Source: a virus. From it: 27,316 bases of DNA. Below are positions 1 through 27,316 of this stretch, piece by piece (the stretch's first letter is position 1; each line of letters opens with the position of its first letter). A model generated the notes under the pieces. It saw nothing but the letters and a program-made list of their open reading frames with translations, searched no databases and had not been told where the DNA came from. Where the stretch lies: IMG/VR virus record IMGVR_UViG_3300042691_033902, positions 1 through 27,316 of that record, one strand, 5' to 3'. The translations under genes were made by a program, and so were the position numbers.

Positions 1-266
1 ACACCCGTAACTGCAGAAACAGATTGCAATGCCTTTTGATAATTCGCGCCTGTGTCATAAGCATAGTTTGCAACATCAATCAATCCTGTCTTGATTGTTT
101 CAAATGCATCCCTTGCCGATGCTCCAATGAACCCACCTTTGAAAGCATCGCTAAATTTAGACTGTGCATCGGTGGCAGCCTCGCTCACTTTCTGCACGAC
201 ATCTTTGAGTCCTTTCTCTGCCTCTTCGGCGTTCAAGCCTACTTTTATGGTGATATCATTTGCCAT
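1..266 (-). CDS. tape measure protein, N-terminal part (cut by window edge)
   Basis: The first 88 residues of a longer protein that runs off the left edge. It begins MANDITIKVGLNAEEAEKG and continues through a Lys/Glu/Ala-rich helical stretch into a Gly/Ala segment (GGFIGASARDAF) and a region ending near SVSAVTG. This order, a short beta-like start followed by helical heptad-like sequence and a TMP-type 'YQKALQSVSAVTG' motif, is typical of siphovirus tape measure proteins, which set tail length and are packed inside the tail tube. It lies directly after two small tail-assembly chaperone-like ORFs, the standard position. The start ATG follows the previous stop by one base. The call rests on the N terminus and gene order; the hydrophobic and C-terminal parts are outside the window. 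Confidence 0.8.
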   Translation of the reverse strand, partial: MANDITIKVGLNAEEAEKGLKDVVQKVSEAATDAQSKFSDAFKGGFIGASARDAFETIKTGLIDVANYAYDTGANYQKALQSVSAVTG

Positions 267-267
267 G

Positions 268-510
268 TCATTTTGCCGTTTTATTTCTCTCTTTGATATA
301 GGTCAAGTTCATTGCATAGATCTTGAACATATCCAAGCGTGAAGTGTGATAGTATAGTTCTTTGAATTGCCTAGCATCCCCATTCGCAATGTTCCGGAAA
401 ACAAAGTATTCATCAAGTATCTCTTCATTGAGATACAAAAGAGCAAGAGGCTCCTCTTCTACATACTTGTCATCATCAGGATCATTGAAAACTACCCATT
501 CATTGACCAT
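268..510 (-). CDS. putative second tail assembly chaperone ORF
   Basis: An 80-residue acidic protein lying between the first chaperone-like ORF and the tape measure gene. It starts inside the preceding gene: the 11-base overlap reads ATGGTCAATGA. It is in the +1 frame relative to that gene. The +1 frame stays open for about 65 bases upstream of the ATG, across a run of six T's (about 546-551), so it could be made as a frameshift extension of the upstream protein (G/GT arrangement) instead of, or as well as, from its own ATG. In siphoviruses these proteins coat the tape measure during tail assembly and are absent from the virion. I see no diagnostic motif; the call is from position, size and overlap. 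Confidence 0.6.
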   Translation of the reverse strand: MVNEWVVFNDPDDDKYVEEEPLALLYLNEEILDEYFVFRNIANGDARQFKELYYHTSRLDMFKIYAMNLTYIKERNKTAK

Positions 511-1012
511 TTCCGAAACTTGTCTTGATTCGTGCCAAAGTGTTTGAACGAAAAAATTTGAGTTCCTCCAAAATTGAATTTAGATCTTGCTCCATCCAAA
601 AGTCAGAGCTTGAATCTGAATCCAATGCTATCAATAGTTCATTGTCGTTTATGTTCTTTCTGTCAATAGCAATTTTGGCTAGATCAAATACAATAGGGAT
701 TGTTTGTTCGTCAAGACTAATGTATTCAAAAACATTTGTCTTAATTTGCAAAATGACTTCTGCAATAACCTCTTGCAATTTGAAGTCTCCCTTCAAACCT
801 TCCCAAGCATCGCTGCCTTTCAATAAATTGAATTTCCCTGAAAAGTATTCATCCCCTAAGAGACGTTTTTGCAGCAAAGTCTCATAAGCCTTTTGAGCTC
901 CCCTGCTATTTTCAAGTTTCTCAAGAATAGGCATCACTTTCACATATAGGTTCTGTGAAAGAACGGTTTGTAGTTTTACTTTGTGAATACGGTCGTTAAG
1001 AATGAGCTCCAT
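500..1012 (-). CDS. putative tail assembly chaperone (first ORF)
   Basis: A 170-residue, mostly helical, acidic protein starting MELILNDRIHKVKLQ, between the major tail protein and the second small ORF before the tape measure. This is the standard place for the G-like chaperone of long-tailed phages. The first ~15 residues look like a beta hairpin and the rest like alpha helices, as in several TAC families. A GAGG-containing stretch precedes the ATG, and a strong hairpin (1048-1073) separates the gene from the tail tube gene, so its expression may be set separately from the abundant tube protein. The last codons overlap the next gene in the +1 frame. No residue motif identifies the family, so function is from gene order. 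Confidence 0.65.
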   Translation of the reverse strand: MELILNDRIHKVKLQTVLSQNLYVKVMPILEKLENSRGAQKAYETLLQKRLLGDEYFSGKFNLLKGSDAWEGLKGDFKLQEVIAEVILQIKTNVFEYISLDEQTIPIVFDLAKIAIDRKNINDNELLIALDSDSSSDFWMEQDLNSILEELKFFRSNTLARIKTSFGNGQ

Positions 1013-1047
1013 AGTGCCTCACGTCCTTTCTATTGAATGAAAATAAT

Positions 1048-1073
1048 GGGGCTTGAGTAAATTGTCAAGCCCC
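1048..1073 (-). terminator. hairpin after tail tube gene (partial or leaky terminator)
   Basis: A perfect 9-bp inverted repeat (GGGGCTTGA / TCAAGCCCC) with an 8-base loop, in the 71-base gap between the tail tube protein and the first chaperone gene. On the minus strand it is followed by ATTATTTTC, a weak U-rich tract, so it is probably a leaky terminator or an mRNA-stabilising 3' end for the abundant tube transcript. Confidence 0.6.
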
Positions 1074-1083
1074 TGTCTTTTTG

Positions 1084-1653
1084 TTATACTGCAGCCGTGA
1101 TCCAAGTTTCGAGATATCCTTTGTCCTGTGGAATCGTAATGTAAGGAACGGCTCCTAGAGAAACCAATGCTGCTCTAAAAGCGGAAGCCGGAACAGTCAC
1201 CGGTCCGTCATTATTTACGATTTCGCCGGATACTTTCGGTTTGGTATATTTGCCGCTCTCCATGTCGAAACCACCAACGTCTTGAGCGAGCTTGCAAAGC
1301 ATGATAATTACTTTTCGCTTTCCTTGGTGTGATATATTTGTTCCTGCATAAACAGAACCATACGTAATTTTTCCAAGAGTCTGCGATTGGGCAGTTGCAG
1401 AGTTGAACTTGACTCCGTCCTCATATTCGCCGGCATCACTCGCGGCTTGGGATTGAGGAGCGTATTTGTTGAAAAACAATGTCAAGTCCGGATCATCTTC
1501 ATTTTGATCAATCGTGAAGTTTGTTCTTGTCACGCTTGTCTTAATTTTCTTTGTCATTGCGTATTCGGGACCACCGGTTGTAGCCCAATACGGAACTCCA
1601 TTTGATTCAAAGGCAGTGTAAAAATCACTGACATTTGCACCTCCAACTAACAT
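1084..1653 (-). CDS. major tail tube protein
   Basis: A 189-residue protein beginning MLVGGANVSDFYTAFESNG, rich in beta-forming and small residues, with 'WATTGGPEYAMTKKIKTSVTR' in the N-terminal third and a final segment ending near YITIPQDKGYLETWI. Size, composition and position (after the tail terminator and glycosyltransferase, before chaperones and tape measure) fit the tube protein that polymerises around the tape measure. The start ATG has an AGAGG site 6 bases upstream and lies one base past the previous stop. A strong hairpin just downstream fits high expression. No catalytic motif is expected. An alternative role as another tail structural protein is possible but less likely. Confidence 0.75.
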   Translation of the reverse strand: MLVGGANVSDFYTAFESNGVPYWATTGGPEYAMTKKIKTSVTRTNFTIDQNEDDPDLTLFFNKYAPQSQAASDAGEYEDGVKFNSATAQSQTLGKITYGSVYAGTNISHQGKRKVIIMLCKLAQDVGGFDMESGKYTKPKVSGEIVNNDGPVTVPASAFRAALVSLGAVPYITIPQDKGYLETWITAAV

Positions 1654-1654
1654 C

Positions 1655-2347
1655 TTATACCTCTAAAGATAGTGTCTTAAAAGTTTTGATTAAATAATTC
1701 CAAACCCGTTTTGTAGGTTTTCTATTGTATTCGCGAAGCAGCAATTTTCCATTCCGGACTCCTTTCGTTTCAAAGAGTTCATTTGATATTTTGTAGCCAT
1801 CGTGTATCAAAATGATATCTGTGTCCACCATAGCGACTTCTTTTATTTCGCTGCTTGGTATCTCATGGCATATTCCCTCCCAAAACATACCGGAGTTTCT
1901 TTTTATCAATCTGCAAGAATGTACTATGTATCTTTCTCTCACTCCATCAACTTGATGTGAGTCGTGCATGATTCCGGATATTGATGTCCAACCGGCGACT
2001 GCTTTCGTTTCGTTCATTGCTTGCACTTCTGCAATAAGCTCCTCGGGATGCGTTCCTAAAAATTCATCGGAGTCAATATGCAAAGACCAAACTCCATCTG
2101 CTTCTTGATCCATAAAATTACGGATGGCAGAAAAATCAAAGTCGATTTCGTAGCTTGAGTAATGATATTCAAGAGATACTAGCCTTGATGTTTTGCCTAT
2201 TACGACATATTGCGTTTCGTAGTTTTCTACTTGCTTGATGATACAAGAAACAATTTGAGACTCCTTCGGTATTCTACTTAGCAGTTTTGAAAGATCTACT
2301 TTCTCGGGATGCATGATACAGCAGCTTAAAAGAATGTCTTTATTCAT
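1655..2347 (-). CDS. family 2-like glycosyltransferase within tail genes
   Basis: A 230-residue protein with the pattern of small GT-A glycosyltransferases. An N-terminal strand (ILLSCCIMHPEKV) is followed at about residues 83-97 by 'DGVWSLHIDSDEFL', matching the metal- and nucleotide-sugar-binding DxD of the GT2 fold. Later come 'WEGICHEIP' and, near residues 180-205, an 'IILIHDGY...KGVRNGKLL' stretch common in this group. It would move a sugar from a nucleotide-sugar to an acceptor, which cannot be told from sequence. It overlaps the tail terminator gene by ATGA and ends one base before the tail tube gene, so it is made with the tail. Acceptors could be the tail tube, other virion proteins, DNA or host surface sugars. 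The N-terminal nucleotide-binding half looks short, so the donor site may be reduced. Confidence 0.75.
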   Translation of the reverse strand: MNKDILLSCCIMHPEKVDLSKLLSRIPKESQIVSCIIKQVENYETQYVVIGKTSRLVSLEYHYSSYEIDFDFSAIRNFMDQEADGVWSLHIDSDEFLGTHPEELIAEVQAMNETKAVAGWTSISGIMHDSHQVDGVRERYIVHSCRLIKRNSGMFWEGICHEIPSSEIKEVAMVDTDIILIHDGYKISNELFETKGVRNGKLLLREYNRKPTKRVWNYLIKTFKTLSLEV

Positions 2348-2808
2348 TTTTGGAACCTCGTGTAAAAAACCCGGAATGTCATTATTGAGAGACCTTTTGT
2401 TTCGTCATCTGTGAAAGTCACGGGTTCGGAAGCAGAGTAGCTTATTGGAGAAAAGTCTGTAGCCTCGTAATCAGAATCGTATCTACTTGGTACGTAATTT
2501 TGCAAGACGTGCTCCACCTTTTCGTTAAGATCTTGCATGGCATTTCGTAGTCTAGCTATCCCCAAAGTTGCGTTCTTTTTTACGGAGTTTCCACAAAGCA
2601 AATAGACATCTATTCTACCTATGTTTGCAACTGAACTCAAGTCCTCCAATGACTCAACTATCCTTTCATCAGTTGAACCATAGATACCAACGAAGTCAAA
2701 TTGATATGTCTCAAATTTATTCATTAAGACTTGATCATAAATACGGATGCCGGATACAGTACGAAGCTGCTCCGTAATTGACTCGCATATATGCTGCTCT
2801 CTACTCAT
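2344..2808 (-). CDS. tail terminator / tail completion protein
   Basis: A 154-residue protein (MSREQHICESITEQLR...) of the size and place of siphovirus tail terminators, which cap the tail tube and join it to the head connector. The visible pattern is an N-terminal helix, a central beta region (GRIDVYLLCG), a helix (ARLRNAMQDLNEKVEHVLQN) and a C-terminal pair of strands ending FRVFYTRFQK, consistent with the gpU-like fold. It starts 8 bases inside the preceding HK97-gp10-like gene, with AAAGGA about 10 bases upstream. Assignment is by order and predicted fold pattern, without a signature motif. Confidence 0.65.
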   Translation of the reverse strand: MSREQHICESITEQLRTVSGIRIYDQVLMNKFETYQFDFVGIYGSTDERIVESLEDLSSVANIGRIDVYLLCGNSVKKNATLGIARLRNAMQDLNEKVEHVLQNYVPSRYDSDYEATDFSPISYSASEPVTFTDDETKGLSIMTFRVFYTRFQK

Positions 2809-3364
2809 TTGTTCGTGTCCTTTCCTGTAAGTTTCTAATTGCTCTTACCATTGATTGTTTGAGCTCGCGTTCAAAGTCTTTCTGTATGTTTTGTTTGAAG
2901 TCTTTTATCGCCGGATTAAAGTAAGGTCTTGCTTTTATCGTGACCTTCCCTTTCCATTTTAGGCTTCCCCAAATCTTTGTCCACATTCTGCTATTGTTCG
3001 TTTGCTTCTTTTTGAGATAGGCAAAACCTATCATTTTTTTTGTAGCTTTTATCTCGCCTCCATACTCATGAATCTTAGCGTATCTCACTTTGGATCCATA
3101 AGTAAGTTCGTACTTTGCTCCGCTTCCTGTGACCTTGTATATGTTATTCACATTTCCTTTGGTGAACGACTGCCACAATTTGCCGGATACCTTGTATAGC
3201 TTTGGTCCCGTATTGAATACAGTAGCTACAGAAGTTTCGCCTCCGGTTGCTCCTTGATCTATCATGAATTCTGCTATGCTAAGCTGCATGAATGTAGGGA
3301 ACTTTTGAACGTAGTCTGCAATCACGGGATGTATTACTTCTTTTGCTTGTTCGATTGTAAACAT
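2801..3364 (-). CDS. HK97 gp10-like / virion morphogenesis protein
   Basis: A 187-residue basic protein. Residues about 85-110 carry 'YAKIHEYGGEIKATKKMIGF' and residues about 143-156 carry 'KARPYFNPAIKDF'. The pair (HE.GG and RP[YF]..PA) is the hallmark of the HK97 gp10 / phage virion morphogenesis families, head-tail joining proteins. The C terminus is a long charged helix. I chose the ATG at 3364, which overlaps the connector stop as TGATG, over a TTG one codon earlier. The gene lies between the connector and the tail terminator, the usual place. Confidence 0.8.
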   Translation of the reverse strand: MFTIEQAKEVIHPVIADYVQKFPTFMQLSIAEFMIDQGATGGETSVATVFNTGPKLYKVSGKLWQSFTKGNVNNIYKVTGSGAKYELTYGSKVRYAKIHEYGGEIKATKKMIGFAYLKKKQTNNSRMWTKIWGSLKWKGKVTIKARPYFNPAIKDFKQNIQKDFERELKQSMVRAIRNLQERTRTNE

Positions 3365-3990
3365 CAAACCACCGCGACTCTATACTTTTTGAAATACTTT
3401 TGCCATTCCAAGTTCTGCAATAAATTCGTATTCACATTTTGACCGGCTCCGCCTGTGGATACGCTTGTCAAGCCAAACCAATTCCCGCCGTTTGCAGAGT
3501 GCTTGTATATCCAAGCTGCCATTTCAACAATGCCTTGAATTACTGTGTTCGGTAAATTGGCATCACTCCATCCGGTAGACAAAGCCAAGCGGAATTCACC
3601 GGAAGTGTACTCTTTGAATATCAAATAGTTTATTCCATTGTCGGCAGTATAGACAAACTTTGTATTTGACACGGCAGCATAAGAGTCAAATTGATTGTTT
3701 CTCCAAGAAAGCCCTGTGACTGCAGTATTCGCATTGTAAGGTATGTATTTCCACCTGTGACTCTTTTCTAAGCCCTCGCGGCTTTCTACGTAGGTAAAAT
3801 GATAGTTCAAAGAGGTTGCAATGAGAGGCTGTCCACAATAGTTTTCAGCCTCTTCAAAGCAAACTTCAAAAACGGTATCAAGCCATGAGTATAGAGCAGC
3901 GTCCTCAACAGTTTGATCGCCGGATATTTCCATGTTCAAAAACTTGAAAAATGCACTCTGAACTCTTGGGAACGCTGTCGTAAAACTCAT
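3364..3990 (-). CDS. head-tail connector (adaptor) protein
   Basis: A 208-residue protein just downstream of the capsid gene. The N-terminal helical part contains 'LDTVFEVCFEEAENYCGQPL', the pattern seen in gp6-like and phiE125 gp8-like adaptor proteins, which form a ring under the portal. A middle beta-rich insert is followed by 'NTVIQGIVEMAAWIYKHSANG', the final helix of that family. It overlaps the preceding 60-codon gene by ATGA and the following gp10-like gene by TGATG, so the connector block is translated in series. The first ~20 residues have no clear match. Confidence 0.75.
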   Translation of the reverse strand: MSFTTAFPRVQSAFFKFLNMEISGDQTVEDAALYSWLDTVFEVCFEEAENYCGQPLIATSLNYHFTYVESREGLEKSHRWKYIPYNANTAVTGLSWRNNQFDSYAAVSNTKFVYTADNGINYLIFKEYTSGEFRLALSTGWSDANLPNTVIQGIVEMAAWIYKHSANGGNWFGLTSVSTGGAGQNVNTNLLQNLEWQKYFKKYRVAVV

Positions 3991-4169
3991 TTCTTATTCA
4001 CCTTCTTTGTATCATTAGAAATATCTTTTGCAGTGCTTTTGTTCTGCAGACTTGGCAGAGCTTCACAATGTCCACTAGCCTGCAATTTTGCGAAGTCTTG
4101 TTCAGAGAGCTGTGTTATTCTGCCTTCCTCAAGACCTGCAAAAGACTTTATTACTTTGCAATCAATCAT
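3987..4169 (-). CDS. small protein downstream of capsid gene
   Basis: A 60-residue protein. Its first 45 residues have the pattern 'IKSFAGLEEGRITQLSEQDFAKLQASGHCE', like small phage proteins often found beside capsid genes (a short beta strand, then 'G..v.LsEe.f..L...G.ae'). The tail is a charged, probably disordered Lys/Asp/Asn-rich stretch. It begins 11 bases after the capsid stop and overlaps the connector gene by ATGA. The function of this group is unknown to me; a head accessory role is inferred from position. Confidence 0.65.
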   Translation of the reverse strand: MIDCKVIKSFAGLEEGRITQLSEQDFAKLQASGHCEALPSLQNKSTAKDISNDTKKVNKK

Positions 4170-4179
4170 GTCTTACTCA

Positions 4180-5394
4180 TTAGGTAGTTGAAGTTTTCAA
4201 AATACCGATAGCAGAAGGAGCCGGGAAAGCGATACCAATAGACTCGCTTACCATGATTCCACGCTGTGAAGTTCCGCCCAAACCTTGAGTTGCAAAGTAT
4301 TCTTTGTATTCGTCAATTACAATGTCTTCACGGATACCCAAAATTGAATACTGTGAGAAGTCTGCATAAATTGCAGAAGGTGTCGTAACTGCAGAAGTCG
4401 GGAACAAAGAGTCCGGAACCACGTGCATCGGACGACCGGTTGGTGTGATATATGAATTGTTTGTCAAAGCAGTCAAGCCAATAGAGTTCACCTCCAATGG
4501 TCTGATCATATCCCAAATTGGTCTGCCATTTACACCGTCTGTTTCTTTGAGCAAGTGACCAAAGACGCTTTGAGGAACCACAAAGACTCCATTTGCACCG
4601 ACACTGCTATTGACAGCAAGACGGAGATTGATCAAGTCTTTCCATGAGATTTCAGCAAAAGTGTCCTTTCCGGAATTGGAAGCTCCGCCTTGAAACACTA
4701 CAGAAGTTCCTGCCAAATTCAATGCGCCTGTAAACTCGGGAGCGTTTCCTGTTCCTTTGAAAAACTGCTTGTCTTCCGCTTCTGCAATCGCCTGTGCAAG
4801 ACCACTGATTGTATAGTCAAGAAAAGCCGGTGTCGCGTCACGAAGTTGCTCCTCGGACACTATACATCCGCCGACAATTTTCTTTGCAGTGAGGGCTGTT
4901 CCTGTGTAAAAATTCGCACTATCTGTGAGAGTCAAGCTACTGCCTTCTGCCACGACCGCTGCAGAAAAAGCTCCGCTGCTTGTAATGTTCTCTGTTTTGC
5001 CTCGCATTGGATAGATCTTAGCAAGTTGTCTTGCATAAGCAAAGCGGTCCGCATAAGACATGATCTCTTCGACCCAAAACTGAGGAACCGCAAAACCGCC
5101 TTGCGAGTTTGTTCCTGTGTTGAAGTTTGCGCGAGTCACATAAGTTTGGTTCGCTTTGTTCGCAATGTCCTCTGCAACTCCAAGCTTTCCACGTGTGATC
5201 GCATAGATCCAATCACCAACGATACGAGCTTGATCGCGTTTGATATCGTGTTCTGCTTTTACTTTCACAAAGCCATTTGACATTGTATTCAAAGGGTTCA
5301 AAGTACGTACTTTTTCAGTAGCTAATTTTGAAGCTTCTGTTTCGATAGCCTTTTGAAGCTCCTCTTTTGTCGTGGTTATTACACTATTAGTCAT
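4180..5394 (-). CDS. HK97-fold major capsid protein
   Basis: A 404-residue protein. Residues 1-100 are charged and helical. Near residue 100 the sequence changes to 'GTNSQGGFAVPQFWVEEI', the typical beginning of the mature HK97 fold with its 'GG..VP..' motif. Later features are 'VAEGSSLTLTDSANF', 'KIVGGCIVSEEQLRDA', 'EAEDKQFFKGTG' and a C-terminal 'SEYSILGIREDI'-like P-domain segment (residues about 350-360). About 100 residues of N-terminal sequence is short for a self-scaffolding delta domain; the extra C-terminal helices on the protease gene may supply scaffold. It overlaps the protease gene by 8 bases (ATGACTAA). It forms the icosahedral shell. Confidence 0.93.
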   Translation of the reverse strand: MTNSVITTTKEELQKAIETEASKLATEKVRTLNPLNTMSNGFVKVKAEHDIKRDQARIVGDWIYAITRGKLGVAEDIANKANQTYVTRANFNTGTNSQGGFAVPQFWVEEIMSYADRFAYARQLAKIYPMRGKTENITSSGAFSAAVVAEGSSLTLTDSANFYTGTALTAKKIVGGCIVSEEQLRDATPAFLDYTISGLAQAIAEAEDKQFFKGTGNAPEFTGALNLAGTSVVFQGGASNSGKDTFAEISWKDLINLRLAVNSSVGANGVFVVPQSVFGHLLKETDGVNGRPIWDMIRPLEVNSIGLTALTNNSYITPTGRPMHVVPDSLFPTSAVTTPSAIYADFSQYSILGIREDIVIDEYKEYFATQGLGGTSQRGIMVSESIGIAFPAPSAIGILKTSTT

Positions 5395-6730
5395 TTGTAT
5401 TTCCTTTAATTGAATTCATAATTTCATCTGCAGTCAAGATCTTGGGTACTGTAATTGTAAGACCTCTCTCTGTGTTCACTGCTCTTTTGATTTTCTTATT
5501 TCCCTCTTCTACCATTTGCAGCCCTTCCATAATTAGAGCAAGAGTGGAAGCTGCTATTTTGCGACCTGCTCTTTGTTCAAAGGATGCTGTTTGGGTAGGA
5601 GCTTCTGTAGCCGGTTCTTCCGGTGTCTCTACGGTCTGTGGTTCGGGTTCTGCGACTGCTTCGGGATTAAGAACTTCCATGACTTTCTCTGCCATTGCGA
5701 TTGTTCCCAAGTCCGCTGCTTCAAGTGCTTGTTCTTCCGGAATGTCAAGTTGCTCTTTGAAAAAGACAAGAGCTGCCTCCTTGATTACCGGTAAAAGTTG
5801 CTCTTGGATCGCCCCGATTTGTTCGGGTGAAAGCATTTTGTTTACCTGTTGATTTAGTGATAAGAGTATTTGTTCAAAACTTTTGAGCTGCTTCTTCTCA
5901 AAATTCTTTTTTATCAATGCTTCTCTGTTTGCCGGGATAGTGACCACACTAAATTCAACAAGCTCTGATTTCGTGTAGACTGTCACCTTTTCACCATTGA
6001 TGGTTTGTTCCTCTGTTTCAATAGGCATGATTCCTACTGAAACGGCATTGAGATATCCTCTGTTTAATTTGCTATCAATCTTACAAGCCTTCTCGTCCTC
6101 AAGATCTAATTGGATTGTAGACTCCAAGTTTTCACCATTGAGAAAGAAACCAAGACATTTCCCAATAGGCAGCATTTCGGGTTTATGGTTTAAGAGAACT
6201 ACCGGATTGTTCATATATGCTTGATAGTCAATTCCACTTGGAATTATGATTGTTCCGTATCTATCTACTTCGGGAGTAGATATTATGAAAGAGTGGATAC
6301 CTTCGTTTGACGCTTCTTCATAATGTTCGCTTTCCTCATAGTCATTACGCTTGACTAGTACGAGTTCACGATGGATTATTTTGTCCATATTTTGTCCTTT
6401 GTTTGTTTGCTGCTGTTTTGCTTTGTTCCATATATTTTCAGACCAAGTGAATCCGGCATCGCCTCCCCAAAGTCCCCATGCTACTCGCGCCGGATTGGGA
6501 TATCCTTTTTCACTAGGTTCAAAACCTTCTGACTTTTTATTGACTTGATGCCTAGAGAAAAAACTATACATTCTACGGACCGTCTCAAGAGTAAGGTTCT
6601 CACGTTTTGCTAATTGATTTGCTCTTGCAAGACCTACTCTTGTTCCGCCTTTCTTACCTTCTGCTTTCCACTTCAAAGCTCTCTTGGCTTCCTCTTGCAT
6701 CTCTTTTGTCGGTACATAAGTATCACTCAT
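5387..6730 (-). CDS. prohead protease with N-terminal accessory domain and scaffold-like C terminus
   Basis: A 447-residue, apparently three-part protein. Residues 1-105 form a domain with 'EEAKRALKWKAEGKKGGTRVG', 'VRRMYSFFSRHQV' and 'VAWGLWGGDAGFTW', a pattern known as a small phage protein or domain near head genes. Residues about 125-285 are the HK97-type prohead protease, with 'VLLNHKPEMLPIG' (likely catalytic His) and 'LNAVSVGIMP' (likely catalytic Ser), then 'EFSVVTIPANREA'. Residues about 290-447 are helical and acidic with a Pro/Glu/Thr-rich linker, resembling a scaffold. I chose the ATG at 6730, which overlaps the portal stop as ATGA; an ATG 11 codons earlier overlaps the portal by 37 bases and is less likely. 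The enzyme would cleave scaffold and capsid N termini during maturation. Confidence 0.88.
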   Translation of the reverse strand: MSDTYVPTKEMQEEAKRALKWKAEGKKGGTRVGLARANQLAKRENLTLETVRRMYSFFSRHQVNKKSEGFEPSEKGYPNPARVAWGLWGGDAGFTWSENIWNKAKQQQTNKGQNMDKIIHRELVLVKRNDYEESEHYEEASNEGIHSFIISTPEVDRYGTIIIPSGIDYQAYMNNPVVLLNHKPEMLPIGKCLGFFLNGENLESTIQLDLEDEKACKIDSKLNRGYLNAVSVGIMPIETEEQTINGEKVTVYTKSELVEFSVVTIPANREALIKKNFEKKQLKSFEQILLSLNQQVNKMLSPEQIGAIQEQLLPVIKEAALVFFKEQLDIPEEQALEAADLGTIAMAEKVMEVLNPEAVAEPEPQTVETPEEPATEAPTQTASFEQRAGRKIAASTLALIMEGLQMVEEGNKKIKRAVNTERGLTITVPKILTADEIMNSIKGNTND

Positions 6731-8754
6731 TTTTCCCTCACGGGAAATAAATAACATCGACACCTCACTACATTCGCTGCTTTTACAGTCGTACCCATTT
6801 GAGAGTCGCCTGCCGGTCTGTCAATATATGTACCATCGTCAAACATATAGTTTCCGTTTTGATCTTGCAGCTTACCGTCCAAGACTCTGTGACTTGGTCT
6901 TACCTTACCGTCTCTTTGAGTATTCCATTTTGATTTGACTCCTACAGATTTGTAGACATTCTTTTGAACACCTGTGGTCACTGAAGTCGCTGTGGTCTGT
7001 GCAATCATTGCAGCTCGGCTTGTTGATAGCATCTTAAATTCTCTTTCAAGAATTTCCTGCAAAACTTCCTTTGGCTGTGAAGCGTTCTCGGAGATAGTCT
7101 CAATGATATCGTACTTTATCAATTCTATTGAATTTGATATGTTTGAATTCAAGCGTTCTGTCATCTGCTTGATTTCCTGTCCAAGTTCACCGGATAGATC
7201 TTCCTTCCCCATTTGGAATTCTGCCAAGACTTTATTCATAACTTGAGATGCTGCTTTGTCCAAAGTCTCTGTAATTTGCTTCTGCTGTTTGGTAGTCATC
7301 TCCATGTCTAAGTCCGGGGACTGTTCGTCAATTTGTTGAAGCGTGTCCTTCTCAATTTCGGAGATCACGTTTTTGACTGCAGAATATATCCCCTTACTGA
7401 TATTTGTAGCTAGATCATCATATTGTCTCCAAGACTCTGCTCTTGCTTCCTCTGTTTGCAGTGGAAAGGATTTGAATACAATAGCCTTTTTTGCCACTCC
7501 CGGCACGCTAGGAGGCACGGAATCTGTTCCGCCGATATCAACTGCTGCCTCCAAAGGAACAAGACCGTTCACTACCAACGGGACATCACCGCTTGGGATT
7601 GGTTCGTATCCACGTTCCTTCCTGCTGTCGTTTATTGTTTTGATACCGTACTTGAGTTCAAACTCTTCTTTGCGTATCTGCTGTTCGGTATCTACAAATT
7701 CATACGGCATAGACTCTATCAAAACGCCATCCTCAAACCGCCGGAAGTGTCGAGTGAATTCCTCTGAAAAGTACTTAGCGATTGGATCAATAGTCTGCTG
7801 TCTAAACATCGCGTATTGGACTTCTGCCGTTGCTCTGTTTTGGAATTCACCGGTAAGCAGTCCGGATGGTACACCGAACACTTGAGATATTTGAGCTCTT
7901 ACATCTTTGCTTATAGAATCGTAACTTGTTGAGACGCTTGTCTCGGGAGGCAAAGCCAAATCAAGACCGCCTGCCAAAAGAGCTTTCAATTCGTAATTCG
8001 GTAACTTCTCGTTCCATCTATTTTGCAGAGTTTTCCAATAGTCTTCATCTACGTTGTCATCAGACTTCACAATCAAAGGAGGCGTGGCATTGTTCTCAAA
8101 TAACCTCACTAGATAGTCACTAACTTCGGAGTCTATTCTTGAATAAGGGAGGGCTGCTGAAACTATGCTTTTTCCAAACAAATTCATTCCTATAATTTCG
8201 TCGGGCTTTGATGCTGTCGGGAATGTATTTGCGAAGTGAATAACCTCTTGCTCCGGAATGTTTATTGCTCCGTCATTAAGAGATTGGTAAACATACCCTT
8301 GAATAAAATTGTCACCGCCTTTAATGACTCGCATCCTTGTAGGGTTCAAAACCCACATTTGAAGAGGATACTCGTATCCCATTCGCGGAGTCCAAAGAAA
8401 GCAGTTACCATTCACGTCGTACCAATTTGACAAGGACTTGAATATCTGTGAGTAAGTGAAAAACGGATTAGGGTTTGAGAGCAGCCTATTCACCCAATGA
8501 GAATTTGAGAGCTCTTGTTTGTCCCAATTCAACTCTTTGTAAGCTTTCATGTCTACAGAGATCAAGCCATTTGCTCTTAATTGCAGACAAGAAAAAGTCG
8601 TACCAACGGCAGAACTTGAAAGCTCGTTTCCACTTTGAATTGATGATACAGATCTACTTGAATCTGCATAAAGAATCGGAGGCTTGCTTCTTTTGTCTGC
8701 CATTCCACCGGCGATAAATTTGACACGTTCTAAAACGTTATTGTAAAATGCCAT
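6727..8754 (-). CDS. portal protein fused to MuF-like head morphogenesis domain
   Basis: A 675-residue protein. Residues about 1-430 match HK97-type portals: 'GTTFSCLQLRANGLI', 'LSNPNPFFTYSQIFKSLSNW', 'NGNCFLWTPR', 'ISQVFGVPSGLLTG' and 'EEFTRHFRRFEDG'. The portal forms the dodecameric DNA channel. Residues about 455-675 are a helical linker and then a MuF/SPP1 gp7-like domain, with 'ARAAMIAQTTA'-like helix, 'KWNTQRDGKVRPSHRVLDG', 'DRPAGDSQMG' and a final 'NVVRCRCYLFP'. That domain is normally a separate protein of a few copies per head; here it is one chain with the portal. There are no frameshift signs. An AGGAAATAAC stretch precedes the ATG. The stop overlaps the protease start (ATGA). Confidence 0.92.
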   Translation of the reverse strand: MAFYNNVLERVKFIAGGMADKRSKPPILYADSSRSVSSIQSGNELSSSAVGTTFSCLQLRANGLISVDMKAYKELNWDKQELSNSHWVNRLLSNPNPFFTYSQIFKSLSNWYDVNGNCFLWTPRMGYEYPLQMWVLNPTRMRVIKGGDNFIQGYVYQSLNDGAINIPEQEVIHFANTFPTASKPDEIIGMNLFGKSIVSAALPYSRIDSEVSDYLVRLFENNATPPLIVKSDDNVDEDYWKTLQNRWNEKLPNYELKALLAGGLDLALPPETSVSTSYDSISKDVRAQISQVFGVPSGLLTGEFQNRATAEVQYAMFRQQTIDPIAKYFSEEFTRHFRRFEDGVLIESMPYEFVDTEQQIRKEEFELKYGIKTINDSRKERGYEPIPSGDVPLVVNGLVPLEAAVDIGGTDSVPPSVPGVAKKAIVFKSFPLQTEEARAESWRQYDDLATNISKGIYSAVKNVISEIEKDTLQQIDEQSPDLDMEMTTKQQKQITETLDKAASQVMNKVLAEFQMGKEDLSGELGQEIKQMTERLNSNISNSIELIKYDIIETISENASQPKEVLQEILEREFKMLSTSRAAMIAQTTATSVTTGVQKNVYKSVGVKSKWNTQRDGKVRPSHRVLDGKLQDQNGNYMFDDGTYIDRPAGDSQMGTTVKAANVVRCRCYLFPVREK

Positions 8755-8762
8755 GTTATTTC

Positions 8763-9923
8763 CTAGACATATACGGACGGAGTTTTTCTAATTGCAGAAA
8801 AAGCCATTGACAAAGAATCTATCATGTCATCGTGCTTGTCTTGCTTTGTTCCGGTGAACGATAAAAGCTCGTCAGTGAATTCCGGTAAAAGATGAGGAAC
8901 GTGGTAAACAAGACCCGCTTCGTACTTTGCTTCCACCGGTTGAAATCTGTATAGTTTATCTTTTGTACTTGGAATCCCAATCACATTCATTTTGGTATTT
9001 CGTTTGAGCTCTTGTACTAGCCAAGCCTGTGCTTGATTGGACTCTACGGCTACGACTTTCGGCTTCCACTTATTCTCCATCTGAATGACTTTTTGACCAA
9101 TCTCAACAAAGCTCCATCTGCCTCGTACCATGTCAACAATGACTATCTCTTTTTTATCTGTGAGACCTATTACACAGATAGCAGTATAGTCTGCGTTCTC
9201 TTTCTCAGAAATAGCAAGATCCACTCCAATATAGTAAGACTTGCATTGCATATCATTTGATATTCTAAGCCATTCTCTCTTGATCTTAGCAGCATCCCTG
9301 TCTACATATTCTGCCAAGTATTCCTGTGCAAAGACAAGCGATGGCAGAACTTCTCTTTGCCTATCGACTTCACTTGGATCTATCAAAGGGTTATCGTATG
9401 TCGTGTAATGAAAAGACTTCCAATCTTCGTACTTGTCTTGCATCGTATCAATCTCTGCAAAGTGATTCTTTCCCTTCGGTGTCGAGAAAAAATAAGCATC
9501 GCCTTTGTAGTCTGTAAGCATAGGACTCAAGACAAAATTCCAGTCGTTTTCAGCATTGGGACAATATGCCCATTCATCTCCAATCAGCCTATGATACTTA
9601 TTGCCTCTCAATGCATCTGCTCTCCAAATTCCCGACATAGTGAGTACACTGTTCTCCAATTTGATTTGTCCCCATTTGCACTCTGCTCCTAACTGTCTAA
9701 AGTATTCAGAAGCTTCGTCGTATCTGCCTCTTAATTCCGGAACGCTTGGAGCCGTATAGAGAACCTTTGCATTGGGAACCGATATCATAGTCTCAAGAGC
9801 AAGTGCAAAAGCAAGATGAGATTTGCCAAATCTACGACCACATCGTACCACATTGAAACGTGATCTGCAGTCTAAAATTTCCTGCTGCTTCTCATGCAAA
9901 GATATATCAATTATCTCTGTCAA
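8763..9923 (-). CDS. terL: terminase large subunit
   Basis: A 386-residue packaging motor. Walker A is 'CGRRFGKS' (residues 28-35), Walker B is 'HRLIGDEWA' (about 110-118), and a coupling-motif-like 'YFFSTPKG' follows. The RNase H-fold nuclease begins at 'GVDLAISEKENADYTA' and ends with 'DKHDDMIDSLSMA', giving the acidic metal-binding residues. It is on the short side for TerL, with a compact ATPase part. No ATG occurs before the Walker A motif in this frame. The only plausible start is TTG at 9923, preceded by GGGGAA and lying 17 bases inside the small subunit gene; the frame has a stop five codons earlier. This unusual start may keep motor protein low. Confidence 0.95.
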   Translation of the reverse strand: MTEIIDISLHEKQQEILDCRSRFNVVRCGRRFGKSHLAFALALETMISVPNAKVLYTAPSVPELRGRYDEASEYFRQLGAECKWGQIKLENSVLTMSGIWRADALRGNKYHRLIGDEWAYCPNAENDWNFVLSPMLTDYKGDAYFFSTPKGKNHFAEIDTMQDKYEDWKSFHYTTYDNPLIDPSEVDRQREVLPSLVFAQEYLAEYVDRDAAKIKREWLRISNDMQCKSYYIGVDLAISEKENADYTAICVIGLTDKKEIVIVDMVRGRWSFVEIGQKVIQMENKWKPKVVAVESNQAQAWLVQELKRNTKMNVIGIPSTKDKLYRFQPVEAKYEAGLVYHVPHLLPEFTDELLSFTGTKQDKHDDMIDSLSMAFSAIRKTPSVYV

Positions 9924-10284
9924 GCTTTCCCCACTTAATTACTCGTTTGACCTCTTCTACTTTTACCTCACTTTGAATTCTTGTACCATTCAAACGGTGA
10001 GCTTCCTCTTCGCTGCCTATCAACTTCATGAGAGATATCTGCAGAGCCGGTGACTCTGATTTGAACCATTTGTTTCTCATTTGCACTTTAACATCGACCT
10101 TGCATTTTGTTATTGCTTCTTTTATGCTGTCTAATTTGTCTAAGCCAAGATTGTAAAACGTTGCACGGGAGCAAGGTAAAAAAGAAACGACATCCTCGAT
10201 AAAAAAGAGTTTGTACTTGTCAATAGCATCAAGAGCTTGCTTCTCAAGTTCCTTTGCATCGTAGGATTTCCCTTTCTTATTCAT
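9907..10284 (-). CDS. putative terminase small subunit
   Basis: A 125-residue basic protein directly upstream of terL. Residues about 20-60 hold a helix-turn-helix-like stretch ('FFIEDVVSFLPCSRATFYNLGLDKLDSIKEAI'), as expected for a protein that binds the packaging site. The middle is helical and charged ('ALQISLMKLIGSEEEAHRLNG'), and this 'LQ..L.KLig..ee...L' pattern is common in phage small terminases. The ATG at 10284 overlaps the ParB-like stop as ATGA, so translation is coupled to that gene; a start five codons earlier is less likely. The gene overlaps the TTG start of terL by 17 bases. Confidence 0.8.
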   Translation of the reverse strand: MNKKGKSYDAKELEKQALDAIDKYKLFFIEDVVSFLPCSRATFYNLGLDKLDSIKEAITKCKVDVKVQMRNKWFKSESPALQISLMKLIGSEEEAHRLNGTRIQSEVKVEEVKRVIKWGKLDRDN

Positions 10285-10817
10285 TGTTCGGGTTCCCATG
10301 CTTTTGAGTAAGGTTTGTCAAGATCAGGGTGCGCCATCACGCCTTGAGTATTCAGCAGTCTTTGTACCTCTTCTCTTTCCATTTTGAGACGCTTCATAAC
10401 TTCCTCGACAGTTTTACCACCATCAATAAGGTCTTTGACTATACTTCCCATTTGCAAGACTCCGTGTCTGCCTCTTGCTCTGTTATGTCGGATTGTTGAC
10501 ATCTGTTGGTGCTCTCTGTCTTTGGGTTCCAAGATTACCACCGGGACAAAACCACCGGTGAGTTCAAAGACTTCTTTGTGACCACTAACTGTCCACCTAT
10601 GAAAACCATCAACAATAGTCATGTCCGGATTTGCGACAATAGGCTGTGTCCACCCGTCCTCTTTTATGCTTGTTTTAAGAAGCTCCAATTCCGGAGGCGC
10701 GACACTATTTGGATTGTAATTGTTCGGTTGCAATGTATCTCTGTGTATCCATTGTAGTCTCTCTAATGGCATGACACGTCCGTCAGGGAGCCTGTGTTTT
10801 TGATCGTTGGTTTGCAT
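10281..10817 (-). CDS. ParB-like nuclease-fold protein, IbrB/YbdM-like
   Basis: A 178-residue protein with the ParB/sulfiredoxin N-terminal fold: 'LQPNNYNPNSVAPPELELLKTSIKEDGWTQPIVANPDM' then 'IVDGFHRWTVSGH' (the G-x-HR box), and 'MSTIRHNRARGRHG'. The C terminus carries a short helix-turn-helix-like part ('VEEVMKRLKMEREEVQRLL'). It follows the IbrA-like gene exactly as YbdM/IbrB follows YbdN/IbrA in E. coli, and overlaps the small terminase by ATGA. I chose the ATG at 10817, with AAAGGA 6 bases upstream; it overlaps the previous gene by 35 bases. An ATG at 10772 is the alternative. No ParA is present, so a partition role is unlikely. Its molecular activity is unknown. Confidence 0.85.
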   Translation of the reverse strand: MQTNDQKHRLPDGRVMPLERLQWIHRDTLQPNNYNPNSVAPPELELLKTSIKEDGWTQPIVANPDMTIVDGFHRWTVSGHKEVFELTGGFVPVVILEPKDREHQQMSTIRHNRARGRHGVLQMGSIVKDLIDGGKTVEEVMKRLKMEREEVQRLLNTQGVMAHPDLDKPYSKAWEPEQ

Positions 10818-12078
10818 AGTAGTTCCTTTTGTATTGTTCCGTTCCAAATTTATTCACTGCCTCGTCTCTTGTCATTTTAACACGACTTCTTGCTTTCTTT
10901 GCTAACTGTGGAAGCCTTTGGAGCTGCCTTTCCTTTGTGTCGCCTCTAATTGCTATCCTAGCTAAAAACTCCCAAGACACGCCGGTAAGAGGGCACGAGT
11001 CCGAATCTTTATCGGTGATTGGGTAGTCTGTTTGATTTTTGTGGTACGTAATGATCTTGTTCATAGACTTCGTACAAAGAGCTTTGTTTTCCGGTGACAT
11101 TTGTTGAAGCAAGACATTTGTGTATTCCTGCCAAGTTATGTCGGGGCGTTTCTCGGACTTGTTTCCGGTGTATATTCCATCGTTATTGTATCGCCAAGCA
11201 GTTTTTACTCCCTCGACTCTATCCAAGATCTTATGCCAATAATCACCGTATATTTCCTGCCATTGATCTAGTGAACGTAGTGCTTCCTCTGCAAAGATTG
11301 ATCCTACTCTTTGTTTCTCAAGTTTATTGTAGTCTACAGTCTTATTCAAGATATCATATTCAGTATTGTAAGGGAGACCTGTCTCTCTAATGTATTTCCA
11401 CACGTCCGCTGCTGTCCAATCATAGATTGGGTATGCAAGAGGTAAATTACTAGAGATATAACATTCATTATGCTTCCTAGTCATTACAGTGAATCTAGCT
11501 AAGCTCTCAGAAGCTCTTAGTCCTACCAAAGCTATTGCAGTGATTCCTTTTGACCTGTAATTGTTTATGTAGGTATCCGCGATATCCTGAAAGGACATTG
11601 CTTTTTTTACGCCCCCTGCTTTGAAAGGAAGCCCGTCCGGATGTTCGTAATTTTCATCGTACTCAAAAACAAAGTTCTCCAATTCAGTCAAAGCATAAGA
11701 CGGAATGTCACGTACCCAAAGATCTTTCTCTGCCGGATGCCTTGATATCCATATAGGATACTGCAAAGAACAAGCGTTTCTTAATGCCATAGGAAGTGAG
11801 TAGAACTTCATATCGACTTCCGGCATCGCATGAACTGCCTCCCATAATGCGATTGTACCCTTACCTTCTATCTCATGATCAACTGCCAAAACTTCAACCG
11901 GTAACTTGTTGATCTCTTTGGCTACTTCGATGGCTAGGTACAAAAGAGCAGTTGAGTCCTTTCCTGCAGAAAAATTCACTACGACTTTATCGTAATTGTT
12001 GAATATCTTAACAAGCCTCTCTTTTGCTGCCTCGTAGACATTCTTTTCTAAAAAGTGTTTCTTTCTAATTTTTACCAT
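10783..12078 (-). CDS. PAPS reductase-family PP-loop protein, IbrA/YbdN-like (DUF3440-like)
   Basis: A 431-residue protein. Residues 37-42 are 'SAGKDS', the PP-loop that binds ATP pyrophosphate, after a strand 'DKVVVNF'. 'VLAVDHEIEG', 'ALVGLRASES' and 'LPLAYPIYDWTAADVWKYI' follow the PAPS-reductase/adenylating fold. The C-terminal ~180 residues include 'CPLTGVSWEFLARIAIRGD', as in IbrA/YbdN (DUF3440). IbrA with IbrB was first described as a pair that activates prophage gene expression in E. coli; DndC in phosphorothioation is a relative of the same fold. CysH-type sulfate reduction is unlikely because no sulfur-assimilation genes are present and the architecture differs. The ATG at 12078 overlaps the amidotransferase stop (ATGGTAA) and begins close to the conserved part; an earlier ATG-less extension is dismissed. 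Confidence 0.88.
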   Translation of the reverse strand: MVKIRKKHFLEKNVYEAAKERLVKIFNNYDKVVVNFSAGKDSTALLYLAIEVAKEINKLPVEVLAVDHEIEGKGTIALWEAVHAMPEVDMKFYSLPMALRNACSLQYPIWISRHPAEKDLWVRDIPSYALTELENFVFEYDENYEHPDGLPFKAGGVKKAMSFQDIADTYINNYRSKGITAIALVGLRASESLARFTVMTRKHNECYISSNLPLAYPIYDWTAADVWKYIRETGLPYNTEYDILNKTVDYNKLEKQRVGSIFAEEALRSLDQWQEIYGDYWHKILDRVEGVKTAWRYNNDGIYTGNKSEKRPDITWQEYTNVLLQQMSPENKALCTKSMNKIITYHKNQTDYPITDKDSDSCPLTGVSWEFLARIAIRGDTKERQLQRLPQLAKKARSRVKMTRDEAVNKFGTEQYKRNYYANQRSKTQAP

Positions 12079-12608
12079 TGCTTTGAACAAAAATATGTGA
12101 CTCCATCCTCCTCTTGCATAACAAGGGGAAGCCCTTTGCTTGACATCTTGAATTCCCAATCATACGGCGTAAATTGTATAGCCAAATAAGCATGATCAAA
12201 TTCAATAGGAGCTTTGTTTTTTATCAAAGGTATCATTAGCTCGCTATCGTTATTTGTCTTCGCCTCAAAGCCTTCTACGGCTTTCTTGGGTATGTATCCT
12301 TCCGTGATACCATTGTGAACAAGAGCAAAGTCTTCTCTCACAATAGGCTGTCCGTCAAATATACTGTTTTCTCCACTCGTTGCAAGGCGGGAATGTCCTA
12401 TGCAAATAATGGAATCTTTTATCAAAGAACAAACCGTCTTAGGGTCCGGTCTTCCGGTTTGCTTAACTAGCAAGTGCTTACCATTCTTCATGATTGCAAA
12501 AAAGCCATAAGAATGTCCACCACGCTCGTCAGCCCTCTTGATGATAGTTTGTATCGTCTTTTCGTTTTTCGTGCCTTCACGGGCTTGAAAGCCCCAAATT
12601 CCACACAT
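12072..12608 (-). CDS. stand-alone class II glutamine amidotransferase
   Basis: A 178-residue Ntn-hydrolase-type glutaminase. The protein starts MCGIWGF, so Cys2 becomes the N-terminal nucleophile after Met removal. 'ADERGGHSYGFFAI' (about 26-39), 'GHSRLATSGEN' (about 70-80), 'ALVHNGI' (about 95-101) and 'TNNDSE' (about 117-122) match the glutamine-binding signature of GlmS/PurF/AsnB-type domains. It releases ammonia from glutamine, but no acceptor domain is attached; the acceptor enzyme should be a partner, most simply one of the two PP-loop proteins on either side. That would be a split version of the asparagine synthetase layout. The ATG at 12608 is chosen because it puts Cys at position 2 and has GGAGG just upstream; an upstream GTG would destroy the active site. 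It overlaps both neighbours. Confidence 0.92.
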   Translation of the reverse strand: MCGIWGFQAREGTKNEKTIQTIIKRADERGGHSYGFFAIMKNGKHLLVKQTGRPDPKTVCSLIKDSIICIGHSRLATSGENSIFDGQPIVREDFALVHNGITEGYIPKKAVEGFEAKTNNDSELMIPLIKNKAPIEFDHAYLAIQFTPYDWEFKMSSKGLPLVMQEEDGVTYFCSKQW

Positions 12609-13371
12609 ATTCCTCCGCACTCTTAATGTATTTTGAAGCTTTCATTACAACAGAGGGATCAATAGAATAAACTTGCTCCCAAGCTCTTTCTATTGTTCCT
12701 GTCCACTGCCTAGCAGCCCAAGAGCCCGTCCCTACGACAAAGCCATTGTTCCAAGAGTAAAAAGGAGCAAGAGGGAGTCTGTAATGGTGAAGTATTCCCA
12801 AGACCTCTTCGTGAGTGAAATCATATATTGGAGAATACCTTACGACTCCGGTCTGCTTGTTTCGATATATGCCGTCCTTACCTACGTAGTTTTTGTCTAG
12901 CTTTCGCCTCCCGGTCAAAAGCAGCTCTAAGTCTTTCTCTTTGAAGAACTTATTTTGAGCAGAATGTTGTACTGCTTTGAACCACTTGGCAGCCTGTGTT
13001 GAGTCTTTGGGAAATAACCAAGACAAGTTTTCAGAAAGCCATTTTAAGTTTTGACCACTATTGTAGACTGTGAGATCGCTTGGCATATTGTTTGTCACAA
13101 AACGTAGGAATTCCGGATACTCAAGATCATCAGTCATTCCAATGCAAGACGGGAATTCTTTGTATGCTTGCCTTGTAATGAATTCTAAAACTACGGAGTC
13201 CTTACCGCCGGACCATGCCAAACCAAAACGGCGATTCTGCAGAGTGCTTTTTATTCTTGCTATTCCCTTTCCTATGGCAGCATCTACGTCTTGCTTGGAT
13301 ATATGCCTTTCAATGTTTCTGTAAACATCTATGAAAGTATCATTTGAAGTGTTTTGTTTGAATCCAAGCAT
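12577..13371 (-). CDS. PP-loop ATPase of the PAPS reductase family
   Basis: A 264-residue protein with the PP-loop 'SGGKDS' at residues 54-59 after the strand 'RFGLAW'. 'IGMTDDLEYPEFLRF', 'LLLTGRRKLDKNYVGK', 'RYSPIYDFTHEEVLGILHHYRLP' and 'APFYSWNNGFVVGTGSWAARQW' continue the fold and likely nucleotide and substrate sites. It would activate a substrate by adenylation. It is separate from, and only partly like, the IbrA-like protein two genes later. The start is ATG 13371, overlapping the cupin stop as TGATG; a GTG one codon earlier is possible. It ends 32 bases inside the amidotransferase gene. The substrate is unknown. It lacks the QueC-type zinc cysteines I would expect, so a preQ0 role is not supported. 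Confidence 0.88.
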   Translation of the reverse strand: MLGFKQNTSNDTFIDVYRNIERHISKQDVDAAIGKGIARIKSTLQNRRFGLAWSGGKDSVVLEFITRQAYKEFPSCIGMTDDLEYPEFLRFVTNNMPSDLTVYNSGQNLKWLSENLSWLFPKDSTQAAKWFKAVQHSAQNKFFKEKDLELLLTGRRKLDKNYVGKDGIYRNKQTGVVRYSPIYDFTHEEVLGILHHYRLPLAPFYSWNNGFVVGTGSWAARQWTGTIERAWEQVYSIDPSVVMKASKYIKSAEEYVWNLGLSSP

Positions 13372-14171
13372 CACTTTGTCCGTATGGCATCAATCAAAGA
13401 AGCAGAAACTCCATCAACTATTGTTCTGTTGATCATTGGGTGGACTTCATCAGTTGCTCCAAAGTCGGAGTCCGGGTGAAAAGCAATGACATCCATAGTC
13501 TGTTCTCCAAACGTTTGAAACGCATGAAGACCAATAGGGTAGTCATTTCCATCAAGACCTTTCTCGTAGGAAACGCCGTCCCATTCTTTTATGATAAAAA
13601 TATCACCTGTGTTCAAAGGAACGTTCCCGAAAGGTGTCTTACAAAGACCTTTGCCCTTCGCCACAATTCCTATGCGATGGCTTGGGTGCGTATGCATCGT
13701 TTGATCTATATTTATCGGAAAGTGCAAGTGGTTCAAACATGGATCGCCAAACTTCACCGGCGGAATCAAAAGACTATCTGTGCATCCATCTATGTATTTG
13801 AGTCTGCCTTCACTTTCTATCCTGCCTCCGATTGTAAACATTGCTCTATAGTTAGTCTCGGGATATTTGCCTTCTTTGTGCAAAACTTCAATAATGATTG
13901 CAGAGCCGGTTCCAAACAATAAAAATTTATCATGTAGACTAAAATACATTCCGGTACTCAAGTGGTAGTCAAAGTCATGACTCCAAGAATTTAGGAATAC
14001 GGAGCCCTTGTAAACATACACGAAATATGAAGAGTCCTTTGCAGACAAAAAAGTATTTGTTCCGGTAAAATTGTGATACTTAATTGGGTAGCTTTTGTGA
14101 CTGCTATCGTCAAACAAAAGACCTTCTTTGTCACATTCAAAACTAATGAAAGAACCGTTCTCTTTTATCAT
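13371..14171 (-). CDS. cupin-domain protein
   Basis: A 266-residue protein with two beta-rich halves. The N-terminal half (about 1-125) has cupin-like strands (SSYFVYVYKGSVFL, STGMYFSLHDKFLLFGTG) without obvious metal ligands. The C-terminal half holds 'HTHPSHRIGIVAKGKG' (about 163-178), then 'VPLNTGDIFIIKE' and 'IGLHAFQT', giving the His and Glu/Asp pattern of a metal-binding cupin. Such folds act as dioxygenases, isomerases or small-molecule sensors, and the reaction cannot be told here. It overlaps the ParB-like gene upstream (ATGA) and the PP-loop gene downstream (TGATG), so it is made in step with the cassette. A metal-dependent oxidation or sugar/nucleotide modification step is a reasonable guess. 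Confidence 0.8.
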   Translation of the reverse strand: MIKENGSFISFECDKEGLLFDDSSHKSYPIKYHNFTGTNTFLSAKDSSYFVYVYKGSVFLNSWSHDFDYHLSTGMYFSLHDKFLLFGTGSAIIIEVLHKEGKYPETNYRAMFTIGGRIESEGRLKYIDGCTDSLLIPPVKFGDPCLNHLHFPINIDQTMHTHPSHRIGIVAKGKGLCKTPFGNVPLNTGDIFIIKEWDGVSYEKGLDGNDYPIGLHAFQTFGEQTMDVIAFHPDSDFGATDEVHPMINRTIVDGVSASLIDAIRTK

Positions 14172-14767
14172 TGCTTCACCTTGCTTTTACTGTATTCTTG
14201 TACCATTGTAAAAAGAGCTTCTCCGAGATTGCAGTTATTCTCGTTTTTGATATCGTTCAGCAGCATCAATAAGAAGTCTTTTTGCTCCTCTCTCATGACT
14301 ACTTCAAACTTCACAAAGCCAACGTCTGTGATTTTTGCTTCTGCATTTTGAGGCGTGCTTGCACTTGGCATTTCCGGAATATCAATAAGCTCGGGAACAC
14401 TACCAAAGTTGAAGCCATCAATTCCCCAATCTACAAGTAGATCCGTATCCCATTCATTGCTAAGCGATTCCCAATCCCAATCGCCATAGTTTATATTGTC
14501 TTTTGCAATGAATTCTTTTTGTTTCTCTTCTGTCCAATCTACCACCAAAACTTCTACTTGCTTTGCTCCTGATTTTTTCAAAGCCTCCAATCTCATATTG
14601 CCTCCAAGAACCTCATAATCGGTATTCACTACCAAAGGTCTTGCATCTAGCATTTCAGGGAACTCTGTCAAAGACTTGACTAGCTTCTTAAATTTATCAT
14701 CACGGATATATCGTGGATTGTTTTTGTTAGATTGTAGCTTTGAGATTTGTACTGTCTCTTTGTTCAT
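14168..14767 (-). CDS. ParB-like nuclease-fold protein (second copy)
   Basis: A 199-residue protein. Residues 6-75 are a ParB N-terminal fold: 'ISKLQSNKNNPRYIRDDKFKKLVKSLTEFPEM', 'RPLVVNTDYEVLGGNMRLEALKKSG'. It then has 'KEFIAKDNINYGDWDWESLSNEWDTDLLVDWG', a tail common in phage ParB-like proteins found beside modification methylases and terminases. Here the G-x-x-R (GGNMR) box replaces the GFHR of the other copy, so the two are not recent duplicates. The C-terminal ~60 residues are helical. The ATG at 14767 is chosen because it overlaps the previous stop as ATGA. It is the first gene of the cassette; no methylase is nearby. Confidence 0.88.
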   Translation of the reverse strand: MNKETVQISKLQSNKNNPRYIRDDKFKKLVKSLTEFPEMLDARPLVVNTDYEVLGGNMRLEALKKSGAKQVEVLVVDWTEEKQKEFIAKDNINYGDWDWESLSNEWDTDLLVDWGIDGFNFGSVPELIDIPEMPSASTPQNAEAKITDVGFVKFEVVMREEQKDFLLMLLNDIKNENNCNLGEALFTMVQEYSKSKVKQ

Positions 14768-15255
14768 TTGGTTGCTCCTAAAATTCCTATTCCTATTCCT
14801 ATGGCAAAAGCCGAAATAATCCAAGACCACTCGTAACTTTTTGACTCTTTTACGATAGGGACTTCAACTGTCTTTCTTATTATGCTGTCCGGTCTTGGTT
14901 TGACCAATAAGCTAAAAAAACTATTCTCTCTATTGTGAGAGAATGCAAGATTTAATGTGTCGCCTGTATTTGTAATCACAGAGTCTGACTGCACTATAAA
15001 AGCAGAGTCGCATGGTACTTTTTCTGAGACATAGAAAGTATCTTTGAATGGGACCATAATGCTTTTTACTTTGACATCCGGCTTCACAAAAACCTGTCGA
15101 GGAACTATTTTTACCTCTGTCACTGTATCCCTCTTTGTAAGATACGCATATTGTTTCTCATTGCATCCTTTGCCAAATAAAAAGCCGCAAAGAAATATCG
15201 CGGTCACTGCAGTCGTGACTATCAAGAATGTAAAAGACTGCTCTTTGTCGTTCAT
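14764..15255 (-). CDS. membrane protein with two terminal transmembrane segments
   Basis: A 163-residue protein with a hydrophobic helix at about residues 8-28, followed by a lone Cys (31), and a second helix at about 146-160 that is rich in Gly and Ile. Between them is a beta-rich, probably extracytoplasmic domain. The layout suggests both ends in one membrane with a periplasmic or external loop, or a lipoprotein-like anchor; 'FGKGC' does not make a clear lipobox. Proteins with this shape occur in Bacteroides phages near lysis or tail genes, but I know of no proven role. It lies between the phosphoesterase (ATGA overlap) and the second ParB-like gene (ATGA overlap), so it is part of the same coupled run. 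Confidence 0.7.
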   Translation of the reverse strand: MNDKEQSFTFLIVTTAVTAIFLCGFLFGKGCNEKQYAYLTKRDTVTEVKIVPRQVFVKPDVKVKSIMVPFKDTFYVSEKVPCDSAFIVQSDSVITNTGDTLNLAFSHNRENSFFSLLVKPRPDSIIRKTVEVPIVKESKSYEWSWIISAFAIGIGIGILGATK

Positions 15256-16088
15256 ATCTCTATCCTTCCGTTTTGTATCTTTATATTCCTCATTTGACCG
15301 TCTGATTGCAATATCGCAAAACCATGATTGCTCTTGGAATATGGATTGTAAGCTCTTTGCAATTTTGACAAAGTACCAATAACGTCTGCTCTTTTGGACT
15401 CGCGTTCCAATGTTATGTCGTAAGCTGTTGAAGTCCTATGCAAGTGACCTATGCAAACATTGGAGAGCGTTTTTGCAAGTAGTGTTGAAGCCGGATTTCT
15501 GCCTCCGCTTATTTTAAGTTCGTGACCGTGCGCTATCCACGTTCCATTGCACTCTATGATCTGATTGCTTCCTACCAATTCAATACCTCTCTTGTCAAGT
15601 TCCAAAAGTTCTTTCCATGACAAAAGACCTTCAAAGGCAGCAGCATTTTCTGCAATATACGATTCTAGCCTGTCCTCATGATTGCCTATCTTAAAAAAGA
15701 TTTTTGCCTTTGGGAAAGTCCCTTCCAAGTTTGTCAAAAAGTATTTTGCAAGAGCTATCTCACTTAAAAGATCTATATCGTTTCTGCTCTTTCTCCATCT
15801 TGACAGAGAATGTGCATCTAAGGTATCTCCATTCAAAACTATGTTTTCTACGTTCTGTTTGGATATGTATTGGATAGCAGTTTTTATCGCCGTGATATCA
15901 TGAAACCCTAAATGAATGTCACATAAGATTGCAGTCGTACCTTTGATGGACAAATTAGGAAGAAGCTCCTCCCTGCCATCTGTCATTTCAAGAAGCCATG
16001 ATGGACATTCCACTTCTTTCAAGTTCATTCTTTTTGATAGAATGTATTGGTACTCATCTTTGGTGAGTCTTACGGGCTTATTCGGCAT
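15252..16088 (-). CDS. calcineurin-like metallophosphoesterase
   Basis: A 278-residue protein with the five dinuclear metal motifs in order: 'LCDIHLG' (D-x-H), 'LNGDTLD' (GD-x-x-D), 'IGNHE' (GNH-E), 'IAHGHE' and 'IGHLHRT' (GH-x-H). The last two near residues 190 and 213 complete the site. The enzyme cuts phosphate monoesters or diesters of nucleotides, nucleic acids or proteins; its substrate is not visible. It overlaps the 52-residue gene by 11 bases and the membrane protein by ATGA. It could process DNA ends or act with the modification cassette. Confidence 0.9.
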   Translation of the reverse strand: MPNKPVRLTKDEYQYILSKRMNLKEVECPSWLLEMTDGREELLPNLSIKGTTAILCDIHLGFHDITAIKTAIQYISKQNVENIVLNGDTLDAHSLSRWRKSRNDIDLLSEIALAKYFLTNLEGTFPKAKIFFKIGNHEDRLESYIAENAAAFEGLLSWKELLELDKRGIELVGSNQIIECNGTWIAHGHELKISGGRNPASTLLAKTLSNVCIGHLHRTSTAYDITLERESKRADVIGTLSKLQRAYNPYSKSNHGFAILQSDGQMRNIKIQNGRIEI

Positions 16089-16236
16089 CGTTCTGCCATT
16101 CGTATGAAAATATATCGATGTCTTTCTCTAGTACTGCAGTAGCATTTTCCGGAGGCTGCCAAGTTGACAAGTCTCCGTTCCAAACTACGATGTTTATTAT
16201 TTTGCCTTCGCTATTAAGAATAACCCATCTATCCAT
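16078..16236 (-). CDS. small protein with tail-assembly-like pattern
   Basis: A 52-residue protein starting MDRWVILNSEGKIINIVVWNG, between the glycine-rich tail protein and the phosphoesterase. Its pattern of 'W.vln.eG.i.niv.wdG' followed by 'W.pP....' resembles short proteins or C-terminal modules next to tail fibres, sometimes linked to fibre folding. It overlaps the phosphoesterase start by 11 bases and starts 4 bases before the end of the upstream gene region. It is below the length at which gene finders are dependable, but the reading frame, spacing and composition support it. Confidence 0.65.
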   Translation of the reverse strand: MDRWVILNSEGKIINIVVWNGDLSTWQPPENATAVLEKDIDIFSYEWQNDAE

Positions 16237-16239
16237 TTT

Positions 16240-17298
16240 TTATCCTATTTCTATTACTACCACACATCCGCCTGCTCCGTTCCCTCCGGCTCCACTATTG
16301 AATCCTGCGTCAGAAGCCGAGCCTCCGCCTCCGCCTCCGCCGTAATTTGCTCCAATACCTCCCGAAGCTCCGGCGCGAGCTGTAACGTATCCACCGCCGG
16401 TCGCGCCTGCTCCTACAAGAGCGTATCTGAATATATGCGAGAGACCACTTGTCCCATTTCCTGTAGTTCCATTCACTTGAGGGTCACTAGAATTGTAGAG
16501 ATTTGGCGCACGGGCAGCTCCCCCGTTTGCAGAAGTCGTACTGCTTCCTGCTGCGCCTGCTCCACCGCCACCGCCAACCGTATATGCGTTGGAAAAACCA
16601 ACGCCGCCCGCCGTATTATTTCCACTTCCTCCGCTTCCGCCCGGACTGCAGTATTGAGCACCATATTGAATACTTCCGTAACTGCCAAAACCGGCTGCTC
16701 CACCACCATTTCCACCGGATATTTGAGTGACAGCACTTCCACCAAGACCTCCGGTTCCACCGCCTGCTTGAATTAAGATGTTTGCTCTGCTTGGATTTGT
16801 ACTTGCTTGGAAAAATGTATCGCCTCCGTTGAGTCCATTGATGCCATTGAAGCCATCTTGTGTTTGAACGCCTCCGCCATTACCTCCTGCTCCAATCGTA
16901 ACTGTATAGGAAGCCGCCATATTTACACGCAATATATTGTCCATTTGAACCATAGCTCCACTACCACCTCCGCCGCCTCCGGTACGGTTGACAGCAGTTG
17001 TACCACGCCTTCCCGAACCTCCGCCGCCTCCGGCTCCTATTACTGCTATGTGTACCAACTTTGTCCAAGACTCCGGTGTCCAAGTACCGCTTGATGTGTA
17101 CAATGTAGTCTTTATTTGCGCTCCACCGGCAGAAGCCCAAGATAGATTTCCGGAGCCGTCTGTAGTGAGAGCCTGTCCATTTGTTCCGCCGGTGATCTTC
17201 AAATTAGTAGTTGTCGTATTGATTGTATTGGTATTGTCAATAGTCTTGCTGCTTATGCTGTCCGGAAGCTGTCCGTTCTTGATTTTTGTAGGTGGCAT
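16240..17298 (-). CDS. glycine-rich tail adhesin-like protein
   Basis: A 352-residue protein. The first ~85 residues are a tail-fibre-like base ('GQLPDSISSKTIDNTNTINT', 'GQALTTDGSGNLSWASAG'). The 'SSGTWTPESWTKLVHIAVIGAGGGGGSG' part then begins a long Gly-rich domain with runs of 5-8 glycines to the C terminus, ending 'GAGGCVVVIEIG'. This pattern is known in phage proteins carrying the glycine-rich domain and resembles the polyglycine-helix sandwich of some T4-like adhesins, but I did not test it. It probably sits at a fibre tip and contacts the receptor. The position, between a fibre protein and a small assembly-like gene, supports this. Confidence 0.75.
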   Translation of the reverse strand: MPPTKIKNGQLPDSISSKTIDNTNTINTTTTNLKITGGTNGQALTTDGSGNLSWASAGGAQIKTTLYTSSGTWTPESWTKLVHIAVIGAGGGGGSGRRGTTAVNRTGGGGGGSGAMVQMDNILRVNMAASYTVTIGAGGNGGGVQTQDGFNGINGLNGGDTFFQASTNPSRANILIQAGGGTGGLGGSAVTQISGGNGGGAAGFGSYGSIQYGAQYCSPGGSGGSGNNTAGGVGFSNAYTVGGGGGAGAAGSSTTSANGGAARAPNLYNSSDPQVNGTTGNGTSGLSHIFRYALVGAGATGGGYVTARAGASGGIGANYGGGGGGGSASDAGFNSGAGGNGAGGCVVVIEIG

Positions 17299-17319
17299 AT
17301 TCGACTCCTATCCTTTCAT

Positions 17320-18144
17320 TTATTTCATATAGTCTGCTAAAATGACATCACCGGCGATGGGAGCCGTAACGAATGAAATTATATTTGCAGAGAGAGTATA
17401 GTCATTTGTACCTCCGCTTTTTTGACGGATACCATTCAAGTACAATTTCAATGTCCCGGCGGTCGGAGTATAGGCTAGCGTGAAAGTTACATTCGAACCA
17501 TTGATCGTACCGCTTGGAGTCTCTTCAGTGATAAAGTTTGATGTAGATAAAGTTCCACTCGTGTCTTGTACATAAGTGACTGCAGTGGAACCCAATGTTC
17601 CGCCGGTATTTGATGTACAAAAGAATCTTGATTCTGCGTTCACAGTACCGATATCTACATAGACAAGAGTACCAACGAGTTCGTCCCATGCATCAGAGTC
17701 GGTTGCTCTTGTCATTGCACTTGAGGAACCATTAAAAACATAGATGCCGTTTTGACTTTGTGTCGTTTGGTCTTTCAAAAGAATTCTGTCACCATTAGAC
17801 AAAGTATGTCCGTCAAAAACAGAAGTTCCGGGGTTTGAGATTGTCACGTTTGACACGGAGGCTACATGAACATTCCGATATTTGTAAGCACTCGGCAAAG
17901 CATTGATCAAACCGTCGACATAGCTCTTATTTGTAGCATCGCCGTTCGAACTCGGTGTCGCTAGGTTCGTGAGCTTATTGTTACCCATCGATTGATCTGT
18001 GGTAAAAGCTACAGTACCATCGCTTTGAATAAATTTTGTTCCGTCTGCTAGCTTGCTAGTGGATATCCCGGCTCCGTTTGCAATTTTTGAATTCGTTATT
18101 GCTCCGTCCCGTATTTGACGCGAGGCTATCGTTGTTTCTGGCAT
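17320..18144 (-). CDS. tail fibre / receptor-binding region protein
   Basis: A 274-residue protein with fibre-type repeats. The N terminus has 'SRQIRDGAITNSKIANGAG' and 'ISTSKLADGTKFIQSDGTVAF', then 'MGNNKLTNLATPSSNGDATNKSY', a very common fibre segment (G.kitnla.Ps...DA..K.Y). The middle (about 95-200) carries 'GHTLSNGDRILLKDQTTQSQNGIYV', a fibre beta-domain. The last ~65 residues resemble the last ~60 of the next protein (see the repeat finding). Expected to be a trimeric fibre that contacts the cell surface. An ATG with AT-rich lead and no clear SD starts the gene, five bases after the previous stop. Confidence 0.8.
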   Translation of the reverse strand: MPETTIASRQIRDGAITNSKIANGAGISTSKLADGTKFIQSDGTVAFTTDQSMGNNKLTNLATPSSNGDATNKSYVDGLINALPSAYKYRNVHVASVSNVTISNPGTSVFDGHTLSNGDRILLKDQTTQSQNGIYVFNGSSSAMTRATDSDAWDELVGTLVYVDIGTVNAESRFFCTSNTGGTLGSTAVTYVQDTSGTLSTSNFITEETPSGTINGSNVTFTLAYTPTAGTLKLYLNGIRQKSGGTNDYTLSANIISFVTAPIAGDVILADYMK

Positions 18145-18148
18145 AACA

Positions 18149-18511
18149 TTATCCTAGTGTATAGTTTACTCTTATTGTATCTCCGATTTGGAGACTTGAA
18201 TTCATTGTGATAGTATTTGTCCCCGTAGTGACATAGTCTTGACCATAGGTTTGTATCGTGCCATTTAGTATCACTTCTGTAGACAAAGGCACGAAAGCAC
18301 TCAAGGTTTGAAAGACTGTATTTTGGTTATTTATCAAACCGGTCGGCTGCTCTCCAATTACCCGGACTTCTGCAGTACTTGAAAGAACAGAACCTATATT
18401 CAAAGTTATTGACTCTGCCTTGACTACAAATAACTGATTTGAGTCCTGCAAAGTCAAAGTAACTTTTTCGGGCTGCAGAATTATCTCTACATTGTCATTA
18501 GCTAGACTCAT
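18149..18511 (-). CDS. small tail-fibre-associated protein with shared C-terminal domain
   Basis: A 120-residue beta-rich protein. Residues 1-55 are 'EIILQPEKVTLTLQDSNQLF'-like strands with an unknown role. Residues about 58-120 ('GLINNQNTVFQTL...LNGTIQTYGQDYVTTG...IGDTIRVNYTLG') align by eye with the C terminus of the next protein, so both carry the same probable beta module. The start overlaps the previous stop by ATGA. The module could bind fibre or baseplate partners. I do not recognise the N-terminal part. Confidence 0.7.
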   Translation of the reverse strand: MSLANDNVEIILQPEKVTLTLQDSNQLFVVKAESITLNIGSVLSSTAEVRVIGEQPTGLINNQNTVFQTLSAFVPLSTEVILNGTIQTYGQDYVTTGTNTITMNSSLQIGDTIRVNYTLG

Positions 18512-18849
18512 GGCGTAATTGTATCAATGATTTGAACGTCTCCACTTAGGTACTTTTTGACCGTACCATTTGACCACGATATTTTCACGTCGTAGGAAGC
18601 GTTTTTTTGAGGGGTCAAAGCAGAGCTTGCTGCTGCTGTCAAACCTAAAAAAAACTTCCCGTCGGTCGGGGTGGCAGAGAGAGAACATGAGAACGAAAAC
18701 AAGATCGCATTGGTACTTTTATCACGGCATTGGGATGTAATTGTCGCGCCGGTAAGATCTATTGGGAGTCCATTAGCATCTTTCAATTCGCTTTGCAGTC
18801 CAAAGGTTTCCCCTTTGTAGATCAATATATTGTACCTATCTCTTTTCAT
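18508..18849 (-). CDS. baseplate-upper-protein-like domain protein
   Basis: A 113-residue beta-rich protein: 'YNILIYKGETFGLQSELKDANGLPIDLTGATITSQ' then 'FFLGLTAAASSALTPQKNASYDVKISW' and 'LSGDVQIID'. This order of strands with 'G.tf.l...l.d..G.p.dltgat' resembles the N-terminal domain of lactococcal baseplate upper proteins and related phage adaptor domains. It would link fibres to the tail tip. The ATG at 18849 overlaps the previous stop as TAATG and is preferred over an upstream start inside the preceding gene. Confidence 0.65.
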   Translation of the reverse strand: MKRDRYNILIYKGETFGLQSELKDANGLPIDLTGATITSQCRDKSTNAILFSFSCSLSATPTDGKFFLGLTAAASSALTPQKNASYDVKISWSNGTVKKYLSGDVQIIDTITP

Positions 18850-19394
18850 TAGTTTTCTATCAAAATATATGAGATATCTTTTTTGCTTGGGAAGAATGCT
18901 TTTACAAGATCCATGAATTCCTGCCACTGTGACGGGTGTATGGTTTGACAGCCTTCGGAGGAGGTGGAATTGAAACCGCCCTTATGTATATTTATTCCAA
19001 AATATCCGTCCTCTTCTTGTCCTGTGACATCGCGCTTGACTTCAACTGTACTCTGTTGAACAAGTGCCTCATATTGCTTTGATTTGTCTTTTGACAAGCC
19101 ATGGATACCAATCTTGTACAAATACTCGCCTTCCTGTAAATTTGCAAGTCCTTTGTTGATCTTAGAATTCATGCCGTATCGAGATGGGTCTGTATTCGCA
19201 TTGAATGAAAACATTAGGTTTTTTTCAATTACAAAAATAGCATCGTCATATATGCCTCTGTCATTTGCTCCTCTCTTTCCCATGTCGTTTTTATAGTAAC
19301 CCCGGACTCCTACAATAAAAGGAGCTTGTTTATCTATACCTTTCTGCTTCAACTTTGTGAGCAGCTCTGCACGTGTGATTAGCGGTCTGTTCAT
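18849..19394 (-). CDS. L,D-transpeptidase-like peptidoglycan enzyme
   Basis: A 181-residue protein. The C-terminal third has 'YFGINIHKGG' followed by 'SEGCQTIHPSQWQEFM', which matches the H...S-x-GC-x-x-[ILM] catalytic signature of the YkuD L,D-transpeptidase fold; the Cys would be the nucleophile. The N-terminal part has 'FIVGVRGYYKNDMGKRGANDRGIYDDAIFVI', strands leading into the catalytic core. It may cut or remodel cell-wall peptides during lysis, although some phage relatives are uncharacterised. It lies directly after two membrane proteins. The ATG at 19394 overlaps the previous stop as ATGA. A structural role in the tail is an alternative. Confidence 0.7.
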   Translation of the reverse strand: MNRPLITRAELLTKLKQKGIDKQAPFIVGVRGYYKNDMGKRGANDRGIYDDAIFVIEKNLMFSFNANTDPSRYGMNSKINKGLANLQEGEYLYKIGIHGLSKDKSKQYEALVQQSTVEVKRDVTGQEEDGYFGINIHKGGFNSTSSEGCQTIHPSQWQEFMDLVKAFFPSKKDISYILIEN

Positions 19395-19615
19395 TGGACT
19401 TCTCCAAACATTTGTGATATGAAAGTTCCCAAAACAGTCATGACAAGACACAAAAGAGCGATGCGCTCGTATTCCATGATATAACAAATTCCGGCTCCGG
19501 CGGTCCCGGCAGCTGCTAGCGAAATACCAAGTCTTTTCATAGCCTTTGGTGTCGTAAGTTTCAATCCTGCAAAGCCAAAGAGCACTTTTTTGGGAGCCGT
19601 CTGCTTATTTTTCAT
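19391..19615 (-). CDS. holin-like membrane protein
   Basis: A 74-residue protein with a basic, hydrophilic N terminus ('KNKQTAPKKV') and two hydrophobic segments, about residues 29-47 (Gly/Ala-rich 'GISLAAAGTAGAGICYIM') and 51-68 ('IALLCLVMTVLGTFISQMF'). A small two-helix membrane protein beside a probable wall enzyme is a normal holin layout. The ATG at 19615 overlaps the upstream gene by 11 bases. The name is by topology and place, not by family. Confidence 0.55.
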   Translation of the reverse strand: MKNKQTAPKKVLFGFAGLKLTTPKAMKRLGISLAAAGTAGAGICYIMEYERIALLCLVMTVLGTFISQMFGEVQ

Positions 19616-19916
19616 AGGAGCCGTCCCTTGATATGTTTGCCAAAACGATAAATAATTGATCAAGCCTTTGGTTCAAAGAAGCTCCAAGATCATGAATGGC
19701 TTTTGTATTTTCAGCCTGTATTTCCTCGATTTCACGTACACGGCTTTCTATTTGAGATACTTGAAAAGCCTTTGCAGTCGCTTCTTTTATTGTGTCCGTA
19801 ATTACCTTTGCGTTCGCGGTGTCTCTTTTATGTAGATACCGAAAAAGCATCCAAATAAGAGTAACCATTGAAACAAGGGAAGCAAGTATATTTTTGGTGA
19901 GTTCTAAAGAGTCCAT
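19605..19916 (-). CDS. membrane-anchored coiled-coil protein of the lysis block
   Basis: A 103-residue protein: one transmembrane helix at about residues 7-27 ('TKNILASLVSMVTLIWMLFRYL'), then a charged helical region (about 40-95) with heptad-like spacing ('KVITDTIKEATAKAFQVSQIESRVREIEEIQ'). This shape fits a spanin, holin partner or membrane scaffold. The ATG at 19916 is preferred because only a TTG occurs upstream, and that longer form would run through the terminator hairpin. It is the first gene after the origin-like region and starts only 15 bases past the hairpin's U-tract. Confidence 0.65.
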   Translation of the reverse strand: MDSLELTKNILASLVSMVTLIWMLFRYLHKRDTANAKVITDTIKEATAKAFQVSQIESRVREIEEIQAENTKAIHDLGASLNQRLDQLFIVLANISRDGSYEK

Positions 19917-19930
19917 TTTGCACGCTAGAT

Positions 19931-19971
19931 AAAAAGAAGCCGAAGCACCCTTTGCAAGATGCCTCGACTTC
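19931..19971 (-). terminator. intrinsic terminator just before the late operon
   Basis: A 12-bp stem fully paired with two G-U pairs on the minus strand (GAAGTCGAGGCA / TGCTTCGGCTTC), a 12-base loop, and TTTTT immediately after. It ends 15 bases before the first late gene start, leaving no room for a promoter between them. A matching + strand use is unlikely, as no U-tract follows on that strand. Confidence 0.8.
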
Positions 19972-20026
19972 CGGGCACGAAAGGAAAGGATGGGAGCCAA
20001 TACATAGTAAAATTAAGCGATTTTTC

Positions 20027-20034
20027 CAAATTTA
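20027..20034 (-). promoter_or_regulatory. weak candidate -7 box (TAAATTTG)
   Basis: On the minus strand TAAATTTG matches the Bacteroidetes -7 consensus TAnnTTTG. It would start a transcript around 20015-20025, leading into the terminator hairpin and then the late genes. The expected upstream TTTG (-33) is missing at the right distance, so support is weak. Confidence 0.25.
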
Positions 20035-20041
20035 TTTTTAC

Positions 20042-20050
20042 TGTGGAAAA
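20042..20050 (-). promoter_or_regulatory. DnaA-box match (TTTTCCACA)
   Basis: A minus-strand TTTTCCACA fits the relaxed DnaA box TTWTNCACA and sits in the AT-rich part next to the repeats. One 9-mer could occur by chance. Confidence 0.4.
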
Positions 20051-20083
20051 CTTTTTTTTGGTTATTTCCTATATCAGAGCTTT

Positions 20084-20289
20084 TCTCCGAGCCGACTCCA
20101 CCCCATAGAATGCCGAAACGTGCTTTTTCGGGGATGTCCGGGAGCCGAGCAGTATTTTCGGTGATGTCGGTGATGTCCACTTCTCCGAAAGGCGTGTTTC
20201 GGGGATGTCGGTGATCCGAGTTCTCCGAAATTACCCTCGGCTTCTCCGAAGTCAATGAAATCGCCTGTTTCCCCATTCTCTATCTCCGA
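20084..20289 (+). repeat. five direct copies of TCTCCGA
   Basis: TCTCCGA occurs at 20084, 20182, 20222, 20243 and 20283, all in the same orientation. Four copies are preceded by T and three are followed by A or G-rich sequence. Spacings of 98, 40, 21 and 40 bases put several copies at near whole helical turns, as in iterons bound by an initiator or regulator. Confidence 0.75.
20129..20217 (+). repeat. four direct copies of CGGKGATGTC plus a partial fifth
   Basis: CGGGGATGTC or CGGTGATGTC starts at 20129, 20159, 20168 and 20200, with a shortened copy (CGGTGATCC) at 20209. Two pairs are 9 bases apart, sharing one base, so they form tandem double sites. The family is interleaved with the TCTCCGA repeats. 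Confidence 0.75.
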
Positions 20290-20383
20290 GCTAAGCTATC
20301 AGTAGTTTAAGAATGTCGTTTTTGCTGCCTAAAATGGCTTCAGATCAACGAAAAAGCATCCGGCGTTAGTTATTGTAGGGAAT

Positions 20384-20410
20384 AAAAAAAAGGCTGCTTT
20401 GCAGCAGCCT
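20384..20410 (-). terminator. intrinsic terminator downstream of the early small genes
   Basis: An 8-bp perfect stem (AGGCTGCT / AGCAGCCT) with a GCAA tetraloop and a run of T's on the minus strand. It lies about 90 bases after the 71-residue gene and ends the early transcript before the origin-like region. Confidence 0.85.
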
Positions 20411-20500
20411 AGATCACCTTTGGAAATTCGGAGGGGGGGAAAACCGTTCCTAGCAGCATTTGAAATTGTTTTGTTTGTTCTCAAAACTACAAAATGCCTA

Positions 20501-20716
20501 TCAAAAGACCAAATTTTTATCAAGTTTTTCAAACCTGCAAAAGTAAACATTCTCATTTATTGGGTTCACGAATACGCATTGAAAATAGTGCTCTTTGCTG
20601 CCTATTGTATGGGAGCAAATTTCAGCCGGCTTCGGTTGACTGTCAACTGTGCAATAACCTTCGACTGCTTCGCTGTTTTCTCTTGCTGTGAAAAGCAAGT
20701 CTAAAATTCTAGTCAT
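20501..20716 (-). CDS. hypothetical 71-residue protein
   Basis: A reading frame beginning MTRILDLLFTARENSEAVEG with an 8-base overlap (ATGACTAG) to the preceding small membrane gene. The middle has mixed Cys, His and aromatic residues ('CSHTIGSKEHYFQCVF'). No known family. The overlap and the well-placed downstream terminator support it, but a longer frame on the other strand covers the same bases, so coding is uncertain. Confidence 0.5.
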   Translation of the reverse strand: MTRILDLLFTARENSEAVEGYCTVDSQPKPAEICSHTIGSKEHYFQCVFVNPINENVYFCRFEKLDKNLVF

Positions 20717-20861
20717 TGTAGAATACCTCAAAAAAATTCTTAAAAGTACCGGTTAGCTTGTAAAAAACAACAGAAGCGGTCAAAACTACCAATCCTGTCA
20801 AGATCCATACTGCAAGAGCAACTTTGCTCTCTGTGGATCTTAGTTTCCTTCGTATATCCAT
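20709..20861 (-). CDS. small single-pass membrane protein (50 residues)
   Basis: A 50-residue protein with a basic, hydrophilic start ('MDIRRKLRSTESK') and one hydrophobic helix (about 14-34, 'VALAVWILTGLVVLTASVVFY'). AAAGGA lies 7 bases before the ATG. It begins 14 bases after a terminator U-tract (20875-20907). Its role is unknown; tiny phage membrane proteins often act in lysis control or superinfection exclusion. Confidence 0.65.
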   Translation of the reverse strand: MDIRRKLRSTESKVALAVWILTGLVVLTASVVFYKLTGTFKNFFEVFYND

Positions 20862-20874
20862 AACTATTCCTTTC

Positions 20875-20907
20875 AAAAAAAAAGAGGCGTTCCCATGACA
20901 CGCCTCT
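20875..20907 (-). terminator. intrinsic terminator between early small genes
   Basis: An 8-bp perfect stem (AGAGGCGT / ACGCCTCT) with a 9-base loop and nine T's on the minus strand. It ends 14 bases before the next gene's start codon. Confidence 0.85.
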
Positions 20908-20947
20908 CCTTCGGAGTAAAAACATAAGCATTGCTCTTTATTTCCTT

Positions 20948-21133
20948 TCATGTTCCTGCTTCCTCAATTATGCTGTCTATTTGCTCGTAATTCAATGCAA
21001 AGTACAAAGCTAATTTTGAGACCTCTAAAGGAGTAAGCTCCTCACCATCAATGAAGTGCATCATGCCGTCTTGCATAATATCAACTGTGATCGTTTCGCC
21101 TTCCTCTTTGCTAGAAATTACTATGTTATTCAC
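20948..21133 (-). CDS. hypothetical 61-residue acidic protein
   Basis: Starts with GTG at 21133, overlapping the DUF3127 stop as GTGA; a second GTG one codon earlier is possible and the first ATG would remove 20 residues. The sequence is acidic with 'ITVDIMQDGMMHFIDGEELTPLEVSKLALYFALNYEQID', two strands and a helix. It is followed by a strong terminator. I do not recognise a family; its coupling to the OB-fold-like protein suggests a linked role in replication. Confidence 0.65.
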   Translation of the reverse strand: MNNIVISSKEEGETITVDIMQDGMMHFIDGEELTPLEVSKLALYFALNYEQIDSIIEEAGT

Positions 21134-21459
21134 CACGGACTCTCTAGTTCTTGAATTAAATTATCGATGCTGCCTTCTTTTGTAAGTATAGCATCCCGTA
21201 CTTGTATTGAATTCATGTGACCTTCGCTTCCGTCCTTTCTTTTGTAATACCTTCCACGCAGATTGCATTTTAGATGTATTCTGCTTCCAATCTTTGCTCC
21301 GGAAAGCTTGTCTGCCATGTCGTTTACCGCCTCCAATTTGATATGCTCACTATACATACCATTAGGAATCTCGACAAAGAGATCGCGCTTTTTGAACTTG
21401 TCACTGATTACTTGGGTAGGGAGCAAGTCTGTCAATTTTCCTTCCAATTCGAATTCCAT
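21130..21459 (-). CDS. DUF3127-type OB-fold-like protein
   Basis: A 109-residue protein. 'MEFELEGKLTDLLPTQVISDKFKKRDLFVEI', 'LEAVNDMADKLSGAKIGSRIHLKCNLRGRYYKRKDG' and 'SIQVRDAI' give the strand order of the DUF3127 family, small OB-fold-like proteins found mainly in Bacteroidetes and their phages and thought to bind single-stranded DNA. It starts one base after the upstream small membrane gene and sits with replication genes. This is the best single clue to the host phylum. The last 20 residues are not shared with the family pattern. Confidence 0.8.
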   Translation of the reverse strand: MEFELEGKLTDLLPTQVISDKFKKRDLFVEIPNGMYSEHIKLEAVNDMADKLSGAKIGSRIHLKCNLRGRYYKRKDGSEGHMNSIQVRDAILTKEGSIDNLIQELESPW

Positions 21460-21460
21460 T

Positions 21461-21583
21461 TTAGATCCTAAAATACTCGTAAATAAACAAAAGCTCTTTC
21501 AAGGTGTGGACTGCTAGAAAAACAAAAAAAAGCAGCATCATCAAACCTAAAAAAACGTCAATCCATTTTGGCTTCTTCTCCAT
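21461..21583 (-). CDS. small single-pass membrane protein (40 residues)
   Basis: A 40-residue frame: 'MEKKPKWIDV' then one hydrophobic helix ('FLGLMMLLFFVFLAV') and a short basic/aromatic tail. AAGGAA lies 5 bases before the ATG at 21583. It ends one base before DUF3127 and starts 10 bases past the endolysin stop. A lysis-linked role, such as a regulator of the endolysin, is possible from position only. Confidence 0.65.
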   Translation of the reverse strand: MEKKPKWIDVFLGLMMLLFFVFLAVHTLKELLFIYEYFRI

Positions 21584-21592
21584 CGCATTTCC

Positions 21593-22192
21593 TTAAATAG
21601 TTAATCGTGCATAGAAATTTACAAAATATCTCCATCTATTCAAAAGACCATTTTTACCGCCGTTCACTTTTTTTGTGACCTGCTCACATACCTCAAAGGT
21701 ATTCCCTTTGTCTGCCACTTTGTTGATCTTGGCAGCATCCCAAAACCAAGCAGAAGCAAACAACGGATATTTGTCTCCAATTATATCCGGATTTGAGACA
21801 GCATCCTCAGTTAGTATTTTGTCTAGCTCGACAAATTTGCCACGACCGGTCACTTGGATATACCCTCTGCCTCTGTATTTGTACCCGTGACCGCTTGCTT
21901 CGTCACCGTTCCCCATCCGTCCGGCATATACTTTGTTTCCTATGCGTTCGGGATGCATGGCATATCCCTTTGTACTCTCAAGAGTCGGGAAATACTTAGG
22001 GAATACTTGCAGCAGCCTCTTTTCAGAGTAGTTCATGTTCTCAACTGTATGTTTGAAGTTACCGGACTCGTGAGCACATTGCGATAAAAAATGCGCGAGT
22101 CTTAATGGTGTGTCTATTTCAAAGGCTTCCATAATTGTAGGTAACTCAAGGAGCACCTCGCTAGGAATCTTTGTCAATAATGCTATGTTCAT
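21593..22192 (-). CDS. GH19-type endolysin (chitinase-like muramidase)
   Basis: A 199-residue enzyme. 'LAHFLSQCAHESGNF' (about 33-46) holds the first catalytic Glu (42), then 'NYSEKRLLQVFPKYF', 'RIGNKVYAGRMGNGDEASGHGYKYRGRGYIQVTGR' and 'PLFASAWFWDA' follow the phage GH19 lysin pattern. It would cut glycan strands of peptidoglycan. There is no signal peptide, so release through a holin is expected. The ATG at 22192 with TAGGAA upstream is preferred to a TTG ten codons before. It lies in the early cluster, away from the late lysis-like block. Confidence 0.9.
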   Translation of the reverse strand: MNIALLTKIPSEVLLELPTIMEAFEIDTPLRLAHFLSQCAHESGNFKHTVENMNYSEKRLLQVFPKYFPTLESTKGYAMHPERIGNKVYAGRMGNGDEASGHGYKYRGRGYIQVTGRGKFVELDKILTEDAVSNPDIIGDKYPLFASAWFWDAAKINKVADKGNTFEVCEQVTKKVNGGKNGLLNRWRYFVNFYARLTI

Positions 22193-22218
22193 TTTTCCTA
22201 CATTCCTATGTACGTTTT

Positions 22219-22812
22219 TCAAACAAAATTATCAATGAGGGCAAATTTCTGTACGAATCTATTTCTTGCACAGTCATCGTTTGTATCAATAGGAATCCCA
22301 TCCGGAACCTCGCTTTCGCTTTTGTACACAATGGTATGTTTTAGATTGTATTTTTCAACAAGATCATCACTTCTGCCTCCTAGACTTGCTGTGAGTTGTA
22401 AATTCCTTGGAATTCTGTCAAGCCTGTTTACCCAATATGTCAAGCTCTTTGTGTAAGCCCAAAATTCTATACCGGGATACCTTCTGCAAAGATCTAGCCA
22501 AAGGTCAAAATACTGCTGATTAAAAAAGTCACCGCTTGCATGAATTCTTACTGCTTTGCTGTCTTTTGGCAATATAGGATATCTGCCTTTTTTGACCCAT
22601 TCGTAGTTTCTCCATCTGTGCTCTCGGACTCCGGGGAACCGTTCCGGGCTTGCAGCATAGCATCTATATTGATTTGACTCATTGTGGAATTTGCCGGTCA
22701 CTCTATCGACTGTCACCTTACACTCCTTTGCAAAGGGACACGTGGATCCGGTTGGTAGGTTCCACTCGTAAACTATATCTCGATAGTATTCTGTATTTTT
22801 TACAAATCTCAT
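22219..22812 (-). CDS. GP88-like protein
   Basis: A 197-residue protein. 'LPTGSTCPFAKECKVTVDRVTGKF' near the start, then 'YRCYAASPERFPGVREHRWRNYEWV' and 'VRIHASGDFFNQQYFDLWLDLCRRYPGIEFWAYTKSL' match the family named after mycobacteriophage gene 88. The spaced Cys and the 'SGDFF' and 'AYTK' boxes suggest a metal or nucleic-acid site, but the function is not established. It follows the nuclease by 4 bases and shares the early operon. Confidence 0.8.
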   Translation of the reverse strand: MRFVKNTEYYRDIVYEWNLPTGSTCPFAKECKVTVDRVTGKFHNESNQYRCYAASPERFPGVREHRWRNYEWVKKGRYPILPKDSKAVRIHASGDFFNQQYFDLWLDLCRRYPGIEFWAYTKSLTYWVNRLDRIPRNLQLTASLGGRSDDLVEKYNLKHTIVYKSESEVPDGIPIDTNDDCARNRFVQKFALIDNFV

Positions 22813-22816
22813 TTTT

Positions 22817-23176
22817 TTACTTCGTTATTGATAGGCACTCTTTTATCATTTCGTATGTCTCAAGTTCCTTGATTTGCTTGGGTGTGAATCTTAGAACTCT
22901 CCATCCATCCTTCGTAGCTAAATTGTATTTCTCCATGTCGGAAATATACCCATGACCTCTTGTATGTCTGCCGGATATCCAAACGCCTCCTTCGATTTCA
23001 ACTGCCAATTTATGATCAAGCCATGCAAAGTCAAAACGGAATTTCCTTGTTCTTAAAAATTGATATTCCATTTTTGGTGATGGTATTCCAAGAGCCTCTG
23101 CTGTCATGAGGAATAACTTGCTATTTTTCTTTTCGGTTGATTGTGGACTGCTTTTAACTCCAAATTTTGTCGGCAT
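22817..23176 (-). CDS. PD-(D/E)XK-type endonuclease
   Basis: A 119-residue protein with 'EYQFLRTRKFRFDFAWLDHKLAVEIEGGVW', the D...E-x-E core of small phage endonucleases, then 'GRHTRGHGYISDMEKYNLATKDGWRVLRFTPKQI'. This pattern occurs in VRR-like and DUF559-like recombination nucleases. It may cut junctions or flaps during replication. AGGAGG stands 9 bases before the ATG at 23176, which starts 23 bases inside the primase-helicase gene. The site strongly supports this start over one 12 codons upstream. Confidence 0.85.
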   Translation of the reverse strand: MPTKFGVKSSPQSTEKKNSKLFLMTAEALGIPSPKMEYQFLRTRKFRFDFAWLDHKLAVEIEGGVWISGRHTRGHGYISDMEKYNLATKDGWRVLRFTPKQIKELETYEMIKECLSITK

Positions 23177-24875
23177 AACTTGGAACCTCCTTGTATGATT
23201 GGTTTGAGACATCGTAAGTAAAAAGTATTCCCATCTTGTTGATCTTTCCTATGTACTTGTTCTTCACTTTGGCAATAATAACTCTTGCAAGTGACTTTCC
23301 ATCTGCCTCAAAGTCTCGATGCACTACCAATACATTGTGAGGGATATTGTAGAAGTTACTGCTCCCGGATATCGAGTAGGGTGTCGGGACTTCGTAATTT
23401 CCAAATTCGTCTAAATTCTGCATCTTTCTTGGGTGTGCAATCAAGACAATATGTATTCCTGTTTTCATTGCAAACATTCTCATTTTTGCTAGCGTTCTGC
23501 CGACATACAAATTCTCTGTTTCTCCCTTTGCCATCTGCATTTCTAAATTGTTCCAAGGATCAATAATAAGCATATTTATTCCATACCTCCGTATCAAATT
23601 GTTTGCCGTAGCCAAGACATCGTCAAGTGAGAATGTATCGGAATCCGGCATGATATAGAACATATTGCTATCTACCCAATCAAGAGCTTGCTTCAAAATG
23701 TCTTTGGACATTCTGTTGTAACTACCACTCTCAAAAGAGAGACCCGTGTATATCTCCATCAAACGCACTAACCATACCTCCGGGGATGGATTTTCCGGGG
23801 AAAATACTGCAACTTTCCATCCGGCATTTCGACATAATTCGATGGAAACATGATCCATAAAATTACTCTTACCAAAAGAAGGCACTCCGGTCACTACTGT
23901 GAGCTGTCCCTCATGCCAAGTAAAATGAGAATCAAAGTTTTTGAAAGCTCCGGTGGTAACTCCGGTTTGGAATCCATGGTCGTAGATATCAAGCAAACTG
24001 TCTACGTAATTACTTGCATATTTCACGCCGTCAATAGGAAAGGGCTTTGCCGTCTCAATACACTTCCAAATTTCCATTGGTCCGTGCTTCAACAAAACAT
24101 CGTTTGCATCTTTGCAGCCCTCCGGAAAACGAACAGTATAGCAGCGTTCCTTCCCAAATCTTCTGCCTAGCTCCTCAGATAGTCTACGTCCTACGGGATC
24201 ATTGTCAACTGCAATGTATATCCTCTCGACTTCCTCGAAATAGTCGATTGTGTTGTCCACATAAGACATCTTTGCAGCAAAGTTTTTGGCTTCGGGGTTC
24301 AAACCTCCCTCGGGAACAGATATCACATTCTCTATTCCTGCTGTCAAAAAACTTAATGCATCAATTTCGCCTTCGCAAATAATTACGTTCTTGTATTCCT
24401 TGATGCTGTCAAGTCTGTAAAATGTTTTGTAGCCATTCTTGATCTGCCTAAATTCTTTGGCTTCTAGTCCCCTGTATTTGACATTGACTACCTCGCCGTT
24501 CATTTTGTATGGGAAAGCTATCCACTCTTTGTCATGGGCTTTTATGAGAGTTATTTCCTCTTTCTTCAAAACATCTTTTGGGATGCCTCTCTTGGTAAAA
24601 TACATTTCCAAGCTATCCGGCATAATGCCGTATTTGAAGTTCACGGGAGTCGGTTTGGGAATGTCTCTCCACTTTTGCTTCTCTCTTTGCTTTGTCAAAC
24701 CTCCTGTCCAACCACAATGGTGACAGAACCAAGTCCCATCCGTCACATTTACGCTTAAACACTTTTCGTTTGGATTGTTTTTCCTAGTGTGAGAACACTC
24801 GGGACAAACCGTTTTTTGCTGTCCGGACATCTTACTGTCCACTCCTTTAATACCATAGTCAAGCAGAGTCGTCAT
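23154..24875 (-). CDS. primase-helicase (Twinkle/T7 gp4-like)
   Basis: A 573-residue protein. A four-Cys zinc site (CPEC at 24-27, then FCHHCGW near 50) is followed by TOPRIM 'VIICEGEIDALSF' (about 163-175) and 'IAVDNDPVGRRLSEELGRRFG'. The helicase part has Walker A 'GVPSFGKSNFMDH' (about 323-335), Walker B 'MLIIDPWNN' and a sensor-like 'IVLIAHPRKM'. It makes RNA primers and unwinds DNA at the fork. The ATG at 24875 has AAAGGAGG 7 bases upstream. It is the central replication enzyme; no DNA polymerase is in the window, so the phage may use the host's or encode it beyond the edge. Confidence 0.95.
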   Translation of the reverse strand: MTTLLDYGIKGVDSKMSGQQKTVCPECSHTRKNNPNEKCLSVNVTDGTWFCHHCGWTGGLTKQREKQKWRDIPKPTPVNFKYGIMPDSLEMYFTKRGIPKDVLKKEEITLIKAHDKEWIAFPYKMNGEVVNVKYRGLEAKEFRQIKNGYKTFYRLDSIKEYKNVIICEGEIDALSFLTAGIENVISVPEGGLNPEAKNFAAKMSYVDNTIDYFEEVERIYIAVDNDPVGRRLSEELGRRFGKERCYTVRFPEGCKDANDVLLKHGPMEIWKCIETAKPFPIDGVKYASNYVDSLLDIYDHGFQTGVTTGAFKNFDSHFTWHEGQLTVVTGVPSFGKSNFMDHVSIELCRNAGWKVAVFSPENPSPEVWLVRLMEIYTGLSFESGSYNRMSKDILKQALDWVDSNMFYIMPDSDTFSLDDVLATANNLIRRYGINMLIIDPWNNLEMQMAKGETENLYVGRTLAKMRMFAMKTGIHIVLIAHPRKMQNLDEFGNYEVPTPYSISGSSNFYNIPHNVLVVHRDFEADGKSLARVIIAKVKNKYIGKINKMGILFTYDVSNQSYKEVPSYADKIWS

Positions 24876-25005
24876 TGCTTTTACCTCCTTTGTTTCTGTC
24901 CAAAGTTTTCTCAAGTAAACTTAGTGTGAAATAAATAATTGTCATTGATGCCGTTCCTACTAAAATTGTCTCCAAAGCAATCTGCAGAATTGTCGGTATT
25001 TTCAT
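24859..25005 (-). CDS. small single-pass membrane protein (48 residues)
   Basis: A 48-residue frame: 'MKIPTILQIALETILVGTASMTIIYFTLSLLEK', one hydrophobic stretch (about 9-31), then a short charged tail. It starts one base after the glycosyltransferase stop and ends 17 bases inside the primase gene; its tail codons contain that gene's AAAGGAGG site. It may exist partly to couple translation. The role is unknown. Confidence 0.6.
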   Translation of the reverse strand: MKIPTILQIALETILVGTASMTIIYFTLSLLEKTLDRNKGGKSNDDSA

Positions 25006-25006
25006 A

Positions 25007-25720
25007 CTATATTTTCTCCATTATTTCTAAAAGGTCCGGGCGTGTATTGATGTATTCCATAGCCTCGGATATCAAAGCTCTCCCATCACTGCCAATAGTC
25101 GAGCTTCCTACGTGGTGGACATACGCTGTAGAAACAAAATGCCGGAATCCTAAAATTTCCATTTGTTTGCAGTTTATATTGTCGGAAAAATAATTGATAG
25201 GCTCGTATGGAATCCAAGAGTCTTTTGCAATCGCTGCGCAAATTGGAGCTATAAAATTTGTCGGTATCATGCGTTCCTCTTCTGCGTATCTCATGCCGTT
25301 TTTTTTGCTATTCACAAACGTCCTCACATTCTGCCTCCCGGAAACAAGATCGCTTCTTGCTCCTACCCATCCTACCTTGTATCCAATTTGAGTCGGTACA
25401 AGTTTGTGAAGCATTGAGAATTCCTCTTGGAGCTTTGAGAATGTGTCCGGTGTAAAAACTATATCGTCATTGCAGACTATCACTGCTTCGTGCTTTTCAA
25501 AGGCTCTTCTCATTACCTTGTTGTAAGCTGCTCCAAAGTTTGTCTCCGAGTTTTTCTCAAGATCTAGCGTATGATTCTTGGACATAAAGTCAATATGAGA
25601 TAGTTTGTGCGTAAGATATATTTCCACATTACTCGGTACATAGCATTCAATAGATTTCATAAGTACCGGCAGACATTTGCCATGAACAGTCGCTATGCAA
25701 ATTGCTGTGATATTTTTCAT
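25007..25720 (-). CDS. family 2 glycosyltransferase (early region)
   Basis: A 237-residue GT-A-type protein. 'ITAICIATVHGKCLPVLMKSIE' opens the Rossmann-like half, 'NFGAAYNKVMRRAFEKHEAVIVCNDDIVF' carries the N-D-D in place of DxD (about 88-91), and 'FVSTAYVHHVGSSTIG' ends the catalytic part. It likely transfers a sugar to a nucleotide, lipid or protein acceptor. It is overlapped by the upstream small gene (ATGA) and followed by the small membrane gene. It differs from the tail-region transferase in its motifs. DNA glycosylation and cell-surface change are both possible. Confidence 0.8.
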   Translation of the reverse strand: MKNITAICIATVHGKCLPVLMKSIECYVPSNVEIYLTHKLSHIDFMSKNHTLDLEKNSETNFGAAYNKVMRRAFEKHEAVIVCNDDIVFTPDTFSKLQEEFSMLHKLVPTQIGYKVGWVGARSDLVSGRQNVRTFVNSKKNGMRYAEEERMIPTNFIAPICAAIAKDSWIPYEPINYFSDNINCKQMEILGFRHFVSTAYVHHVGSSTIGSDGRALISEAMEYINTRPDLLEIMEKI

Positions 25721-25974
25721 AGCTCTTCCTCATATTTGAATCTATACCAATCCAAACCGTCAAAGTCGGGGTCGGAGAATTCGCTATTTCTATTTTCAAA
25801 AGCTTCCACAATCTGCATCTTTTCTCTTCGTTTTGCTTCAAATTCCAATTCACTCATAGCTTGCATTTTAGGCAAATAGAATTCCTTTATTTCGCCGTTC
25901 TCAAGTATAGGCTTTGCAATCAAATTTATTTTGATTTGTTCTACAAGCCACTCTACTGCTGTTTGATTACTCAT
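25717..25974 (-). CDS. small 'TAVEWL'-type protein (Bacteroides phage family)
   Basis: An 85-residue acidic protein beginning MSNQTAVEWLVEQIKINL, with 'LEFEAKRREKMQIVEAFENRN' later. This pattern, 'TAVEWLvEqi' plus 'A..mE..qi..A...g', is common in small proteins of Bacteroidetes phages with unknown function. The ATG at 25974 overlaps the previous stop (ATGAGTAA) and is preferred to an earlier start inside it. The next gene overlaps by ATGA. Confidence 0.75.
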   Translation of the reverse strand: MSNQTAVEWLVEQIKINLIAKPILENGEIKEFYLPKMQAMSELEFEAKRREKMQIVEAFENRNSEFSDPDFDGLDWYRFKYEEEL

Positions 25975-26419
25975 TGTCGCCTCCTGTGTATTTGTCAATA
26001 AATTCTTTTACGTATCGAGCCTGCCTATGTTTATTTGCACTCATTGAGTTCAACTTAGTAACCACCCGGATAGGCAGATTGTATATTCCGGATGCGTATC
26101 TTTCAATGTCAAATCTACCTAAGCTATCACATACCCATTCTGAGAATACCTCGCCTCTGCACGAAAGCGTAATGTCGTGTTCATTTATTTTGTCGGACCA
26201 CACTGCTTCGTAATTTGTGACATCCTCAAATCTCAAAAAACAAAGAGCTTCAAAAAAATTCAGTTTGACTCCGGTTCCAGAATTCCACCCGTCAACTAAG
26301 AATCCCTCAAGACTGCTCACTGTTTGCTGTTGAGTAGCTTGGGAATAAACATCGTAATTTTCTTTGGGAAAGTACATAGAAAATACCTCAAGATCTGCCT
26401 CCAACAAATCAAATCTCAT
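25967..26419 (-). CDS. hypothetical 150-residue protein
   Basis: An acidic protein with 'MRFDLLEADLEVFSMYFPKENYDVYSQ' at the start, a middle 'KLNFFEALCFLRFED' and a C-terminal basic stretch 'RVVTKLNSMSANKHRQARYVKEFIDKY' that may bind nucleic acid. No family is recognised. The ATG at 26419 has TTGGAG 8 bases upstream and overlaps the DnaA-like stop by 11 bases. Position suggests a replication-linked role. Confidence 0.7.
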   Translation of the reverse strand: MRFDLLEADLEVFSMYFPKENYDVYSQATQQQTVSSLEGFLVDGWNSGTGVKLNFFEALCFLRFEDVTNYEAVWSDKINEHDITLSCRGEVFSEWVCDSLGRFDIERYASGIYNLPIRVVTKLNSMSANKHRQARYVKEFIDKYTGGDNE

Positions 26420-26888
26420 TTTGCTGCTCCAAAATTTTGTATAGAAAACTATCAATATGTTTTGCCTTTTCTCTCACTGCAGAATAAATTGTAAGATCAG
26501 TCACAAAGTCATGGACATGGGTAGCCATTGTGCTCCGTTCTTTTCTCACGTAGTCTGCAACCTGCTGTTGAACCAATCCAAAATAATAGTAAGCAAAGAA
26601 TCCAAACATTTTCCGCGCAAAGACTAATTTTGATTTCCTGCTCCTTCCTAAAACGTCTTTGGTCTTAACGTCAAGTAGCTTGCAAATTTCCTCGAAAGTT
26701 TTGTCTAAGTGCAAAGAGAAACTTTTGGGATGTCCGTACTTATCAGCAAAGTTCTTTGCACGTTCCGCAAAGTAGGCAGCCTTGACATCTTTGTATTCCT
26801 CTTTTGCCATCTTGCTTGATGCTCTGTGCTTCGCCGGTACGGGCTTTGCAAACAAAGCTTCGCGCTCCGCTTTTATCTGCTCTGCCAT
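26409..26888 (-). CDS. DnaA domain IV-like DNA-binding protein
   Basis: A 159-residue protein. The N-terminal half is a charged coil; the C-terminal part, 'VLGRSRKSKLVFARKMFGFFAYYYFGLVQQQVADYVRKERSTMATHVHDF', reproduces the GRSRk...ARqi.myl.....l....ig..f.rdHsTv.ha pattern of DnaA's DNA-binding domain. It lacks the AAA+ ATPase of DnaA. It could mark the origin, compete with host DnaA or act as a regulator. The ATG at 26888 is used; a TTG at 26909 with AAGGA before it is also plausible. Confidence 0.75.
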   Translation of the reverse strand: MAEQIKAEREALFAKPVPAKHRASSKMAKEEYKDVKAAYFAERAKNFADKYGHPKSFSLHLDKTFEEICKLLDVKTKDVLGRSRKSKLVFARKMFGFFAYYYFGLVQQQVADYVRKERSTMATHVHDFVTDLTIYSAVREKAKHIDSFLYKILEQQNEI

Positions 26889-26913
26889 TGTTCGTGTAAT
26901 TGCTTCCAATTTT

Positions 26914-27316
26914 TTATCCTTGATATTTTGCCTTCACCGGCGTTGAGACTTTTGTGTTTTGACTGTTTATTTTCAATAAGTTAGCTATCACTAAAGCTCC
27001 GTTCTTTGACGTGTTCGCAAGTGCTTTGAAGTGCTTGAGTTTAGTCTGCCAAAATGAGTCACGGTAAGCATTGAAAATAGCTTGTTCCATCTGTTTGTCC
27101 GTGTATCCCAATTTAACAAGTTTCTCATAAGCACGGTAAGCAAGAATCATTTGCTCCCGAGATACAAGAAAGGCACGTTCAGGGATATCGGCATTGTTCA
27201 CGATTGCCATGTTTAGCATTGAAACAGACATCTTCACATTCTCCGGGAAGTCCCTCAAAGCAGACTTCCTAGATGCCGGTTTTTGAAACGGGTTTTCACC
27301 CCCCTTTTTCCCCCCC
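26914..27316 (-). CDS. unknown early protein, 5' end beyond window
   Basis: A reading frame that ends at 26914 and stays open to the right edge. Visible residues include 'PFQKPASRKSALRDFPENVKM' fragments, then 'SVSMLNMAIVNNADIPERAFLV', 'MILAYRAYEKLVKLGYTDKQMEQAIFNAYRDSFW' and 'LVIANLLKINSQN'. The helical C-terminal part suggests a small DNA-metabolism or regulatory protein, but I do not recognise it. Internal starts at 27231 (ATG) and 27258 (TTG) are possible; the protein-like sequence before them argues for a longer gene. Confidence 0.7.
   Translation of the reverse strand, partial: GGKKGGENPFQKPASRKSALRDFPENVKMSVSMLNMAIVNNADIPERAFLVSREQMILAYRAYEKLVKLGYTDKQMEQAIFNAYRDSFWQTKLKHFKALANTSKNGALVIANLLKINSQNTKVSTPVKAKYQG

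Follow-up and report, generated by a model that had tools for sequence, protein, structure and literature searches.

What might six overlapping genes that lie side by side next to the terminase genes of a tailed phage do together? They belong to an IMG/VR virus record of 27,316 bp, analysed here over its whole length and referred to as the window, which also has portal, capsid, protease, primase-helicase and endolysin genes (coordinates of the locus are given in Table 1). Our best reading is that the six genes specify a new phage DNA-modification pathway, probably one of amidation with glutamine-derived ammonia. We consider it likely, taking the explanation as a whole, that they form an interchangeable DNA-modification module of tailed phages in which PP1 and GAT act as a split amidotransferase and which yields a protective product. 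The more specific proposal, that a cupin, two PP-loop enzymes of the PAPS-reductase fold, a split glutaminase and two ParB/Srx-fold proteins add a nitrogen-containing group in an undescribed phage base modification that involves no known base-modifying enzyme, has in our judgment a little better than an even chance of being right.

Table 1 The six genes and their flanks in the window
Feature	Coordinates	Strand	Description
Metallophosphoesterase	15252..16088	-	Metallophos E 1e-4; phrog_221 E 2e-31; flank, backbone anchor for slot comparison
163-aa protein (ORF163)	14764..15255	-	Membrane-anchored-looking; upstream flank of slot; flank kept in relatives
ParB1	14168..14767	-	ParB_N-domain protein, 199 aa; steady companion of phage DNA-modification modules
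Bicupin protein	13371..14171	-	266 aa; AraC_binding/cupin match; invariant H160, H162, H216, C130, C145
PP1	12577..13371	-	264 aa; PAPS-reductase-family PP-loop ATPase; AWSGGKDS conserved
GAT	12072..12608	-	178 aa; stand-alone class II (N-terminal Cys) glutamine amidotransferase domain; no synthase domain
PP2	10783..12078	-	431 aa; IbrA-like PAPS_reduct + DUF3440 PP-loop protein
ParB2	10281..10817	-	178 aa; IbrB-like ParB/Srx-fold protein; DGFHR motif
Small-terminase-like gene (TerS)	9907..10284	-	Adjoins TerL; homologs at same place in L248 and L269; downstream flank of slot
Large terminase (TerL)	8763..9923	-	Terminase_6C E 9e-18; flank

All six reading frames are open on the minus strand at the tabulated positions, and a base-by-base check gave overlaps of 4, 1, 32, 7 and 35 bases from ParB1 to ParB2, which bears out the row of six adjacent, overlapping genes described in the initial annotation. 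Its suggestion that they are made together also holds, for about ten genes: the chain of overlaps runs on upstream through the ORF163 and metallophosphoesterase genes (4 bases each) and downstream into TerS and TerL (4 and 17 bases), so that overlap alone sets no limits to the cassette and co-production does not define it. The limits used here were set by comparative genomics.

Scans of IMG/VR returned 161 relatives with the cupin as query and 128 with PP1, 80 of each being kept, and an additional genome scan contributed 60 loci. The gene immediately upstream of the cupin is ParB1 in 69 of 75 loci, and PP2 and ParB2 lie downstream of the cupin in 56 and 57 of 60 loci, respectively. The window's exact six-gene order was found in nine further diverged virus contigs, five of which are cut by the contig end (complete in L025, L049, L054, and L089; cut in L003, L052, L053, L055, and L073). 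A wider cassette, ParB1-cupin-PP2-ParB2, is present in dozens of virus contigs; a further common variant has another PAPS_reduct gene inserted into it, and a version from Clostridia and Bacteroidales, PP1-ParB1'-PP2-ParB2, has neither cupin nor GAT. Such recurrence in diverged phages puts the order far outside what chance would give, and the idea that the six families belong together, in this order, survived the comparison. The window's six genes are the most complete form of a modular cassette that is widespread and in which GAT is the optional part. The literature that could be searched contained no system with this exact set, in agreement with the initial annotation.

The optional GAT is tied to one partner. 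It scores 26.9 bits against GATase_6 (Pfam cut-off, 27.0), and its profile matches the glutaminase domains of GlmS and PurF with an E value of 1e-16. Residues C2, R74, T77, N99-G100, and D121 are invariant in the 15 stand-alone relatives aligned; with the N-terminal Cys, the Arg/Thr, the Asn-Gly oxyanion hole, and the Asp all present, GAT is, as judged by its sequence, a complete class II glutaminase domain. With the GAT alignment alone as query, 19 viral loci were obtained, and PP1 is directly upstream of GAT in all 19, whatever the order of the other genes (PP1-GAT-PP2-ParB2 and PP2-ParB2-cupin-PP1-GAT, among others). The same adjacency is found in Streptomyces (L210 and L211), in Clostridia, where the order is PP1-GAT-ParB1'-PP2-ParB2 (L173 and L175), and in a Gemmatimonadetes (Gemmatimonadota) MAG with PP2-ParB2-PP1-GAT-cupin (L223). 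Streptomyces sp. MP131-18 and S. cavernae have loci of the PP1-GAT-PP2 type, whereas those of Acetatifactor muris DSM 23669 and Parablautia are GAT-less. The presence of GAT requires five changes on the PP1 tree, at least three of them forced by well-supported branches, and the catalytic residues of GAT and of the PP-loops are intact at 21-62% identity. Gene order is thus strong evidence for a PP1-GAT partnership, a split equivalent of asparagine synthetase, and the coupling of glutaminase to PP-loop enzyme that had been read from the window is supported, GAT always being directly behind PP1. Asparagine synthetase B, GlmS, and PurF likewise have a class II glutaminase domain that supplies ammonia to a synthase, whereas the glutaminase of the window is a separate protein whose partner is a PAPS_reduct PP-loop enzyme. 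The cassette also resembles Gat-QueC, with its PP-loop and glutaminase logic. About 100 loci have PP1 but no GAT, so the core reaction does not depend on ammonia. The glutaminase genes of Zobellviridae/PA11 and CW02 were considered as relatives and rejected, as they belong to a different, amidoligase-based cluster.

What, then, is modified? Indirect but specific evidence that the cassette is a DNA-modification module comes from the slot that it occupies, that is, the space between ORF163 and TerS/TerL, for which relatives were gathered with the flanking metallophosphoesterase as anchor. In 27 contigs the slot is empty (about 290 bp); in L269 and L283 it holds ParB1 alone, and in L250 ParB1 and about 1 kb before TerS that was not resolved. 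Other relatives have known modification genes in this place. ParB1 is fused to an N6/N4 DNA methylase in L248 (PF01555, E 6e-25), is followed by DpdA-like, QueC, QueD, QueE, and FolE genes in L277, L279, and L281, and by the same set without a recognised QueC in L274; L277 adds a DUF6884 gene that is similar to PF03883 (DpdC family), and L281 a Vut_1-type transporter. The slot of L084 (same contig as L276) contains ParB1-cupin-PP2-ParB2.

The ParB_N match (E 1e-5) narrowly misses the Pfam cut-off in ParB1 and narrowly passes it in ParB2. The 80 nearest loci were taken from a scan with a ParB1 query alignment that included rows from methylase and Que loci; representatives were checked with Pfam and PHROGs, and the others were assigned by profiles built from the representatives. 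They comprise 34 ParB1-methylase fusions, one methylase beside ParB1, 13 TET/JBP-TAGT, 12 Mom, and five 7-deazaguanine/DpdA loci, the remainder being four ABC-GNAT fusions, two cupin cassettes, and nine unrecognised loci. A known DNA-modification enzyme is therefore found at 65 of the 80 loci, against 4 of 43 control phage loci, a small control that was not matched throughout, and the ParB1 relatives fused to or beside methylases, Mom, TET/TAGT, and DpdA/Que are 41-62% identical. The cassette itself excludes such enzymes: another known DNA-modification gene is present at 1 of 216 cassette loci. The same slot, the same ParB1, and this near-exclusion argue that the cassette replaces, rather than accompanies, known DNA-modification modules, in support of the DNA-modification role first proposed for it. 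The pattern suggests a targeting or accessory role for the ParB proteins and lends no support to the DNA cutting that the initial annotation had offered as one option; ParBc domains next to phage DNA-modification enzymes, or in fusion with them, have been noted (PMC12783734), and Dpd systems employ a ParB-like ATPase (PMC12839542).

Enzymes of known base modifications were sought in the cassette phages, most of whose records are fragments, so that failing to find a gene counts for less than it would in a complete genome; every marker search except that for thymidylate synthase covered the record of the window. A thymidylate-synthase homolog, the marker of hydroxymethyl-pyrimidines, was found in none of 15 records of other cassette viruses, some of them fragments, and TGT (PF01702, which may miss divergent DpdA), CmoA, and Asn_synthase were each found in none of 13. 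No C5-methylase scored above the cut-off in the 13 records, which gave one sub-threshold match, and no N6/N4 methylase was found in the cassette phages tested. Que, Fol, or DpdA-like genes are absent from all 216 cassette loci, and PP1 and PP2 match QueC (PF06508) with an E value of 0.02 at best, so that neither is QueC. On these sequence grounds, and on the desulfurase result given below, the hydroxymethyl, 7-deazaguanine, phosphorothioate, and carboxymethyl routes are disfavoured. Given that no "first step" enzyme (methylase, TGT, thymidylate-synthase homolog, or CmoA) was recognised in the cassette phages tested, either the cassette would have to start the chemistry itself or its target could be RNA, nucleotides, or protein. 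Phage 7-deazaguanine modification (DpdA, QueC/D/E, and FolE) shares the slot behind the same ParB1, but the cassette comes without a TGT (in the 13 records) and its PP-loop enzymes are not QueC.

The nearest experimentally proven counterpart is CmoY, a phage homolog of asparagine synthetase that joins an amine to a carboxyl group on DNA (PMC12783734). Shared features of the CmoA/CmoX/CmoY pathway of 5-carboxymethyl-C (PMC12783734) are an AMP-forming asparagine-synthetase-like ligase, a ParBc protein nearby, and amide formation on a DNA base. In contrast, the window has PAPS_reduct PP-loop enzymes, a separate glutaminase, an extra bicupin, and an IbrA/IbrB-like pair, and the cassette phages have no CmoA, no C5-methylase above the cut-off, and no Asn_synthase in the 13 records. 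In a second cluster of asparagine-synthetase-like ligases, the ligase itself includes a glutaminase domain, and many contigs have ParBc proteins beside these ligases (PMC12783734).

Both PP-loop proteins match PAPS_reduct and have kept SGGKDS-type PP-loops, and PP2 matches DUF3440 with 42 bits (cut-off, 25). The alignments of PP1 and PP2 contain no invariant Cys, and the catalytic Cys that characterises PAPS reductase (CysH) is missing; "PAPS reductase" is therefore a fold label and not a function. The predicted structure of PP2 (pLDDT 91) resembles PAPS reductases, FAD synthase, LarE, and TilS over part of its length. A phosphorothioate-like sulfur modification of DNA, with PP1 and PP2 as DndC-type sulfurtransferases, would agree with the shared PAPS_reduct match, with the weak similarity of PP2 to the DndC and BrxP models, and with the association of a PAPS-reductase-fold enzyme and a ParB-superfamily partner in Dnd/Ssp phosphorothioation and in type 4 BREX BrxP. 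It would also agree with four PP2 cysteines (positions 94, 259, 276, and 373) that are missing from the GAT-bearing type B but occur in most of the cupin loci without GAT. However, the PP2 of the window lacks all four, PP1 has no invariant Cys, the Fe-S and sulfur-relay cysteines expected of DndC have no invariant counterpart, PP2 scores 32 bits with the DndC model against a cut-off of 290, and a cysteine desulfurase, for which a host enzyme could substitute, was found in none of 13 virus records, the window's own included. We consider sulfur transfer very improbable. Thus, where "ammonia (or sulfur)" had been proposed as the group added, the ammonia variant is favoured by the PP1-GAT coupling, and the cysteine and desulfurase results speak against sulfur. 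A "sulfur-to-ammonia switch" between versions of the cassette was considered and set aside: five GAT-less loci also lack the PP2 cysteines and the GAT-bearing L094 retains most of them, which leaves a lead only. In PP1, all four cysteines are retained by L173 and L175, the GAT loci from Clostridia, and the switch found no support in independent contrasts on the PP1 tree.

PP2 and ParB2 form a second fixed pair, with matches to the IbrA/IbrB-like families phrog_2302 (PP2, E 3e-68) and phrog_2159 (ParB2, E 5e-67), and, as in IbrA/IbrB, a DUF3440 PP-loop protein stands beside a ParB-like protein at the 57 of 60 cupin loci mentioned above. Isolated phages, in contrast, hold the pair without cupin, PP1, or GAT. 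More than 200 GenBank phage records contain relatives of PP2, annotated as PAPS reductase AMGs or "co-activators," and we found no biochemistry on these relatives. In the literature, relatives of IbrA/IbrB have a single described role, the co-activation of prophage genes, which is the basis for viewing the cassette as a regulatory or lysogeny module whose PP-loop/ParB pair co-activates expression without any DNA chemistry. This we regard as quite unlikely, as the catalytic motifs are strictly conserved, an added glutaminase and cupin make little sense for pure regulation, and the cupin type is found almost exclusively on virus contigs, with no match in 296 Bacteroidota genomes (a search run without positive control). 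Modification of RNA, such as tRNA, or of the nucleotide pool, in the manner of TilS, TtcA, or QueC, might instead aid phage translation or evade RNA-targeting defence; many tRNA modification enzymes have a PP-loop fold, and among the structures matched by PP2 are NcsA, TilS, and a further tRNA sulfurtransferase. It is nevertheless unlikely in view of the DNA-modification enzymes that occupy the slot and accompany ParB1 in relatives, and of the fusion of the ParB domain to DNA methylases. An auxiliary metabolic island for sulfur or amino-sugar metabolism, unlinked to DNA, is what the usual annotation of similar genes as PAPS reductase or aminotransferase AMGs would imply, and it is hardly to be credited given the ParB partners, the replacement of the cassette by DNA-modification modules in the slot, the lack of the conserved catalytic Cys of PAPS reductase, and the lack of a synthase domain behind GAT.

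Our working model for the DNA-modification module is as follows. ParB1 and ParB2 would be DNA- or nucleotide-binding partners that guide the enzymes to DNA, and PP1 and the IbrA-like PP2 would use ATP to adenylate, and thereby activate, a substrate. GAT would hydrolyse glutamine and pass the ammonia to PP1, so that PP1-GAT could turn an activated carboxyl or carbonyl on a base or precursor into an amide or amine, while PP2/ParB2 would perform the core step common to nearly all versions. The cupin may be a metal enzyme that makes or reshapes a small molecule or base adduct, and the product would hide the phage DNA from host restriction. We infer in this model DNA as the target, ammonia transfer by PP1, the role of the cupin, and the protective function, as well as the assignment of steps to PP1-GAT and to PP2/ParB2. 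From the slot comparison, DNA modification emerges as a testable function for the DUF3440/IbrA-like family, with a new nucleoside as the predicted product; the comparison also makes ParB1 the mark of a swappable locus and hence a source for finding further modification enzymes. If the model is true, glutamine-fed base modification would be a new chemistry in the restriction arms race between phages and hosts and possibly a new DNA-labelling tool.

The cupin and the neighbours of cupin-less loci give a clue to a small molecule. The AraC_binding/cupin match is just at the cut-off, and a PDB sequence search with the cupin family gave no match. In an AF2 model (pLDDT 93), the best PDB folds are bicupins of the DUF861/(S)-ureidoglycine aminohydrolase type (TM about 0.6); the protein is thus predicted to have a bicupin fold with three invariant His residues, a fold that implies no particular reaction, be it the oxidation or the isomerisation suggested in the initial annotation. 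A Paraburkholderia cupin homolog was examined as a possible cassette and rejected, being an orphan beside a SAM methyltransferase without the cassette. Of 113 PP1 loci that have neither cupin nor GAT, most of them in Clostridia prophages and viruses, about 100 encode a multi-TM protein close to the cassette and in the same orientation. One representative was tested and proved to be a sodium:solute symporter (PF00474, E 1e-21); its cluster is found immediately upstream of PP1 in 89 of 121 loci. At the 95 cupin loci, no neighbour is a multi-TM protein. As a lead rather than proof, the importer and the cupin may be alternative routes to one small-molecule building block, and the Vut_1 gene of the Que version of the slot may have the same import role. 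The split between importer and cupin tracks host groups. In GAT-less versions from prophages of gut Clostridia, the sodium:solute symporter replaces the cupin, which would fit a building block that is taken up and not made.

At four loci (L338, L343, L399 and L403), ParB1, the ParB_N protein of the cassette, is followed by an ABC-ATPase-GNAT acetyltransferase fusion (phrog_11143), and this is the same ParB1 that precedes known DNA-modification enzymes. We propose the fusion as a candidate for a further undescribed phage DNA-modification enzyme. The FkbM-type methyltransferase gene of L339 adjoins a gene similar to the TET/JBP oxygenase of L347; the methyltransferase may carry out an additional step on an oxidised base.

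Coordinates of the features discussed
Feature	Location	Remark
Cupin homolog	L165:7863-9376	Paraburkholderia caribensis megaplasmid
ABC-ATPase-GNAT acetyltransferase fusion	L338:1001-2077	behind ParB1
FkbM-type methyltransferase	L339:3125-3823	directly behind ParB1
Glycine-rich repetitive protein	window:16240-17298	adjoins head-decoration and tail-fibre-like genes
Four PP2 cysteines	protein positions 94, 259, 276, 373	PP2 = window 10783-12078
PP2 in two frames	L002:1480-2828	contig near-identical to window
Multi-TM gene	L112:6614-7999	directly upstream of PP1
Multi-TM gene	L173:4609-5982	directly upstream of PP1

In cassettes of Clostridia prophages, the multi-TM gene directly upstream of PP1, a PP-loop protein, recurs at about 100 PP1 loci besides L112 and L173; the representatives tested were identified as sodium:solute symporters (PF00474), which possibly import a modification precursor. 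Symporter-type genes are uncommon cargo in phage. In cupin-type cassettes, the multi-TM gene never adjoins.

The four cysteines of PP2, the IbrA-like protein, are common to most cupin-type PP2 proteins from cassettes lacking the glutaminase gene and are all absent together in the window's clade; they could form a metal or Fe-S site that was lost once. The split of PP2 in L002 reflects either an error in sequencing or a defective gene copy.

The L165 protein is the sole cupin homolog in the plasmid collection; its gene is followed by a SAM methyltransferase gene, a neighbourhood that may hint at the substrate of the cupin, and the remaining cassette genes are absent. The glycine-rich protein of the window is probably a receptor-binding or tail-tip component.
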